Below, piece by piece: positions 1 to 64,000 of a stretch of 64,000 bases of DNA. The notes under the pieces are model-generated. The model did not search any database. It was not told the DNA's origin and saw only the letters and a list, made by a program, of their open reading frames with translations. Source of the DNA: Polaribacter porphyrae (GTDB lineage: Bacteria > Bacteroidota > Bacteroidia > Flavobacteriales > Flavobacteriaceae); NCBI RefSeq assembly GCF_002954685.1, contig NZ_MSCN01000001.1, positions 2,843,554-2,907,553 on the forward strand. The letters run 5' to 3'. How positions within the stretch are numbered: the stretch's first letter is position 1; each line of letters starts with the position of its first letter. Both the position numbers and the translations under genes were made by a program.

Positions 1-1
1 T

Positions 2-775
2 TACAAAGAAAATCATCAACCTAAAAAAGTGGTTATTTTTTGTCACGGATACAAAGGCTTTAAAGATTGGGGTGCTTGGAATTTAATGGCAAAAGCATTT
101 GCAAATGCTGATTTTTTCTTCATCAAATTCAACTTTTCTCATAATGGGGGTACAGTTGAGCAACCTATAGATTTTCCGGATTTAGAAGCTTTTGGAAATA
201 ACAATTACACTAAAGAATTAGATGATCTGGAGTCTGTTATGAATTGGATTTCTACAAACTCTGATTTTAAAAATGAGGCTAATACTAATAAAATCTTTTT
301 AATAGGACACAGTAGAGCAGGAGGAATTGTATTGTTAAAATCGAATGAAGATATAAGAGTAAAAAAAGTAATTACGTTAGCTGGAGTTTGTGATTTTGGT
401 AAAAGATCATCAACTATTGGCGATTTAGAACAATGGAAAAAAAACGGGGTTAAGTATGTAGCAAATGGACGAACCAAACAAAATATGCCTCATTTTATTC
501 AATTTTATGAAGATTTTAAACAAAATAAAGAACGTTTAAATATTCAAAAAGCTACAGAGAATTTAGAAATTCCACATTTAATAATTCACGGAGATGATGA
601 TACTTCAGTATTCATCAATGAAGCTGAAAATCTTAAAAAATGGAATCCTGAAAGCGAATATAAAATTATTAAAAATGCGAATCATGTTTTTAATGTTTCT
701 CATCCTTGGCAGCAAGAAATGTTATCAAAAGAAATGGATGAGGTTGTTGTAACTTGTGTTGATTTTTTGGGATAA
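2..775 (+). CDS. alpha/beta hydrolase, 5' end cut by the window edge
   Basis: The frame is open to the left edge: codons before the first possible start (GTG at 29) read YKENHQPKK, so the true start lies outside the window. The visible part is a serine hydrolase of the dienelactone-hydrolase/esterase type. A CHGYKG oxyanion-hole strand comes first, then GHSRAG with the nucleophilic Ser. An Asp in HGDDDTSV and a His in NANHVFN near the C-terminus complete a plausible catalytic triad. No signal peptide can be judged. The substrate is unknown; such proteins are usually small cytoplasmic esterases. The fold is certain, the specificity is not. Confidence 0.85.
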   Translation, partial: YKENHQPKKVVIFCHGYKGFKDWGAWNLMAKAFANADFFFIKFNFSHNGGTVEQPIDFPDLEAFGNNNYTKELDDLESVMNWISTNSDFKNEANTNKIFLIGHSRAGGIVLLKSNEDIRVKKVITLAGVCDFGKRSSTIGDLEQWKKNGVKYVANGRTKQNMPHFIQFYEDFKQNKERLNIQKATENLEIPHLIIHGDDDTSVFINEAENLKKWNPESEYKIIKNANHVFNVSHPWQQEMLSKEMDEVVVTCVDFLG

Positions 776-776
776 A

Positions 777-851
777 TGTCATTACGAATGAGAAACGATT
801 GAAGTAATCTGTATTTTTTAAACGAGATTGCTTCGTAAACTTGCAAAGACA
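777..851. repeat. decayed REP-like palindromic element
   Basis: Two imperfect inverted arms, 777-810 and 825-851, flank a short T-rich centre. Both arms begin or end with TGTC and carry AATCT and ACGA, so the transcript would fold into a long mismatched hairpin. It fills the gap between the hydrolase stop and dinB and could also act as a terminator. It resembles the dispersed intergenic palindromes common in flavobacterial genomes; that resemblance is from memory. Confidence 0.6.
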
Positions 852-866
852 AATAACAACTTTTCG

Positions 867-874
867 TAAATTCG
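867..874 (+). promoter_or_regulatory. -7 box of dinB (TAAATTCG)
   Basis: TAAATTCG differs by one base from the Bacteroidota -7 consensus TAnnTTTG and lies exactly 4 nt before the dinB ATG. A TTG at 841-843 could be the -33 element, though its 23-nt spacing is longer than the usual 19-21. The predicted transcript would have almost no leader. Confidence 0.4.
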
Positions 875-878
875 AAAA

Positions 879-1961
879 ATGGAACTCCAGCCTCCTTTTC
901 GTAAAATTATTCATGTAGATATGGATGCATATTATGCTTCTGTAGCACAATTAGACAATCCTGAATTGCGAGGTAAAGCCATTGCAGTAGGAAGTGGAGG
1001 AGATAGAGGGGTTGTTTCTGCAGCAAGTTATGAAGCTCGAAAATACGGAGTAAAATCGGCAATGAGTAATGTGTTGGCGAAACAAAAATGTCCTCATATT
1101 ATTTTTGTGAAATCTGATTTTGCACGATACAAAGAACTTTCCTCAAAGATTAGAGATATTTTCTTTGAGTATACAGATTTAGTTGAACCTCTTTCTTTGG
1201 ATGAAGCTTATTTAGATGTTACTGAAAACAAAAAAGGAAATCCGTCTGCAAATGATATTGCAAAAGAAATAAGACAACGCATTTATGATGAAACAGGTTT
1301 GAGAGCTTCTGCAGGTATTTCCATCAACAAATTTATTGCAAAAGTAGCTTCTGATATCAATAAGCCTAATGGACAAAAAACCGTTCATCCAGATGAGGTT
1401 ATTCAATTTTTGGAAGAACTACCAGTAAACAAATTTTATGGTGTGGGAAAAGTAACTGCTGCTAAAATGTACAATTTAGGCATTTTTGTGGGGAATGATT
1501 TAAAGCAAAAATCATTAGAAGAGTTGGTTTCTTTATTTGGAAAATCAGGAACACATTATTATAATATTGTTCGTGGAATTCATAATAGTGCTGTAAAACC
1601 AAATAGAATTCGAAAATCTGTAGGTGCAGAAAGAACGTTTAGAGAAAATATTTCTTCGGAAGTTTTTATGTTAGATAAACTTAATGATATTGCTGATGAA
1701 ATTGAAAGACGTATGGAAAAATCAAAGACAAAAGGGAAAACGATTACTTTAAAAATTAAATATTCTGATTTTACACAGCAAACAAGAAGCAAGACAATAA
1801 GCAGATTTATTTTTAAAAAGCAAGATTTTTTTCCAATTGTAAAAGAACTTTTATATCAAAAAAAACTTAAGAACTCTGTACGTTTGCTCGGAATTTCTTT
1901 TGGAAATTTAAATACCATAAAAAAAGAACCTGTTTGGGTGCAACTGAAGTTTGATTTTTGA
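879..1961 (+). CDS. dinB: DNA polymerase IV (Y family)
   Basis: Error-prone translesion polymerase that extends primers past damaged template bases. The N-terminus has IHVDMDAYYAS with the first metal-binding Asp (Asp14), and SLDEAYLDVT near residue 105 supplies the second Asp-Glu pair. Helix-hairpin-helix (GVGKVTAAKM) and little-finger regions follow. At 360 residues it is full length. Unlike many bacterial homologues it ends in WVQLKFDF; the QLKFDF tail suits a C-terminal beta-clamp-binding peptide. The gene stands alone, converging on the serine hydrolase gene 26 nt further on. No LexA-type operator was recognised. Confidence 0.97.
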   Translation: MELQPPFRKIIHVDMDAYYASVAQLDNPELRGKAIAVGSGGDRGVVSAASYEARKYGVKSAMSNVLAKQKCPHIIFVKSDFARYKELSSKIRDIFFEYTDLVEPLSLDEAYLDVTENKKGNPSANDIAKEIRQRIYDETGLRASAGISINKFIAKVASDINKPNGQKTVHPDEVIQFLEELPVNKFYGVGKVTAAKMYNLGIFVGNDLKQKSLEELVSLFGKSGTHYYNIVRGIHNSAVKPNRIRKSVGAERTFRENISSEVFMLDKLNDIADEIERRMEKSKTKGKTITLKIKYSDFTQQTRSKTISRFIFKKQDFFPIVKELLYQKKLKNSVRLLGISFGNLNTIKKEPVWVQLKFDF

Positions 1962-1987
1962 TGATTTAAACAATTTTATAGTTTTCT

Positions 1988-3442
1988 TTAGTTTACATTT
2001 TGTTTTTCAAACTTGAAAGTTTCATCCCATAAAAGCATAATTTCTCCTTTATCATTCGTAATAAAATCTACTTTTTCTCCATCATTAATATCTCTAAATT
2101 TTGTTTTGGTTACTGCTCTTAAAGGATAAGTAACATCTTCTTGATCTAAATCTATCAATTTTAAATGTTTTCCTTCCAATTCTATTTCTAAAGAATAAAT
2201 ATCTCCATCAATTGTAGCTTTATAAACACCCTTATAAGTTTCTAAAGTTTCTTTTGAAACTGTTATGGTTTCGAGCACTTTTGGTTTGGAAAAGTTCCAG
2301 TTATTTAATTCAGAAACTCCTCTTACAATTTCCATAAAAAGATACCCTCCATTATCAGCATTTGTTAAAACTACAATTCCATTGCTGGTATCTTGCATGC
2401 CCATCATAATATTTGTAAAGCCTCTGTTTTTCCCTGTATGGTAAAAAATGGTAGAATCTTTTACTAGCTTTATATCAAAACCTAATCCATATTTTGCCTT
2501 AACAGGAACCAACATTTTATTTGCCAGTTCACTAGAAATAAAACTATTTTTACCTTTTAAGATTTTTTGAAATTTAATTATAAATCTAGCCAAATCTTCA
2601 GCAGAAGTCCAAATTCCACCACTTGCTTTGTTGGCTGCGTTAAACCAATATTCTTTATATCGTTTTCCTTCATTGTTAAATGCATAACTCGTTTGTTTAT
2701 CTTCCTTATCAAAAGTTCTTGTTACTCCACTACTATTTGTCATCCCAAAAGGAATAAAAACCTTTTCACTTACAACTTGTTGAAACGATTTTTTGGTAAC
2801 ATCTTCAATAATTTTTTCTAGAACAGCATAACCCGTATTAGAATATTTATATCTAGCTCCAGGAATTGTATCCATACTTATTCTTTTGTAGTTTTTATAG
2901 CCGTTTAAAAGTTCATTTATAGTTGGAAATTTTTCATTTTCTGCAAAACCAAAATGATTATTATTTTTTACACCAGCTGTGTGGCTTAATAGGTTTCTTA
3001 AGGTAATTGGTTTTTCATTTCTATATTTACTTTTAGGAAATTTCCAAGTTTTTAAATATTCATCAATATTGGTATCTAAATCTAAAATCCCTTTTTCTAC
3101 TAACCTCATTACTGTAACTGCTGTTATTGATTTTGAAAGAGAACCAGCCTGAAAAACAGTGTTATTATTTACTTTTACACTATCTTTTAATTGAGCAAAA
3201 CCATACCCTTTAGAAAAGATAATTTCTCCTTTTTTTATAATTGCAATAGCTAAACCAGGAACATCATAATACTGCATTCTATTATTTATATTATAAAAAC
3301 GAAGTTCATTTTTTACTTGAATTGATGGGATTAAATGGTTCTCAAATTCATTATGTTTTTCATTTTTTGTCAAATCTTTTGAACAAGAAGCTATGACAAG
3401 GGAGGTACAAATAATTAATATTTTTAAGAAAATTCGATTCAT
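1988..3442 (-). CDS. serine beta-lactamase-like hydrolase, lipoprotein
   Basis: Class C/PBP-like serine hydrolase of 484 residues, probably a periplasm-facing lipoprotein: a hydrophobic leader ends in the lipobox IASC (Cys20). All three family motifs are visible: SLSK (nucleophile Ser101, Lys104), YSN at 200-202 and HTG at 335-337 in place of KTG. About 120 C-terminal residues beyond the catalytic domain look like the beta-rich extension found in many Bacteroidota members. Such proteins act as D-aminopeptidases, esterases or peptidoglycan-related enzymes, and resistance cannot be inferred. Its ATG overlaps the stop of the upstream membrane-protein gene (ATGA), so the two are translationally coupled. 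Confidence 0.88.
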   Translation of the reverse strand: MNRIFLKILIICTSLVIASCSKDLTKNEKHNEFENHLIPSIQVKNELRFYNINNRMQYYDVPGLAIAIIKKGEIIFSKGYGFAQLKDSVKVNNNTVFQAGSLSKSITAVTVMRLVEKGILDLDTNIDEYLKTWKFPKSKYRNEKPITLRNLLSHTAGVKNNNHFGFAENEKFPTINELLNGYKNYKRISMDTIPGARYKYSNTGYAVLEKIIEDVTKKSFQQVVSEKVFIPFGMTNSSGVTRTFDKEDKQTSYAFNNEGKRYKEYWFNAANKASGGIWTSAEDLARFIIKFQKILKGKNSFISSELANKMLVPVKAKYGLGFDIKLVKDSTIFYHTGKNRGFTNIMMGMQDTSNGIVVLTNADNGGYLFMEIVRGVSELNNWNFSKPKVLETITVSKETLETYKGVYKATIDGDIYSLEIELEGKHLKLIDLDQEDVTYPLRAVTKTKFRDINDGEKVDFITNDKGEIMLLWDETFKFEKQNVN

Positions 3443-4131
3443 TTTTTGGTGTTTTGATTAGTTAATTGATTGATATATTTATAAGTGAGTATTGTTAAAA
3501 TTAGAATTGATAATGTCCAAAAAGAGACGAGTTTTGGTGAGCCCAAAATCCAATATTCATTTAGAATTCCGTTTTTTAATAAACCATTCATTATAACCAA
3601 AACCACAAGTATATCAAAAATGACAGGTAAAACCAGAAAGCTTAAGAACCATAGGAGTTTGTATTTATTATTGATAAATTCATATGCTTTTTTCAATGGA
3701 ATATAACATATAAGCAAAATTATTATTAATGAAATAACCCAACTTAATATTGGTTGATTAGTTAGTTTAGTCAATGCATTAACCTCATCTCCTGAATTAA
3801 GTGTAGCTGTTAAAATTCTCGCAAATGGCATAGAAGCAAAGATTAATGTAAATCCAAGTGTTTTTTTATCCAAATCTTCTTTTATTAATAATTTAGTCCC
3901 ATACCATAAAACTATATAAGTAAAAAAAGGGCCTGCTATTGTAGAAAAAATTGATATTGGATTATCTGAAGCACAACCAGTACATAAAGCCCAAAGATTA
4001 AAGTCTCTTATTCCCCAACAACCACATATAATTCTTCCAATAGATGTGTGAATAATTTCATGAGCTTCGTGCAATAAAAAAAGCAGACTTAAAAAAGCAA
4101 GACTATATTGCCAAGTAATTTTTAATTTCAT
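3439..4131 (-). CDS. polytopic membrane protein with HExxH and a cysteine cluster
   Basis: 230 residues with about six hydrophobic segments; not a family I can name. The end of the first segment carries HEAHEIIH, which contains a true HExxH (His24, Glu25, His28), a zinc-metallopeptidase signature. CGCWG and CTGC follow at residues 36-53, giving four Cys within 18 residues on a loop. That resembles site-2-protease-type membrane metallopeptidases, but I could not find a convincing third ligand (an NPDG/LDG-like motif). It is coupled by a 4-nt overlap to the serine hydrolase gene and lies downstream of the LytTR gene. The protease role is inference. Confidence 0.7.
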   Translation of the reverse strand: MKLKITWQYSLAFLSLLFLLHEAHEIIHTSIGRIICGCWGIRDFNLWALCTGCASDNPISIFSTIAGPFFTYIVLWYGTKLLIKEDLDKKTLGFTLIFASMPFARILTATLNSGDEVNALTKLTNQPILSWVISLIIILLICYIPLKKAYEFINNKYKLLWFLSFLVLPVIFDILVVLVIMNGLLKNGILNEYWILGSPKLVSFWTLSILILTILTYKYINQLTNQNTKK

Positions 4132-4224
4132 TTTTTATTCGAAAAATAATAGTTCTCTTTATTACTAGCAATTAAAAAATAAAAATGTGGTAAAAGGTCT
4201 AAATATGTGGTAAACTGTAAATGT

Positions 4225-5010
4225 TTAAAAAGTAAGTTCTTGTTTTACCTTGCTAACCCTACTTCTTGAAACTGGAATAGAAAAACCTTTGTTTAACATA
4301 ATAAAAAGTTTGTTGTTTTTATTTTCGAAACTTTTAAAATAAATAGGGTTTATCAAATAAGATCTGTGTGTTTTTAAAAGAATTGGATATTGTTTTTCTA
4401 TATCAGATAGTTTTACTCTTATTATTTTTTTGCTAGGCTCTTGAAAATCTAAATAATAAACTTCAACATAATTGTCAGAAGACTTTATAAAGAGAAGCTC
4501 TTGAAAGTTTAGTTTCAAAAAATCATTTTTAGCCTTACCTTTAAGTATAAATTTTGGTGTTTTATCTTGATTTTCAGATAATTTTCCTAAAACACATCTA
4601 CTCAATATAAGAATAGGTAAAACAAAAGATAATGCAGGTAAAAGTTGTATAGTTACTTGCTCAAAAAAAGAATATGTATTTACATGTGCTGTAACAAAAA
4701 AACGATAAAATATATAATTGAGTACAATAGCCAAACCACTCACTAAAAGAAAGAAAAAGATTTCGTTTTTTAATTTCCAATAAGAATTATTTTTCAAAAC
4801 TTTTTTCTGATACCATAAAGGTATGCAATAGCATATGCATTGTATAAGTCCATAAATTGGCAACGCCCACAACTTTTTAATAGTTGAAAAACGATCAATT
4901 TTAAAAGGTTCTGCAAAAAATAAAAAGATAAATATCCAAAAGGATAAAAACACAGCAATTAAAAAATGAACTTTTAAGTTCTTATGAACTGGATATGGCT
5001 GATTTAACAT
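4225..5010 (-). CDS. membrane-bound LytTR-type transcription regulator
   Basis: 261 residues. Four transmembrane helices occupy roughly residues 15-135. A C-terminal LytTR DNA-binding domain (about 155-261) has LLFIKSSDNYVEVYY, the HRSYLIN core and IPVSRSR near the end. No receiver domain is present, so it is not a classical response regulator; membrane state or a partner must control it. Homologues in Bacteroidota often occur next to small membrane genes. A 30-nt gap separates it from the upstream anchored protein and about 90 nt from the HExxH protein gene, so it may be in the same transcript. Confidence 0.85.
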   Translation of the reverse strand: MLNQPYPVHKNLKVHFLIAVFLSFWIFIFLFFAEPFKIDRFSTIKKLWALPIYGLIQCICYCIPLWYQKKVLKNNSYWKLKNEIFFFLLVSGLAIVLNYIFYRFFVTAHVNTYSFFEQVTIQLLPALSFVLPILILSRCVLGKLSENQDKTPKFILKGKAKNDFLKLNFQELLFIKSSDNYVEVYYLDFQEPSKKIIRVKLSDIEKQYPILLKTHRSYLINPIYFKSFENKNNKLFIMLNKGFSIPVSRSRVSKVKQELTF

Positions 5011-5040
5011 CTAAAGCTGATTTTTTTAAAAATTATGAAA

Positions 5041-5601
5041 CTAAATTCCAAATTCTTCAACTATCTTAATTTTATTTTTTGATTCAATTTCAACAGGAAT
5101 ACCATCCTTAATAATCCAATGTTCGTCTAATAAAGATTCGTAAGAAACACTTATTTCTAAATTTTCTAAACGAGAGTGCAACATTCTTGTTTCATCATTC
5201 CAATTGATAAAAATCAGTTTTTTGGTTTCATTAGGGCTAATCATTAAATTTCTGATATTCCCAGCAGTTGTAATATTTCCGTAACCAATTTCATTAGATT
5301 CTGGCATATAGGTTTTAATTACTTGCAACCACTCTTTAAAATATACACTATCATTAAACACTTTATAAGAGTTTATTTTGGCCAAACCATTTCCACTATT
5401 TTTAAGTTCAACACCAAAACCCTCGCTATTATACACCCAACCTAAAGTTAAATAAGGATACATACTTGCTTTTTGTTGCACTCTCATAATTTTCATTTCT
5501 TGTACAGAGATAAAAAGTGCACAAAAACTGATGAAAACAGCACTAGAGGCAACTAGCAAATTGGTGTTGATTTTTTTAATAAGTGTAACTATTTTTTTCA
5601 T
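5041..5601 (-). CDS. membrane-anchored protein of unknown function
   Basis: 186 residues, not recognised. A basic N-terminus (KKIVTLIKKIN) precedes one hydrophobic helix at about residues 14-34, followed by a soluble part rich in beta-type sequence that probably faces the periplasm. The soluble part contains VELKNSGNGLAKINS and ISPNETKKLIF, which resemble immunoglobulin-like beta-sandwich strands, but this is weak. It lies 27 nt downstream of the GIN-domain gene and 30 nt upstream of the LytTR gene, in the same minus-strand series. Confidence 0.7.
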   Translation of the reverse strand: MKKIVTLIKKINTNLLVASSAVFISFCALFISVQEMKIMRVQQKASMYPYLTLGWVYNSEGFGVELKNSGNGLAKINSYKVFNDSVYFKEWLQVIKTYMPESNEIGYGNITTAGNIRNLMISPNETKKLIFINWNDETRMLHSRLENLEISVSYESLLDEHWIIKDGIPVEIESKNKIKIVEEFGI

Positions 5602-5628
5602 TATTTATATTTTATTTTTAAAGTTATA

Positions 5629-6507
5629 TTAGAATAAATCAACTACTTTTCCTTCGTCTTCTGCTTTAATTTCTACCAATAATTTTCTTAAACCTAGCTT
5701 ATTTACCTTGTATATTTTTGAACCAATACTCCATTTTTCATTTCTTTTTGCACCAGGCATCATAGGAAACCCATAACTGAATTTACTGCCATTTTGCTTG
5801 GGACCAACCACAAAAAAGTTATTTCTATTCCAAGAATTATTCTTGATTTTAAAGCTAATCCAACTGATATTATTTTTTGCTAGTTTTTTATTTTTTTTAA
5901 GAGCTTTTTTAGTGTCACCTTTTAAACTTTCAGGTGTGTTTACCAATTCTAATCTCCCATCATTTTTAATAATAGAATAAATTTCATTCTCTGCAAATAC
6001 TTTTGCTTTTCCATAACCCCAAATGTTAACTCGTACATTTTCTGCAATGGTTTTAGAGGCATCAATTGTTCCGTTTTCGATACCTAAATTCAATTGTTCT
6101 ACGTTACCAGAAGCTACAATTTTTCCTAAATGAGCCATTAAGTTTAGATATTCAGCATTTAAGTTTTTAAGAATTAAGGTTTCGTGCGTTCCTTTTTCAA
6201 TACGTTTTAAATTTGGTGCACTAATAGTAATAACCATTTTTTTGGAAGGTTGAATCCATTCTTTTTGATTTAAATCTAATTTTCCATCTTCAACAGACGT
6301 TTCAATTTTATCAAATAAATTTGCATCAGTAGTAATTGTCATTCCTTCTTTTAAAGATTGATCAATTGTAATTTTTGCATACAAACTGATGTGTAAATTA
6401 GTAAGATTATCAATTGAAAAACTTCTAGTTTCAATGGTTTCATTTCCTTTTGTTTGTGCAATTATTGATGAGCTTACCAATAAAGCAATAATGATGATTT
6501 TTTTCAT
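5629..6507 (-). CDS. secreted GIN-domain (DUF2807) protein
   Basis: 292 residues with an N-terminal signal peptide ending ...SIIAQ. Residues about 25-215 match the GIN/DUF2807 type: an FSIDNLTNLHIS start, a middle rich in hydrophobic-polar alternation (KLDLNQ, VITISAPNLKRIE) and the short beta strands of a right-handed helix. The family is common in Bacteroidota as putative surface or periplasmic proteins, and no enzyme function is known. The last 80 residues are basic and not part of the repeat. It lies 6 nt after the small starch-binding-like lipoprotein gene, so the two are co-transcribed. Confidence 0.85.
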   Translation of the reverse strand: MKKIIIIALLVSSSIIAQTKGNETIETRSFSIDNLTNLHISLYAKITIDQSLKEGMTITTDANLFDKIETSVEDGKLDLNQKEWIQPSKKMVITISAPNLKRIEKGTHETLILKNLNAEYLNLMAHLGKIVASGNVEQLNLGIENGTIDASKTIAENVRVNIWGYGKAKVFAENEIYSIIKNDGRLELVNTPESLKGDTKKALKKNKKLAKNNISWISFKIKNNSWNRNNFFVVGPKQNGSKFSYGFPMMPGAKRNEKWSIGSKIYKVNKLGLRKLLVEIKAEDEGKVVDLF

Positions 6508-6513
6508 AATGTG

Positions 6514-6897
6514 TTATTTTCTTGTGATTTCTGATTTTGAGTTATTAAATTTTGTTTTATAAACAATGGTTTCTGGTTTGTATTCAAATACAATTTGCCT
6601 GTTTTCTTCATTTTTTAGTTCATAGTCAAATCCATTCTGTACAAACTTAAAGCTAATGCCATACACAGCTGTTTTTTCATTAAAAGTGATTTCATAAACA
6701 CCATCATTATCATCATCTTTTAAAGGCACAGTTTCTCGCCATTGATTTGGTAAAAAGTTTCCTCTAATTCCTAAAGAAGTAATATTTTCAATACCATTTG
6801 TGTCTACTATAAAAGTTACTTTCTTTTCAAATTCTTCTTGCACACAGCTTGTAAAGAGTACAAGTATTAGTGTAAATAATAGTATTAATTTTTTCAT
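6514..6897 (-). CDS. small lipoprotein with a starch-binding-like beta domain
   Basis: 127 residues. The leader ends with the lipobox FTSC (about residue 17). The mature part looks like a single E-set or CBM20/CBM48-like domain: KVTFIVDTNG, GIRGNFLPNQWRE (the GNF...W pattern of carbohydrate-binding starch modules), DDDNDGVYEITF and SFKFVQNGFDYELKN. The fold assignment is from motif pattern only and the ligand is unknown. It sits between a secreted protein gene (10 nt upstream) and the GIN-domain gene (6 nt downstream). Confidence 0.75.
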   Translation of the reverse strand: MKKLILLFTLILVLFTSCVQEEFEKKVTFIVDTNGIENITSLGIRGNFLPNQWRETVPLKDDDNDGVYEITFNEKTAVYGISFKFVQNGFDYELKNEENRQIVFEYKPETIVYKTKFNNSKSEITRK

Positions 6898-6907
6898 GGT
6901 TCTAGTA

Positions 6908-7396
6908 TTAAATGCGTTTATAAGTTTGTTTGTTTCTGATGATTTTTTCTCCAGAATCTAAATATTCAACCAGTTTTGTAATCGAAAATGAATTACTATT
7001 AAATAGGTAAGTTTTGTACATTTTTGCTTTTTTGTTATTGTCTTTTCCTTTATAATAAGTGATTATTTTTGTAAAACCATCTGCTAATATTTCTTTTGAT
7101 ATAATCTTTTCATTACCAAAATAAGTTCCATTTTTTCTGATTTTTATGCTGCTTTTAGAGTTTGCTTTCGGTTCTTTAGGAAATTTAATTTCATTAATAA
7201 CTTTATTACTTTTTAACGTGATTTTCATCGTGGTTTCTAAAGTAACTTCCTTTTCATCACTATAATTTTTATACATTAAAGTTCCTTTCCAATTTGAATT
7301 GTTTAGCACTTCAAAATCAGAAATTGTTATGGTATCCTGTGCCTTTAAGTTTAATAAAACAGAAAGACTTATTAGTAGTGTTATAATTGTTTTCAT
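6908..7396 (-). CDS. secreted protein of unknown function
   Basis: About 162 residues from the ATG at 7396; an upstream in-frame ATG at 7450 would overlap the DoxX gene and add 18 polar residues before the signal peptide, so it is rejected. The leader MKTIITLLISLSVLLNLKAQ is a clear signal peptide. The remainder is lysine-rich and beta-rich, possibly an eight- to ten-stranded barrel. I do not recognise the family. It follows the DoxX gene by 10 nt and probably shares its transcript. Confidence 0.75.
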   Translation of the reverse strand: MKTIITLLISLSVLLNLKAQDTITISDFEVLNNSNWKGTLMYKNYSDEKEVTLETTMKITLKSNKVINEIKFPKEPKANSKSSIKIRKNGTYFGNEKIISKEILADGFTKIITYYKGKDNNKKAKMYKTYLFNSNSFSITKLVEYLDSGEKIIRNKQTYKRI

Positions 7397-7406
7397 AATT
7401 TTTGAT

Positions 7407-7907
7407 TTATTGTTTATTGATTTTTTTTGAGATGAGATAATCGATTCCAAAGCGTCCAGAACCTAAATACAAATGATAAATTGATACCCATAAAAAGCCC
7501 ATTGCTGGTAACATAGACCACATTCCTTGGTTCCATTTTTGCAGAAAAATAGCTACTAACATTGTACACATAATTAAGAAAGATGCAATTCTTGTTTTAA
7601 AACCTATGGCTAACAATAAGCCTCCAACAGCTTCAGCAAAAGCACCAGACCAAGCAAAGAAAAATGGGAATAACGCAAAAATTCCACCATATTCAGCCAC
7701 ATCTTTTGGAAACCAAGCTGCAACTTCAAAGAAGCCTAAATTAGCAGTAGAAGACCAAGGCAATCCAAATTTGTCTGATCCAAAACTTACCGTTAATAAC
7801 ATTCCACATACAAACCTTGGTATAGTAAATAGTAGATCTGCAAACCAACTTTTTTGAGTTACAGGAGTAATAATGAATTTAGAAATGTTTATAATACGAG
7901 TTTTCAT
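7407..7907 (-). CDS. DoxX family membrane protein
   Basis: About 166 residues from the ATG at 7907 (the in-frame ATG at 7961 would start inside the putative regulatory region). Four transmembrane helices: FTIPRFVCGMLLTV, GIFALFPFFFAWSGAFAEAVG, TRIASFLIMCTMLVAIFL and WSMLPAMGFLWVSIYHL. The GxLLAIGFKTR turn between helices is typical of DoxX. Family members are small quinone- or redox-associated membrane proteins of uncertain function. The gene is downstream of the AraC-type regulator, which may control it. Confidence 0.88.
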   Translation of the reverse strand: MKTRIINISKFIITPVTQKSWFADLLFTIPRFVCGMLLTVSFGSDKFGLPWSSTANLGFFEVAAWFPKDVAEYGGIFALFPFFFAWSGAFAEAVGGLLLAIGFKTRIASFLIMCTMLVAIFLQKWNQGMWSMLPAMGFLWVSIYHLYLGSGRFGIDYLISKKINKQ

Positions 7908-7955
7908 AAATGAGATATTTGTTCTGTTAATTTGATGAGACAAAGTTGGAACAAA

Positions 7956-8009
7956 TCTCAATTTTACACGACTTACAATGTATTATAAGGTCTTACATAC
8001 GATTTGAGA
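7956..8009. promoter_or_regulatory. imperfect inverted repeat between the AraC-type gene and doxX-like gene
   Basis: TCTCAA at 7956-7961 and TTGAGA at 8004-8009 form the outer arms of a 54-nt imperfect palindrome. Related inner blocks (TTACACGACTTAC and CTTACATACGA) lie between them. It sits immediately upstream of the DoxX start, just after the AraC-type stop. An operator for that regulator is a reasonable but unproven reading. Confidence 0.3.
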
Positions 8010-8013
8010 CGTC

Positions 8014-9201
8014 TTATTTTGCTTGAGAGTTCAAAAATTCTGATGGAGAAGAATGCGTAATTTTCTTAAAAACACGATTAAAAGTAGCTTTGCTATTAAA
8101 ACCACAATCGTAAGCTATACCTAGCAAAGATAGTTGTTTATGTTCACCAGCTTCTAATTTGTCTTTAAAGGTGTTTACCCGATATTCATTAATAAAATCA
8201 TTAAAATTTTTGTTGAAACCAGAATTTATGATTTGACTTAATTCAGCACGACTCATTTTCAAATCTTTTGCTAAATCTGATAAATTTAGGTCAGGATTTA
8301 GATATGGTTTTTCAGATTTCATAAAATTTGCAACCTTTTTAATATCAGTATTTGCAACTTTTTCTTTTTTATCCTTCTGTATTTCTGGAATACTTTCTGG
8401 ATTAGGAGAAAAGCTAAAAGAGATTTTATTTAGTTTTGTTGTATCTGTAAAATAGCCTTTTATCCCAACAAACAAAACCACAAGCGCCATAAAAATATTT
8501 AACCACCAACGTTGAGTATAATTCAAATCTATAATTAAACTTCCAATAATATCTTGCAAAGAACTGTACAAAAATAAAGCTGTAAAAGCGATAAGAAAAC
8601 TCAAAATCCAATTTAATTCTAACTTATAAGTATTCGAAAAATATTCTTTAATACGTTTTCTATAATTATAAAAAAGTTGAAAAGTAAATGCTAAATACAA
8701 TAGCATTTGTGCAAAACTTACAAAAACTAAAAGTGGTTGCACAATTGGCTCATCAACAGAAAGTTTTAGAATTCCATTTTGAGTATCATGAAAACCGGGT
8801 TGCAAACTGTCATAAAAATAAATACTGAATCGAAATAAAATAAGAGAAATTGCAGGAATAAAATGTAACCAATCTTTTTTAATAAATGTATAATTAGAAG
8901 TCGTAATTGCTTTTACATAAAAGTAAATTAATGGGGCAATTGCTAATCCCATTGGTATTAAGAAATAATTGATTTTTGTGTTTCGAAATACATTATACCA
9001 TCCCATAAAACCAACAGTATAGCAAGTTTGTTGGTAGCAAACAATCAATAAAATTATAGCTAATAATAAATCAGAAATATTCTTTTTTTTGATGTATCTC
9101 CCAAACAACAATCCTACAAAAATTAGTCCCTGAACTACTAAAATTAATAAAGGTGTACCGTATATGTTAAAATCTGGGAAAGAGGAAAATAAAAAAAACA
9201 T
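8014..9201 (-). CDS. membrane-anchored AraC-type transcription regulator
   Basis: 395 residues. The first 240 or so carry seven hydrophobic helices (the first is FNIYGTPLLILVVQGLIFV), as in flavobacterial regulators with a 7TM sensor. A linker leads to a C-terminal AraC/XylS domain (about 290-393) with two helix-turn-helix units: LNLSDLAKDLKMSRAELSQI and LSLLGIAYDCGFNSKATFNR. It therefore probably senses a signal at the membrane and binds DNA directly. The start is supported by a promoter with its -7 box exactly 4 nt upstream. Likely targets are itself and the genes downstream. Confidence 0.9.
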   Translation of the reverse strand: MFFLFSSFPDFNIYGTPLLILVVQGLIFVGLLFGRYIKKKNISDLLLAIILLIVCYQQTCYTVGFMGWYNVFRNTKINYFLIPMGLAIAPLIYFYVKAITTSNYTFIKKDWLHFIPAISLILFRFSIYFYDSLQPGFHDTQNGILKLSVDEPIVQPLLVFVSFAQMLLYLAFTFQLFYNYRKRIKEYFSNTYKLELNWILSFLIAFTALFLYSSLQDIIGSLIIDLNYTQRWWLNIFMALVVLFVGIKGYFTDTTKLNKISFSFSPNPESIPEIQKDKKEKVANTDIKKVANFMKSEKPYLNPDLNLSDLAKDLKMSRAELSQIINSGFNKNFNDFINEYRVNTFKDKLEAGEHKQLSLLGIAYDCGFNSKATFNRVFKKITHSSPSEFLNSQAK

Positions 9202-9205
9202 AAGT

Positions 9206-9235
9206 CAAATATAGAAATTATTGAAATATTAACAA
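9206..9235 (-). promoter_or_regulatory. promoter of the AraC-type regulator gene
   Basis: On the minus strand a -33 TTG (plus positions 9233-9235) is followed after exactly 19 nt by TATATTTG (9206-9213), a perfect TAnnTTTG -7 box. Four bases separate the box from the ATG at 9201. It is the best promoter match seen in the window and predicts a leaderless transcript. Confidence 0.65.
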
Positions 9236-9326
9236 TAAAAATCAATAATCTATAAAAATCACATAACACACACATCCTAAAACTTCTTTTTTTTATATTG
9301 CACCATGAACGCAAAAAACTCTTATT

Positions 9327-10829
9327 ATGATAAAAAAACTACTTTTAACAGGAATATTATTCCTATCATTTTCTCTAACTGCTCAAGTAACTAAGCTAAA
9401 AGAAATTAACGATTCAGGAACTTCAAGTTCTAGCCCAGCAAACCTTTTTGTTTTTGATGGGAAATTATATTTTGCTGCAGACGATTCTAGCGGTTCTAAC
9501 TCGCCAGGAAATGCAGATTTAGGAAAAGAACTTTGGGTTACTGATGGTACAGAAAATGGAACTGTTTTATTAAAAGATTTAAGAACTGGTTCTAGTAGTT
9601 CTTCTCCTGCATTTTTCTTTGAATATAAAGGAAAAATGTATTTTTCTGCTAATGAAACTGGTGCAGGTAACGTTTTATTCTCTTCTGATGGTACAGCAGC
9701 TAACACAACTGCAACAGGTGATGGATTTATATTTAATTCTATTTTATTTAATGATATTATTTATTACATCAACACTTCAGATTCTAATGGTTTATATCAA
9801 TTTGATGGAACAACAGCTATGAGAGTTGCAGGTACTGGAGCAGAAAACATTTTAGGTGCAAATTATACACTTTTTAATGGAAAGTTCTATTTATACATGT
9901 CATTAACTTCTGACAATACAAACTCCTTAACAGATCAAACTGCTGCTCAAAACAATGTTGGTCTTGAGCTTTATAGCTTTGATCCTGGTACAGGTAATTT
10001 TCAATTAATAAAAGATATAAACCCAGGTGCAACTTTAGAATCTGGATCAAACCCTACTGATTATGACCCAAATAATTCAGGTATAAGCAATTTTACTGTA
10101 ATAGGAAATGAATTGTATTTTGAAGCTATGGATAAACTCTGGAAAACTGATGGAACCGAAAATGGAACAGTAGCAATTGCAGCAGCAGATATTCTTAAAG
10201 GTACTAGAGAATTATTTGCTTTTGATGGTAAAATATTATTTGAAGGAGATGTTGCAGATGATTCGAATGGTGATAGTGGAGGAGATAATTTATTTGTGTA
10301 TAACCCAACTACAGATGCACTTACAAATATTACAAATTTTACAGGAAACTCTCAAAACCACGATCCATCAGATTATGCAATATATGATGGTTATGTATAT
10401 TATAGAGGAGAAGAAGCTACTACAACTTCAGGACACTTATATAGAACTGATGGTGTAACTACCCAATTGATTACCAATACAATTAAAGATATAGATGAAG
10501 TGGTAGTTTATAACAATAAATTATATTTTGAAGGTGATGATGGAACCACAGGAAATGAATTATACACTTTAGACCCAGCAACATTATCTATAGAAAAAGT
10601 AAATTTTGATGGAGTTTCTATTTACCCAAACCCTTCAAAAAACACGATAAACATCTCACACAATTTAAGCTCTAAAATAGCTTTTGATATTTCAGATTTG
10701 AGTGGACGTTCAGTATTAAAAGGAGATTTAGTAGACAATACAATTAAACATTCCTTAAATTCTGGTGTGTATTTACTAAAGTTGTCTAGTGAAACTATAA
10801 CTAAAACTCAAAAAATAGTTGTCGAATAA
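9327..10829 (+). CDS. T9SS-secreted protein with TDGT repeats
   Basis: 500 residues. A signal peptide (ends SLTAQ) opens the protein. The body repeats a module with the core ELWVTDGTENGT or related (KTDGTENGT, RTDGVTTQ), each with a LYFxAxD strand before it; such repeats are typical of beta-propeller-like surface proteins in Bacteroidota. The last 70 residues are a type A Por secretion sorting domain: SIYPNPSKNTI, then GVYLLKLSSE and a short basic end. The protein should cross the outer membrane through the type IX system. It is the first gene of the SusCD/peroxidase operon, 5 nt before the next gene. Confidence 0.85.
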   Translation: MIKKLLLTGILFLSFSLTAQVTKLKEINDSGTSSSSPANLFVFDGKLYFAADDSSGSNSPGNADLGKELWVTDGTENGTVLLKDLRTGSSSSSPAFFFEYKGKMYFSANETGAGNVLFSSDGTAANTTATGDGFIFNSILFNDIIYYINTSDSNGLYQFDGTTAMRVAGTGAENILGANYTLFNGKFYLYMSLTSDNTNSLTDQTAAQNNVGLELYSFDPGTGNFQLIKDINPGATLESGSNPTDYDPNNSGISNFTVIGNELYFEAMDKLWKTDGTENGTVAIAAADILKGTRELFAFDGKILFEGDVADDSNGDSGGDNLFVYNPTTDALTNITNFTGNSQNHDPSDYAIYDGYVYYRGEEATTTSGHLYRTDGVTTQLITNTIKDIDEVVVYNNKLYFEGDDGTTGNELYTLDPATLSIEKVNFDGVSIYPNPSKNTINISHNLSSKIAFDISDLSGRSVLKGDLVDNTIKHSLNSGVYLLKLSSETITKTQKIVVE

Positions 10830-10834
10830 TTTTT

Positions 10835-11482
10835 ATGATTATCAAAAAAACAAAACTATTAATATTTATAATGGCACTGCAGGTTTTTGCAGTGTCATTT
10901 TCGCAAACAAAAAAAAATAGAGCTGACCTACTAAAAGCGAGAGCAAAGAGTAAAAAAGAAATAGACAGCTTTGTTAAGATTGATTTTCTAAAAAAGAAAT
11001 ATCAATATTTAGATAGTAACTTTAAAATCAAAATAGATAGCACAACTTTTAATAAGGCTGTAAAAAAATACAATTATTACCCAAAAAGAATTAAAACGTA
11101 CAGAGACTCTCTTTCTGTTATTTTAACGTATGAGTTAAAAAGTTTTCATGGATCTAGAATTGCTGGCAGTAGAATTACCTATCAATGGAAAAAAATAGGG
11201 TATTATATTTGGGAAAATGAGTTAACAGCAAAAAAACTGGGAAACGAATTAGGTTTTACAAAACCTTATCGTTTTTATGAATTTTTGATAGATGATGCTA
11301 AAAGAGATGCAAAAAAACGAGCTATTTTAACTACACTAAAAAATAAATTACCTCTGGCTGTTAAAGATACTATTGACATTTTTCCAAATAAAAGATTTTT
11401 AAAATTCACTTTTAAAACAAGCCCTCAAAGAATACAAGATTTTAAAAATTACAGAAAAGCAAAAAATAAACACAAGCATTAG
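10835..11482 (+). CDS. small secreted protein, paralogue A, unknown function
   Basis: 215 residues with a signal peptide (ends AVSFSQ). Not a family I can name. It is clearly related to the protein at 17439-18080. Shared blocks are IDFL..xY..LDSNF, RIxxYRDSLSVxLxYEL, SRIA, YxW....YxIWxxE, GFTxPYRFxEFLxDD and an FPN motif near the end. Both end in a basic His tail (here NKHKH). The conserved aromatic block contains two tryptophans. It lies between the TDGT-repeat gene and susC in one operon. The duplication on either side of SusCD suggests a shared role with the uptake system. Confidence 0.75.
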   Translation: MIIKKTKLLIFIMALQVFAVSFSQTKKNRADLLKARAKSKKEIDSFVKIDFLKKKYQYLDSNFKIKIDSTTFNKAVKKYNYYPKRIKTYRDSLSVILTYELKSFHGSRIAGSRITYQWKKIGYYIWENELTAKKLGNELGFTKPYRFYEFLIDDAKRDAKKRAILTTLKNKLPLAVKDTIDIFPNKRFLKFTFKTSPQRIQDFKNYRKAKNKHKH

Positions 11483-11509
11483 CAAAGTACAAGATTAGCT
11501 TATAAACTC

Positions 11510-14500
11510 GTGAAGAAACAATTATTATTTCTTATCATTATTTCAATTCACTTTTTTTCTTTTGCCCAAGAAGAAAGAAATATTACTGGTATTGTATTAG
11601 ATGCAAAAACAAACGAACCCTTACCCAATGCATCAATCTTAATAAAAGGAACAAGAAAAGGAGCTGTTACCAATTTTAATGGAAAATTCTCTTATAAAAT
11701 CAAAACAAAAACTAAAATTGAAGATATAATTTTAGTGGTTAATTTTATTGGTTTTAAATCAAAAGAAATAAAACTAGGTACTACATCTTACTTTGTTATT
11801 AAATTAGAAGAAGATGTTGCAAATTTAGACGAAATTATTGTTACCTCTTCTTATGGTACCAAAAAACTAAAACAAGATATTGTTGGGAGTATAGAAAACA
11901 TTAAAACAAAAGATATTGTGCCTGAACAAGTAGCTACCTCTTTTGATCAACTGCTTGAAGGTCAGGTTGCAGGTGTTTACATAGAATCTAACAATCAATT
12001 AGGAGAAGAAATTAAAATCAATATTAGAGGTCAGGGTTCGTTAACACCTTTAAATAATAGCCTTGTTGGTACATCTACACAACCTTTAATTATTGTTGAT
12101 GGAGTTATTTTATCTGAAGAAACCGGTTTAGATGGTAATAATTTTTTTGATGTAGGTTCTGGAAATTTATCAGAAAACATCTTAAATCCACTTGCTAAAA
12201 TTGGCATACAAGATATTGAAAGCTTCAATATTTTAAAAGATGCTGCTGCTGTAGGGTTATATGGAGCTGATGCTGCAAATGGTGTAATTATTATCACAAC
12301 CAAATCTGGTAAAAACGGAAAACTACAATACAATGCTTCAGTACAGACAGGTATCAGTAGTCCAATTAATCAATTCAAATATTTAAATGGAGAGCAATAC
12401 AATACTGTAAAGAATATTTTTAACTTTAATAACGGTGATTTTAACAACGTGCAAGCTTGGAATGGCGTAAATACAAATTGGCAAGAATTGTTAAATGGAG
12501 TTGGCACTTATACCAATTATAATTTTGGAATTTCTGGTGGAAATAAAAACTGGAAATATAGAGCAAATATAGGTTATCAAGTAAATAATGAAGCACAAGT
12601 AAATAATGATTTCAAACGTTTAAATGGAAGTTTAGGTCTAGATTACAGAAAAGATAAATTCTATGCTCGAATTCGTTTTTCTCCATCAATTGTAACAAAA
12701 AATAGTCCAAATACTTTATACAACTTTGCTTTAGACCCAACAATTCCTGTTTTTGACGCTAATGGAGATTATACTTTTTTTGCTACGTATGGAAACCCTT
12801 TAGCTGTTGCTAATCAAAATAAAAACGAAGCTGAAACAAGATCTTTCGTAAGTAGTATCTCTCTAAATTATGAGCTTAATAAAGACCTAAAATTTAGTAC
12901 TCTCTTTGGGATTGATTTTTCAGATAAAAATGAAGATCGTTTTTTTTCTGGAGATAATGGTTCTGGTATTTTCAATAGTGGAGAGTTTGGTAGAAGAATG
13001 TTGAGAGAACGTAAAAGTAATAGATGGAACTGGAGTAGTACAGTAAGTTATGACAAACAATTTAATAAAAACCATACATTTGATGCACTTTTAGGAATAG
13101 AATTAAGAAAACAAAAAACAGAGTTTGAGTATGCAAAAGGAGATGGTTTTGTGAATTTTAGTATTCCACAACCTATTACATCAGCTTCAGATCAAGATTA
13201 CCAAGCAGATAGCGACATCAATACAGGTAGATCTATTTTTTCTCAAGTTAATTACAATTTTAAAAAGAAATATTATCTGTTAGCCAATTTTAGAATAGAC
13301 CAAAGTTCTGCTTTTGGAAGCGATAAAAATACTGCTTTAAATGGAGGTTTAGGTGCAGCTTGGGTAATTAATAATGAATCCTTCTTTAAATCAGAAAATA
13401 TTAATCTACTTAAATTGCGTTCAAGTTTTGGCTCTACAGGGAACTCTAGAATTGGTTCTTACAGAGCTTTGGGTTTATACAATATTGATGTTAATCAAAA
13501 TGGATATAATGGTTATAATTTTGCAAACCCTACAACTCCTCCAAACCCAAATTTAAGTTGGGAAAGAAACATAAAATTTAATGTAGGTATAGATTTTAGC
13601 TTCTTGAATAAATTTTCTACAACTATAGAGTTTTTTAGAGACAATATAAAAGATATTATTACCTCTAGAGATGTAATTCCAGAACTTGGTTTTAATTCAG
13701 TACAGATTAATGGAGCAGAAATGTACAATCAAGGCATTGAGATTTCTTTAAGTGCGAAATGGCTTACTAATAAAGATTTTAGTTGGTCAACTAATTTTAA
13801 TTATTCAAAAATTAGAAATAAAGTCACAAATTTAGTAGGCCTAGGTTCAGAATTTTCATCAGCAGAAAATGCAAGAGCACAAAGAATTGGTTTTCCTACG
13901 TCTGCTATTTGGGGTTTTAATTTTATTGGGATAGACCCTGCAACAGGTAGAGAGTTATTCAATGTAGAAGGAAACACTTTTGACGCTTCTTATGTAGCAG
14001 CAAATTTAGATAATTCAGATTGGGTACCTATAGGCGATTCGCAACCTGACTTCTTTGGAGGGTTACGAAATTCAATTACTTATAAAAATTTTACAATGAA
14101 TATTATGTTATCTTATGCTTTTGGGCAAGATATGCTAGTAGATAGAAATCTATTCGACAACTATAATGTTTTGTTTAATAGAAATATAAGTGTAAATGTA
14201 TTTACAGATGCTTGGCAAAATATTGGCGATAATGCTGTAAATCCTACTATTTCTAAAAATAACAGAATTATTTCTAACTCAACTAAATACTTATTTGATG
14301 CTTCTCATATCAAATTGAGAGCTATTAATTTGAGTTATAAATTACCATTAGAAAACACAAAATCAAAAATAAAATCATTAAGTTTATTTTTAAATGGAAC
14401 AAACTTACATTATTGGTTTATGAGTAAAAGTCCTGAAGGTAAAAATGGTGTAGCAGAATTTAGAAGTCCTTACCCAGAAATGCGAACAATTTCTCTGGGA

Positions 14501-14518
14501 GTAAATGCAAATTTTTAG
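11510..14518 (+). CDS. SusC/RagA-type TonB-linked outer-membrane transporter
   Basis: 1002 residues, GTG start at 11510 that gives a standard signal peptide (ends FSFAQ). Order: carboxypeptidase-regulatory-like domain at about 23-105 (ITGIVLDAKTNEPLPNASI), TonB-box/plug domain at about 110-265 (LDEIIVTSSYG, ILKDAAAVGLYGADAANGV), then a long 22-strand-type barrel. It imports a large or polymeric ligand using TonB energy, with the SusD lipoprotein as lid. The susD start overlaps its stop by 14 nt. With no polysaccharide-degrading enzyme nearby and a di-heme peroxidase downstream, the substrate need not be a glycan. Confidence 0.93.
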   Translation: MKKQLLFLIIISIHFFSFAQEERNITGIVLDAKTNEPLPNASILIKGTRKGAVTNFNGKFSYKIKTKTKIEDIILVVNFIGFKSKEIKLGTTSYFVIKLEEDVANLDEIIVTSSYGTKKLKQDIVGSIENIKTKDIVPEQVATSFDQLLEGQVAGVYIESNNQLGEEIKINIRGQGSLTPLNNSLVGTSTQPLIIVDGVILSEETGLDGNNFFDVGSGNLSENILNPLAKIGIQDIESFNILKDAAAVGLYGADAANGVIIITTKSGKNGKLQYNASVQTGISSPINQFKYLNGEQYNTVKNIFNFNNGDFNNVQAWNGVNTNWQELLNGVGTYTNYNFGISGGNKNWKYRANIGYQVNNEAQVNNDFKRLNGSLGLDYRKDKFYARIRFSPSIVTKNSPNTLYNFALDPTIPVFDANGDYTFFATYGNPLAVANQNKNEAETRSFVSSISLNYELNKDLKFSTLFGIDFSDKNEDRFFSGDNGSGIFNSGEFGRRMLRERKSNRWNWSSTVSYDKQFNKNHTFDALLGIELRKQKTEFEYAKGDGFVNFSIPQPITSASDQDYQADSDINTGRSIFSQVNYNFKKKYYLLANFRIDQSSAFGSDKNTALNGGLGAAWVINNESFFKSENINLLKLRSSFGSTGNSRIGSYRALGLYNIDVNQNGYNGYNFANPTTPPNPNLSWERNIKFNVGIDFSFLNKFSTTIEFFRDNIKDIITSRDVIPELGFNSVQINGAEMYNQGIEISLSAKWLTNKDFSWSTNFNYSKIRNKVTNLVGLGSEFSSAENARAQRIGFPTSAIWGFNFIGIDPATGRELFNVEGNTFDASYVAANLDNSDWVPIGDSQPDFFGGLRNSITYKNFTMNIMLSYAFGQDMLVDRNLFDNYNVLFNRNISVNVFTDAWQNIGDNAVNPTISKNNRIISNSTKYLFDASHIKLRAINLSYKLPLENTKSKIKSLSLFLNGTNLHYWFMSKSPEGKNGVAEFRSPYPEMRTISLGVNANF

Positions 14519-15980
14519 AAAATTGAAAAAAGAATATTTACATATCATAACACTTTTAGTACTTCTAATTTCATGTGACGATTTTTTAGAACAAGAACCA
14601 AATAGACAAGTATCTATAGACCAACAACTATCTACTAAAAACGGAGTTTTAGAAGCTTATAATGGTATTTATAGAGATATAGAAGGTGTTTTTTCAGGGC
14701 CTTTTTCTACCTATGCAGATGCACTTGGAGGTAATATTACATTTACACCATTTGGAAACGAGTTAACAGTTCAAATACCTTCTATTATTGATAGAACGTA
14801 TAACTTCAATGCTAATGAACAAGATTTAAACTTTGAAAGTTATTATGACGATTGGTACAAAATAATTAATGAGACCAATATTATCATAGAAAGAATGACA
14901 GGTTTTGATTTTTTAACGTCGTCTGAATTAAATCAGTTAAGAGCAGAATTATTAACGATTAGAGCTTTAGCTCATTATCAAGTAAGTATTGTTTTTGCTC
15001 AAAATTATAATTTTACTGCAGATGCTTCTCATTTAGGAGTAATTTATAACACTTCAACTTTATTAGCTGGTGTAGATTTTCCAGCCAGAGAAACAATGGC
15101 TAATACCTATAATCTAATTAAGGCAGATTTAGATGAAGCACTATCTTTATATGAAAATCAACAATTACTGCCAGCTGTTAAAACATCCTATTTTTCTTCT
15201 ATCTCTACAAAAGCGTTATATGCTAGAATTGCACTGCAGATGAATGATTGGGAGAAATCCAAAGCACTTGCTAGTGAAGTAATCACAAGTTCAGGAGTAA
15301 CGTTATTAAATACCACTAACTATATTTCTGAATGGGAAAAACCTATTGACCCTGTAAGTGAAACCATTTTTGAATTTACGGCACCAAGAAATTCTGATGG
15401 ATCTGTAAGCTCATCTATTTCTGCTTACTTTATTTTTGTTGGTGCAAGTACAACTACCAATTTGTTTGCGAGAAATGTAGCTTCAGGAGATTTATTAAGC
15501 CTTTATAACAATCAAGATATTAGAAGAAATATGTTTTTAGAAGAAGCAATTTCTACCAATATTAACGGCATAATAAGTCCACAAAATTATTATTTTACAA
15601 AGAAGTTTCAAGATGATGCAGGTACGTTATTTATAAGGTTATCAGAAATGTATTTAATACGATCAGAGGCAAATGCTAGATTAAATAATACAGCTTTAGC
15701 ATTATCAGATTTGAATATTATAAAAGAAAGAGCAAATTTACCTGCTTTACAAAACACAAATAACCTGTTAGAAGAAATATTTTTGGAACGCAGAAGAGAA
15801 TTGGCTTTTGAAGGGCATTTGTTGTTTGATATCATTCGTTATAAAAAAGATGTAGAGCGTAATTTAGGATGTGTTTCTGTGACATGCAATTTAAGTTACC
15901 CTTCAGATTTTTTCATATTACCTATACCTTTTAATAGCATTCAGTTAAATCAAAATATCAAGCAAAATGAAGGCTACTAA
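14505..15980 (+). CDS. SusD/RagB-type substrate-binding lipoprotein
   Basis: 491 residues. Basic N-terminus, hydrophobic stretch and lipobox LISC (Cys24) followed by DD, the usual Bacteroidota surface-export signal. The mature protein has the SusD signs: ...NGVLEAYNGIYRDIEG at the start of the TPR-like helices, LTIRALAHYQ, and LFIRLSEMYLIRSEANARL with ERRRELAFEGHLLFDIIRY near the end. It sits on the cell surface as lid of the SusC barrel encoded just upstream (14-nt overlap). The next lipoprotein gene overlaps it by 14 nt as well, so the three are tightly coupled. Confidence 0.93.
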   Translation: MQIFRKLKKEYLHIITLLVLLISCDDFLEQEPNRQVSIDQQLSTKNGVLEAYNGIYRDIEGVFSGPFSTYADALGGNITFTPFGNELTVQIPSIIDRTYNFNANEQDLNFESYYDDWYKIINETNIIIERMTGFDFLTSSELNQLRAELLTIRALAHYQVSIVFAQNYNFTADASHLGVIYNTSTLLAGVDFPARETMANTYNLIKADLDEALSLYENQQLLPAVKTSYFSSISTKALYARIALQMNDWEKSKALASEVITSSGVTLLNTTNYISEWEKPIDPVSETIFEFTAPRNSDGSVSSSISAYFIFVGASTTTNLFARNVASGDLLSLYNNQDIRRNMFLEEAISTNINGIISPQNYYFTKKFQDDAGTLFIRLSEMYLIRSEANARLNNTALALSDLNIIKERANLPALQNTNNLLEEIFLERRRELAFEGHLLFDIIRYKKDVERNLGCVSVTCNLSYPSDFFILPIPFNSIQLNQNIKQNEGY

Positions 15981-17436
15981 ATTCTTATTTTTTATAATAA
16001 TGCTTCTTTTGGCTTGTTCAGAAGAAGAATCTAAAATTTTTACAAATGAAAATGGTAGTTTTGTACGTTTTTTTCTTTTGGTAAATATTAATAATGATAT
16101 TTTGGAATTCCCAGAAATAGATGGTGCTATTGTGCCAAGAGAGAGGTATACAAAAAACAATATTAAAACCCTTAAAATACCAGTAGTACTCACCTCTCTT
16201 AAAGAAAATATAGTAGAAGTAGATTTCTCAACTACAATTTCAAACATTACAGGTGTAGAAATTACACCACAAAATAAATTAACTTTTAGTAAAAATAAAA
16301 AGGTAGATACCATTTTTGTAAAATTTACTGAAAGATGGGATATGAGTAAAAATCCTGAAATGATTTTTGAACTTACCAAAACATCAGACACAGATGTTAA
16401 TATTGGGATGCCAAATACGATTCTGCCAAATAATAAATTGACTATTAATTTCGAAGAATTAAACTTAAACTATAAAATAGCTCCTCCAAATAATTTTGAG
16501 ATTATTGGAAACCTAAATGAAAAAGTTACAATTAATATTGATTTTCCTCAAGGATTTATTCAATCTGAAATTATAAATGTAGATTTACTTTCAGAAACAT
16601 CTAGCGATTTTAGGTATATTTTAAATAAACTACCGATAACGAGCAGTAATCAAATCAGTTATGAATTTATCGTAGACGAAAATATTAAAATAGATGAACT
16701 TGAATTTCAAACAAAATTAGAATTAAATAGCTTAAATAATTATACTGTAAATGGTCTGAAAACAACGAACATCAAAAAAGGAATTGTTGTTGATAGAGAT
16801 AATACAGTGTTTACAGCGTCTAATTTTTACAATCTTTCAGATCCTTTTTATAGAACTTATGCAGAACATTGGTTTGATGCTAATGCTGACGATAGTTGTG
16901 ATTGGGGTTCCTTTTTTGCTTTTACCTTCCCTGTTATAGTAAACGAGAACCATCCAAATGCGGTTTTATTTGATGATAAAGGAACATCTGATCCTACAGA
17001 CGACATTTATCATCATGCATTTAGAATTGGATTTGATTCGCCTAACGCTGGAAGAACAACAAATCCTTTTAATTTAAAAAGATGGTTTACAAATGAATCT
17101 ACAGATAGCGCAAACTCTCCTGGATTTAACATTCCAGAAGCATTAGAATTTTTCCCTTTAAATGGAACAAGCAAAACTGAAGGTTTTGTAAAAGTAATAG
17201 AAAATGATTTACAAATTCAGGGTAGAAATGGTAATAGCTATATTATTTCAATTTCTGGAAATGGAACATATAAAGAAATATCTGCTGGATTAATTGAAAT
17301 AAATCTAGAATTCAAATCATTTAATACAGCTTTATTTGGAGGTACAAGAACAGACAGATATAAGATATATAACCAAAGAATTCATCCAGATCCAGATCCA
17401 ATTACTCAAAATTGTAAAAAGCCTATAGAACTTTAA
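15967..17436 (+). CDS. SusCD-associated lipoprotein of unknown function
   Basis: 489 residues. The leader ends with LLLACSEEE (Cys17), a lipobox followed by acidic residues that favour surface display. Two or three beta-sandwich segments seem to follow (about 45-130, 150-270). The C-terminal part (about 275-480) has EHWFDANADDSCDWG and SISGNGTYKEIS. The position after SusD matches that of surface glycan-binding or accessory lipoproteins in SusCD loci, but no known carbohydrate-binding module can be recognised. The start overlaps susD by 14 nt; the small paralogue B gene begins 2 nt after the stop. Confidence 0.8.
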   Translation: MKATKFLFFIIMLLLACSEEESKIFTNENGSFVRFFLLVNINNDILEFPEIDGAIVPRERYTKNNIKTLKIPVVLTSLKENIVEVDFSTTISNITGVEITPQNKLTFSKNKKVDTIFVKFTERWDMSKNPEMIFELTKTSDTDVNIGMPNTILPNNKLTINFEELNLNYKIAPPNNFEIIGNLNEKVTINIDFPQGFIQSEIINVDLLSETSSDFRYILNKLPITSSNQISYEFIVDENIKIDELEFQTKLELNSLNNYTVNGLKTTNIKKGIVVDRDNTVFTASNFYNLSDPFYRTYAEHWFDANADDSCDWGSFFAFTFPVIVNENHPNAVLFDDKGTSDPTDDIYHHAFRIGFDSPNAGRTTNPFNLKRWFTNESTDSANSPGFNIPEALEFFPLNGTSKTEGFVKVIENDLQIQGRNGNSYIISISGNGTYKEISAGLIEINLEFKSFNTALFGGTRTDRYKIYNQRIHPDPDPITQNCKKPIEL

Positions 17437-17438
17437 AG

Positions 17439-18080
17439 ATGAAAAATAAAGTGTTCATTTTAGCTCTATTCATATCTATTTATGGGTTTGCTCAAAACAA
17501 AAATCATCAAGATTTACAAAAAATGTCCAAAGAAGAGTTAGCTTTTTTTTGGGAACGAAAGAAATTAAAAATTGATAGCTTATCTAAAATTGATTTTTTA
17601 AGTAGAAACTATAAGCATTTAGATAGTAATTTTAATATTTCAATTTCTAAAGAACTCTTTGATACAGCAGTTGAAAAATATAAATTTATAAGACCTAGAA
17701 TAAGAAAATATAGAGATTCTCTAAGTGTTGTTTTAGCTTATGAACTTGATGATGAAGATGCATCAAGAATTGCCAAAATAAGAATTGGATACACTTGGTT
17801 ACGTTTTGCATATCACATTTGGTTATCAGAAAAAGAATGTGAGAAAATTGGTAGAAATTTTGGATTTACACATCCTTACAGATTTAAAGAATTTTTAGTT
17901 GATGACACAAATAAAGAAAAAAGAAGACTAAATTTTATTGATGATTTAAAAAAACGAATGAAAAAAGAAAACAGCTACCAATTAGATACTTTTCCAAATA
18001 CAAATAAGCTTTTAAATTTTGCCTTACTTGAAAACCCTATTCGTAAAAAAGCATTTAAAAAAAAACATAAAAAGCATTAA
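17439..18080 (+). CDS. small secreted protein, paralogue B, unknown function
   Basis: 213 residues with a signal peptide (ends YGFAQ). It is the partner of the protein at 10835-11482, with the same conserved order: KIDFLSRNYKHLDSNF, RKYRDSLSVVLAYEL, YTWLRFAYHIWLSE, GFTHPYRFKEFLVDD and DTFPN. The C-terminus is strongly basic with histidines (KKKHKKH). It begins 2 nt after the lipoprotein gene and lies 30 nt before the di-heme peroxidase gene. Compared with paralogue A it is less similar at both ends, which suggests an old duplication. Function not known. Confidence 0.75.
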   Translation: MKNKVFILALFISIYGFAQNKNHQDLQKMSKEELAFFWERKKLKIDSLSKIDFLSRNYKHLDSNFNISISKELFDTAVEKYKFIRPRIRKYRDSLSVVLAYELDDEDASRIAKIRIGYTWLRFAYHIWLSEKECEKIGRNFGFTHPYRFKEFLVDDTNKEKRRLNFIDDLKKRMKKENSYQLDTFPNTNKLLNFALLENPIRKKAFKKKHKKH

Positions 18081-18110
18081 TTCTTTTGTAAAGTTAAATT
18101 AATTAAAAAA

Positions 18111-19250
18111 ATGAAATTAAAATATCTTTTAATATTACTAGGTGTCATTTTTTCTTGCAAAAAACAAGAAAATAAGTACACAGATATTTCTTATTTAAGA
18201 GAGGTTTATGCGCAAACAGACACTTCTAAATGGCCTGCTCCAGAACTAGATTCTTTGGTTGATAAAAGTACTTTTCAAGATATTGGCATTTTACCCAAAG
18301 TAAAATATCCAGAAAGTAATCCATTTTCTGCAGCTAAAAAAAACTTGGGTAAAGCATTATTTTTTGATGGACGTTTATCAAAAACAGGACAAATTGCTTG
18401 TGCAAGTTGTCATAATCCAGAATTGGCTTGGACAGATAACATAACTAGAAGTTTAGGGCATAATAGACAAAATAATGGACGAAATTCTATGACCATTAAA
18501 AATGTGGCTTTTGCACATACGCTTTTTTGGGATGGAAGAGCAAATAGTTTAGAGCATCAAGCTTCATTTCCAATATCAGATCCTAAAGAAATGAATACTG
18601 ATAAAAATATAGCTGTAGAAAGAATAAGCAAAGTAAAAGGCTATAAACCAATGTTTGAAAAAGCATTTGGAGATAATGAAATAAATTTAGATAGAATTTT
18701 AAAAGCTATTGCAACTTACGAAAGAACAATAGTAAGTAGAGGTAGTAAATTTGATCGCTTTATAAAAGGAAAAAAAGAAGTATTTACAGATCAAGAGGTT
18801 TTAGGCTTACATTTATTTAGAACAAAAGCAAGATGCATTAATTGTCATAACACACCTTATTTTTCTGATAATCAATTTCATAATGATGGACAAACTTTAT
18901 TTGGTACAAAAGATGAGGATTTTGGACGCTATAATGTTACAGGCGTAAAAGAAGATTTAGGAAGATTTAAAACATCAACATTAAGAGAGATTTCTAAAAC
19001 TGGACCTTGGATGCATCATGGACATTTTCCATCACTTTTGGATGTTGTCGAATTTTACAATCTAGGAAATCCTTCTCCTATTCAAAAGAAATATTTGGGT
19101 ATAGGTAGAGATTCTTTAATTCCTACAACTTCTCCATTATTACAAAAACTAAATCTTACAAGACCAGAAATTAAAGCAGTAATAGCATTTTTAGAAACAC
19201 TATCTACAAGAACACAAAGAGTTAATTTAAAGGTAATACCTAAAGAATAA
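18111..19250 (+). CDS. di-heme cytochrome c peroxidase / MauG-like lipoprotein
   Basis: 379 residues. A leader with lipobox VIFSC (Cys16) anchors it. Two covalent heme c motifs are clear: CASCH at 97-101 and CINCH at 242-246. PWMHHGHFPSLLDVVEFYN near the C-terminus is typical of the CCP/MauG superfamily. Members either reduce hydrogen peroxide or oxidise tryptophan or other residues on partner proteins (MauG, MbnH). Which applies here cannot be told from motifs. It is the last gene of the SusCD operon and ends 2 nt from the convergent molybdenum hydroxylase gene. Confidence 0.9.
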   Translation: MKLKYLLILLGVIFSCKKQENKYTDISYLREVYAQTDTSKWPAPELDSLVDKSTFQDIGILPKVKYPESNPFSAAKKNLGKALFFDGRLSKTGQIACASCHNPELAWTDNITRSLGHNRQNNGRNSMTIKNVAFAHTLFWDGRANSLEHQASFPISDPKEMNTDKNIAVERISKVKGYKPMFEKAFGDNEINLDRILKAIATYERTIVSRGSKFDRFIKGKKEVFTDQEVLGLHLFRTKARCINCHNTPYFSDNQFHNDGQTLFGTKDEDFGRYNVTGVKEDLGRFKTSTLREISKTGPWMHHGHFPSLLDVVEFYNLGNPSPIQKKYLGIGRDSLIPTTSPLLQKLNLTRPEIKAVIAFLETLSTRTQRVNLKVIPKE

Positions 19251-19252
19251 CC

Positions 19253-21454
19253 CTAACCTAAAACAGAACTTTTCTTTAACTCATTAACAAAAGGTTGGCT
19301 ATAGAGGCGTTTTCCTAGAGCTGCATGTATAGCATTAGCTATAGCACCACCTGCTGGTGGTAAACCTGGCTCTCCTAAACCTGTTGGTTTTTTATCATTT
19401 TGTACAAAATGAACATCTACTTTTGGAGTTTCTTGCATTCTTATTAAGCGATATTTATCAAAGTTTTTAAAATCTGGTTTTCCATCTTTAAAAGAAAAAT
19501 CAGAATACATTGCGTGTCCAATTCCATCTAAAACTCCACCTTCAACTTGATTTTTTGCACCTGTTGGGTTTACTAAAATTCCACAGTCTACAACAGCAGT
19601 TACTTTTTTAATAATTGGATACCCATCTTTTAAAACTACTTCTGCAACTTCTGCAACATGTGTATTGTGACTGTAGTAAGCAGCAAAACCCTGATAAACT
19701 CCATTAGAAGCGTTACCCCAATTTGCTTTTTGCTTTACTAATTTAATAGTATCTTCCATTCGTTGTCCAGAATACTGAATTCTTTTATCAGAAGTTCCTT
19801 TTACGTTTTGTAGCAGTTCTAATATCAAATCAGTATGATCTATATTCAATTCTTGAGCAAGTTCACTAAAAAAGCTTTGTTCTGCAAAAGCTAAAAAATT
19901 GGTATAAGGAGCTCTCCAAGCACCTGTTGTAATATTACTTTTGTAATTACCTGTATCTACTTTATAATTAGGAATACATCCTGCAGGGAAAAAGTTTGGT
20001 ATTAATCCATACATATTACTATTAATAGCAGCTTCTTTTAGATGATAACCTGTTACTTTTCCATCCTTTAAAGCAGCTTTAATTCTATATTTTATTGCTG
20101 GTCTATACGTACCAGCAGTCATATCATCTTCTCTAGAAAAAACCACCTTTACAGGTTTTTTTATAACGCTAGAAACTTCTGTAGCTTCTAGTAAAAAATC
20201 ATTATACAATCTTCTACCAAAACCACCACCCATTCTGGTCATTTCTATATTTATCTGTTCTGGTTTAACCTTGTAAGCTGCAGCTATTAAACCAGCTGCC
20301 CATTGTGGAGTTTGTGTTGGTCCTACTAAATGAATTTTATCTGCAGTAACATCAGCATAAAAATTCATAGGTTCCATACAATTATGAGGTAAAAAAGGTG
20401 AATGATAGGTTCTTTCTATTACTTTATCTGCAGAGGCAAAAGCTTTTTTTACATTACCATCTTCTCTTCTCGTATTAAAATTTTTACCATCTAAAATATC
20501 AGTTAAATTTTTATCATGATCTTGTGTAGATTCTAATTTCTCATCTTCCCATTCAATAATTAAAGCTTTTTTACCTTTCATTGCAGCCCAAGTATTTGTG
20601 GCTATTACTGCAACTTTATCTGTAATTCTTGTAAAACCGCTAGCTTGTTTTTCTATTGCTTTAAGTTTTTCTCCAAAACGAATTACGTCTAGGACTCCAT
20701 TAACTTGTTTTGCTTTAGTGGCATCAAATGATTTTAGTTTTTTACCAAATGATGGAGGTCTTACAACAGAAGCATAAACCATCCCTTCAGATTTATAATC
20801 TAAACCAAACAAAGGTTTACCTGTGATGATTTTATCTATATCTACATTAATTACGTCCTTACCAATTATTGTAAAATCTTTTACATCTTTTAATTTTACG
20901 TTTTCTGGCACTTCTAAACCAGCTGCTTCTTTAACCACATCTCCATAACCCAATGTATCTCCATTTACATTTGTTATTACTCCTTTTGAAGCTGTACATG
21001 TAGATGCATCTACATTCCATTTAACAGCAGCAGCGTTAATTAGCATTTGTTTTGCTGTGGCTCCTGTTTGTCTTAATGCTTCCCATCCTTGACGAATAGA
21101 TTGGCTACCTCCTGCTACTTGTCTTGAGTATTTTTTGGTATCTAATGGGGCTTGTGCTACATTCACTTTATCCCATTCAACATCTAATTCTTCAGCAATA
21201 ATCATTGGCATTGATGTTTTTACACCTTGACCAATTTCTGGGTTTGGAGAAAAAATAGTAACATACCCTTCATCAGAAATTTTAATAAATGCATTAAAAT
21301 CGTTGAAGTTTAAGCTAGCAATATCTACTGGCATTTTTGCTTCAGCTTTACAAGCTGTTAAAAAATTGAAGCCTATTAACATTCCACCACTTGCTAAAAC
21401 TGATGTTTTTAAGAAATTTCTTCTACTAAAATTCGTGTTTATTTGAGATTTCAT
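19253..21454 (-). CDS. molybdenum hydroxylase large subunit (isoquinoline 1-oxidoreductase beta-like)
   Basis: 733 residues with an N-terminal twin-arginine signal (SRRNFLKTSVLASGG), so it is exported folded to the periplasm. It belongs to the xanthine-oxidase family: MGGGFGRR and the surrounding glycine-rich loops bind the molybdopterin cofactor, and GLGEPGLPPAGGAIANA near the end carries the catalytic Glu. The IorB-type arrangement (split domains, no FAD subunit) fits periplasmic aldehyde or N-heterocycle oxidation, with electrons passing to a cytochrome. The iron-sulfur subunit gene lies 18 nt upstream. The substrate is unknown. Confidence 0.92.
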   Translation of the reverse strand: MKSQINTNFSRRNFLKTSVLASGGMLIGFNFLTACKAEAKMPVDIASLNFNDFNAFIKISDEGYVTIFSPNPEIGQGVKTSMPMIIAEELDVEWDKVNVAQAPLDTKKYSRQVAGGSQSIRQGWEALRQTGATAKQMLINAAAVKWNVDASTCTASKGVITNVNGDTLGYGDVVKEAAGLEVPENVKLKDVKDFTIIGKDVINVDIDKIITGKPLFGLDYKSEGMVYASVVRPPSFGKKLKSFDATKAKQVNGVLDVIRFGEKLKAIEKQASGFTRITDKVAVIATNTWAAMKGKKALIIEWEDEKLESTQDHDKNLTDILDGKNFNTRREDGNVKKAFASADKVIERTYHSPFLPHNCMEPMNFYADVTADKIHLVGPTQTPQWAAGLIAAAYKVKPEQINIEMTRMGGGFGRRLYNDFLLEATEVSSVIKKPVKVVFSREDDMTAGTYRPAIKYRIKAALKDGKVTGYHLKEAAINSNMYGLIPNFFPAGCIPNYKVDTGNYKSNITTGAWRAPYTNFLAFAEQSFFSELAQELNIDHTDLILELLQNVKGTSDKRIQYSGQRMEDTIKLVKQKANWGNASNGVYQGFAAYYSHNTHVAEVAEVVLKDGYPIIKKVTAVVDCGILVNPTGAKNQVEGGVLDGIGHAMYSDFSFKDGKPDFKNFDKYRLIRMQETPKVDVHFVQNDKKPTGLGEPGLPPAGGAIANAIHAALGKRLYSQPFVNELKKSSVLG

Positions 21455-21472
21455 TTTTACAGTTTTTATGGA

Positions 21473-21934
21473 TTATGATAATTTTTCGGCTGCTATTTTC
21501 ACTGCTTTTTCAATTCTGTTGTAAGAGGCACATCTGCAAATATTACCATGCATAGCTTCTCTAATTTCCTCTGTTGTAGGATTTTTATTTTCTGCTAGAA
21601 AAGCTGATGCCGTCATTATTTGTCCTGATTGACAATATCCACATTGTGGAACATCAATTTCTTTCCATGCTTCTTGTACAGGATGTTTACCATCATCAGA
21701 CAAACCTTCTATAGTGGTTATTTTTACATCATCTAAAATAGAAACTTGCATTTGGCAACTTTTTGTAGCTACTCCATCAATATGTACTGTACAAGCTCCA
21801 CATTGTGCAATTCCACAACCAAACTTTGTACCTACCATATTTAATTCATCTCTTAAAATCCATAATAATGGAGTGTCTGCATCTGCTGTAACAGATTTTT
21901 CTTGTCCGTTAATGTGTAGTGTGTAGTTTGGCAT
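21473..21934 (-). CDS. molybdenum hydroxylase [2Fe-2S] subunit (IorA-like)
   Basis: 153 residues. The N-terminal plant-ferredoxin domain binds one [2Fe-2S] cluster through Cys40, Cys45, Cys48 and Cys60 (CGIAQCGAC...C). The C-terminal helical domain binds the second through Cys98, Cys101, Cys133 and Cys135 (CGYC and CRC). It passes electrons from the molybdenum centre of the large subunit encoded directly downstream. It has no signal peptide, so it is probably co-exported with the Tat-signal-bearing partner. A preceding terminator of the aldehyde dehydrogenase gene makes this an independent transcription unit. Confidence 0.93.
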   Translation of the reverse strand: MPNYTLHINGQEKSVTADADTPLLWILRDELNMVGTKFGCGIAQCGACTVHIDGVATKSCQMQVSILDDVKITTIEGLSDDGKHPVQEAWKEIDVPQCGYCQSGQIMTASAFLAENKNPTTEEIREAMHGNICRCASYNRIEKAVKIAAEKLS

Positions 21935-22051
21935 TGAAGTAGTTTTTGAATTGAACTTGTAAGTTACAAAAAATACTTATTGGATAAAATTGATAGTAAA
22001 AATTGAGTTTATTTTAACAGTAATTAAGTTAATAACTATGCTGTAAAGAGA

Positions 22052-22080
22052 AAAAGCTAACTTATTTTAAGTTAGCTTTT
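22052..22080 (-). terminator. terminator of the aldehyde dehydrogenase gene
   Basis: A perfect 13-bp stem (22052-22064 with 22068-22080, 3-nt loop) is flanked by a T-rich tail on the minus strand. It lies 21 nt after the aldehyde dehydrogenase stop and before the molybdenum hydroxylase genes. Confidence 0.8.
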
Positions 22081-22100
22081 CTTATAATTTGGATACGTGT

Positions 22101-23642
22101 CTACAAATCAAATTTGATACCTTGTGCTAAAGGTAAATCTGTTGTATAGTTTATGGTATTGGTTTGCCTACGCATGTAAATTTTCCAAGCATCAGAGCCA
22201 GATTCACGACCACCACCAGTTTCTTTTTCACCTCCAAAAGCACCACCAATTTCTGCACCAGAAGTACCAATATTCACATTGGCAATTCCACAATCAGAAC
22301 CAGCAACAGACAAGAAAGCTTCTGCTTCTCTTAAATTATTGGTCATAATTGCTGATGATAAACCTTGAGCAACGTTATTCTGAATTTCAATAGCATTCGT
22401 AACATCACCAGAATATTTTAATAAGTATAAAACAGGTGCAAACGTTTCATGTTGCACAATTTCAAAATTGTTGTTAGCTTCCGCTATTGCTGGTTTTACA
22501 TAACAACCAGATTCATAACCATCACCTGATAAGACTCCACCTTCAACAATTATTTTTCCACCTTCTGCAACTACTTTTTCAAGAGCTTTATTATACATAG
22601 CAACTGCATCTGTATCAATTAATGGACCAACATGATTGTTTTCATCTAAAGGATTTCCGATTCGTAATTGTTTATAAGCGTCTACAATAGCATTTTTAAC
22701 TTTGTCATAAATAGATTCGTGTATAATTAATCTTCTTGTAGAAGTACATCTTTGTCCACAAGTACCTACTGCTCCAAAAACAGCACCGATTACTGTCATT
22801 TTTAAATCAGAATCTTGAGTAACAATAATTGCATTATTTCCACCCAATTCTAATAAAGATTTTCCTAACCTGCCAGCAACTTCTTTAGCAACAATTTTAC
22901 CCATTCTTGTAGAGCCTGTTGCTGATACTAATGGAATTCTTGTGTCTTTGGTCATAAATTCACCAACTTTATAATCTCCATTGATTAAACAAGAAATACC
23001 TTCAGGCAAATTATTTTCTGCTAAAACTTCTGCGATAATATTTTGACAAGCCACACCACACATAGGTGTTTTTTCACTAGGTTTCCAAACACAAACATCA
23101 CCACAAATCCAAGCCAAAGCTGTGTTCCAAGACCATACAGCAACTGGAAAGTTAAATGCAGAAATAATACCTACAATTCCTAAAGGATGGTATTGCTCAT
23201 ACATTCTATGTCTTGGTCTTTCACTATGCATGGTTAACCCATGTAATTGACGAGATAAACCCACAGCAAAGTCACAGATATCTATCATTTCTTGCACTTC
23301 TCCTAATCCTTCTTGATAGCTTTTTCCCATTTCATAAGAAACCAATTTTCCCAACGCTTCTTTTTTCTCACGTAATTTTTCTCCAAACTGACGTACAATC
23401 TCGCCTCTTAATGGAGCAGGTTTTGTTCTCCAAGTTTTAAAAGCTTCTGTTGCAGCTTGCATCACTTTTTCATAATCTGCTTTTGTTGTTGTTTTAACTT
23501 TACCAATTAACTTACCATCAACAGGAGAATAGCTTTCAATTATTTTTCCAGAAGAAAAATTTTGATTTCCAGTAGATGTTCCTTCGTTTGTTTCTTGTAA
23601 GCCTAATTCTTTTAATGCTTTACCTATTCCAAAATCGGTCAT
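22101..23642 (-). CDS. aldehyde dehydrogenase (ALDH7 / aminoadipate-semialdehyde type)
   Basis: 513 residues, NAD(P)-dependent oxidation of an aldehyde to an acid. The general-base Glu265 lies in LLELGGNN and the catalytic Cys299 in GTCGQRCTSTRR, the GQRCTS context typical of ALDH7 (antiquitin, alpha-aminoadipic semialdehyde dehydrogenase), often used in lysine catabolism. NFPVAVWSWN and ATGSTRMGK complete the NAD-binding site. It stands alone with its own terminator. The divergent neighbour is the isoaspartyl peptidase gene. The lysine-degradation role is known for the family, not shown here. Confidence 0.93.
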   Translation of the reverse strand: MTDFGIGKALKELGLQETNEGTSTGNQNFSSGKIIESYSPVDGKLIGKVKTTTKADYEKVMQAATEAFKTWRTKPAPLRGEIVRQFGEKLREKKEALGKLVSYEMGKSYQEGLGEVQEMIDICDFAVGLSRQLHGLTMHSERPRHRMYEQYHPLGIVGIISAFNFPVAVWSWNTALAWICGDVCVWKPSEKTPMCGVACQNIIAEVLAENNLPEGISCLINGDYKVGEFMTKDTRIPLVSATGSTRMGKIVAKEVAGRLGKSLLELGGNNAIIVTQDSDLKMTVIGAVFGAVGTCGQRCTSTRRLIIHESIYDKVKNAIVDAYKQLRIGNPLDENNHVGPLIDTDAVAMYNKALEKVVAEGGKIIVEGGVLSGDGYESGCYVKPAIAEANNNFEIVQHETFAPVLYLLKYSGDVTNAIEIQNNVAQGLSSAIMTNNLREAEAFLSVAGSDCGIANVNIGTSGAEIGGAFGGEKETGGGRESGSDAWKIYMRRQTNTINYTTDLPLAQGIKFDL

Positions 23643-23751
23643 TTTGTAGTCTAGTTTTTGTTGTTTACATTCGAAGAACGAATTTACAAATAAATTAAGA
23701 CATATATAAAATTAACAAAAACAATGTTTATTGTTTAAAATTAAACAAAAA

Positions 23752-24819
23752 ATGAAAAATTTAGCGATTGCATTAGTATCATCTTTACTTTTTTTTGGTT
23801 GTAACACAAACTCAAATCAAAATTCTGATACAAATATTACCAAACTACAAAACAAAAAAGTAAATGATTTTGCAATTATTATCCATGGAGGAGCAGGTAC
23901 TATTTTAAAGAAAAATATGACTCCAGAAAAAGAGGCTGCTTATGAAGCAAAATTAAGTGAAGCTATAAAAGTTGGACATACTATTCTTAAAAATGGAGGT
24001 ACAAGCCAAGAAGCTGTAATGAAAACGATTCAAGTTATGGAAGAATCTCCATTATTTAATGCAGGTAAAGGTGCCGTTTTTACTCATGAAGAAACCAATG
24101 AATTAGATGCTTCTTTTATGGATGGAAAAACATTAAATGCGGGAGCAGTTGCAGGCGTAAAGAATGTAAAAAGCCCCATAGAATTGGCTATAAAAGTGAT
24201 GACAGATTCTGATCATGTGATGCTTTCTGGTGAAGGTGCATCAACCTTTGCGAAAGAAAAAGGATTGGAGATTGTTGATCCTAGTTATTTTTATACAGAA
24301 AGACGTTTTAAATCCTTACAAAGAATTAAAGATAGAGCTAAAACAGAGCTAGATCATGATGATAAAAAAGCTGCTTTTTATGATGCTGACATTAAAAATG
24401 CAAAATTTGGCACAGTAGGTTGTGTAGCTTTAGATAAACATGGAAATATTGCTGCAGGAACATCAACAGGAGGAATGACAAATAAAAGATGGGGAAGAAT
24501 TGGTGATGCACCAATTATTGGTTCAGGAACGTATGCCAATAACAAAACTTGTGGAGTTTCTTCTACAGGTTGGGGTGAGTATTTTATAAGAAGCCAAGTT
24601 GCTTATGATATTTCTGCACAAATGGAATATCAACAAAAAACCTTAAAAGAAGCCACTAAAGATGTAATACAAAACAAGCTTACTAAACTTGGAGGAACAG
24701 GAGGTGTAGTTGCTCTAGATAAAAATGGCAATATATCTTACGAGTTTAATACAGCTGGAATGTACAGAGCTTCTATGAATGATAAGGGTGAATTAGATGT
24801 AAAAATTTATAAAGAATAA
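23752..24819 (+). CDS. isoaspartyl peptidase / type III L-asparaginase, lipoprotein
   Basis: About 355 residues from the ATG at 23752, chosen because it starts the lipoprotein leader (MKNLAIALVSSLLFFGC, Cys17); the ATG at 23731 adds only seven residues. An N-terminal-nucleophile hydrolase: the precursor cleaves itself before the Thr of GTVGCVAL (about Thr221), leaving alpha and beta subunits. IHGGAGT near residue 45 and STGGMTNKRWGRIGDAP are family signatures. It removes beta-linked aspartyl residues from damaged peptides or hydrolyses asparagine, here in the envelope. Its 3' end overlaps the convergent small gene by 13 nt. Confidence 0.92.
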   Translation: MKNLAIALVSSLLFFGCNTNSNQNSDTNITKLQNKKVNDFAIIIHGGAGTILKKNMTPEKEAAYEAKLSEAIKVGHTILKNGGTSQEAVMKTIQVMEESPLFNAGKGAVFTHEETNELDASFMDGKTLNAGAVAGVKNVKSPIELAIKVMTDSDHVMLSGEGASTFAKEKGLEIVDPSYFYTERRFKSLQRIKDRAKTELDHDDKKAAFYDADIKNAKFGTVGCVALDKHGNIAAGTSTGGMTNKRWGRIGDAPIIGSGTYANNKTCGVSSTGWGEYFIRSQVAYDISAQMEYQQKTLKEATKDVIQNKLTKLGGTGGVVALDKNGNISYEFNTAGMYRASMNDKGELDVKIYKE

Positions 24820-25163
24820 GAAAGCCATTTTTCTGGAAGAGGCTTTAAATCTACTTCTACTTTTTTAGATTTCTTTTTTTTGTAAAGACCTAATTTAGAA
24901 ATCTTGATTACAGAAAGATTGATATTATTCTTTTTATTGATTAGTTTTAATGTTTCAGTCATAGACCTTTTTGCACATAAAACTAAACTATTCATCATCG
25001 AATTTGATTCAATAGACAAATCATATAAATCTACATAATATTTAGGCAGATTATCTTCGTAAACAATGTATTGAGAAGATTTTCTTTTAGGAATTTCTAA
25101 TATGGTTTTTGTTCCACTAAAAGTCCTGTATGTAGTTTCAAAAAGTTTCATCATGTAACTCAT
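24807..25163 (-). CDS. small basic protein of unknown function
   Basis: About 118 residues from the ATG at 25163; a TTG at 25184 and ATGs at 25154 and 25151 are alternatives. No signal peptide, no membrane segment and no known domain. Lysine-rich in the last third (LGLYKKKKSKKVEVD). Hydrophobic-polar alternation (ILEIP, YIVYEDNLPKYYVDLYDLSI) suggests a small alpha/beta protein. It is convergent with and slightly overlaps the isoaspartyl peptidase gene. A real gene is likely from the amino-acid composition, but evidence is modest. Confidence 0.55.
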   Translation of the reverse strand: MSYMMKLFETTYRTFSGTKTILEIPKRKSSQYIVYEDNLPKYYVDLYDLSIESNSMMNSLVLCAKRSMTETLKLINKKNNINLSVIKISKLGLYKKKKSKKVEVDLKPLPEKWLSYSL

Positions 25164-25297
25164 AAAATTTAATTTTTCAAGCAATTATCAAGGAAACTAT
25201 AAACAAAAATCAAAAAAGTTATACGAAGGTAAGATTGTTTTTAAGTTATGCTATATTAATTTCGGTAAATGGTATGCTATAATCGTTAAAAGGATTC

Positions 25298-26584
25298 TTA
25301 AAATTGATATCTAATGCCAGTATAAACGCCAATATTATAAGGAGCAAAACCATTAGAATTAGCATCAAATGTGTTTAACTGTACTTTAAGCATAGGGTTT
25401 AAATGTAAAGACCAGTTTTGATTAAATAGGTAATTGAAATCTAAACCTAAATTACCACTAAAATTAATAGTATTAAGATTGTTAGATTCCCCTTTTCTAT
25501 TAAGGCTTTGAGAAGTAAGATTTATATCATTTGCATTCAAAAAAAGTGAGCTAAAACCAGTTACTAAATGAGAAGAAAATCTTTTTTTATTAAAAAAATT
25601 ATATTTTACTTCAAGAGGAATCTCTATATAACCAAAATTTTGAGTTAAAGTACTTCCAGAGCCAATAGCATTACTTATAGAGTTTGAATCTAGGCTTAAG
25701 TTTTGTATAAAGGTCTCATCAAAAGAAGTAGAGTTTCCATCTGTAAAATTAACAGTACTTGATGAGTTTCGATTTGATATAAATACAGCTACACCATTAT
25801 TTGAGTACCTCATCTCTTGTAAATGTACTCCAGATTGAATCGTCCATTTTTCATTAATTTGATACGCTATTTGAACACCATAAGAATAACTGTTTTCTCC
25901 TTTTGTAGAATTTGCTAAATTGGTGTCAATAGGAGAAGATTCTGTAAAAGAATTAGACTGTAATACTGCAAAAACAGGTGCAATTGACCAATTTTTATTA
26001 TTTTTTGGTTTACTATCTTCCTTTTTTTCAATAACTGAATTAAAATCAATATTATTATTATCGGTTTTTTGAGCTAATAATTTAGGAAACAATAGTAATT
26101 CATCACTTTTTAATGATTTAGCATGTATTTGAAAATCAATTTGATTTAGCATTATATAGTTAGCATAATTTTTTTTAGAAAAATTAATACTATTTTGCTC
26201 TTTAACAATTGGTAAATTTTCTTTCTCTACACTATTTTCCTCTTTTTTTGAAATAAGGATATTATTTTTTTCTTTTCGTTGAGAATTAATATGCTCGTTT
26301 TTACCATCAATCAAATTATTATTAATCTTTTCTTTTTCAGGTGTTTTTGTTATGATAAGTTCATTGGTGTTTTTATTTGTAATAACCTCACTATCACTAG
26401 AAGGAAAAAATAATAAACTAAGAATCAAGATAGCAGCAACTGAACCCGAAAACCACCAAAAAGGGAAAACTTTACGTTTCTTCTTTTTTAGGTTTCCTTC
26501 GATATTGTTCCATACTTTCTCATTTGGAGTAACCTCCAAATTATTGAGTTGTTGAAATAATTTATCTATTTTTTTACTATCCAT
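25298..26584 (-). CDS. inner-membrane-anchored protein with C-terminal outer-membrane beta-barrel domain
   Basis: 428 residues. A cytoplasmic N-terminus of about 40 residues resembles a short anti-sigma segment (KIDKLFQQLNNLEVTPNEKVWNN read in two parts). One transmembrane helix follows (about 42-60, FPFWWFSGSVAAILILSLLFF region). A long Asn/Lys/Glu-rich linker runs to about 195. The rest (205-428) has alternating strands and ends in YTGIRYQF with terminal Phe, as in PorT-like beta-barrels. The layout would span both membranes. Its ATG overlaps the sigma-factor stop by 1 nt (TAATG), arguing for direct control of that factor. Confidence 0.8.
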   Translation of the reverse strand: MDSKKIDKLFQQLNNLEVTPNEKVWNNIEGNLKKKKRKVFPFWWFSGSVAAILILSLLFFPSSDSEVITNKNTNELIITKTPEKEKINNNLIDGKNEHINSQRKEKNNILISKKEENSVEKENLPIVKEQNSINFSKKNYANYIMLNQIDFQIHAKSLKSDELLLFPKLLAQKTDNNNIDFNSVIEKKEDSKPKNNKNWSIAPVFAVLQSNSFTESSPIDTNLANSTKGENSYSYGVQIAYQINEKWTIQSGVHLQEMRYSNNGVAVFISNRNSSSTVNFTDGNSTSFDETFIQNLSLDSNSISNAIGSGSTLTQNFGYIEIPLEVKYNFFNKKRFSSHLVTGFSSLFLNANDINLTSQSLNRKGESNNLNTINFSGNLGLDFNYLFNQNWSLHLNPMLKVQLNTFDANSNGFAPYNIGVYTGIRYQF

Positions 26585-27129
26585 TAATTGCTATTTCTTT
26601 CTTTATAATTTTCTAATTTTTGTCTAACTATTTTTCTAGCTCTAGATAAGTTAGATTTTGATGTACCTTCAGAAATATTTAATAATTCAGCAATTTCTTT
26701 ATGAGAATACTCATCTAAAACATATAAGTTGAAAACCAAACGATATCTGTCAGGTAATTTTTGAATACACTCTAACAACACATCTATACTAAAAGAGAAA
26801 TCATCGATATTTATATCTTCATCTGCATTATTAGGAACCTCACCAACTAACTCTAAAGGCATTTTATTTCTATATTTTTGAATAGTAGTATGTATTGTTA
26901 TCCGCTTTAACCATCCTTCAAAAGAACCCTTGAATTTATATTGTTGAATTTTACTGAAAATTATTAAAAAACTATCTTGTAAATTATCTTCTGCATCTTG
27001 ATAATTTCTAGAATATTTTAAACAAACAGCAAAAAGCTTATCAGCAAAAAGTTGATAAACTTTAGATTGAGCTTCTAAATTTTGCTCACAACATTTTTGT
27101 ATAAGTTCTTTATGCTTGATGTTTTTAAT
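26584..27129 (-). CDS. RNA polymerase sigma-70 (ECF) factor, apparent ATT start
   Basis: 181 residues if it starts at ATT (27129-27127). The only in-frame ATG is at 26862, which would remove all of region 2; yet the frame upstream encodes it plainly (KLFAVCLKYSRNYQDAEDN, LQDSFLIIFSKIQQYKFKG, SFEGWLKRITIHTTIQKYR). Between the stop at 27132 and 26862 there is no ATG, GTG, TTG or CTG, leaving ATT (27129) or ATC (27120). Region 4 (LPDRYRLVFNLYVLDEYSHK, IAELLNISEGTSKSNLSRAR) is complete. The ATT overlaps the stop of the preceding lipoprotein gene by 1 nt. Probably an envelope-stress type factor, linked to the barrel protein downstream. Confidence 0.9.
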   Translation of the reverse strand: MKNIKHKELIQKCCEQNLEAQSKVYQLFADKLFAVCLKYSRNYQDAEDNLQDSFLIIFSKIQQYKFKGSFEGWLKRITIHTTIQKYRNKMPLELVGEVPNNADEDINIDDFSFSIDVLLECIQKLPDRYRLVFNLYVLDEYSHKEIAELLNISEGTSKSNLSRARKIVRQKLENYKERNSN

Positions 27130-27529
27130 TTACTGGCACTACAACTTCTTCAAAAATATTTTCTCCATTACTATCTGTTCCTTTCCAAAATTTAAACAGA
27201 TAATCTTGTCTTTGAATTGGAGTAACTATTAAGTCAAATATACCTTCAGTAACCACATCTGTACAAGTCTCATCTAACATAACAAATGCTCTAACAGCAA
27301 CTATTCTTGCAGTATCTTGATATTGGTAATAAATATTATCAAAAGAATAGCAACCATTTGTTAATGAGTACTTTACCTTAATGGTATCTTGCTGTCCAAA
27401 AGTAAAAGAAGTAGGCACTATATAGTCGTCTACGGTTAAAAGTTCGTATCTGAAGTTAGGTTGATCATTATCTACTGAACATGCATAAAATAAGAGTAAA
27501 CCAAAAATAAATAATAATACTTTTTTCAT
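27125..27529 (-). CDS. small lipoprotein of unknown function
   Basis: 134 residues. Leader MKKVLLFIFGLLLFYAC with lipobox (Cys17) followed by SVDND. The mature part is beta-rich: YELLTVDDYIVPTSFTFGQQ, IKVKYSLTNGCYSF and a C-terminal EEVVVPVN. Two internal Cys (NGCYSF, DETCTD) may form a disulfide. No family recognised. It is the last of five lipoprotein genes ahead of the sigma factor, and its stop overlaps the ATT start of the sigma gene, so translation is probably coupled. Confidence 0.8.
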   Translation of the reverse strand: MKKVLLFIFGLLLFYACSVDNDQPNFRYELLTVDDYIVPTSFTFGQQDTIKVKYSLTNGCYSFDNIYYQYQDTARIVAVRAFVMLDETCTDVVTEGIFDLIVTPIQRQDYLFKFWKGTDSNGENIFEEVVVPVN

Positions 27530-27533
27530 AATT

Positions 27534-28223
27534 TTAATAATTTAAGATAGGAAATCTATTGTTACAAGTTACACTTTTAGGAGGATTTACAATAGCACAA
27601 TTAGATATAATCCCCCATTTAATATTAAATTCTTTTTCCGCTTTTGTATAAGCTTCAATTTTTTCGAAAAACAAGGTTGTGTTTATATTTTTAGAATATG
27701 GAATATAGCCTTGAGGACCTCCACAGGCTTTTGATCCATAAGCAGTAAAAGCCCAATCATTACTATTATTGCAAGTTATGTATGCCATATTTTCTATTTC
27801 ACTAAATAAATCCATTAAAGCTCTGTGTTCTTTTTCTTGTTCAGAAAGTTCTCTTTTTACAATTAGTTTTTTTTCAGAAAGTTCTACAATTCTCCATTGA
27901 AAAAAACTAGGGTAAGAATTTGTACTAATTTGAACTAGACTTTCATTTAGTTCAAAATTACCTTCAACATTAAAAAAAGTTAAAGGAGGCGTACCACAGA
28001 AGCCAGATGTTCTTTCTAAAAAAGAACCATCTTGCTTAAATGAGATTCCATAGGCTTCATCTGGTAGAGAACCACTTCTTTCAAAAGTTGTAGTTTCTCC
28101 ATCATAAATAGGTGCTACCCAATTACCAAGTAATAAATTATCTTGATCTATGCTTACATCATTATTTTCGCAAGATGATATAAGAAGAACAAGAGCTAAA
28201 AGTAAGTGAATTTTAAATTTCAT
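27534..28223 (-). CDS. lipoprotein of unknown function
   Basis: 229 residues from the ATG at 28223, chosen because it begins a proper lipoprotein leader (MKFKIHLLLALVLLISSC, Cys18); an in-frame ATG at 28331 would overlap the upstream gene and put 36 basic residues before it. The mature N-terminus LLGNWVAPIYDGE and SFKQDGSFLERTSGFCG look like a lipocalin-like or copper-resistance-like beta-barrel that opens with a GxW motif. Several Cys (CG, CNN, CGGP, CAI, CNN) suggest disulfides. No specific function can be given. It lies 4 nt before the next lipoprotein gene. Confidence 0.78.
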   Translation of the reverse strand: MKFKIHLLLALVLLISSCENNDVSIDQDNLLLGNWVAPIYDGETTTFERSGSLPDEAYGISFKQDGSFLERTSGFCGTPPLTFFNVEGNFELNESLVQISTNSYPSFFQWRIVELSEKKLIVKRELSEQEKEHRALMDLFSEIENMAYITCNNSNDWAFTAYGSKACGGPQGYIPYSKNINTTLFFEKIEAYTKAEKEFNIKWGIISNCAIVNPPKSVTCNNRFPILNY

Positions 28224-28236
28224 AGTTTTCTGATGT

Positions 28237-28581
28237 TTAGTTGGGTAAATTTTCTGATGTTTTTTTAATTTTTGAGGTAATAGAGACCAAGGTTGTTTCA
28301 ATTGAAGATGCATCTTGTGGAGGGTTTTCAATTTCTCTTTGAGCTATTATTATTTCATATTCAAAACCTTCTTCATAAGTAAACCCAGTAATAGTATCAT
28401 AAAAATAGTTCCAATCTTGTTGATTCTTATCTTTTATTAATAAACATTTTTGAGAAACAAAACCTATACAATCTACTGTTTTTGATGCTACAGTTATTGT
28501 TTTTTGTGATGCCAAAGTGTTATCATCATCACAAGACATTGTTGTAAGGCAAATTAAAAAAACAGTAAATAATTTCTTCAT
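28237..28581 (-). CDS. DUF4377 lipoprotein
   Basis: 114 residues. Leader with lipobox TMSC (Cys17). The mature part matches DUF4377: TITVASKTVDCIGFVSQKC, LLIKDKNQQDWNYFYDTITG, then FTYEEGFEYEIII. The family occurs alone or fused to META/HslJ-like domains, and its function is not known. It is the third of five consecutive lipoprotein genes, 2 nt after the previous stop. Confidence 0.85.
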   Translation of the reverse strand: MKKLFTVFLICLTTMSCDDDNTLASQKTITVASKTVDCIGFVSQKCLLIKDKNQQDWNYFYDTITGFTYEEGFEYEIIIAQREIENPPQDASSIETTLVSITSKIKKTSENLPN

Positions 28582-28583
28582 CT

Positions 28584-29015
28584 TTATTTATAATTTATTT
28601 GAGAATTCCAACCTTCTAAATTCAAATTGACTTCAGAAAAACCCTTTTTTAAAATTGATATATCAAACGTAAATTCTTTTTCAAATACAGCTAAACAAGC
28701 TTCTTTGTTATTAAAAGATAACTTTATATTTCTTTGAACAGGATTTGATTCTAAAATCTCATTTGCGTCAACTAAAAGAGCTTTCCAAGAGTTTCCATCA
28801 CAACCACTACTGCTTATTTTAATAGTAAGTGTGTTTTCATTTAATTTTACATCTGTAATTGTATAATTGTTTGTTAAGGTTTCTTTATAAAGGTCATTAT
28901 TTATAATAACTGATTCATCTTCTGAAATAATAGCATCGTCTTTCTCATCACAAGAAATGAATAAAAAAACGGATGCTATCAGAATTAAAAGATTTTTCAA
29001 GTTCAATTTTCCCAT
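28584..29015 (-). CDS. small lipoprotein of unknown function
   Basis: 143 residues. A leader with LFISC lipobox (Cys22) followed by acidic residues (DEKDD). The mature part is a single small beta domain: YTITDVKLNENTLTIKISSS, then GCDGNSWKALLVD and ACLAVFEKEFTFDIS. The two Cys are well placed for a disulfide. The GCDG...W and CLAxFEK pattern recurs in Bacteroidota lipoproteins, but I cannot name the family. The start overlaps the preceding gene by 13 nt. Confidence 0.78.
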   Translation of the reverse strand: MGKLNLKNLLILIASVFLFISCDEKDDAIISEDESVIINNDLYKETLTNNYTITDVKLNENTLTIKISSSGCDGNSWKALLVDANEILESNPVQRNIKLSFNNKEACLAVFEKEFTFDISILKKGFSEVNLNLEGWNSQINYK

Positions 29016-29362
29016 AATATTTTTTCGTTTATAGCTTCTTTTTCAAAATCAGAACAAGTATTTAACCCTGCTATTCCACCAAATTCACATATAACTTCTT
29101 TATCACAGTTATAAACTGTTACTAAATTATCCGAACAATCATCACAACTGTTTATTAAAAAAACAGTTTCATTCTTATAGTCATACTGAATAATTTTCTT
29201 TTTTGAAACAGATGTACTTTGTTCAAAACTAGTTTTTATTTCTTTTAACCAAGCCAAATCTTCAATAGGTACTTCCACATTACAATCTGATTCTATGAAA
29301 GCCGTATTTGCAGGACAAGATGTTAGAAAAATAACAGAAAAAAACATCAAAAATGTCTTCAT
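29003..29362 (-). CDS. small Cys-rich lipoprotein of unknown function
   Basis: 119 residues. Leader MKTFLMFFSVIFLTSC (Cys16). The mature part is Cys-rich (SDC, SCDDCSD, YNCDKEVIC, LNTC) with an ICEFGGIAGLNTCSDF motif. It vaguely resembles DUF6970-type lipoproteins, where a similar C-x-GG-x-G region appears, but this is uncertain. First gene of the operon that runs through the sigma factor, about 80 nt from the divergent LuxE-like gene. Confidence 0.75.
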   Translation of the reverse strand: MKTFLMFFSVIFLTSCPANTAFIESDCNVEVPIEDLAWLKEIKTSFEQSTSVSKKKIIQYDYKNETVFLINSCDDCSDNLVTVYNCDKEVICEFGGIAGLNTCSDFEKEAINEKILWEN

Positions 29363-29422
29363 AAGTTATCACTTTTTATTTTTAAGATGTAAAAATTCTA
29401 AAAAGGTTGCGTTTAATAATAG

Positions 29423-29430
29423 TATTTTTG
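29423..29430 (+). promoter_or_regulatory. -7 box of the LuxE-like gene (TATTTTTG)
   Basis: A perfect TAnnTTTG match 9 nt before the ATG at 29440. It lies downstream of a TTG at 29407, which therefore cannot be the start codon. No convincing -33 element at the usual spacing. Confidence 0.5.
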
Positions 29431-29439
29431 TTAAAATTT

Positions 29440-30414
29440 ATGAGAAAACAAATTTTTAACATAGAATCTAATACTGACTTCACAAAAACAGCTCTACAAG
29501 TATTTGATTATCAGTTTAAAAGAAATCGTGTTTATCGTTCTTTTTGTGATTTATTGTACAAACATCCATCAGATATTTCTACTATTGAAGATATTCCGTT
29601 TTTACCAATTCAGTTTTTTAAAAGTAGAAAAATTGTTTCTTCAATAGATGAGGTTGACGAAGTTTTTACAAGTTCTGGTACAACAGGAAGCACTACTAGC
29701 AAACACTTTGTTACAGATATCAACCTTTATAAAGATAGTTATTTAAAAGGATTTTCTCATTTTTATGGCAATATACAAGACTATGTAGTATTGGCTTTGT
29801 TGCCCAATTACTTAGAGAGAAAAGGATCTTCTTTGGTTTTTATGGTGGATGATCTCATCCAAAAAACGAATAATTCTGATAGCGGATTTTATTTGAATAA
29901 TTTGGATGAACTTGCTGAAAAACTTGTAAAACTAGAGCATGAAAACCAAAAAGTATTACTCATAGGAGTTTCTTTTGCGTTGTTGGATTTAGTTGAAAAA
30001 CAACAATTTAACCTAAAAAACACCATAGTTATGGAAACAGGAGGAATGAAAGGCAGAAGAAAAGAGTTGGTTAGAGAAGAGTTGCATAAAATTTTACAAA
30101 ACGGATTTGGAGTCAATCAAATTCATTCAGAATATGGTATGACAGAATTGTTAAGTCAAGCCTATTCAAAAGGAAATGGTGTTTTTGAAACTCCACCTTG
30201 GATGAAAATTCTAACCAGAGATACAGAAGATGCTTTAACTATTTTACCAAAAGAAAAAAATGGTGGAATTAATGTAATTGATTTAGCAAATTATAATTCT
30301 TGTAGCTTCATTGCTACACAAGATTTAGGAAAAGTGCATAAAAATAATACTTTTGAGATTATTGGACGTTTTGACAATTCTGATATAAGAGGTTGTAATC
30401 TGATGGTTTTGTAG
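29440..30414 (+). CDS. LuxE-like acyl-protein synthetase / acyltransferase
   Basis: About 324 residues from the ATG at 29440; an in-frame TTG at 29407 falls upstream of the promoter box and is rejected. The protein has the adenylate-forming phosphate-binding loop TSSGTTGSTTSKH near residue 85, then METGGMKGRRKEL and IHSEYGMTELLSQAY, characteristic of the LuxE/acyl-CoA-ligase-like family. It would activate a carboxylic acid as an acyl adenylate and hand it to a protein or thiol. No lux genes are nearby, so the acceptor is unknown. mscL follows on the same strand, 52 nt downstream. Confidence 0.87.
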   Translation: MRKQIFNIESNTDFTKTALQVFDYQFKRNRVYRSFCDLLYKHPSDISTIEDIPFLPIQFFKSRKIVSSIDEVDEVFTSSGTTGSTTSKHFVTDINLYKDSYLKGFSHFYGNIQDYVVLALLPNYLERKGSSLVFMVDDLIQKTNNSDSGFYLNNLDELAEKLVKLEHENQKVLLIGVSFALLDLVEKQQFNLKNTIVMETGGMKGRRKELVREELHKILQNGFGVNQIHSEYGMTELLSQAYSKGNGVFETPPWMKILTRDTEDALTILPKEKNGGINVIDLANYNSCSFIATQDLGKVHKNNTFEIIGRFDNSDIRGCNLMVL

Positions 30415-30466
30415 ATTAGAAGAGAGAATAAAGAAAATAGAACAAAGACTAAAAAAAGATTTGAAG

Positions 30467-30922
30467 ATGAAATTTAAATTATTACAAGAATTTAAAGATT
30501 TTGCTGTAAAAGGCAATATGATTGATATTGCTATTGGTGTAATTGTAGGTACAGCTTTTAACAAAGTTGTAAATATATTAGTGAAAGAGATTTTAATGCC
30601 ACCTTTATCTATAATGACAAGTGGATCAAATTGGGAAAATAAAAAAATTATTCTCCAAGAAGCTATTTCTGCAGATGGAAAGCCTAAAGTTGAAGAAATA
30701 GCCATTGGTTATGGTAAATTAATTGAAGCAGGAGTTGATTTTTTAGTAATTGCTTTTACAGTTTTCTTGGTGGTAAAAGTGATGAATTCTATGAAGAAAA
30801 AAGCTGAAGACCCTAAAAACAATACGGTTTCTACACCAAAAAATATTGAGTTGATGAATAAAACCAATGAGCTTTTAGAAAAACAAAATGAATATTTAGA
30901 GAAACTTCTCTCAAAAAAGTAG
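30467..30922 (+). CDS. mscL: large-conductance mechanosensitive channel
   Basis: 151 residues from the ATG at 30467 (a TTG two codons earlier adds only M-K). The N-terminal helix and first membrane helix are typical: EFKDFAVKGNMIDIAIGVIV, GTAFNKVVNILVKEILMPP. The second helix is AGVDFLVIAFTVFLVVKVMN, and a charged C-terminal coiled coil (MNKTNELLEKQNEYLEKLL) closes the pentamer. It opens under osmotic downshock to release solutes. The loop between the helices is about 40 residues with many charges. Confidence 0.96.
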   Translation: MKFKLLQEFKDFAVKGNMIDIAIGVIVGTAFNKVVNILVKEILMPPLSIMTSGSNWENKKIILQEAISADGKPKVEEIAIGYGKLIEAGVDFLVIAFTVFLVVKVMNSMKKKAEDPKNNTVSTPKNIELMNKTNELLEKQNEYLEKLLSKK

Positions 30923-30973
30923 TCGCTTCTGTAATATTTAAGAATTTCATCGACCAAAGTAAAAACAAAATCG

Positions 30974-31411
30974 ATGAAAAAATTTATAACAATTTTATTA
31001 GTAATAGTAACTACTACTTTTTACGCTCAAGATTATAATACAAAAAAAGGATACATAGCAGAAGGCTATGATGTTGTAGCTTATTTTAGCAATAAAGCAC
31101 TAAAAGGAGATAAGAAATTTAAAACTGAATTTGAAGGAGTTAAATACAAATTTACATCTCAAGAAAACCTAGAAACTTTTACTAAAAATCCTAAAAAATA
31201 TATTCCACAATATGGAGGTTATTGTGCTTATGCCATTGGCAAAAAAGGCAAAAAAGTTTCTATAGACCCTAAAACTTTCGAGATTAGAGAAGGAAAATTG
31301 TATTTGTTTTACAATTCTTGGGGAACAAATACGTTAGAGTTATGGACGAAAGAAGGAGCAGAAAAATTAAAAAACGAAGCTGATAAAAATTGGATTAAAA
31401 TACATCAATAG
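30974..31411 (+). CDS. secreted YHS-domain protein
   Basis: 145 residues with a signal peptide ending TFYAQ. A YHS-type domain covers the mature protein: GYDVVAYFSNKALKGDKKF, FTSQENLETFTKNPKKYIPQ, YGGYCAYAIGKKGKK. YHS domains are small metal-linked folds found in copper or heme-related proteins; here the Cys is in YGGYCAYA. The C-terminal LWTKEGAEKLKNEADKNW is an extra helix. Function unknown. A terminator follows at 31449-31485. Confidence 0.88.
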   Translation: MKKFITILLVIVTTTFYAQDYNTKKGYIAEGYDVVAYFSNKALKGDKKFKTEFEGVKYKFTSQENLETFTKNPKKYIPQYGGYCAYAIGKKGKKVSIDPKTFEIREGKLYLFYNSWGTNTLELWTKEGAEKLKNEADKNWIKIHQ

Positions 31412-31448
31412 CTTTTATTGATTATTGTTGTTGGGGGACAACAAGGAG

Positions 31449-31485
31449 AACTGTCTGAAAAGAAATGTTATTTTTTCAGGCAGTT
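31449..31485 (+). terminator. terminator after the YHS-domain gene
   Basis: Arms 31449-31461 (AACTGTCTGAAAA) and 31473-31485 (TTTTCAGGCAGTT) pair over 13 bp with one G-T pair and are followed by CTTTTTT. A second small hairpin (TTGTTG at 31428-31433, CAACAA at 31439-31444) precedes it. Confidence 0.75.
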
Positions 31486-31532
31486 TCTTTTTTATAAAAT
31501 CTTATATTTAAGAATTCGTAATAGTACTTTTT

Positions 31533-31943
31533 ATGGCTCGATATTCAAAAACACCATTATCAAAAAAACTGGGTATTAAAGAAAACTTTTTAATTCAAGT
31601 ATATAATTTGCCAAAAAACTATTTAGCTTTCTTTCTAGATTTTCCTAATGGTGTCATTATTTCTGATGATAATCAGCCAAAAGAAACGTTAGACTTTATT
31701 CATATTTTTGGTACTACTGAAGATGAAGTAACAAAGGCTTTTAAAAAATCAAAACCAACATTAAAAAAGAATGGAATTTTATGGATTAGTTGGCCAAAAA
31801 AATCTTCAAAACTATCATCAGAAATAGATAAAGAGTTTGTTAGAAACTATGGCTTAAGTAATGATTTAGTGGATGTAAAAGTCTCGGCTATAGATGATGA
31901 TTGGAGTGCACACAAATTTGTGTATAGAATTGAGGATAGGTAA
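31533..31943 (+). CDS. DUF3052 family protein
   Basis: 136 residues, cytoplasmic. MARYSKTPLSKKLGIKENF is the typical N-terminus of DUF3052 proteins. A region with DFIHIFGTTEDEVTKAFKK follows, then GILWISWPKKSSK, and the end (LVDVKVSAIDDDWSAHKFV) matches the family C-terminus. The function is unknown; the fold is likely alpha/beta. It is monocistronic, bounded by a terminator upstream and a convergent gene downstream. Confidence 0.88.
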   Translation: MARYSKTPLSKKLGIKENFLIQVYNLPKNYLAFFLDFPNGVIISDDNQPKETLDFIHIFGTTEDEVTKAFKKSKPTLKKNGILWISWPKKSSKLSSEIDKEFVRNYGLSNDLVDVKVSAIDDDWSAHKFVYRIEDR

Positions 31944-31951
31944 ATATCAAA

Positions 31952-32614
31952 TTAATATAACTCTGCATCTTTTGTGAGTAGCTTTTTATCTAAATCTAAA
32001 TAATCAGAAAATAAATCAATTATTATTGTGTCAATTTCTTTTTTGTTAAATGTTTTTTTATTTCTTCTCGCGTTTAAGTAATTTTCTTTTTTAGTTTTAT
32101 AAATTAAATCCTTTATAGTTTTCACGTTTAAAGTATTTGCAGTTTTATAAGCAAATACAAATGAAAATAAAGCTATTATAATTCCTAAAACTCCAATCTT
32201 CCAAGAAAAGAAAAGTGTAATGAAAAACACAAAAAATAAACAGGAAATTCCATTAATTGTAGATTGTTTTGGAGAAAGAATAGATAATTGAAAACCTAAA
32301 TTTTTTTCTAGTTTTTTTATATTCCTTCTTCTTCTTTTTTTTGGGAATAAAGTTTCTAGATTTATATCTTGATTAATTTGATCTTTATTTATTATTGTTG
32401 TTTCAGAAATAGCTTTTCGAAGTTTATAAAAAGCTTGTTGAGATGTACAGTCATCACTATTTTTTAAATCGATTTTCATTTTAAAAGCATAACATAAATC
32501 TCCAAAAGTTTTAACCTCTTTTAGTTCATTATTTTCAAATTGAATCTGAAATGATTTTTCAATTTTTACAATTACATCTTCAATATCTTCTATGTGTATG
32601 TTTTTTAATTTCAT
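31952..32614 (-). CDS. membrane protein of unknown function with N-terminal helical domain
   Basis: 220 residues. The first 90 residues are helical and acidic; the spacing of FENNELKEVKTFGDLCYAF is reminiscent of an acyl-carrier fold but without the phosphopantetheine Ser, so that is only a resemblance. A basic patch KKRRRRNIKK precedes two membrane helices (ISCLFFVFFITLFFSW and GVLGIIIALFSFVFAY). The C-terminal region (KTIKDLIYKTKKENYLNAR) is again soluble. No family recognised. Located 21 nt downstream of tyrS. Confidence 0.72.
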   Translation of the reverse strand: MKLKNIHIEDIEDVIVKIEKSFQIQFENNELKEVKTFGDLCYAFKMKIDLKNSDDCTSQQAFYKLRKAISETTIINKDQINQDINLETLFPKKRRRRNIKKLEKNLGFQLSILSPKQSTINGISCLFFVFFITLFFSWKIGVLGIIIALFSFVFAYKTANTLNVKTIKDLIYKTKKENYLNARRNKKTFNKKEIDTIIIDLFSDYLDLDKKLLTKDAELY

Positions 32615-32635
32615 AGAATGCTTATCTTATAAAAT

Positions 32636-33928
32636 TTACTCAACAATCAACAAAAAATAACTCTTTTTACCACGTTGTAAAAGCACGTATTTATTGGCGA
32701 TTAAATCATCATCAGTAATTACAAAATCATCTTTTACTTTTTCTTTGTTTACAGAAATAGCGTTTTCTTTTAAGGCTCTACGTGCGTCTCCATTTGATTT
32801 TAGAAAGTTTGTTTTTGCAGATAATGCTCCAATCATATCTAATCCTTCAGAAAATTCATCAGTAGAAATTGTAGCTTGAGGAACTCCGTCAAAAACATCT
32901 AAAAATGTTTGTTCATCTAACGATTTTAAATCGTCAGCAGTAGATTTTCCAAACAAAATATTAGAAGCTGCAATTGCTTTTTCGTATTCTTCTTTTCCAT
33001 GAACCAAAACAGTTACTTCTTCTCCTAAACGTTTTTGTAAAATTCGTGTATGTGGTGCCTCTTTGTGTTCAACAACCAAAGCATCAATAGTTTCTCTATC
33101 TAAAAAAGTAAATATTTTGATATACTTTTCTGCATCTTCATCAGACGTATTTAACCAATATTGGTAAAACTTGTAAGCAGAGGTTCTTTTAGCATCTAAC
33201 CAAACATTGCCTCCTTCAGATTTCCCAAATTTTGATCCATCAGATTTTGTAATTAATGGGCAAGTAATGGCATATCCTTTTCCACCACCAATTCTTCTAA
33301 TTAATTCAGTACCAGTTGTAATATTTCCCCATTGATCAGAACCACCCATTTGAATTGTGGTTGCATTTTCTCTAAATAAATGTAAAAAATCATAACCTTG
33401 CACCATTTGATAGGTAAACTCTGTAAAAGACATACCTTCTTTAGATTCAGCCCCAATTCTGTTTTTTACAGAATCTTTAGCCATCATGTAATTTACGGTA
33501 ATGTGTTTACCAACATCTCTAATAAATTCTAGGAAAGAAATATCTTTCATCCAATCGTAATTATTTACTAAAATTGCAGCATTATCAGCATCTGAAGTGA
33601 AGTCTAAAAAATGACCTAATTGGGCTTTAACACATTTTTGATTATGACGTAAAGTTTTTTCATCCAATAGATTACGTTCAGAAGATTTACCTGAAGGATC
33701 ACCAATCATACCAGTTGCACCACCAACTAAAGCAATGGGTCTGTGTCCACATCTTTGATAATGAGCTAATAACATAATTGGCACTAAATTACCAATATGT
33801 AAAGAATCTGCAGTTGGGTCAAAACCAACATAAGCACTTCGCATTTCTTCTAAAAGATGTTCTTCAGTTCCTGGCATGCTGTCATGTAGCATTCCTCTCC
33901 ATTGTAATTCTTCAATAAAATTCTTCAT
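32636..33928 (-). CDS. tyrS: tyrosyl-tRNA synthetase
   Basis: 430 residues, class I synthetase charging tRNA-Tyr. The HIGH-type motif appears as HIGN ([13 protein letters not shown]) near residue 40. Tyrosine-binding [13 protein letters not shown] and DQWGN follow. The KMSKS-type loop is KFGKS in [12 protein letters not shown]. An S4 RNA-binding domain at the C-terminus starts at about residue 365 ([20 protein letters not shown]). All features of a full-length bacterial enzyme are present. A palindromic repeat lies between it and the divergent epimerase gene. Confidence 0.97.
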
Positions 33929-33962
33929 TGTATAAACTCGATAAGATTATATAAATTATAAA

Positions 33963-34030
33963 TGTCATTTTGAGCGGAGTCGAAAAATCTCAAATACTTT
34001 ATAGATTTCTCCATTTCAGTCGAAATGACA
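33963..34030. repeat. REP-like palindromic element
   Basis: Inverted arms of 28 nt each (33963-33990 and 34003-34030) share TGTCATTT, a GA-rich middle and AAATCT, mostly complementary, around a 12-nt centre. It lies between divergently transcribed tyrS and epimerase genes, so it is not a terminator of either. The sequence is of the same general style as 777-851 (TGTCAT... ends), and resembles dispersed palindromes I recall from flavobacterial genomes. Confidence 0.7.
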
Positions 34031-34096
34031 AGATATTTTCAAAAAATAAATTAGTTTTAAAAAGCAACAAAGATAAACTTATCAACCAAAAAATCA

Positions 34097-34104
34097 TAAA
34101 TTAG
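34097..34104 (+). promoter_or_regulatory. -7 box of the epimerase gene (TAAATTAG)
   Basis: One mismatch to TAnnTTTG, located exactly 4 nt before the ATG at 34109. No clear -33 element. The placement matches the other near-leaderless starts in the window. Confidence 0.35.
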
Positions 34105-34108
34105 CAGT

Positions 34109-35113
34109 ATGATTTTAGTTACTGGAGGTACTGGTTTAGTAGGTTCTCATTTATTGTATCATTTAACCTTACAGAATGATAAAATTAGAGCTATTTATAG
34201 AATACAATCTTCTTTAGACAAGGTAAAACAAGTTTTTTCTTTTTATACTTCTGATGCTACTTTATTTGATAAAATTGAGTGGTTTTTGGCTGACATTACT
34301 CAAGTCCCTGCTATGATTCCTGCTTTTGAAGGGGTAAAATATGTATATCATTGTGCTGCATTTATTTCTTTTAATTCAAAAGATTACATAGAAATGCGAA
34401 AAGTTAATATTCATGGAACAGCAATAGTTGTCAACCTAGCTATTGATGCTAAAATTGAGAAACTTTGTTTTGTAAGTTCAATTGCTGCTGTTGGTGATGC
34501 TAAAGTTGGTAGTGAAATAATTGATGAAGATTGCGAATGGAATAAAGAGTTAGATAATAGTGGTTATTCTATCACAAAATTTGGTGCAGAAATGGAAGTT
34601 TGGAGAGCCAGCCAAGAAGGAGTAAATGTTATTATTGTGAATCCTGGGGTAATTTTAGGGAGTGGTTTTTGGAATTCTGGTTCTGGAAGATTATTCAGTC
34701 AAGTCTATACTGGTTTTAAATATTATACAGAAGGAATTACTGGTTTTGTTGCTGTGCAAGATGTTGTAAAACCAATGATTGAATTGATGCAATCTGAAAT
34801 TAAAAATGAACGTTTTATTTTGGTTTCAGAAAATAAATCATTCAAAGATATTTTCTTTTTAATTGCGGATGCTTTTGGTAAAAAAAGACCGTCAAAAAAA
34901 ATAAAATCTTGGCAAACTGCTATTTTTTGGAGAATTGCTTGGCTTTTATCAAAAATAACGAGGAAAGCACCATTATTAAGCAAATATTCTGCTAGAAGTG
35001 CACATACTGTTTCTAAATATTCTTCAAAGAAAATTCAAAAAGAATTAAAATACGGGTTTGAATCTATCGAAAAATCAATTGAGAGAGTCTGTAAAAACTA
35101 CCCTAAAGATTAG
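34109..35113 (+). CDS. NAD-dependent epimerase/dehydratase (extended SDR)
   Basis: 334 residues. The Rossmann loop is VTGGTGLVGSH at the start. Family markers follow: YHCAAFISF, KLCFVSSIAAVG and the catalytic pair YSITK (Tyr and Lys about residues 152 and 156). VNPGVILGSG lies in the substrate region. The C-terminal part lacks a membrane helix. It acts on an NAD(P)-linked alcohol or sugar of unknown identity. The 3' end overlaps the convergent DUF4296 gene by 11 nt. Confidence 0.9.
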   Translation: MILVTGGTGLVGSHLLYHLTLQNDKIRAIYRIQSSLDKVKQVFSFYTSDATLFDKIEWFLADITQVPAMIPAFEGVKYVYHCAAFISFNSKDYIEMRKVNIHGTAIVVNLAIDAKIEKLCFVSSIAAVGDAKVGSEIIDEDCEWNKELDNSGYSITKFGAEMEVWRASQEGVNVIIVNPGVILGSGFWNSGSGRLFSQVYTGFKYYTEGITGFVAVQDVVKPMIELMQSEIKNERFILVSENKSFKDIFFLIADAFGKKRPSKKIKSWQTAIFWRIAWLLSKITRKAPLLSKYSARSAHTVSKYSSKKIQKELKYGFESIEKSIERVCKNYPKD

Positions 35114-35570
35114 GTTTTGCAACAGTATCTAATGTTTTAAGGTTTTTATCTATAATTTTATGAAGACTGTCTATATTAAGTTTTTTACTCTTTAATTTTT
35201 TAATAGAATCTCTTCGTAATGAATCTTGTTTGTTTCTAATGTCTTCATAATATTTTTTTAGGGTTTCTAGCCCTTTTTTAGAATTTTCAAGAATTTCTTT
35301 GTATTCATCTATTCTAGACATATAGTACAAATTGCTGGCTTTAAAACGAACGCTATCTATTTTGTATTTATCGAACACAAAAGCCATGTAATTTACATTT
35401 TTCTCTAGATTGTTATTTTTAAAAAATTGACTAGAAGTAGCAATTTGCATATCTTGTAATAAAATACGCATCGTATCTTTTGGTATTAAATCTTCAGGAG
35501 CTTTTAGAATTGTGTTACTGGTACAAGAGCAGATTAATAGAATGCTTAAAAAGTAAAATCCTTTTTTCAT
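35103..35570 (-). CDS. DUF4296 lipoprotein
   Basis: 155 residues. Leader with lipobox LICSC (Cys16). The DUF4296 core has LIPKDTMRILLQDMQIATSS, FVFDKYKIDSVRFKASNLYY and MSRIDEYKEILENSKKGL. A charged coiled-coil tail follows. The family is widespread in Bacteroidota and usually encoded near pyrC, as here (1 nt after the dihydroorotase stop). No function is known. Confidence 0.9.
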   Translation of the reverse strand: MKKGFYFLSILLICSCTSNTILKAPEDLIPKDTMRILLQDMQIATSSQFFKNNNLEKNVNYMAFVFDKYKIDSVRFKASNLYYMSRIDEYKEILENSKKGLETLKKYYEDIRNKQDSLRRDSIKKLKSKKLNIDSLHKIIDKNLKTLDTVAKPNL

Positions 35571-35571
35571 T

Positions 35572-36912
35572 TTAACGGTTAAAAGTTAAACGTTTTCCTT
35601 TTATATCATCATTAAAAACACCATTATTATAAATTAAGTTACCATTTACAAAAGTATGGGTTATTGTAGATGAGAAAGTAGTACCTTCAAAAGGAGACCA
35701 TCCACATTTATAAAGTACATTATCTCTAGTTACTGTTTGTGGTTTATCAGTATCAATTAACACTAAATCAGCATAATAACCCTCTTTAACAAATCCTCTT
35801 TTTTCTATTTGAAACAATTTTGCAGGGTTATGACTCATTTTTTCAACTGCCTTTTCTATAGGAATAATACCTTCTTTCACTTTTTCTAAAATTGCAATAA
35901 CTGCATGTTGTACTAATGGGCCACCACTTGGTGCTTTTGTATAGACATTGCTTTTTTCTTCTAAAGTGTGTGGTGCATGGTCTGTGGCTAACACATCAAT
36001 TCTATCATCTAATAAAGCTTCCCATAAACCTAATCTGTCTTTTTCAGTTTTTACTGCAGGATTCCATTTAATAAAAGTTCCTTTTTCCTCATAATCATTT
36101 TCATTAAACCATAAATGATGAACACAAACTTCAGCAGTAATTTGTTTTTCTTCAAGAGGAATATCATTTCTAAAAAGTTCTGTTTCTTTAGCTGTAGAAA
36201 CATGGAAAATATGCAACCGAGCTCCTGTTTTTTTTGCTAATTCAATAGCTTTTGATGAAGAAATATAACAAGCTTCTTCACTTCTAATTATTGGATGATA
36301 TTTTATTGGAATATCATCACCAAACTTTTCTTTAAATTCTGAAGTGTTTTTTCTTATAGTAGCTTCATCTTCACAATGTACAGAAATTATCATTTTTGTT
36401 GATGAAAAAATCTTTTCTAAAACCTCAACATCATCTACTAACATATTACCAGTTGAAGAACCTAAAAACAATTTGATACCTGCTACTTTTTTTGGATTTG
36501 TTTTTAGCAGTTCATCTAAATTGGTATTTGTACCACCAAACATAAAAGAATAATTTACGTAAGATGTTTTGGAAGCAATTTCAAACTTATCTTCCAATAA
36601 TTTTTGAGTAGTAGCTTGTGGTACTGTATTAGGTTGCTCAATAAAAGTAGTAATTCCACCAGCAACAGCTGCTCTACTTTCAGTAGCAATATTTGCTTTG
36701 TGCGTTAAACCTGGTTCTCTAAAGTGTACTTGATCGTCTATAAAACCAGGAATTAAATATTTGCCTTTAGCATCAATTACCTCAACATGATTAGCGATAT
36801 TTATTTTTGATGAAACTTCTTTTATAATTTCATTTTCTATCAAAACATCACCTGTAAAGGTTATATTCTCGTTTACAATTGTAGCTCCTTTTATCAAATA
36901 AGATTTCATCAT
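35572..36912 (-). CDS. pyrC: dihydroorotase (class I), variant metal site
   Basis: 446 residues; pyrimidine synthesis, dihydroorotate to carbamoyl aspartate and back. The ring-closure site motif reads DDQVHFREPG, so the first His of the usual HxH pair is Gln. The rest is standard: GIKLFLGSSTG with the carboxylated-Lys position, DHAPHTLEEK with the catalytic Asp, HNPAKLFQIEKRGF. The Gln form is, as I recall, typical of Bacteroidota members, so activity is likely but unproven. Genes for the glycosyltransferase and DUF4296 protein lie within 4 nt on either side. Confidence 0.9.
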   Translation of the reverse strand: MMKSYLIKGATIVNENITFTGDVLIENEIIKEVSSKINIANHVEVIDAKGKYLIPGFIDDQVHFREPGLTHKANIATESRAAVAGGITTFIEQPNTVPQATTQKLLEDKFEIASKTSYVNYSFMFGGTNTNLDELLKTNPKKVAGIKLFLGSSTGNMLVDDVEVLEKIFSSTKMIISVHCEDEATIRKNTSEFKEKFGDDIPIKYHPIIRSEEACYISSSKAIELAKKTGARLHIFHVSTAKETELFRNDIPLEEKQITAEVCVHHLWFNENDYEEKGTFIKWNPAVKTEKDRLGLWEALLDDRIDVLATDHAPHTLEEKSNVYTKAPSGGPLVQHAVIAILEKVKEGIIPIEKAVEKMSHNPAKLFQIEKRGFVKEGYYADLVLIDTDKPQTVTRDNVLYKCGWSPFEGTTFSSTITHTFVNGNLIYNNGVFNDDIKGKRLTFNR

Positions 36913-36915
36913 TCT

Positions 36916-37638
36916 TTATTTTGGCAATCCTTTTAAACGCATTTTTATCACTCCAAAAAGTGCTTCAGAAACTATATTTCCACTCATTTTAGAAGCTCCT
37001 AAATCTCTATCAGTAAAAACAACAGAGACTTCTTTTATTTTAAATTTATGTTTCCAAGCTTTAAATTTCATTTCTATTTGAAACGCATAGCCTACAAATT
37101 TAATTTTATCTAGATTAATGGTTTCGAGTACTTTACTTTTCCAGCAAACAAAACCTGCTGTAGTATCAAAAACAGGAATGTTGGTAACAAAACGTACATA
37201 TCTAGAGGCAAAATAAGAAAGTAATAATCGCTTAATGTCCCAATTTACTACATTTACTTGATTATTTACATATCTTGAGCCTACAGAAACATCACCTTCA
37301 CCAGAATTACAAGCTTTATATAAACGAATTAAATCTTTGGGATTGTGAGAAAAATCAGCATCCATTTCAATAATATACTCGTATTTCCTAGCCAAAGCCC
37401 ATTTAAATCCATGAATATATGCAGTGCCTAAACCGTTTTTACCTTTTCGCTTTTCAATAAAAAGGTAATTGGGAAATTCGCTCATTAATTCTTCTACAAT
37501 AGTAGCAGTTCCATCAGGAGAATTATCATCAACTATTAAAATGTGAAACGCTTTTTTTTGATTAAAAACAGCTCTAATAATAGCTTCAATATTCTCTTTT
37601 TCATTGTAAGTGGGGATAATTACTAAAGCGTCTGACAT
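36916..37638 (-). CDS. polyprenol-phosphate mannosyltransferase (GT2, Dpm1-like)
   Basis: 240 residues, no C-terminal membrane helix. GT2 landmarks are IPTYNEKENIEAIIR, DDNSPDGTA, the DxD-type EMDADFSHNP, and SRYVNNQ. It should transfer mannose (or a similar sugar) from GDP-mannose to a lipid phosphate on the inner face of the membrane. It heads the minus-strand operon with pyrC and DUF4296; the start has a TATATTTG promoter box 25 nt upstream. Confidence 0.93.
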   Translation of the reverse strand: MSDALVIIPTYNEKENIEAIIRAVFNQKKAFHILIVDDNSPDGTATIVEELMSEFPNYLFIEKRKGKNGLGTAYIHGFKWALARKYEYIIEMDADFSHNPKDLIRLYKACNSGEGDVSVGSRYVNNQVNVVNWDIKRLLLSYFASRYVRFVTNIPVFDTTAGFVCWKSKVLETINLDKIKFVGYAFQIEMKFKAWKHKFKIKEVSVVFTDRDLGASKMSGNIVSEALFGVIKMRLKGLPK

Positions 37639-37663
37639 AAATTAATTTTCAGTAGAAAGAAAA

Positions 37664-37671
37664 CAAATATA
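37664..37671 (-). promoter_or_regulatory. -7 box of the Dpm1-like/pyrC operon (TATATTTG)
   Basis: Perfect TAnnTTTG on the minus strand, 25 nt upstream of the glycosyltransferase ATG. The divergent box of the DUF4271 gene lies only 14 nt away. Confidence 0.5.
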
Positions 37672-37685
37672 CATTTTTTAATTAC

Positions 37686-37693
37686 TAATTTTG
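37686..37693 (+). promoter_or_regulatory. -7 box of the DUF4271-hemD genes (TAATTTTG)
   Basis: Perfect TAnnTTTG on the plus strand. It overlaps the GTG at 37693, showing that this GTG cannot be the start and favouring the TTG at 37720. Confidence 0.5.
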
Positions 37694-37719
37694 TGTTAAT
37701 CTTAATAAATGAATTCGAG

Positions 37720-38358
37720 TTGCAAGCAGTAGAAAAAATAACATATTTTAATGATTGGGTTACCTTAATACTATTTGCTCTTTTTGCAATAATTTTTTTA
37801 CTAAAAATAATTAATGCAAAAAAAATAAAACGTGTTTTTTATGGATTTTCTAACTGGAGTAGCATTGAAGAAACAGATACTATTAAGTTAAATTCAATGA
37901 ACAGTTTTCATGTTCTAATTTTTATCTTTTCTGTAGCTGTTTTTTCTTTAATTGGATATAATTTAATGTTTAAAATGAACTCTTTTAATAGTTCGCTTCA
38001 AGGTTTTTCCTCTTCTTTTTTGGTTATTTTTCTTTTTTTAGTATTAAAAATAATCTTTGAAAGAGTTATTGCTGCTGTTTTTTCGATACAAAATAAAGTT
38101 GCTTTTTTTTTAGTAACCAAGTTAGAATCTTTTTACACACTCTCTTTAATCCTTTATATATTCTATATATTTTATGAATATGGTAATTTAAGTGAATATT
38201 ACTTACTTTATTTTACTTTGTTTTTCTTATTGTTTCGTTTTGTGTTTATTGTTACTAAAAATAAAAACCTGATTTTTAGCGAGTTGTTTTATTTTATTTT
38301 ATACATTTGCACCCTTGAAATAGCACCGCTATTATTATTGTTTAAATTGATGTTTTAA
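37720..38358 (+). CDS. DUF4271 integral membrane protein, probable TTG start
   Basis: About 212 residues from TTG at 37720 (MQAVEKITYFNDWVTLILF). The longer frame from GTG at 37693 would overlap the promoter box. Six or so membrane helices fill the protein (the first WVTLILFALFAIIFLLKII, the last ILYICTLEIAPLLLLFKLMF); the EIAPLLLLFK end is typical of DUF4271. The family is routinely encoded just before hemD in Flavobacteria, as here (16 nt). Function unknown. Confidence 0.82.
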   Translation: MQAVEKITYFNDWVTLILFALFAIIFLLKIINAKKIKRVFYGFSNWSSIEETDTIKLNSMNSFHVLIFIFSVAVFSLIGYNLMFKMNSFNSSLQGFSSSFLVIFLFLVLKIIFERVIAAVFSIQNKVAFFLVTKLESFYTLSLILYIFYIFYEYGNLSEYYLLYFTLFFLLFRFVFIVTKNKNLIFSELFYFILYICTLEIAPLLLLFKLMF

Positions 38359-38374
38359 ATACAAAACAAAGCGT

Positions 38375-39121
38375 ATGAAAGTGAAGACAATATTGGTTTC
38401 TCAACCAGCTCCTAAAACAGAAACTTCTCCGTATTTTGATTTATCTGATAAACAGAAAGTGAAAATTGATTTTAGATCATTTATACATGTAGAAGGTATT
38501 CCTGTAAAAGAAGTTAGAGCTCAAAAAATTGATTTATCCAACTTTACAGCAATCATTTTAACAAGTAGAAATGCTGTAGATCATTTTTTTAGAGTTGCTG
38601 AAGAAATGCGTTTTAAAGTACCAGATTCTATGAAATATTTCTGTCAATCAGAAGCTGTAGCTTACTATTTGCAGAAATACGTGGTGTATAGAAAGCGTAA
38701 AATTTATGTTGGTAACAGAACATTTCCTGAATTAACAAAATTGATTAAGAAGCATAAAACTGAAAAGTTTTTATTACCATCTTCTGATAAACTAAAGCCA
38801 TTAATTCCTACTGAATTAAACAAGTTAGGTGTTACTTGGACAAGAGCAGATTTGTATAGAACAGTGGTAAGCGATTTGTCTGATTTAGAAAATGTTTTTT
38901 ATGACGTATTGGTTTTCTTTAGTCCTTCAGGAATTGAATCTTTATTTAAAAACTTCCCAAACTTTAAACAAAAAAACACAAGAATTGCAGCTTTTGGGAA
39001 CTCTACCATAAAAGCTGTTACAGAAGCAGGTTTAAAGTGCGATATTAAAGCACCAGCACCAGAAACACCTTCTATGACAATGGCTTTAGAGAGATATATT
39101 AAAGAGGTTAATAAGAAGTAA
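38375..39121 (+). CDS. hemD: uroporphyrinogen-III synthase
   Basis: 248 residues; heme biosynthesis, cyclises hydroxymethylbilane. The two-domain HemD pattern is visible: ILVSQPAPKTETSPYFDL, FTAIILTSRNAVDHFF, FLLPSSDKLKPLIPTELNKL, VLVFFSPSGIESLFKNFPNF and IAAFGNSTIKAVTEAGL. The sequence is divergent as usual for this enzyme. It is the second gene after DUF4271, with a terminator 40 nt beyond the stop. Confidence 0.93.
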   Translation: MKVKTILVSQPAPKTETSPYFDLSDKQKVKIDFRSFIHVEGIPVKEVRAQKIDLSNFTAIILTSRNAVDHFFRVAEEMRFKVPDSMKYFCQSEAVAYYLQKYVVYRKRKIYVGNRTFPELTKLIKKHKTEKFLLPSSDKLKPLIPTELNKLGVTWTRADLYRTVVSDLSDLENVFYDVLVFFSPSGIESLFKNFPNFKQKNTRIAAFGNSTIKAVTEAGLKCDIKAPAPETPSMTMALERYIKEVNKK

Positions 39122-39160
39122 TTCATTTTGAATTCGGTTCAGAGTTTTATAAAATCAAAA

Positions 39161-39184
39161 AAACCAAGCATTTCTGCTTGGTTT
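39161..39184 (+). terminator. terminator after hemD
   Basis: A 10-bp stem (AAACCAAGCA at 39161-39170, TGCTTGGTTT at 39175-39184) with a TTTC loop and a T-run to 39188: a textbook intrinsic terminator. Confidence 0.9.
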
Positions 39185-39277
39185 TTTTGATTTTAATGTT
39201 TATCTAAAATAAAAGATAATAATAAAATTTTAGGATTAAATAATCAGAATAATAATCTAATTAATCAAAATATTGCA

Positions 39278-39772
39278 TTGTTAAATGTAACAAAACAACA
39301 AAATAATAAACTAAATACCTTAAATTCTGAATTAAAAAGAACTGTAGAGTCTAAAGAAGACTTACCAAAAGATATAAAAGATGATTTAAATAAATTGATT
39401 TCTGATTTTGACAAATTTGATAACGATATCGCAGAAGAATTAATCAGTATTTCTTCCCTTATTGAGATAGACGAAAAACCAAAAGCATTATTTTCGTTAG
39501 CTAAAATTATTGAAAATTTGTTAAAGAAAATTTATAAGGGCAAATTAAATTTTTATAAGCTTATTGAGAAAGCTAAAGATGAAAAAATAATTAGTACAGA
39601 AGATTATCATTTTATTCACGGTATTAGAGAGATTAGAAATAAAGAAGGTCATGAGATTAATGTTAAAGTTGATGGTTATCTTACAGCTTCGTCTTTTATG
39701 ATTGGTATTGGCATAATCTCTAAAATAAAAATTATTGCTAATAATATAAAGAAACGAGATGAGAATAATTAA
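39278..39772 (+). CDS. small helical protein with C-terminal HEPN/DUF4145-like region
   Basis: 164 residues from TTG at 39278. The frame stays open upstream to the TAA at 39194 with coding-like sequence (KILGLNNQNNNLINQNIAL) but has no ATG or GTG, so the start is uncertain: TTG 39278, an unusual start such as ATT at 39227, or a gene that has lost its 5' end. The N-terminal half is a coiled coil; the C-terminal half (ALFSLAKIIENLLKKIYKG, YHFIHGIREIRNKEGHEIN) resembles DUF4145/HEPN-type helical bundles with a conserved R...N...H. Function unknown; the end overlaps radA by 4 nt. Confidence 0.6.
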   Translation: MLNVTKQQNNKLNTLNSELKRTVESKEDLPKDIKDDLNKLISDFDKFDNDIAEELISISSLIEIDEKPKALFSLAKIIENLLKKIYKGKLNFYKLIEKAKDEKIISTEDYHFIHGIREIRNKEGHEINVKVDGYLTASSFMIGIGIISKIKIIANNIKKRDENN

Positions 39773-41130
39773 GCAAACAAAGTAGCAAAAGCTTCTTCAA
39801 TTTTACCAACTAAAATGAGCTTAATTGAATGATTTTTTGAGGAAATCTTATTATATTTTGAAGCGACAAAACTTTTATAACCTAACTTTTCTGCTTCCAA
39901 AATGCGTTGGTCTATTTTAGAAACAGGTCTTATTTCTCCAGCCAAACCCACTTCTGCAGCAAAACATACATTTGGATTGATTGCTATATCTTGATTGCTT
40001 GATAAAATGGCAGCAACCACAGTTAAATCAATTGCTGGATCATCTACATTTATGCCTCCAGTAATGTTTAAAAAAACATCTTTTGCACCCAATTTAAAAC
40101 CTGCTCTTTTTTCGAGAACTGCTAAAATCATATTTAGTCTTTTTAGGTTATAACCTGTTGTAGAACGTTGTGGAGTTCCATAAACTGCTGTAGAAACCAA
40201 GGCTTGAATTTCTATCATTAAAGGTCTTATGCCTTCTAAAGTTGATGCAATTGCTGTTCCACTTAAATCTGCATCTTTTTTAGAAATTAAAATTTCTGAC
40301 GGATTTGATATTTCTCTCAAACCATTTGATAACATTTCATAAATACCCAATTCTGATGTAGAACCAAATCTGTTTTTCTGACTTCGTAAAATTCTGTAGG
40401 TATGATTTCTATCGCCTTCAAATTGTAGAACAACATCAACCATATGTTCTAGAATTTTTGGTCCAGCAATATTTCCTTCTTTGTTGATGTGCCCTATTAA
40501 CAAAACTGGAGTTGCAGTTTCTTTCGCAAATTTTATCAATTCTGCACTAGTTTCTCTAATTTGAGAAATACTTCCTGGAGAAGCCTCTATAGAATTAGTG
40601 TGTAAAGTCTGTATGGAATCTATTACCAAAACTTCGGGTTCTGTTTCTTCTATATTTTTAAAGATTTGTTGTGTGCTAGTTTCTGTTAAAATTAAGCAAT
40701 TAGAATTGTTTGCTTCCAAACGTTCTGCTCTCATTTTTATTTGAGATTGGCTTTCTTCACCAGAAACATACAACACTTTTTGGCTGATATTTAAAGCAAC
40801 CTGTAATAATAGTGTTGATTTTCCAATTCCTGGTTCACCACCCAAAAGTGTTACAGAACCTTTTACCAAACCACCACCTAAAACAGTGTCTAATTCGTTA
40901 TTATTAGTAACAACTCTTTCTTCTGGGTTTAGAACAATATCAGCAATTTTTAAAGGCTTATTTACAGTTTGTTTTGCAGTTGTACTTTGTTTCCAAATGC
41001 GTTTTTCTTCTTTTTGAATTACTTCTTCTACAATGGTATTCCATTCTTTACAAGCACCACATTGCCCAACCCATTTTGCATGTTGTGTTCCACAATTTTG
41101 ACAGAAAAAAGTTGTTTTGGTCTTCCCCAT
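39769..41130 (-). CDS. radA: DNA repair protein RadA
   Basis: 453 residues. N-terminal zinc finger (CQNCGTQHAKWVGQCGAC), then the RecA-like ATPase with Walker A GGEPGIGKS and ILEHMVDVVLQFEGDR. The RadA signature KNRFGS appears as QKNRFGSTSELGIYEM. The Lon-protease-like C-terminal domain begins at about residue 290. It promotes branch migration during recombination repair. Complete and ordinary; transcribed alone. Confidence 0.96.
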   Translation of the reverse strand: MGKTKTTFFCQNCGTQHAKWVGQCGACKEWNTIVEEVIQKEEKRIWKQSTTAKQTVNKPLKIADIVLNPEERVVTNNNELDTVLGGGLVKGSVTLLGGEPGIGKSTLLLQVALNISQKVLYVSGEESQSQIKMRAERLEANNSNCLILTETSTQQIFKNIEETEPEVLVIDSIQTLHTNSIEASPGSISQIRETSAELIKFAKETATPVLLIGHINKEGNIAGPKILEHMVDVVLQFEGDRNHTYRILRSQKNRFGSTSELGIYEMLSNGLREISNPSEILISKKDADLSGTAIASTLEGIRPLMIEIQALVSTAVYGTPQRSTTGYNLKRLNMILAVLEKRAGFKLGAKDVFLNITGGINVDDPAIDLTVVAAILSSNQDIAINPNVCFAAEVGLAGEIRPVSKIDQRILEAEKLGYKSFVASKYNKISSKNHSIKLILVGKIEEAFATLFA

Positions 41131-41334
41131 TTTTATTTATGTACAAGGTTTGAAAGTTGTAAAGTTACAAAGTTTATAAACGAAACTTTACAATAAATCA
41201 ATCTAAAAGTTCGCAAATAATTGCGTTAGTGATTGAATGATGTTTTTGAGCTATTCTTTATTTTTCACAAAAAAAGCGAGTAATGAAAGCGAAACTTGGT
41301 CTTGAATGCTTTTAGGAAAAAGTAACGCCAAAAA

Positions 41335-42279
41335 CTATTTATTTTTATTTACAACAGGAAGCAGTAAAAAAGCAAGTCCTCCAAAAACGATAATCATTGC
41401 TGTTTGTGCTGTCCACATAATCCAACCAAAAGCTTCGCTAGGTGCTTCTGCAATACCAAATAAAACAAAGGCTTTTGCAACTGCAAGTGGATAAGAACCA
41501 ATACCTCCAGGTACAATCGCAATGCTAAATGCACCTGCAATAAAACCTACTAAAATTGCGCCTAAAGGCACATTTAAACCTTCAATTGCAAATGTAACTA
41601 CCCAAAACATTAAAATGTACATTATCCAAATAAAAAAAGTATGGAAGATAAATGCCCATTTCTTTTCCATTTTTAAAATGCTTGAAACACCCTCCAATAG
41701 CCCAATCAAAAAAGTTTTAATTTTAAGAGCAAAACCAGATTTTGCCTTTTTTATGTATAGAGTAAAAAAAATAAAAAAAGCAAGTAAACCAAATAATACA
41801 TAGATAATTTTTGAAGGGTCTACTAGTTTTGTGAGCAATTCATATATAAAATCGAATTGAAGGAAAAGTGTAACAGTAAGTATTAACAGAAGCATAATTA
41901 CATCAGCAATTCTTTCTGCAACTATGCTCCCAAAACCCTTTTCGAAAGGGACGTTTTCATAATTTTTTAAAACTAATGCTCTAGATGCTTCTCCAGCTCT
42001 AGGAATAGTGTAGTTTACTAAATAACCAACTAAAACAGCTAGAATATTATTTACTAATTTAGGTTTATATCCTAAAGGCTCTAACATAAAACTCCATCTG
42101 TAAGCTCTAGAAATATGACTTAAAATACCAAAAAAAAGACTTAAAGTTATCCACCAATAATTAGCAGATTTAAATTGATTTAATAAATTTGGGATATCTA
42201 TATCAGATAAAGAATACCAAACTAAAAATCCTCCTAAAGCAAAAGGAAGAATCGTTTTCAAAACTTTTTTAATATCCAA
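41335..42279 (-). CDS. flippase-like / lysylphosphatidylglycerol synthase TM-region family protein
   Basis: 314 residues, about eight membrane helices (ILPFALGGFLVWYSL, YWWITLSLFFGILSHISRAY and others). Family marks are SRAYRWSFMLEPLG, AVLVGYLVNYTIPRAGEASRA and VPGGIGSYPLAVAKAFVLFG. Such proteins lack the LPG synthase catalytic domain and are candidate lipid-linked transporters or flippases. The gene lies 2 nt downstream of panD, so it is probably in the panC-panD transcript without metabolic relation. Confidence 0.87.
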   Translation of the reverse strand: MDIKKVLKTILPFALGGFLVWYSLSDIDIPNLLNQFKSANYWWITLSLFFGILSHISRAYRWSFMLEPLGYKPKLVNNILAVLVGYLVNYTIPRAGEASRALVLKNYENVPFEKGFGSIVAERIADVIMLLLILTVTLFLQFDFIYELLTKLVDPSKIIYVLFGLLAFFIFFTLYIKKAKSGFALKIKTFLIGLLEGVSSILKMEKKWAFIFHTFFIWIMYILMFWVVTFAIEGLNVPLGAILVGFIAGAFSIAIVPGGIGSYPLAVAKAFVLFGIAEAPSEAFGWIMWTAQTAMIIVFGGLAFLLLPVVNKNK

Positions 42280-42281
42280 AA

Positions 42282-42632
42282 TTAGGTAAGTGTATTGTCT
42301 TTTTCGTTAGGGAAAACCAATTGTGGTTTGAACTTTTTAGCCTCTTCTAATTCCATAAATGCATAAACAATCAATATTAAAACATCACCAACAGCAACTA
42401 ATCTAGAAGCTGCACCATTTAAGGTAACTTCTCCACTTCCTCTTGGACCAGGAATTGCGTACGTTTCTAAACGATGACCATTATTGTTATTCACAATTTG
42501 AACACGTTCGCCTTCAATAATTCCTGCTGCATCCATTAAATCTTCATCTATGGTTATGCTTCCTATATAATTTAAATCAGCACCTGTAACTTTTACACGA
42601 TGGATTTTAGATTTTACAACTTGTACTAACAT
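42282..42632 (-). CDS. panD: aspartate 1-decarboxylase proenzyme
   Basis: 116 residues. The self-cleavage site Gly24-Ser25 is in [10 protein letters not shown], identical in position to the E. coli enzyme, and generates the pyruvoyl cofactor that decarboxylates aspartate to beta-alanine for pantothenate. [11 protein letters not shown] and the [18 protein letters not shown] tail are typical. A TATTTTTG box ends exactly 4 nt before the ATG, though panC also lies just upstream (24 nt), so it may have its own promoter within an operon. Confidence 0.96.
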
Positions 42633-42636
42633 TTAG

Positions 42637-42644
42637 CAAAAATA
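42637..42644 (-). promoter_or_regulatory. -7 box of panD (TATTTTTG)
   Basis: Perfect TAnnTTTG on the minus strand in the 24-nt panC-panD gap, 4 nt upstream of the panD ATG. It suggests an internal, near-leaderless promoter. Confidence 0.45.
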
Positions 42645-42656
42645 CTATTTTTTTGA

Positions 42657-43508
42657 TTATGAAATTTTTAATGAAATGTTATCAATTAATCTGATTTTTC
42701 CTGCAAAAACTGCTATGAAAGCACGATATTTTTTGCTAGATTCTTTGTTTTCTATGGCTTTTAATGTTTTTTCATCAGCAATAGTAAAATACTCTAGCTC
42801 TAATAAAGTTTGTTTTTTAAACTGATTTTCTACCCATTTTATAACATTTGAAGCATTTTCTTTTCTAAATTTTTTTTGAGCTTTTTTTAAAGTTTTATAA
42901 ATAAATGGAGAGGCTTCTCTGTGTTCTGATGTTAATCTTACATTTCTAGAACTCATAGCCAAACCATCATCTTCTCTGAAAATAGGTCGTCCTTTAATTT
43001 TAACATTTAAATGCTGTTTTTTTACCAATTTTTTGATGATTTGTAACTGCTGAAAATCTTTCTCACCAAAATAAGCCTTATCAGGTTCAATTATTTTAAA
43101 AAGCATTTTTACGATAGTACCAACTCCATTAAAATGCCCTTCTCTAAATTTCCCTTCCATTTGATGTTCTAAACCATCAAAATCGAACTTTTCTGAAATA
43201 ATGGCATCAGTATAAATTTCATCAACAGTAGGGTTAAAAAGGATATCACAATTTATATTTTTTAATAAATTAATGTCATTCTCTAATGTTTTCGGGTAAT
43301 TGATAAGGTCTTCTTTTTTGTCAAATTGAGTAGGATTTACAAAAATACTAGTGACAACTATATCATTTTTTTGACTCGCTTTTTTTATTAATGATAGGTG
43401 ACCTTTATGCAAAGCACCCATAGTAGGAACAAAACCAATGGTTTTATTTTGAGCTTTAAGTTTAGATAAAGTTACTTTTAAAGGTTGTTTTTTGGTGAAA
43501 ATTTCCAT
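42657..43508 (-). CDS. panC: pantothenate synthetase
   Basis: 283 residues; joins pantoate and beta-alanine with ATP. The HIGH-like motif is PTMGALHKGHLSL, the second signature MSSRNVRL (KMSKS-like). FVNPTQFDKKEDLINYPKT and FGEKDFQQLQIIKKLVK are conserved. It precedes panD on the same strand, and the divergent GT5-like gene shares its upstream region. Confidence 0.96.
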   Translation of the reverse strand: MEIFTKKQPLKVTLSKLKAQNKTIGFVPTMGALHKGHLSLIKKASQKNDIVVTSIFVNPTQFDKKEDLINYPKTLENDINLLKNINCDILFNPTVDEIYTDAIISEKFDFDGLEHQMEGKFREGHFNGVGTIVKMLFKIIEPDKAYFGEKDFQQLQIIKKLVKKQHLNVKIKGRPIFREDDGLAMSSRNVRLTSEHREASPFIYKTLKKAQKKFRKENASNVIKWVENQFKKQTLLELEYFTIADEKTLKAIENKESSKKYRAFIAVFAGKIRLIDNISLKIS

Positions 43509-43531
43509 GTTAGATTAATGTAAAATGTTTG

Positions 43532-43539
43532 CAAACTTA
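43532..43539 (-). promoter_or_regulatory. -7 box of panC (TAAGTTTG)
   Basis: Perfect TAnnTTTG on the minus strand 23 nt upstream of the panC ATG, in the divergent region shared with the GT5-like gene. Confidence 0.5.
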
Positions 43540-43571
43540 CCATTTTAACAGGATATTAGCATAAAAATTTG

Positions 43572-43579
43572 TAGTTTTG
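43572..43579 (+). promoter_or_regulatory. -7 box of the GT5-like/DUF4270/glmS genes (TAGTTTTG)
   Basis: Perfect TAnnTTTG on the plus strand 27 nt before the ATG at 43607; divergent from the panC box. Confidence 0.5.
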
Positions 43580-43606
43580 CCAATCTCATAAAAAGAGTTT
43601 GATTTA

Positions 43607-44416
43607 ATGAAGGACAAGAGAATATTATTTGTGTCGTCTGAAGTTGTTCCTTATTTACCAGAAACAGAACTTTCTTCTACGGCATTTAATTCAGCCAAAA
43701 ACGCTCATTCTAAAGGGGTACAAACAAGAATATTTATGCCAAGATTTGGTGTAATTAATGAAAGGAGACATCAACTGCATGAAGTAATTCGTTTATCAGG
43801 AATGAATTTAGTTGTAAATGATGTTGATATGCCTTTAATTATTAAAGTAGCCTCCATTCCAAAAGAAAGAATGCAAGTTTATTTTATTGATAATGAAGAA
43901 TATTTTAAAAGAAAAGCAGTATTTACAGATGAAGATGATCAGTTATTTTCAGATAATGATGAGAGAGCAATCTTCTTTGCAAAAGGCGTTATAGAAACTG
44001 TAAAAAAGTTAAACTGGGCTCCAGATATTATACATATTCATGGATGGATGGCGTCTTTATTGCCTCTATATTTGAGAGAGTTCTACAAAGAAGAACCATT
44101 GTTTACAGACAGTAAAATAGTAACTTCTATCTATGAAAATGGTTTTGAAGGTGAACTTAATACTGATTTAACAGAGAAAATTAAATTTGATTTAGGAAAA
44201 TCACAAAAATTATCAACATTACAAACACCAAACTATACAAATATCTTAAAAAGTGCAATAGAAAATTCTGATGCAGTAATTTATGGAAGTGAATCTCTTT
44301 CAGAAGAAATAACTTCATTTATTCAGGAGAATGAAACACCATTTTTAGAGCATCAAATTGAAAATTTAAGAGATTCTTATTTAAACTTCTACGCTGATTT
44401 ATTATCAGAAGAATAA
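43607..44416 (+). CDS. stand-alone GT5 N-terminal domain (glycogen/starch synthase-like), no KTGG
   Basis: 269 residues that match only the N-terminal Rossmann half of glycogen synthase: RILFVSSEVVPYL, TRIFMPRFGVINERRHQLHE, WAPDIIHIHGWMASLLPLYL, KIVTSIYENGFEG. The ADP-glucose-binding KTGG after SEVxP is replaced by PETELS. There is no C-terminal GT-B domain; the protein ends soon after the first one. A normal glycogen synthase is nearly 480 residues. Catalysis is therefore doubtful, and a regulatory or binding role is possible. The DUF4270 gene follows 10 nt downstream, then glmS, a conserved order in Flavobacteria as I recall. Confidence 0.82.
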   Translation: MKDKRILFVSSEVVPYLPETELSSTAFNSAKNAHSKGVQTRIFMPRFGVINERRHQLHEVIRLSGMNLVVNDVDMPLIIKVASIPKERMQVYFIDNEEYFKRKAVFTDEDDQLFSDNDERAIFFAKGVIETVKKLNWAPDIIHIHGWMASLLPLYLREFYKEEPLFTDSKIVTSIYENGFEGELNTDLTEKIKFDLGKSQKLSTLQTPNYTNILKSAIENSDAVIYGSESLSEEITSFIQENETPFLEHQIENLRDSYLNFYADLLSEE

Positions 44417-44426
44417 TTTTTGTAAA

Positions 44427-46004
44427 GTGAAAAAAAACATATATAATAAATTTGCTTACGTTGTTTTTGCTATCATATTAACAACAATGGTACTATCTTG
44501 TGAAGAAGATTTTACCAACATAGGGTCTGAAGTAATCAGTAATACCAAATTTGATACTAATTCCATTTCTGTTGATATACTTGTTGAAAATAGTCCGTTA
44601 GAAAAAGTTCAATCAGATAATATCTCCAGAGCTTTAGGGCAGTATTTATTGGGAGTTTACAACCCATCAGAGTATGAGAAATTAGAAGCATCAATCGTTT
44701 CTCAATTAGCAATTACCACAGGTCTTAAAGTTATAGATGAAAGTTTTGGTTCTGATACTACTGTGGTTACTAAAATAGATACTGTTTTCATTAAAATACC
44801 TTACCAAGTGTCATTAGAAAATTCTACTGATACAGAGTTTAAAATTGATTCAGTTTTTGGAGATGCTACAAAAGCGTTTAATCTTAATATATTCAGATCA
44901 AATACTTTCATTAATAATTTTAACCCTTCAGACCCTACAAAAATCAACAGTTTCTTCTCTAATCATGTATTTCAAAAAGATGGCAATGCACTTAATAGTT
45001 CTCAAAATTTTCAGTTCATACCAAATAGGAATGATACTATTTTAGAAATAAAGAGGAGACTTTTTGATGATAGAATAGCTACAAAAGATACTTTAAAAAT
45101 AACTATTAACAATAGTAATATATCTGTTCCGTTTGCAAGAATACCTTTGAATGAAGAAAAAATTAAAGAATTATTTCTTGACAAATATGAATCAAGTGAG
45201 TTTTCATCACAAGCATCTTTTAATAATTATTTTAGAGGGCTTATTCTAGAAGCTACAGGTAATCAAGGTTCTTTAATCTCTTTCAACTTTAATAATTCAC
45301 TAACTACTCTAAATCCATCTTTAGAAATTTATTATACAAACACTGTTTTAAAATCTGGTTCTATTGTTTTAGATACCATCTATAAAAATGATAGCTTTCC
45401 TTTATCTGGTTTTCGTGTAAATACCTTTAATATGGATGATAAAACTTATCCCACAGATGATCAAATTATTGTTCAAGGTACAGCAGGTAGTGAAGCAAAA
45501 ATAAATCTTTTTGGAGCTGATTTAAATGCAAATGGAATAGCAGATAAAATTGAAGAAATTAGAACTAAAAACTGGCTTATTAATGATGCCACTTTAACAC
45601 TATATATTAATGATACCAAAGATACTACTCATGTTCCAGAAAGATTGTATTTGTATAAAAGTTATCAAGAAAATCAGAAAACAATAAATAGTCAAATTAA
45701 GGATGCAGTAAGTGAAGCTTCATCTGGAGGAATAGGTGGCTTACTTGAAAGAAATAATGGAAAAGTTGAAAAATATACATTTAATATTACTGATTATATT
45801 TCTGATTTATTAAATAGTAATTCTAATTTTTCACCAGATTTAAAACTAAAAGTATTTAATTCAACTGACGTTCCTGCTTTTGCTAGTGATACAATTTTTA
45901 GAAACTTTAGTTGGAACCCAAAAGCTATAACACTGTTCAATAATTCTACATCTGATGTGAATAAAAAAGCAGTTTTAAAGATATCATATTCAAAAAAAAA
46001 ATAA
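44427..46004 (+). CDS. DUF4270 lipoprotein
   Basis: 525 residues from GTG at 44427. Leader with lipobox MVLSC (Cys25) followed by EEDFTNIGSEV, the hallmark start of DUF4270 proteins (exported, Bacteroidota-specific). The remainder is rich in short beta strands, with DTVFIKIPYQVSL and SGSIVLDTIYKND among family-like segments. Function unknown. It lies between the GT5-like gene and glmS in one transcript. Confidence 0.9.
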   Translation: MKKNIYNKFAYVVFAIILTTMVLSCEEDFTNIGSEVISNTKFDTNSISVDILVENSPLEKVQSDNISRALGQYLLGVYNPSEYEKLEASIVSQLAITTGLKVIDESFGSDTTVVTKIDTVFIKIPYQVSLENSTDTEFKIDSVFGDATKAFNLNIFRSNTFINNFNPSDPTKINSFFSNHVFQKDGNALNSSQNFQFIPNRNDTILEIKRRLFDDRIATKDTLKITINNSNISVPFARIPLNEEKIKELFLDKYESSEFSSQASFNNYFRGLILEATGNQGSLISFNFNNSLTTLNPSLEIYYTNTVLKSGSIVLDTIYKNDSFPLSGFRVNTFNMDDKTYPTDDQIIVQGTAGSEAKINLFGADLNANGIADKIEEIRTKNWLINDATLTLYINDTKDTTHVPERLYLYKSYQENQKTINSQIKDAVSEASSGGIGGLLERNNGKVEKYTFNITDYISDLLNSNSNFSPDLKLKVFNSTDVPAFASDTIFRNFSWNPKAITLFNNSTSDVNKKAVLKISYSKKK

Positions 46005-46025
46005 ACTAACCTAAAATTAATCGTT

Positions 46026-47882
46026 ATGTGTGGAATATCAGCATATATAGGACCTAGAGAAGCTTATCCTATAGTAGTAAATGGTTTAAAGAGACTCGAA
46101 TATAGAGGCTATGATAGTGCAGGAATAATGATTTATGATGGTAGCAATATTCAACTGACTAAAACTAAAGGTAAAGTTTCAGATTTAGAGGCTATAACTA
46201 ATAAAGAAGAAGAAAGAAAAGTAGGTAATATTGGAATGGGTCATACAAGATGGGCTACCCATGGTGTTCCTAATGATGTGAATTCTCATCCTCATTATTC
46301 TCAATCAGGAGATTTAGTTATTGTACATAATGGTATTATTGAAAACTATGATACTATAAAAAAGGAGTTGATTTCTCGAGGATATTCTCTTAAAAGTGAT
46401 ACTGATACTGAAGTTTTAATTAACCTAATAGAAGAGGTTAAAAAAACTGAAGGATGTAAGCTTGGTAAAGCTGTACAATTAGCCTTAACAAATGTTGTTG
46501 GAGCTTATGCTATTGCTGTTTTTGATAAAACAAAACCTAATGAAATAATAGTTGCACGTTTAGGTAGTCCAATTGCAATAGGTGTTGGTAAAGATGAGAA
46601 AGAGTTTTTTGTAGCTTCTGATGCTTCGCCTTTTGTTGAGTTCACTAAAGATGCTATTTATTTAGAAGATGAAGAAATGGCTATTATAAAGATAGGAAAA
46701 GGAGTAAAAGTTCGCAAAATACATGATGATTCTCTTGTAGACCCCATTATACAAAAACTACAAATGAGTTTAGACCAAATTGAAAAAGGAGGTTATGAAC
46801 ATTTTATGTTAAAAGAAATTCATGAGCAACCAAAAGCAATAACTGATACGTTTAGAGGAAGAATGCTAGCAGAAGATAACATTATTAAAATGTCTAGTAT
46901 AGAGTTAAATTTAGATAAGTTTCTAAATGCAAATAGAATAATTATAGTTGCTTGTGGTACATCTTGGCATGCAGGTTTAGTGGGTGAATATCTTTTTGAA
47001 GACATGGCTAGGATACCTGTAGAGGTTGAATATGCTTCAGAATTTAGATATAGAAACCCTATAATAACTAATAAAGATATTGTTATTGCTATTTCTCAAT
47101 CTGGTGAAACCGCTGATACTTTAGCAGCAATTAAACTAGCAAAATCTAAAGGAGCTTTTGTTTATGGTATTTGTAATGTTGTTGGATCTTCTATTGCAAG
47201 AGAAACACATGCAGGTGCTTACACACATGCTGGTCCAGAAATTGGCGTAGCTTCTACGAAAGCATTTACCACTCAAATTACGGTATTAACCTTAATAGCT
47301 CTTAAACTTGGTAAAGCAAATGGTTCTTTAGCGGATCATACTTTTAAAAACTACTTAAAGAAAATGCAACTAATACCTAAACAGGTTGAAGAATTGCTTA
47401 ATATTGATGAACACGTTAAGCAAATTTCAGCTGTTTATAAAGATGCAAAAAACTGTTTGTATCTAGGTAGAGGTTTTAATTTTCCAGTAGCTTTAGAAGG
47501 AGCTTTAAAGCTTAAGGAGATATCATATATTCATGCAGAAGGTTACCCAGCAGCAGAAATGAAACATGGTCCTATTGCATTAATTGATGAGAATATGCCA
47601 ATTTTCGTAATAGCAACCAACAGAGGTCATTATGAAAAGGTAGTAAGCAATATTCAAGAAATAAAATCTAGAGCAGGTAAAATTATAGCAGTAGTAACTG
47701 AAGGTGATACCACTGTTAAAGAAATTGCAGACCATGTAATAGAAATTCCAGATACTGAAGAAGCTTTAACACCTTTATTAACAACTATACCATTTCAACT
47801 ATTATCTTATCATATAGCTGTAATGTTAAATAAGAATGTAGATCAACCTAGAAATTTAGCAAAATCAGTAACTGTAGAGTAG
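46026..47882 (+). CDS. glmS: glutamine-fructose-6-phosphate aminotransferase (isomerising)
   Basis: 618 residues. Cys2 in MCGISAYIG is the glutaminase nucleophile. The class II amidotransferase domain fills about residues 1-220 (GHTRWATHGVPNDVNSHPH). Two SIS sugar-isomerase domains follow (IIVACGTSWHAGLVGEYLFE, ISQSGETADTLAAIK; GRGFNFPVALEGALKLKEIS). The C-terminal PRNLAKSVTVE is conserved. It makes glucosamine 6-phosphate for peptidoglycan and LPS. No glmS ribozyme is visible upstream; the gene is at the end of an operon with a terminator behind it. Confidence 0.97.
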   Translation: MCGISAYIGPREAYPIVVNGLKRLEYRGYDSAGIMIYDGSNIQLTKTKGKVSDLEAITNKEEERKVGNIGMGHTRWATHGVPNDVNSHPHYSQSGDLVIVHNGIIENYDTIKKELISRGYSLKSDTDTEVLINLIEEVKKTEGCKLGKAVQLALTNVVGAYAIAVFDKTKPNEIIVARLGSPIAIGVGKDEKEFFVASDASPFVEFTKDAIYLEDEEMAIIKIGKGVKVRKIHDDSLVDPIIQKLQMSLDQIEKGGYEHFMLKEIHEQPKAITDTFRGRMLAEDNIIKMSSIELNLDKFLNANRIIIVACGTSWHAGLVGEYLFEDMARIPVEVEYASEFRYRNPIITNKDIVIAISQSGETADTLAAIKLAKSKGAFVYGICNVVGSSIARETHAGAYTHAGPEIGVASTKAFTTQITVLTLIALKLGKANGSLADHTFKNYLKKMQLIPKQVEELLNIDEHVKQISAVYKDAKNCLYLGRGFNFPVALEGALKLKEISYIHAEGYPAAEMKHGPIALIDENMPIFVIATNRGHYEKVVSNIQEIKSRAGKIIAVVTEGDTTVKEIADHVIEIPDTEEALTPLLTTIPFQLLSYHIAVMLNKNVDQPRNLAKSVTVE

Positions 47883-47915
47883 CATTTACTTTTATTTACT
47901 TTTTATAATAAAAAC

Positions 47916-47942
47916 ATAAAACCAGCGATTAGCTGGTTTTAT
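47916..47942. terminator. bidirectional terminator between glmS and the oxidoreductase gene
   Basis: An 11-bp stem (ATAAAACCAGC at 47916-47926, its complement at 47932-47942, GATTA loop) with T-rich flanks on both strands. It serves glmS and the convergent oxidoreductase gene, whose stop is 2 nt away. Confidence 0.75.
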
Positions 47943-47943
47943 T

Positions 47944-48549
47944 TTATATTTTGTCATGTACTTTAGCATGTTCTCCACGATTCCAAAGTGTAAGAATATC
48001 TGTAGCTACAGAGGCTCCACTGCCAGCAGCTATTGCAAACTGACTTCGATGACCAGCAATTGTTCCACAACAATACAATCCTTTTTTTATATAATGATCT
48101 TTATTTTGGATTTGAATTCTATCTTTTTTAGGATTCGATTTCTTATGAGGAATTAAGTAATTTTCAAGACCTTTAATTGTAAAAGATTTTGCATAATTTA
48201 AAGCTAAAATCACGTTTTTTGCATTGTAAGTATTTTTATTCGTTTCAACAATAAAAAAGTTTTCTGCCTCTTTTACCTGTAAAACTTTTTCTTTTTCTAT
48301 TTGATTTACATGAGGGTATAACTCATTTAACTGATTTTTCCCTTCATTTAGAATATCTTTTCCAAGTGTTTTGGGAGATAAACCTAGTACATTGTTAAAC
48401 AATGCATTTTCTAGGTGAGAAGCTCTTTGATGTAGTATGATTCCAATATTTTTATGCATCGCAAAAGGTTTGTTTTTAGCTGAACCTAATACTAAAGCAC
48501 ATTGCATCCCAGAAACACCACCACCAATAATTAAAGCATCAAAAACCAT
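47944..48549 (-). CDS. FAD/NAD(P)-binding oxidoreductase, thioredoxin-reductase-like
   Basis: About 201 residues from the ATG at 48549 (an in-frame ATG at 48582 overlaps the MarC stop and puts residues ahead of the Rossmann fold). FAD motif FDALIIGGGVSGMQCALVLG at the N-terminus and a C-terminal YCCGTIAGHRSQFAIAAGSG as in thioredoxin-reductase-like flavoproteins. At 201 residues it lacks a separate NADPH domain and the CxxC redox pair, so it is a truncated or single-domain family member, not a standard TrxB. Located 1 nt downstream of the MarC gene. Confidence 0.85.
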   Translation of the reverse strand: MVFDALIIGGGVSGMQCALVLGSAKNKPFAMHKNIGIILHQRASHLENALFNNVLGLSPKTLGKDILNEGKNQLNELYPHVNQIEKEKVLQVKEAENFFIVETNKNTYNAKNVILALNYAKSFTIKGLENYLIPHKKSNPKKDRIQIQNKDHYIKKGLYCCGTIAGHRSQFAIAAGSGASVATDILTLWNRGEHAKVHDKI

Positions 48550-48550
48550 T

Positions 48551-49135
48551 TTAAATAAATAACATTTTAATATTTTGAGCAAATAGCTTTACAGAAATTG
48601 CTAATAAAATTACTCCAAAAACTTTACGAACTATTTGAATACCTCCTGCACCTAATAAACGCTCTATTTTTGTAGAGGTTTTTAATACAATATATAGGAA
48701 AATTACATTCAACACTACAGCTATAATAATATTTTCAATGGCAAATTCTGCCCTTAAAGAAAGTAAGGTTGTTAAACTTCCAGGACCAGCTATTAGTGGG
48801 AATGCTAATGGAAAAACAGCTGCTGTTAGAGAAGCGTTACTGCTATCATCTTTATACAAAGTGATACCCAATACCATTTCTAAAGCAATAAAAAATAGTA
48901 CAAATGCCCCAGCAACCGCAAAAGAATTTACATCTATACCTATTAAACTTAATAAGCTCTGCCCAACAAAAAGGAATAAAATCATGATTAGACCAGCAAT
49001 CAAAGAAGCTTTTTCTGATTGAATATGTCCTACTTTTTTGCGTAAATCTATAATGATGGGAATGTTACCTATAATATCGATAACAGCAAATAAAACCATA
49101 AAAGCTGTTAGAATTTCTTTAAAGTTAAAATCCAT
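48551..49135 (-). CDS. MarC family integral membrane protein
   Basis: 194 residues with six membrane helices, e.g. AFMVLFAVIDIIGNIPIII and VLFFIALEMVLGITLY. The family pattern AVFPLAFPLIAGPGSLTTLL is clear. MarC/UPF0056 proteins are of unknown function; the multiple-antibiotic link of the name has not held up. The oxidoreductase gene follows after 1 nt. A TAATTTTG box lies 24 nt upstream. Confidence 0.9.
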   Translation of the reverse strand: MDFNFKEILTAFMVLFAVIDIIGNIPIIIDLRKKVGHIQSEKASLIAGLIMILFLFVGQSLLSLIGIDVNSFAVAGAFVLFFIALEMVLGITLYKDDSSNASLTAAVFPLAFPLIAGPGSLTTLLSLRAEFAIENIIIAVVLNVIFLYIVLKTSTKIERLLGAGGIQIVRKVFGVILLAISVKLFAQNIKMLFI

Positions 49136-49159
49136 TTTTTTGATTGATTAAATTTTCTG

Positions 49160-49167
49160 CAAAATTA
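49160..49167 (-). promoter_or_regulatory. -7 box of the MarC gene (TAATTTTG)
   Basis: Perfect TAnnTTTG on the minus strand with a TTG (plus 49189-49191) at a spacing of 21 nt. Divergent from the DUF3109 promoter at 49214. Confidence 0.5.
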
Positions 49168-49213
49168 GTCAACTAATTTTATCATTTTCAAAAAAACCAG
49201 AAAAAAATAGTGT

Positions 49214-49221
49214 TATTTTTG
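49214..49221 (+). promoter_or_regulatory. -7 box of the DUF3109 gene (TATTTTTG)
   Basis: Perfect TAnnTTTG, exactly 4 nt before the ATG at 49226. No -33 TTG at the usual distance. Predicts a leaderless transcript. Confidence 0.5.
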
Positions 49222-49225
49222 CCAA

Positions 49226-49795
49226 ATGTTTCAATTAGGAAAAACCATAGTCTCTGAAGATATTATAGAAAAAGACTTTATTTGCAATCTCTCCGCTTGC
49301 AAAGGTGCTTGTTGTGTAGATGGTGAAGCAGGTGCTCCTTTAGATAAAGAGGGAACCAAAATTCTTGAAGAAATTTATCCTAAAGTAAAACCTTTTTTAA
49401 GAAAGGAAGGCATTGAAGTTATTGAAAAAGTAGGCACTTGGACAAAAAGTGAATGGGACGAATTAGAGACACCTTTAATAAATGGTAAAGATTGTGCTTA
49501 CGTTATTTTTGATGATAAAAAAACTGCACTTTGTGGAATTGAAGAAGCATATAATCAAGGAGAAATTAGCTGGAAAAAGCCCATATCTTGTCACTTATAC
49601 CCAATAAGAGTAAAAGAGTATAGTGAGTTTGCTGCTGTAAATTATCATAAATGGGAGATTTGTGATGATGCTTGCACATTAGGTAAGGAATTGCAAGTAC
49701 CAATTTATAAATTTGTAAAGCAGGCTTTAATAAGAAAATTTGGAGAAAATTGGTATAGTGAATTAGAAAAAGTAGCTGAAAACTATTCAAAATAG
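49226..49795 (+). CDS. DUF3109 family Cys-rich protein
   Basis: 189 residues, cytoplasmic. The DUF3109 pattern: CNLSACKGACCVDGEAGAP near residue 18 and further Cys in DCAYVIF, TALCGIEEA, ISCHLYPIRVKEY and EICDDACTLG. The Cys set (CxxxxCxGxCC...C...C...CxxxC) could hold an iron-sulfur cluster or zinc. Function unknown; conserved in Bacteroidota. Its stop overlaps the convergent histidine-kinase gene by 9 nt. Confidence 0.92.
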   Translation: MFQLGKTIVSEDIIEKDFICNLSACKGACCVDGEAGAPLDKEGTKILEEIYPKVKPFLRKEGIEVIEKVGTWTKSEWDELETPLINGKDCAYVIFDDKKTALCGIEEAYNQGEISWKKPISCHLYPIRVKEYSEFAAVNYHKWEICDDACTLGKELQVPIYKFVKQALIRKFGENWYSELEKVAENYSK

Positions 49796-51268
49796 AGGTA
49801 TTTTTAAAGATACTTTGGTACCAATAATTTGATAATGCTCATCTAGCAAATCTTCATAATCAATTGAATAATTATTTTTATAGTTTTTTACAAAATTTCT
49901 TAATCTTTCACTTGTTAAATTAATTCCAACAGATTTTCTGTTGATAGATTTTTCAGCTTTAATTTTAGCTGCAGCTTTTCTACCTATTCCATTATCTGTA
50001 ATACTTATTTCAACAAAACGTTTATCTATTTTTTGTACTAAAACGCTAATTTTTTTACTTCCTTTTTTGGATGATAACCCATGCCAAAGGGAATTTTCTA
50101 GAAAAGGTTGTAAAATTAATGGAGGAATTTTTATGTTATTTAAATCTTCAAGATTACATAAAACTTCATACTCAATCAAATTTGAAAAGCGAATATTTTC
50201 TATGGTCATATACAGATCCATAGTTTCTAACTCATCGTTTAAAGAAGTTTCTTTAGACGATGATGCTTCCAAGATTTTACGCATCAATTTAGAGAATTTG
50301 TTTAAGTAATAAGTGGCATTTTTCTTTTCATTATTTATAATATAGAGCTTTATTGAGTTGAGTGCATTAAAGATAAAATGAGGATTCATTTGACTTCTTA
50401 ATGCCGTTAATTTTAAATCTTCAACCTCTTCTTTAAGTGCAATTTTTTCACTTAAAGCATTAATTTTTTCTTTCAGTTGTAGATTTACTTCTTCTTTTAA
50501 GGTTTCTGTTTCTTTGAACTTTAGTATTAACTTGTTTTGTGCATCATTCCTTTCAGAAATAATTTCTTTTTGTCGCAAACCTACTCCCAACGAAAAGAAG
50601 ATGTTTTCTAAAACTATTCCTAGATAAAATATTAGAAACCCTATTTCACTATTGTTTGTTAAAAGCTGAAATTCTATGATTAATATTGTTAAAATTGAAG
50701 AAGAAAAGAGAACAAAAGAACCAATTAAAATATAGTTTTTGGTTTTTTCTGGAGTTTTATAAACAAGGTAAAAACAGTATAAAGTTAACCCAGTAATTAA
50801 AGGTACATATATAGTTAGGTATAAATTTTCTAAAGTGGATTTATCACCAGTTATTAATGTTGAGATAAAACTTACTAAACCCAAAGCTAATAAGAAATAT
50901 AAAGTGTATTTTACATATTTAGTTTGTTTTATATGATGCGTATCAAAATTTAAAAAGCGAAAAACAAAGAAGTAGTAGGCAATATTATAGAGCCAAACCC
51001 AAAATTCGTGAGTAAGAGAGAAAAAACTTTTAACTGGTAAAGTAATAAAATCTAGATAATCATTTTTAGTAAAAGTAAAATAAGCTATAAAAAGCAAAAA
51101 TGTATACGTAGCATAATAAATATAAGTTTTACTTTTATGCTGAAAATATAGTAGAAAGTGATAAATAGTTAATATAAAAATTATGCCTAAAACAAATAAT
51201 AGTATTCCATTTTCATGAGGTGAGTTAGAAAGCACTTTAGAGATTGTATTTATAAATAGTGTTTTCAT
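49787..51268 (-). CDS. 7TM sensor histidine kinase, LytS type (third of three)
   Basis: 493 residues. Seven membrane helices (about 20-240), no extracellular domain before them, like 7TMR-DISM sensors without the DISMED2 domain. A coiled coil follows, then the LytS-type kinase: QMNPHFIFNALNSI with the phospho-His near residue 300, the linker KLMRKILEASSSKETSLNDE and the ATP site DNGIGRKAAAKI. Both active-site motifs are intact. It is the third kinase gene behind one LytTR regulator; the upstream kinase stop is 33 nt away. Its signal is unknown. Confidence 0.9.
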   Translation of the reverse strand: MKTLFINTISKVLSNSPHENGILLFVLGIIFILTIYHFLLYFQHKSKTYIYYATYTFLLFIAYFTFTKNDYLDFITLPVKSFFSLTHEFWVWLYNIAYYFFVFRFLNFDTHHIKQTKYVKYTLYFLLALGLVSFISTLITGDKSTLENLYLTIYVPLITGLTLYCFYLVYKTPEKTKNYILIGSFVLFSSSILTILIIEFQLLTNNSEIGFLIFYLGIVLENIFFSLGVGLRQKEIISERNDAQNKLILKFKETETLKEEVNLQLKEKINALSEKIALKEEVEDLKLTALRSQMNPHFIFNALNSIKLYIINNEKKNATYYLNKFSKLMRKILEASSSKETSLNDELETMDLYMTIENIRFSNLIEYEVLCNLEDLNNIKIPPLILQPFLENSLWHGLSSKKGSKKISVLVQKIDKRFVEISITDNGIGRKAAAKIKAEKSINRKSVGINLTSERLRNFVKNYKNNYSIDYEDLLDEHYQIIGTKVSLKIPLF

Positions 51269-51301
51269 TTTTATCTTTTTCTCAAAGATTTATAGTATAG
51301 T

Positions 51302-52753
51302 TTACTGTAAAGGTATTTTTATAATTACTTGTGTTCCTAAAGAGTTATCATCTTTATTTTCTAAATCTACATATTTTATTTCGTAATTGTTTTGATAATT
51401 TTTAACGAAGTTAGATAATCTATCTTTGGTTAGTTGGATTCCTAACGATTTTCGATAAATTACTTTTTCTGATTTTATTTTTGCAGCAGCTTTTCTACCA
51501 ATTCCATTATCCTCTATTAAGATTTGTAAGTAGTTAACATTAGTTTTATTTATTGAAATTATAATTTTTTTATCCTGTTTTTTAGAGGATAAACCATGCC
51601 AAATCGCATTTTCTAAAAAAGGTTGTAAAATTAAAGGAGGTACAAAAATTGAATCTAAATCTAGGTTTTCATCAACCTCGATACTAAAATCAATTTCATT
51701 AGAAAAACGTATATTTTCTATGGTCATGTATAAATCCATAGTTTCTAATTCTTCTTGTAGAGAGATGTTTTTAGTTGTAGATGCTTCTAAAATTTTTCTA
51801 ATAAGTTTAGAAAACTTATTCAAATAATAAGCAGCAATTTTAGAGTCATTATTTATTACATATAGCTTTATAGAGTTTAGTGCATTAAAGATAAAATGAG
51901 GATTCATTTGACTCAACAAACTTGTTAATTGTAACTCGTTAATTTGCTTTTCATACAAAGCTTCCAATTCAGCAATTCTATGACTTTCTATTTTTTCTGA
52001 AAGTTTTTCGTTCAATTGATCTTTTAAAACATCATTTTTCTGAAGTTCATCAATTAATAATTTGTTATAATTATTTCTTTCTTGTCTGTAAACGTGATAC
52101 TTATAACCTAACCCAATTGATATTGTAATGGCTTCTAGCATTACCCCAATCATAAAAAAGTCTATTGGTCTAATAAAACCAAAAGTGAATTTTTTAGCAA
52201 TAGAAAGTCCTAAAGAAAGTATAGAGAAACCTAAAAAGAAAACTAAACCAACAACAAAAAATTTATTTACCTTGTCTTTAAATTGATAAATAACCTTTAA
52301 GAAAAATGAAATGATGATTAATGAAACAGGAGTAAAAATTAATGTGAAAAATTTAGGCATATAAACCCCTTCAAAAAGAAATAAATCAACTAAAAAGAAG
52401 ATAGAACTTATTAAAGTGGTAAATAAAATATAAAGTTCTATTTGTTTTGCTAGTTTTTTATTTTTTGTGGTTAAATTTAAAAAATGTATCGAAAACCAAG
52501 AATACAACATCCAATACCAGATTTGAATAATCCAGTTGAAATCGATAAATAAACTATCAAGTTCTTGAGAAATATAATTCGAACTTTCGTTCGATGTTCG
52601 AGGAATCAAATAAACAGTTACTAAAAACAAGTACGATGCATAAATTACAAAACTTTTATCTTTTGTAAAAAAATATGAAATTGTATGATAGGCAATTAAG
52701 ATAAAAAGCATGCCTTGAAGCCAAGAAGAAAAATCTTGAAAAAACAGCTCCAT
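51302..52753 (-). CDS. 7TM sensor histidine kinase, LytS type (second of three)
   Basis: 483 residues and the same architecture as the neighbour at 49787: seven N-terminal membrane helices (LQGMLFILIAYHTISYFF first, IGVMLEAITISIGLGYKY last), coiled coil, QMNPHFIFNALNSIK with the His box, TTKNISLQEELETMDLYM and DNGIGRKAAAKIKSEK. The two are paralogues by tandem duplication. It starts 4 nt after the TPR kinase gene, so the three kinase genes form one unit with the response regulator. Confidence 0.9.
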   Translation of the reverse strand: MELFFQDFSSWLQGMLFILIAYHTISYFFTKDKSFVIYASYLFLVTVYLIPRTSNESSNYISQELDSLFIDFNWIIQIWYWMLYSWFSIHFLNLTTKNKKLAKQIELYILFTTLISSIFFLVDLFLFEGVYMPKFFTLIFTPVSLIIISFFLKVIYQFKDKVNKFFVVGLVFFLGFSILSLGLSIAKKFTFGFIRPIDFFMIGVMLEAITISIGLGYKYHVYRQERNNYNKLLIDELQKNDVLKDQLNEKLSEKIESHRIAELEALYEKQINELQLTSLLSQMNPHFIFNALNSIKLYVINNDSKIAAYYLNKFSKLIRKILEASTTKNISLQEELETMDLYMTIENIRFSNEIDFSIEVDENLDLDSIFVPPLILQPFLENAIWHGLSSKKQDKKIIISINKTNVNYLQILIEDNGIGRKAAAKIKSEKVIYRKSLGIQLTKDRLSNFVKNYQNNYEIKYVDLENKDDNSLGTQVIIKIPLQ

Positions 52754-52757
52754 AGAC

Positions 52758-54677
52758 TTATGTTATAGGAATTCGTAAAGCTACTTTGGTTCCTTTTGGT
52801 TTTTTATCGTCATCAAATAAATCATCAAAAATTAAGCTAAATGGGTTTTGGAAGTCTTTTATAAAATTATTTAATCGTTCTTTAGTAAGTTCAATTCCAA
52901 TAGATTTTCTATTAATAACTTTATTAGATTTAATCTTTGCAGATGCTTTACGACCAATTCCATTATCTTCAATATCAATCTGGATAAAGCTAGAAGAGGG
53001 TTTAAAAACAGAAAGTTCAATTTTCTTATCTCCTTTTTTAGAAGATAAACCATGCCATAACGCATTTTCTAAAAAAGGTTGTAATACCAATGGAGGTACT
53101 TTTATATTCTTTAAATCAAGGCTTTCATCAACATTAATAGAGTACTTAATTTCATTAGAAAAACGAATATTTTCAATATTCATATATAAGTCCATAGTTT
53201 CTAATTCTTCTTCTAAAGAAACTTCTTTTAAAGTTGAAGATTCAAGGATTTTACGAACTAATTTTGAGAATTTATTTAAATAATGAACTGCATTTTTCTG
53301 CTCATTATTTATAATATAATGTTTAATAGAGTTTAATGCATTAAAGATAAAATGAGGGTTCATTTGTGTACGTAAAACATCTTGTTCTAATGTTAAAATT
53401 CGCTTCTGTTTCTCTAATAAACGTTGTCTGTACAAAAAGTATAAAATAGCAATTAACAGCAGAAATGAAACCACAATTATTATCCAAATATTTCTATTTT
53501 CTGTAAGCTGTAGTTGAGCTATTTTATTTTGTTTTGCTAAACTTTTAATTTGATTATTTTGTCGCTCGCTATCGTATTTAATGATTAAATCATTTACATA
53601 TTGAATATTTCTCTCATTAGAAACTTTATTATCAAACTCATCTGATAATTTATAATATTCATAGGCTTTTTTAAAATCTTTTTTATTTTGATATAATTCT
53701 GATAAGTGGCTATAGGCATAAGATAGAGAAGAAGCAAACTCGTATTTTTTTGCGATTTCGAGTCCTTTTTTTAAGTTTTTTTCTGCTTCTGTAAAATGCT
53801 TAAGTTTAGATTGCGCCCAACCTAAATTTAAAAAGTGATAAGATAAAAATTCTCGATTTCCAACCTTTATTACATCATTATAATTAGCATTTAAAAGTTT
53901 AATAGCTTCTTCTGGTTTATTTTGTTTTACGTAAATATTGGCAATACTACTGTTACAAATTATTTTACCATACGTATTATTAATTTTGTTGTTAATAGTA
54001 ATAGATTTTTGAAAATAACTTAAAGCTTCTTTAGTTTTACCTTGTGCATCTTTTGCATAACCAATATTTTGATAGTTAATAGCTAACCCTAATTCATTAT
54101 TGATACTTCTTTCAATCTCTTGCGATTTTTTAAAACGTTCAATAGCTAAATCGTATTGTTTTAAGAGAAGGTATATATTACCCATACTGTTTAAAGAAAC
54201 AGCTGTACTTCTTAATAAACCTAGACCAGGCTTTTCTACACTATCTGCTAAAGCTAAAGCTTCTTGATTGTAATCTAATGCTGTTCTATTAGCGTCTGTT
54301 TTTCTATAATCTACACCAAGCATGTTTAGAGCAAAAACTTCAAACTCAATACTTTTAGCTCTTTTTGCAGTTTCTAAAGCAAATTTATGAGTGGCAATAG
54401 CTTTTTGGTACATAGAATAGTTTCTATATTGAATACCAAGCAGGTTTTCTACATAAGCTTTGCCATCTAAATATTTTTTTTCTTCAAATCTTTTTGCTAA
54501 AATTTTAAGTTTAGAAGTATCTCTTCTAAAGGGTCTTAAATATGAATTTATGCCTTTGTAGTTTTTAGGTTTTGTTTTTAAAATACTGTCTATTTGGGTA
54601 TTAAAATCAGGTTTTTTCTTTTGAGCACTTGCTAAAAATGGCATAGAAAAGGCGAGTAAAAGAATAAAAAACCTCAT
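52758..54677 (-). CDS. TPR-containing sensor histidine kinase, LytS type (first of three)
   Basis: 639 residues. A signal peptide (ends FLASAQ) exports the sensory part: five or six TPR helical pairs from about 65 to 330 (YQKAIATHKFALETAKRAK, ALSYFQKSITINNKINNTYG). One membrane helix at about 398-418 (IWIIIVVSFLLLIAILYFLY) leads to a coiled coil and the kinase: QMNPHFIFNALNSIKHYII (His about 440) and DNGIGRKASAKI. It is the closest kinase to the response regulator (20 nt downstream of it), so it is the most likely cognate partner. Confidence 0.93.
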   Translation of the reverse strand: MRFFILLLAFSMPFLASAQKKKPDFNTQIDSILKTKPKNYKGINSYLRPFRRDTSKLKILAKRFEEKKYLDGKAYVENLLGIQYRNYSMYQKAIATHKFALETAKRAKSIEFEVFALNMLGVDYRKTDANRTALDYNQEALALADSVEKPGLGLLRSTAVSLNSMGNIYLLLKQYDLAIERFKKSQEIERSINNELGLAINYQNIGYAKDAQGKTKEALSYFQKSITINNKINNTYGKIICNSSIANIYVKQNKPEEAIKLLNANYNDVIKVGNREFLSYHFLNLGWAQSKLKHFTEAEKNLKKGLEIAKKYEFASSLSYAYSHLSELYQNKKDFKKAYEYYKLSDEFDNKVSNERNIQYVNDLIIKYDSERQNNQIKSLAKQNKIAQLQLTENRNIWIIIVVSFLLLIAILYFLYRQRLLEKQKRILTLEQDVLRTQMNPHFIFNALNSIKHYIINNEQKNAVHYLNKFSKLVRKILESSTLKEVSLEEELETMDLYMNIENIRFSNEIKYSINVDESLDLKNIKVPPLVLQPFLENALWHGLSSKKGDKKIELSVFKPSSSFIQIDIEDNGIGRKASAKIKSNKVINRKSIGIELTKERLNNFIKDFQNPFSLIFDDLFDDDKKPKGTKVALRIPIT

Positions 54678-54697
54678 TTTAATATGGTATTTTGTAA

Positions 54698-55432
54698 TTA
54701 TAATTTTTCTAAAAACTCTGACTTTCTTTGTCTTGAAACAGGAATTTTAGCATTATTTTCAAGTACTACATAGCCATCAGATTTTAAAAACTCTTTAATT
54801 TTATTTAGGTTAATGATATATGAATTGTGTATTCTAAAGAAATGATCTTTAGGCAATAACTCATTAATATCTTTTAACTTTTTTGTTACTACAATTTTCT
54901 TCTTGTCAGATAAATAAAGTGTAGAGTAATTACCATCAGATTCAACATAAAAAATATCTTTTGGCTCTAAAAAAACCAATTTACCATCAGTATTTATAGT
55001 AATTTTTTTATGATTTAGTTTATTATTAAATTTCAATAATATATCCTCAAATTTTTCTGTAGTAAAACCTTTTGCACTATGTTTTTTAATTTTAGCAATA
55101 GTATCTGCCAAATCATCAGTATCTATAGGTTTTAATAAATAATCTATAGCCTCTTTTTTTAGAGCTGTAATAGCATATTCGTTATAAGCTGTTGTAATAA
55201 CAACAGCAAAATCTTTATGTTCTAGTTTCTCTAAAAATTGAAAGCCATCCATAGTTGGCATTTCTATATCTAAAAAAAGACAATCTATTTTAGATGATTT
55301 TAAATAAGGAATGGCTTTTTCTGGTTCTGTAAATTTAGCAACTACTTCTAATTCATCTTCAAAATTAGATAATTCCCAAGTTAGCCCTTGAATGGCTTTT
55401 GGTTCATCATCTATAATTACAGCTTTAATCAT
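54698..55432 (-). CDS. LytTR family response regulator
   Basis: 244 residues. The receiver has the acidic pair DDEP near residue 8, the phospho-acceptor Asp55 in CLFLDIEMPTMDGFQF, Thr/Ser 80-81 and Lys101 in LLKPIDTDD. A C-terminal LytTR domain (about 140-244) has FYVESDGNYSTLYLSD, FRIHNSYIINLNKIKEF and IPVSRQRK. It is the single regulator for the three kinases encoded downstream. A TAATTTTG box precedes it by 19 nt. Confidence 0.95.
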   Translation of the reverse strand: MIKAVIIDDEPKAIQGLTWELSNFEDELEVVAKFTEPEKAIPYLKSSKIDCLFLDIEMPTMDGFQFLEKLEHKDFAVVITTAYNEYAITALKKEAIDYLLKPIDTDDLADTIAKIKKHSAKGFTTEKFEDILLKFNNKLNHKKITINTDGKLVFLEPKDIFYVESDGNYSTLYLSDKKKIVVTKKLKDINELLPKDHFFRIHNSYIINLNKIKEFLKSDGYVVLENNAKIPVSRQRKSEFLEKL

Positions 55433-55451
55433 AAGTTCTAGTCAATTTTAT

Positions 55452-55459
55452 CAAAATTA
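55452..55459 (-). promoter_or_regulatory. -7 box of the response-regulator/kinase operon (TAATTTTG)
   Basis: Perfect TAnnTTTG on the minus strand 19 nt upstream of the response-regulator ATG. No convincing -33 element. Confidence 0.45.
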
Positions 55460-55665
55460 ACATATAATTTCTAATTGATTGATTTTGTTGTGCAAATTGA
55501 TGGTTTTTTAAGAAAAATGGCAAAGATTACTACATAATTGGTAAACAGCAACAATAAAAATTAGCCAAACTGATTGTACAATAAACTACACCAACTATAC
55601 ACTCTTTGTTTTTTTGATGTCTTTTTTCTCAAATATTTGTGATTGAAGAACCCAAAAAAAATATT

Positions 55666-57036
55666 ATGAAGCTAGTAAAACCTTTTTTATTGTGTGTATG
55701 CCTTATAGGTTTAAGTAACTCAACCAATGCTCAATTTTGGAAAAAACTAAAAAAGAAACTAGAAAAGAAAGTAGAGCAAAAAGTCGAAGAAAAAATAGAT
55801 AAAGAAACTGACAAAGTAATTGATAGTACTTTGAATGGTAAAAAGAAAAAAGTAAAAAAAGACAATCGATTAAAATCTTATGGTTCAGCATCTATAAGTC
55901 ATTCTGCTCTTTATGGTATGTTTAGTGTTAATGATTTAGGGCAAACAGGTGTTGAAAAACAAGGCGATAAAGTATCTATAACTGGTTTTTGGAGAACTTC
56001 TGATGCTGATGTTTTTGATGGTTATATTTTAAAAATAAAAAATGTTGATGACATAAATGCACTTCAAAACAAAACCTTTAAAATTCCTGAAGAAGCCACT
56101 TTAAAACTTTCTTACAATGCTTTAGTAAAAGGCAAATATGAATATAGAAGAGGGCAAGTTCATGCTCCACAAGATATTCAAGTAAAAAGCGGAACAGCCA
56201 CAGTAACTTTTAATAAAGACCAAAATGTTTCTGTAAATTTTTCTGCCAATGTAAAATTAAGCGATTACAATAAAAGCGAATTAGCAGAAAATGATACACC
56301 TGCTACCATAAATGGAATGATTACTACAACATCTCCAAAATATACTATTACCAAAGAATTTAAACAAATAGAGAGGAAAGAACAGAATAATGATTTAACA
56401 GAAGCAGATAAAACATATATAAAAAGTAAACTCTCCCCAACTATAAATATTCCTAGCTCATTTACTTTTAATAAAAGTATTGAGCTAGAATTTACAGACA
56501 ATAGAGGAGAAACTTTTCCAATGGAGTTTTTACTAGGTAAATATCCAGATATATATGGTATTTCAGTTGCATCAAAAGAAATGGGAGCAGAAGGTAAGGT
56601 TGTAATGGTAATGACACCAAAATCTTCTACAGCTTTTATGGATGTTGCTGGCATGAAAATGAAAAGATCTTCTTCATTAGAACAAATGGGGAGTCAGTTT
56701 AATATGACAGATAAATTACCACAAGATGGAGATTTTGACTACAAGAAAACAGGAAATACTAAAAATATTTTAGGTTACATATGCCATGAATATAGAGTAG
56801 ACTACAACTACTCAAACTCAAAAGGGAACTCTATTTTTTGGGTTTCTAAAGATTTCCCTATTCAAAATAAACAACTCCCAATGTTGGGTATGAAAATGAA
56901 CAACCCCTATTTTTCTGGTTTTGTTTTAGAACTAAATTCTACACATCAAGGTGAAAACTATACAATAAAAGTAACCAAAGTTTCTGATAAGAGCATGACC
57001 ATAAATACATCAGAATACAGAAAAATGGGATTTTAA
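55666..57036 (+). CDS. secreted DUF4412-type protein with charged coil
   Basis: 456 residues from ATG at 55666, the start of a clean signal peptide (MKLVKPFLLCVCLIGLSNST...AQ); a GTG at 55639 is less likely. The mature N-terminus is a run of Lys/Glu heptads (WKKLKKKLEKKVEQKVEEKI), followed by a beta-rich region and a DUF4412 segment near the C-terminus (GYICHEYRVDYNYSNSKGNS, FWVSKDFPI). DUF4412 occurs in secreted Bacteroidota proteins of unknown role. It ends 10 nt before the LRR adhesin gene, so the two are co-transcribed. Confidence 0.8.
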   Translation: MKLVKPFLLCVCLIGLSNSTNAQFWKKLKKKLEKKVEQKVEEKIDKETDKVIDSTLNGKKKKVKKDNRLKSYGSASISHSALYGMFSVNDLGQTGVEKQGDKVSITGFWRTSDADVFDGYILKIKNVDDINALQNKTFKIPEEATLKLSYNALVKGKYEYRRGQVHAPQDIQVKSGTATVTFNKDQNVSVNFSANVKLSDYNKSELAENDTPATINGMITTTSPKYTITKEFKQIERKEQNNDLTEADKTYIKSKLSPTINIPSSFTFNKSIELEFTDNRGETFPMEFLLGKYPDIYGISVASKEMGAEGKVVMVMTPKSSTAFMDVAGMKMKRSSSLEQMGSQFNMTDKLPQDGDFDYKKTGNTKNILGYICHEYRVDYNYSNSKGNSIFWVSKDFPIQNKQLPMLGMKMNNPYFSGFVLELNSTHQGENYTIKVTKVSDKSMTINTSEYRKMGF

Positions 57037-57046
57037 AAAAAATACT

Positions 57047-59749
57047 ATGAAAACAAAATTACTACTATTATTCGCTTTTATAATTTCTGTGGGGAATATA
57101 AAAGCACAAAATTTTACTGTCAATAACATTACTTATACTATTACAGATACTGAAAATTTAGAAGTAGAGGTAGCTGCAAATAATTGTTTTTCTGGAGATT
57201 TAACTCTTTCTGAAAAAATAATTAATCCAAATGATAATTTAGAATATACGCTCACCAAACTTGCCAAATCTGCTTTTTTAAGATGTTCAAGTTTAACTTC
57301 AATTGTTATGCCAAATACAATTGTTTCTATAGAAGAAAGTGCTTTTACAGATTGTTCAAATTTAGCAATGGTTACCCTTTCTAACACTTTACAAGATATA
57401 GGTGTTCTAGCTTTTTCAGAGACAAAAATTGAAACTTTAAATTTACCAAATACTCTAAACAATATTGGAAGCCTTGCATTTAAAGAAGCTACTAATTTAA
57501 AAAGGATTGTAATACCAAATTCTGTAACTAGTATAGGCAATAATACATTTCAATATTGTTCATCTCTTACAAATATTACTTTACCAAATGGTATAATAAG
57601 AACAGGTAGTAATACGTTTGAAGGTACTGCTATAAAAAATATAGTACTTCCAGAATCTTTAACAAGAATTGACAATTATGCTTTTTTAGGTTGTTCAGAA
57701 TTAACATCTATTGTATTGCCAGAATCAGTAAGTTCTATTGGAGTAAGTTCTTTTGAAAACTGTACAAAACTAGCAAGTATTAACATTCCAACAAAAGTTA
57801 CTTTTTTAACTACTGGAGTGTTTAGAAATACAGGTTTTACCAGTTTTACTATTCCAGAACATATAACTACCATTAACTCTGGAGTCTTACAAAATTGTAA
57901 AAATTTAACTAGTTTTACGTTTCCAGATCATCTATCTGTAGTCCCTCAAACTTTTTTAAAAGGTTGTTCTAATTTAAGAAGTGTTACTATTCCAGATCAT
58001 TATACAGCTATTACAAATGGGGCTTTTGAAGCATGTACAAGTTTACAAAGCATACAGCTACCAAGCTCTTTAACAAGCATTGGAAGTAGTACATTTAGAT
58101 ATTGTAGCAGTTTAAAAGATGTAAATATTCCAGATGGAGTTACTCGAATTCCATCATTTTTATTTGGTAGCTGTACATCATTAGAAGACATTGTATTACC
58201 AGACAACATAACATCAATAAACAATAATGCTTTTGATGGTTGTACAAATCTTAAAAGAATTTCTTTCCCTGAAAATTTGGTAACATTTCAAGGTCAAGTT
58301 TTTAGAAACTGCACTAGTTTAAGAACTATTTCATTACCATTAAATGTAGCAAATTTTAGCAATTCTGTATTTGAAGGTTGTACAAATTTGAGAAATGTTC
58401 ATTTAGAAGGAAACATTACAAACTTGGGTAATTTTACATTTAAAGGTTGTGAAAATTTGGAAAGTGTTTCTGTAAAATGGGCAAATCCATTGAGTGTAAA
58501 TGCAAATATTTTTGAAGACGTAGAAATTGATAAAGTAGCGTTAAATGTTCCAAATAATACTACCTCTTTGTATAGTGCTGCTCCAGTTTGGATGGATTTT
58601 GAAACAATAACAGAAGATACTTTTGTGCCAAATGATAATTTAGTGATAAATGGTAGTGCAGAAATTACACCAATTTTAGACAATGGTTGGACACAAGTTT
58701 CAGGAAACTGGACAGGTTTGAGTACTACAACTGCACAAGATGGAGATGCTATCTTTTTTGCAGGTGCAAATGCATCAGCAGAATTATATCAAGACATAGA
58801 TGTATCTTCTTTTAGTGGAAATATAGATTCAGGGATTCAAAAATTTTATTTTAGTGTTCATCTAAAATCATTTAATAGCTCTCCTTTTGATAAATCTCAA
58901 GCAGTTGTAGAGTATAGAGATAATCAGGACAATGTTTTAGTTACTTATGATACAGGACGTTCTGAAAATACAACTTGGTTTCAGTTTGAAGATACCAGAG
59001 TTGCACCTGTTGGAACAAGAAAAATAAGAATAAAATTATTTTCGATACGAGTTAATGGTTCAAATAATGATGGTTATATAGATAATGTAATTTTTAGAAA
59101 TGAAGGTTTAGATGTTGTTGATATACCAGATGCAAATTTTGAACAACATTTAATAGATGAAGGGATAGATACTGACAATACACTAAATGGACAAGTGTTT
59201 AGAAAAGATATTATAGATGAACCAATTTTAGACATTAGAAGTAAAAATATTAGTGATTTAACAGGTATTGAAGCATTTTTATCATTAAAAACATTAAATG
59301 CTACCAACAATTCTATTTCAGAAATAAATTTAGAGAACAACACAGTTTTAGAATCATTACTTATCAGTCAAAATACGTTAACAACAGTAGATATTTCTAA
59401 AAACATCAATTTAAAAAGTATCAATCTTGGAGATAATCAAATTACAAGTTTAAATTTTAGTAAAAATATAAATCTAGAATCTATAAATTTTAGGAACAAT
59501 ACAATCTCCACTATTGATTTCAGAACAAATATTAAATTAAAGGAACTATATATAGATAATAGTGAACTCCAAAGTTTAGATGTTTCTATGTTGCCAGACT
59601 TGGAAATATTATGGTGTTTTGACAATCAAATCTCTGAAATAGATGTTTCTAATAATGCTAAACTCACATCATTAGATTGTAGTCATAATCAAATAACAGT
59701 TTTAAATGTAGATAACAATATTGCTTTACAACAGTTGCTTTGCAGTTGA
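57047..59749 (+). CDS. N-terminal 900 residues of the LRR surface protein
   Basis: Signal peptide (ends IKAQ), then BspA-type leucine-rich repeats from about residue 60 to 500 (LTSIVMPNTIVSIEESAF, SLTNITLPNGI and many more, spaced about 23 residues). A jelly-roll-like carbohydrate-binding domain lies at about 525-690 (VINGSAEITPILDNGWTQVS, YFSVHLKS). The first IPDANFE module and internalin-like repeats follow until the TGA. If translated alone, this product has signal and repeats but no C-terminal sorting domain, so it would be released to the periplasm rather than exported by T9SS. Confidence 0.85.
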   Translation: MKTKLLLLFAFIISVGNIKAQNFTVNNITYTITDTENLEVEVAANNCFSGDLTLSEKIINPNDNLEYTLTKLAKSAFLRCSSLTSIVMPNTIVSIEESAFTDCSNLAMVTLSNTLQDIGVLAFSETKIETLNLPNTLNNIGSLAFKEATNLKRIVIPNSVTSIGNNTFQYCSSLTNITLPNGIIRTGSNTFEGTAIKNIVLPESLTRIDNYAFLGCSELTSIVLPESVSSIGVSSFENCTKLASINIPTKVTFLTTGVFRNTGFTSFTIPEHITTINSGVLQNCKNLTSFTFPDHLSVVPQTFLKGCSNLRSVTIPDHYTAITNGAFEACTSLQSIQLPSSLTSIGSSTFRYCSSLKDVNIPDGVTRIPSFLFGSCTSLEDIVLPDNITSINNNAFDGCTNLKRISFPENLVTFQGQVFRNCTSLRTISLPLNVANFSNSVFEGCTNLRNVHLEGNITNLGNFTFKGCENLESVSVKWANPLSVNANIFEDVEIDKVALNVPNNTTSLYSAAPVWMDFETITEDTFVPNDNLVINGSAEITPILDNGWTQVSGNWTGLSTTTAQDGDAIFFAGANASAELYQDIDVSSFSGNIDSGIQKFYFSVHLKSFNSSPFDKSQAVVEYRDNQDNVLVTYDTGRSENTTWFQFEDTRVAPVGTRKIRIKLFSIRVNGSNNDGYIDNVIFRNEGLDVVDIPDANFEQHLIDEGIDTDNTLNGQVFRKDIIDEPILDIRSKNISDLTGIEAFLSLKTLNATNNSISEINLENNTVLESLLISQNTLTTVDISKNINLKSINLGDNQITSLNFSKNINLESINFRNNTISTIDFRTNIKLKELYIDNSELQSLDVSMLPDLEILWCFDNQISEIDVSNNAKLTSLDCSHNQITVLNVDNNIALQQLLCS

Positions 59750-61400
59750 AATCAATTAACAGCACTTAATGTTGATAAAAACACTGCATTAACAACTTTA
59801 GTTTGTGAACAAAACTCGATTACCAATTTAGATTTATCCAAAAATGAAGTATTATCTAGAATAGTATGTAATGATAATGCTTTAATTGTATTAGATGTTA
59901 AAAATGGAAACAATATCAATATCCGAAATTCAGATTTTTCAGCATTTGCAAATCCAAATTTAACTTGTATTCAAGTTGATAACGAAACGTATAGTAATAA
60001 TAATTGGGGACAAAGAGACATGCAATCTGAATTTAAAACAAGTTGTCCTGATTTAGTGGTTATTCCTGATGCCAATTTCGAAGCTCATTTAGAGTCTTTA
60101 AATCTAGGAAATGGAATAGTTGGAGATACTTATGTAGATCGAAAATTACTAGAAGTGGCAACTTCATTAAATATTGATTCAAAAAACATAACAAATACTT
60201 CTGGTTTAGAGTATTTTACAAGTTTAACTTTTTTAAGTATTACAGACAATGGATTAAGTGATATTGATCTGAGTAAAAATGAGTTATTAGAAACTTTAAT
60301 TGTAGATTTTAATCAATTTACAACTATAAACCTTTCAAAAAACACAAAACTTAAAACCTTTGAAGCTAGAAATAACAAGCTAGCAAGTTTGGATATAAGT
60401 TTACTTGTAGATTTAGAAAGATTGGAATTAGAAGACAATCAATTAACAGAATTGAATACTAATTCAAATACAAAATTAGCAGTAATAGATGTAAAAGATA
60501 ACCAAATAAAAGAATTGGATTTTAGCAATCAACCCCAATTATTAATTTTTGAAGGAAATAATAACGCTCTACAATCATTAGATATTAAAAACACTGCAAA
60601 CCCAATAATATCAACATTAAATACAACGAACAATCCTAATTTAACGTGTATAGAAGTATTGAATGTAGCTTACTTTACATCCAAATCATTTTCTATAGAT
60701 GCTCAAACCAATTTTTATGTTGATTGTCCAGAAACTACAGCAATTCCAGATGCCAATTTCGAGGCGTATTTAGAGTCTATAAATCTTGGAAATGGAGTTG
60801 CAGATGATGGTTTGGTATTAACAAACAAAATAGAAACGCTTACAGAACTAAATATAGAATCTAAAAACATAGCTGATATTACAGGAATTCAAGATTTTGC
60901 AGCACTAGTAGAACTGAATGCAAAAAATAATACAATCTCACAAATAGATTTAAGTAAGAATACAGATTTAGAAATTTTGTTTATCGCAAATAATCAACTA
61001 TCAAATCTAAATTTAGGAAATAATTTAAAATTGAAAAATATAGATGCAGGAGAAAATAATTTGAGCTTCATTAATGTAAGTGAGTTAAAAGATTTAGAAA
61101 CATTATCTCTCTATAAAAATCAGTTGACTGATATCAATTTACAATCGAATAAAAAATTACAAGCATTTATTGCCAATGATAATCAATTGAAATATTTAGA
61201 TGTCAGAGAAAATACTGCGCTTTTTTGGTTTGATGCTGATGATAATTTATTGGAAGATTTAATGCTAAAAAATGGAAATAACACCAAAATTACTCAATTT
61301 AGTATAGCAGGAAATCCAAATTTAGAATGTGTAGAAGTTGATGATGTAAACTTTAGTAATACCAATTGGACACAAAAGGATGCATCAGCTATATATAATT
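59123..61400 (+). repeat. three tandem IPDANFE-LRR modules
   Basis: Modules begin at about 59123 (IPDANFEQHL), 60062 (IPDANFEAHL) and 60743 (IPDANFEAYL). Each has a short helix-forming start, then LNIxSKNI...G and six to nine internalin-like repeats with the N-x-L pattern, and ends with NPNLTCIQV-like capping. Module 2 and 3 are most alike (LESLNLGNG / LESINLGNG). The TGA lies in module 1. Confidence 0.75.
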
Positions 61401-62059
61401 TAGATTGTGCTCCTGCAAATGATGATTGTGCTAAAGCAATTCCTTTAATTTATAACCAACCCACTTCAGGAGATGTAAATAGTGGATCTGCAAACAATAC
61501 ACCATTTTGTGCAGTAGGTAATGTAATTGCAGATGTTTGGTATACAGTTGTTGTACCAGAAACAGGCGAGTTTAGTATAGAAGGTACAACTCCAATTGGC
61601 AATTTAAAATTTGCAGTCTATTCATCTTGTCAAGCAAATGCTCCACTAACTTGTGGTAGCAGTATTTCTTTAAAGAACCTTTTAGTAGGCGAAACATTTT
61701 ATCTTAAAATTTGGGTAGAAGAGGCATCAGGAAAGAGCACACAAAATCTAAATTCAGGAATTTTTACAATAAAAGCAAGTGAAAGCAGTGTGTTATCTGT
61801 ACAAAATACAACTATTTTAGAACCAAAATTAAAACTTTTCCCCAACCCAACATCATCTCATGTAAACATTATTACCCTTAATAATGATGTAATAAATTCT
61901 GTAGAAGTTTATAATCTTTTAGGTAAAAAAGTATTATCAGAAAAAGTGAAAAATACCACAAAAACTACATTAAGCACTACTCAAATGTCACAAGGTATAT
62001 ATATCTTAAAAGTAAAAATTGAAGATAAAATTGTCTCAAAAAAATTGATTATCAAATAA
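60020..62059 (+). CDS. C-terminal part of the split LRR surface protein, with T9SS sorting domain
   Basis: 679 residues from the first ATG after the TGA; no promoter or signal peptide is visible, so it is probably not an independent gene. Contents: modules 2 and 3 of IPDANFE-LRR, a CAPANDDCAKAIPLIYNQP domain (about 470-590) often found before sorting domains, and the type A sorting domain LFPNPTSSHVNIIT...GIYILKVKIEDKI with a basic end KKLIIK. A strong terminator follows. Residues upstream of this ATG back to the TGA are equally repeat-like. Confidence 0.7.
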   Translation: MQSEFKTSCPDLVVIPDANFEAHLESLNLGNGIVGDTYVDRKLLEVATSLNIDSKNITNTSGLEYFTSLTFLSITDNGLSDIDLSKNELLETLIVDFNQFTTINLSKNTKLKTFEARNNKLASLDISLLVDLERLELEDNQLTELNTNSNTKLAVIDVKDNQIKELDFSNQPQLLIFEGNNNALQSLDIKNTANPIISTLNTTNNPNLTCIEVLNVAYFTSKSFSIDAQTNFYVDCPETTAIPDANFEAYLESINLGNGVADDGLVLTNKIETLTELNIESKNIADITGIQDFAALVELNAKNNTISQIDLSKNTDLEILFIANNQLSNLNLGNNLKLKNIDAGENNLSFINVSELKDLETLSLYKNQLTDINLQSNKKLQAFIANDNQLKYLDVRENTALFWFDADDNLLEDLMLKNGNNTKITQFSIAGNPNLECVEVDDVNFSNTNWTQKDASAIYNLDCAPANDDCAKAIPLIYNQPTSGDVNSGSANNTPFCAVGNVIADVWYTVVVPETGEFSIEGTTPIGNLKFAVYSSCQANAPLTCGSSISLKNLLVGETFYLKIWVEEASGKSTQNLNSGIFTIKASESSVLSVQNTTILEPKLKLFPNPTSSHVNIITLNNDVINSVEVYNLLGKKVLSEKVKNTTKTTLSTTQMSQGIYILKVKIEDKIVSKKLIIK

Positions 62060-62082
62060 GCTTTTTAGGATAAACTAATATT

Positions 62083-62119
62083 TAAGTACAGCTGTTTTTA
62101 TAAAAAACAGCTGTACTTA
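62083..62119 (+). terminator. terminator after the LRR surface protein gene
   Basis: A perfect 17-bp stem (62083-62099 with 62103-62119, 3-nt loop) whose inner part is T/A rich, followed by TTTAG. The symmetrical arms make it likely to work in both directions. Confidence 0.75.
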
Positions 62120-62286
62120 TTTAGAAATATTACTAAAAAAACCAAATACACAAAAATGATTACCATCCATACAAACCTGTATCATTAAACCTTCCTTTTA
62201 TTCAATATTTGTAAAAAGAACTAGTCTATCTTCTTTAGAAAGATAAAAGTTCAAGAAAACTATTAATAAAAAAAATAAAAAAAGAA

Positions 62287-64000
62287 ATGAAAAAAATTAC
62301 GCTATCAATTTTATGTTTATTATTTGCTGTTATAACAACAAATGCTCAAATAACTTTAGTAAAAGATTTACTCACAACAGACAGTGATTCCTATCCTTAT
62401 AATTTTCTAGACGGAGGTAGTTTTGCAGTTTTTATTGCTAATACTAATAACACTCAAGAAGTTTGGGCTACTGATGGTACAGGGGCAAATACAGTAAATA
62501 TTGGAACAAACATTAATGAAATTTTTAATGTTTTTGACACTTCAATAGTATTTAAAAACAATTTATATTTTGTTATTGAAAATGCAGATACAGGAGCAGA
62601 GTTATATAAAACAGATGGCACTTTAGCAGGTACATCAATTCTTAAAGATATTAATAATAGCTTTGGGTCAACTCCAGAAAATTTTATTATTTATAAAAAT
62701 GAACTTTATTTTACTGCAGACGATGGTATTAATGGTTCTCAAATTTGGAAGACAGATGGTACAGAAGCAGGTACTATTAAAGTAACCTCAAAAGTTAATT
62801 TTGCTAGAGATTTTATCATTTATAAAAACGAGTTGTTTTTTACTGCAACAGATAATGTAAATGGAGATCAATTATGGAAAACAGATGGTACAGATTCTGG
62901 TACAACTTCTGTTAAAATAATTAATGGAGCAACAGGGAGTTCTCCAAGAAATTTTATGCTTTTTAACAATGAGATTTTCTTTTTAGCAACAACAGATGCA
63001 GAAGGAGAAGAGTTATGGAAAACAGATGGTACAGATTCTGGGACTGTATTAATTAAAGATATTAAAACAGGTAATTTAGGTTCAGGTATTAATAATCTCA
63101 CTATAAATAATAATAACTTATTATTTACTGCAGATGATGGTATAAATGGAACTGAATTATGGAAATCTGATGGCACAAATGCAGGTACAGTTTTAGTTAA
63201 AGATTTTTCTGGAGATATGAATTCTACAGATTTTGTTGGATTCAAAAATTTAGATGCTACAACAACAGTTATGATTTTGAGTACACCAGCATTAGGTCAC
63301 GAATTATGGAAAACAGATGGTACAGAAGCAGGTTCAGTTTTGGTAAAAGATATAAATTCAGGAGCAGATTCAAGTTTTAGTCAATTTTCTAATGTTGAAC
63401 CAGTAATTTTAAATAATGAAATTTATTTTGAAGCAAATAATGGTACAGATGGTGTAGAATTATGGAAATCTAATGGTACAGAAGCTGGTACAATAATGGT
63501 TAAAAATGTTAATACTAATAATTCTATTGAAAATGGAAAAGGCTTATTTGGTGGTTTAGTATTACTGAACAACAAAATAATTTTTGAGGCTTTTAACACG
63601 AATACCAACAGAGAACTTTGGATAACTGATGGTTCATCAGCAGGAACAACTATTTTAAATGACAATAACCCAGGTATTGGTTGGGGAGCATATTTAGATG
63701 ATGCTGTTGTAATAAATGGGAATTTATTATTTAACGGAAGCAATGGAAACAACGGTTTCGAAATCTGGAAAACAGATGGAACAGCACTAGGGACTTCACA
63801 AGTAAAAAACATAGAAGATGCTCCAAGTAGTAGTACACCACTAGAATTATCTGTTGGTTTAGGTAAGTTGTTTTTTAAAGCAGATAGTACTTCTTTTTCT
63901 AATTCAAGACTATTTGTTACAGATGGTACTGCAGCAAGTACAACTAAAGTTGTAGAAGGTAATAAATCTGTAATTAACCCAACAGCAATGACAGAATTTA
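62287..64000 (+). CDS. TDGT-repeat surface protein, 3' end cut by the window edge
   Basis: 571 codons are visible from ATG 62287 to the window end without a stop. The signal peptide is MKKITLSILCLLFAVITTNAQ by position, cleaved before ITLVKDL. The body holds about 11 copies of a module with core ELWKTDGTxAGT, spaced 43-53 residues, each preceded by an NELFFTAxD-type strand. This is the same family as the protein at 9327-10829. A Por sorting domain probably lies outside the window. The regular spacing fits a beta-propeller or beta-helix surface protein. Confidence 0.85.
   Translation, partial: MKKITLSILCLLFAVITTNAQITLVKDLLTTDSDSYPYNFLDGGSFAVFIANTNNTQEVWATDGTGANTVNIGTNINEIFNVFDTSIVFKNNLYFVIENADTGAELYKTDGTLAGTSILKDINNSFGSTPENFIIYKNELYFTADDGINGSQIWKTDGTEAGTIKVTSKVNFARDFIIYKNELFFTATDNVNGDQLWKTDGTDSGTTSVKIINGATGSSPRNFMLFNNEIFFLATTDAEGEELWKTDGTDSGTVLIKDIKTGNLGSGINNLTINNNNLLFTADDGINGTELWKSDGTNAGTVLVKDFSGDMNSTDFVGFKNLDATTTVMILSTPALGHELWKTDGTEAGSVLVKDINSGADSSFSQFSNVEPVILNNEIYFEANNGTDGVELWKSNGTEAGTIMVKNVNTNNSIENGKGLFGGLVLLNNKIIFEAFNTNTNRELWITDGSSAGTTILNDNNPGIGWGAYLDDAVVINGNLLFNGSNGNNGFEIWKTDGTALGTSQVKNIEDAPSSSTPLELSVGLGKLFFKADSTSFSNSRLFVTDGTAASTTKVVEGNKSVINPTAMTEF

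Follow-up and report, generated by a model that had tools for sequence, protein, structure and literature searches.

Initiation factor IF3 is encoded by infC and penalizes translation from AUH-type start codons, where AUH stands for AUC, AUU, or AUA. Closest to the gene reported here is sigR of Streptomyces, which, according to the account of Feeney et al. 2017 (PMC5472188), starts with GTC and is repressed by IF3; of 34 species, 32 have GTC and two have GTT, and when sigR is given a canonical start the sigma factor outnumbers its anti-sigma. According to a 2026 Staphylococcus aureus paper (PMC13009471), AUU and AUA starts yield ∼10% of the output of AUG in poor medium, and in rich medium ccpN reaches as much as 30%; extended Shine-Dalgarno (SD) motifs are described there at infC, cvfC1, and ccpN. 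As tabulated by Belinky et al. (PMC5622118), a single switch to AUU occurred among 61,358 ancestral AUG starts and a single one among 5,080 GUG starts, and in bacteria start switches to AUG outnumber switches from AUG. We found no report of a Bacteroidota sigma factor with such a start in the open-licence PMC literature; of two Flavobacterium johnsoniae papers, PMC6847099 contains neither "AUU" nor "non-AUG", and PMC8710568 contains none of "AUA", "non-AUG", and "infC". Here, we describe an extracytoplasmic function (ECF) sigma factor gene of Polaribacter porphyrae, the conserved start of which we judge from alignment to be the ATC at 27120, three codons downstream of the ATT at 27129 that had been chosen in the original prediction.

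An intact ECF sigma factor in a frame without canonical start codons

The window, i.e., the whole stretch of 64,000 nucleotides that was analyzed, contains on its minus strand a frame that opens after a TAA at 27132-27130 and closes at a stop at 26586-26584; counted from the ATC, the sigma gene (26584-27120) is 178 codons long. No ATG, GTG, TTG, or CTG occurs in this frame between the TAA and the ATG at 26862-26860, which was stated in the original prediction and is confirmed from the letters. That ATG, the first in frame, is codon 87 counted from 27120, and just three codons, ATT AAA AAC, separate 27120 from the in-frame stop upstream. As a window control, all open frames of ≥100 codons (n = 62) were checked for ATG, GTG, or TTG in the first 28 codons; 59 of the 62 have one, and the sigma gene is one of the three exceptions, together with a frame running off the window end and the frame at 59750-62056. 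The latter (plus strand) is leucine-rich-repeat-like by eye, lies directly after an in-frame TGA, has no canonical start before codon 91, and looks like an interrupted gene.

The sigma gene codes for an intact, normal full-length ECF sigma factor, since regions 2 and 4 lie within one short protein by Pfam, TIGR02937, and fold. In the long form, Sigma70_r2 (PF04542, about 27057-26863 on the minus strand, residues 25–89 of the 181-residue frame) and Sigma70_r4_2 (PF08281) are both above cut-off, and the NCBIfam model TIGR02937 exceeds its cut-off as well; the protein is not a member of NF058625 (GFO_1088/PG0214 sigma family), for which it scores 83.4 bits against a 130-bit threshold. The AlphaFold2 model has a mean pLDDT of 84 and its first helix begins at residue 3. 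The closest solved relative, both by sequence and by fold, is SigW (5wuq), the top Foldseek match (E 3.1e-08, TM-score 0.58, only 30% identity); it aligns from residue 3, and in the family profile query residue 3, counting from 27120, pairs with SigW residue 5. Please note that in many of the Foldseek matches the two sigma domains pack differently. The in-frame ATG at 26862-26860 was rejected as a start: Pfam finds region 4 only in the short form, in agreement with the earlier claim that region 2 (26863-27057) would be removed, and the aligned column is ATG in just two of the 52 genus orthologues described below.

Conservation of the AUH codon in the genus

The genus sample comprised 97 genomes, own genome included. 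Close orthologues (E 5.2e-59 or better) are present in 52 of them, and the codons were read in all 52; a match at this level is absent from the other 45 genomes, some of which are incomplete. The orthologous proteins are 55–76% identical. The column of 27120 (proposed start codon ATC, 27118-27120, minus strand) reads ATC in 35, ATT in 13, and ATA in three, and it is never ATG, GTG, or TTG; whether relatives would use ATG at the start position was the check put forward with the original prediction, and an AUH codon stands there in 51 of the 52. The single exception, L052, has no codon at the start column and a TTG two codons further on. One orthologue counted among the ATC genes, L034 (with L064, G027), is interrupted by an in-frame TAA at codon 8, and its open frame extends unusually far at the C-terminal end; it probably represents either a pseudogene or a faulty assembly.

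The column of the ATT at 27129 (27127-27129, minus strand) behaves differently from that of the ATC: it is ATT in 31 of the 52 orthologues and ACT in L026, the next two codons are free to vary among relatives, and it is missing in L028/L041, where the stop is followed only by CAC ATT (TAG CAC ATT) before the aligned Leu region begins. We therefore place the start at 27120, and translation probably begins at AUC 27120-27118. CTN as well as TTA codons are used for Leu at codons 3 and 6, thus the residues after the proposed start are translated. A start at the ATA of codon 7, considered for its invariance, was rejected because codons 3–6 behave as coding and are aligned with the residues that follow the TTG, GTG, or ATG (xUG) starts elsewhere.

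Among 56 distinct AUH genes, 55 have no ATG, GTG, or TTG from the upstream in-frame stop to the AUH codon, a result that argues against the base error that had been named as a possible refutation; CTG is found in this interval in none of the 56, and the interval has a median of three and at most 14 codons. The exception, L057 = L129, has an ATG six codons upstream of its retained AUH codon. In L235, which belongs to another family, ATC is kept and an ATG lies twelve codons upstream; the upstream ATGs of both genes recall the longer SigR isoform described for Streptomyces (PMC5472188).

Other genera and the direction of change

Two wider samples were drawn, i.e., the best 80 of 490 named contig matches and the best 30 loci of a family search, which at E 1e-40 found matches in 128 of 149 genomes; the two samples share a few genomes with each other or with the genus set. 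Across the resulting 110 best-scoring loci, the start column is TTG in 58, GTG in 27, ATG in 13, ATC in 10, and ATT in two, so that 98 of the 110 are xUG. The named AUH rows come from Polaribacter, Tenacibaculum, and Flavobacteriaceae without a genus, and the xUG rows from Winogradskyella, Flavobacterium, Aquimarina, and others. Some xUG genes have an extra canonical codon a few codons upstream, e.g., ATG at −3 in L078, L087, and L100, and their starts may therefore lie slightly farther upstream than aligned. In the three genus paralogues (L060–L062), the corresponding codon is, by eye, TTG.

A tree of 153 distinct proteins was built by a quick method with the first 12 residues left out. All 56 AUH rows together with L052 form one clade in it (SH-aLRT 98), and the AUH/xUG label changes twice, compared with a mean of 45.6 when labels are shuffled; within the AUH clade there were at least 11 changes among ATC, ATT, and ATA. 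The G frequency at four-fold sites is 10.3%, so about 12 neutral draws would be without G with a chance near 0.27. The missing ATG in the AUH clade, taken alone, is thus weak evidence, expected about one time in four under neutrality.

Neighboring genes and initiation context

The upstream gene (27125-27529, minus strand; from the ORF list) is small and lipoprotein-like by eye, has no Pfam or NCBIfam match, and ends 4 nt before the ATC. The distance from the upstream ORF end to the AUH codon is 4 nt at 30 and 1 nt at seven of 62 AUH loci, which include some genes fetched twice. Many of the remaining 25 loci have different upstream genes at 21–28 nt or farther with the AUH codon still present, so this codon is independent of the upstream neighbor. 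Downstream, the ATG of the partner gene (25298-26584, minus strand) overlaps the sigma stop (TAATG). Its product combines a short N-terminus with a single hydrophobic segment (by eye) and an outer-membrane beta-barrel domain, PF13568 (1.1e-07), the sole Pfam match; NCBIfam gave none. A similar downstream ORF, by eye, is found at 59 of the 62 AUH loci and begins −14 to +5 nt from the sigma stop. The partner is a candidate anti-sigma.

Bacteroidota generally have no Shine-Dalgarno sites. SD-like strings occur at three of the 62 AUH loci, and the strong or extended SD of the Streptomyces and Staphylococcus examples was not found at these loci. Among the 56 distinct AUH genes, 34 have A at −3 and 36 have it at −6, positions at which A is described as aiding initiation in F. 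johnsoniae (PMC6847099).

The infC gene of the same lineage

The resemblance to AUU-started infC that had been drawn originally extends to this genome, whose own infC reads ATA GCA ATT AGA AGA at the N-terminus, without ATG, GTG, or TTG. We examined 60 infC loci (L175–L234), i.e., 30 of the 53 genus matches and 30 family matches. A reading anchored on inner residues covered 59 of the 60, all except L210, and the N-terminus is ATA-Ala-(Ile/Leu/Phe) in 58 of the 60 loci; the remaining locus read, L216, has ATA GCC ATC ATA. A second reading, which sought Ile-Ala and cannot by itself detect ATG, gave ATA in 58. SD-like strings upstream of infC were found at none of 58 loci, and L181 has an additional in-frame ATG 14 codons upstream. 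Like other bacteria, the Flavobacteriaceae lineage therefore appears to start the gene of IF3 itself with an AUH codon, a type of start that the sigma gene seemingly shares.

A constrained CTC ATA element and a possible start hairpin

Besides the start codon, codons 6–7 (27100-27105, minus strand), which are CTT ATA here and CTC ATA in most relatives, show the strongest silent-site constraint. Over 179 columns of the 52 genus genes, third-base constraint has a mean of 0.25 bits (sd 0.24), and the three top columns are codon 6 (CTC, 1.64 bits), codon 7 (ATA, 1.38 bits), and the start codon (1.33 bits), followed by 0.90 bits for the next. Codon 7 is ATA in all 62 AUH loci, with no tree change in its third base versus 2–20 for the other third bases of codons 2–60. 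Codon-pair bias was rejected as the cause, as only one of the 174 Leu-Ile pairs found in open frames of the window is written CTC ATA; an antisense ORF over the motif was rejected as well, with no coding pattern in the codon tables (by eye only).

In the xUG groups, a stem could form between CUCAU and the first two codons of the gene (xUGAGUU/AACUCAU). The stem probability is 0.63 for TTG (n = 52), 0.91 for GTG (n = 27), and 0.58 for ATG (n = 13), versus 0.03–0.07 in synonymous randomizations, and it is 0.00 in the AUH clade (n = 51), which lacks the start hairpin. Total pairing of the start codon in the TTG group is barely above random (0.69 versus 0.61). Covariation was not found for the xUG hairpin (84.5% of cells paired versus 84.6% in shuffles; slid versions 32–45%), so the whole case for this hairpin is folding against synonymous randomization. 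No consistent cis pairing partner for CUCAUA was found in the AUH clade. A paralogous TTG-started sigma lineage is found in nine of 58 genus genomes; CTCATA or ATCATA lies at the same distance in five of these nine loci; the reading of the other four did not extend to this stretch. It is a tentative and rather doubtful thought that ECF sigma genes of Flavobacteriaceae might have an SD-free control element made of a weak start, 12 nt, and NUCAUA. In most genera NUCAUA would close a hairpin on the xUG start, and in the Polaribacter/Tenacibaculum-type clade the hairpin would have been swapped for AUH, turning a structure-gated start into an IF3-gated one, with a second start-selection role for NUCAUA and with the sigma factor reading out IF3/30S status.

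Proposed mechanism and alternatives

Our preferred explanation, to which we give a probability of about 0.7 as a whole, is that the full-length sigma factor is initiated at AUC 27120-27118 and that its weak, IF3-dependent output holds it below its partner. What we regard as established from sequence comparison is the position and conservation of the codon, the intact protein, the single clade, and the ATA-started infC in the lineage; low output and IF3 dependence of sigma translation are what the analogy would predict. An ancestral UUG, GUG, or AUG would have turned into AUH once, after which the clade wandered among AUC, AUU, and AUA. fMet would be placed at the AUC to start sigma translation; IF3 would destabilize 30S complexes on such a codon, and we propose that low sigma output dependent on IF3 and 30S status follows from this. 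The sigma factor would then stay below the separately ATG-started downstream partner, and leaky activation of the regulon would be prevented. We count against this explanation the canonical alternatives in three lineages (L052, L057 = L129, and L235), the lack of SD support for the AUH starts, unlike in Streptomyces and Staphylococcus, and the 45 of 97 genus genomes without a close match. Of the original interpretation, a full-length product from a start other than ATG, GTG, or TTG, with weak starts kept by relatives, stands, and the choice of ATT 27129 does not; the observation itself is confirmed and generalized, the start is moved by three codons, and the IF3 interpretation is plausible, with a strong precedent.

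The alternative that survives best, although we consider it unlikely, is that the AUH start is real and non-adaptive, i.e., that it drifted and was tolerated at low sigma need, without IF3 regulation. The three lineages with canonical alternatives, the genomes without a close match, and a missing ATG that is by itself within neutral expectation all fit drift, whereas the retention of AUH in a single clade whose start codon changed at least 11 times, the fact that no silent sites in the gene are under stronger constraint than those of codons 1, 6, and 7, and the prevalence of bacterial switches to AUG over switches away from it reported in PMC5622118 speak against it. Translation from ATT 27129, which shares one base with the TAA of the upstream gene, is improbable: this is the first codon past the in-frame stop and ATT is the majority state of its column, but TAAATT encodes the Val-Asn-stop ending of the upstream gene, so that the overlap, taken as meaningful in the original prediction, is incidental, other genera begin three codons later, and the column lapses in L026 and L028/L041 as described above. 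Still less credible is production of the sigma factor by frameshift from the upstream gene or by stop-coupled reinitiation after it, with no true AUH initiation. The 4-nt and 1-nt spacings at 37 of the 62 loci would suit such a route, but an ATG, GTG, or TTG in a frame open across the start exists at only four of 52 loci (L046, L051, L052, and L059), and the same AUH codon is found with different, more distant upstream genes; coupled reinitiation at AUH as an aid to initiation is possible. A sequencing error, a pseudogene (as L034/L064 with its early TAA may be), or a product from ATG 26862 is excluded by the orthologues, to the extent that sequence permits, given the common AUH state, the protein identities, and the short form without region 2.

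Returning to initiation at AUC 27120-27118, gene finders limited to ATG, GTG, and TTG would miss or shorten this sigma regulator across the whole clade. If the explanation is true, the gene would be a second, independent sigma factor under IF3, now in an SD-poor phylum, and it would let the choice of weak starts in such a phylum be tested directly.

Comparison with known systems

Like the IF3-regulated genes of the infC and sigR kind, the sigma gene has no ATG, GTG, or TTG able to start its full product and keeps a non-canonical codon in its relatives. As described for Streptomyces sigR (PMC5472188), it is a sigma factor gene with a co-encoded overlapping partner gene, its start outside ATG, GTG, and TTG is kept across a genus, and its own genome's infC is also non-canonical. 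It differs from the published account of sigR (PMC5472188) in the codon, AUH here versus GTC, in the extensive AGGAGGTG site of sigR, which has no counterpart here, and in that sigR has proven IF3 repression and a proven anti-sigma partner, whereas here we infer both. Since Streptomyces belongs to a different phylum, the weak start of the sigma gene would have a separate origin.

The infC genes that start with ATT in Escherichia coli, ATC in Streptomyces (PMC5472188), and AUA in S. aureus (PMC13009471) have AUH codons like the sigma gene. AUH-started infC is subject to IF3 discrimination, and infC of Flavobacteriaceae has ATA; unlike the sigma gene, infC is the gene of IF3 itself, with feedback. 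In S. aureus, the extended SD motifs reported for cvfC1, ccpN, and infC (PMC13009471) contrast with the scarcity of SD-like strings at the AUH loci here. Non-canonical starts that lower output, partly on regulators, are described for S. aureus cvfC1 (AUU) and ccpN and citZ (AUA) in PMC13009471, where E. coli pcnB is also cited as having an AUU start with lowered output, and the sigma gene, with its putative AUC start, would be used in a similar way.
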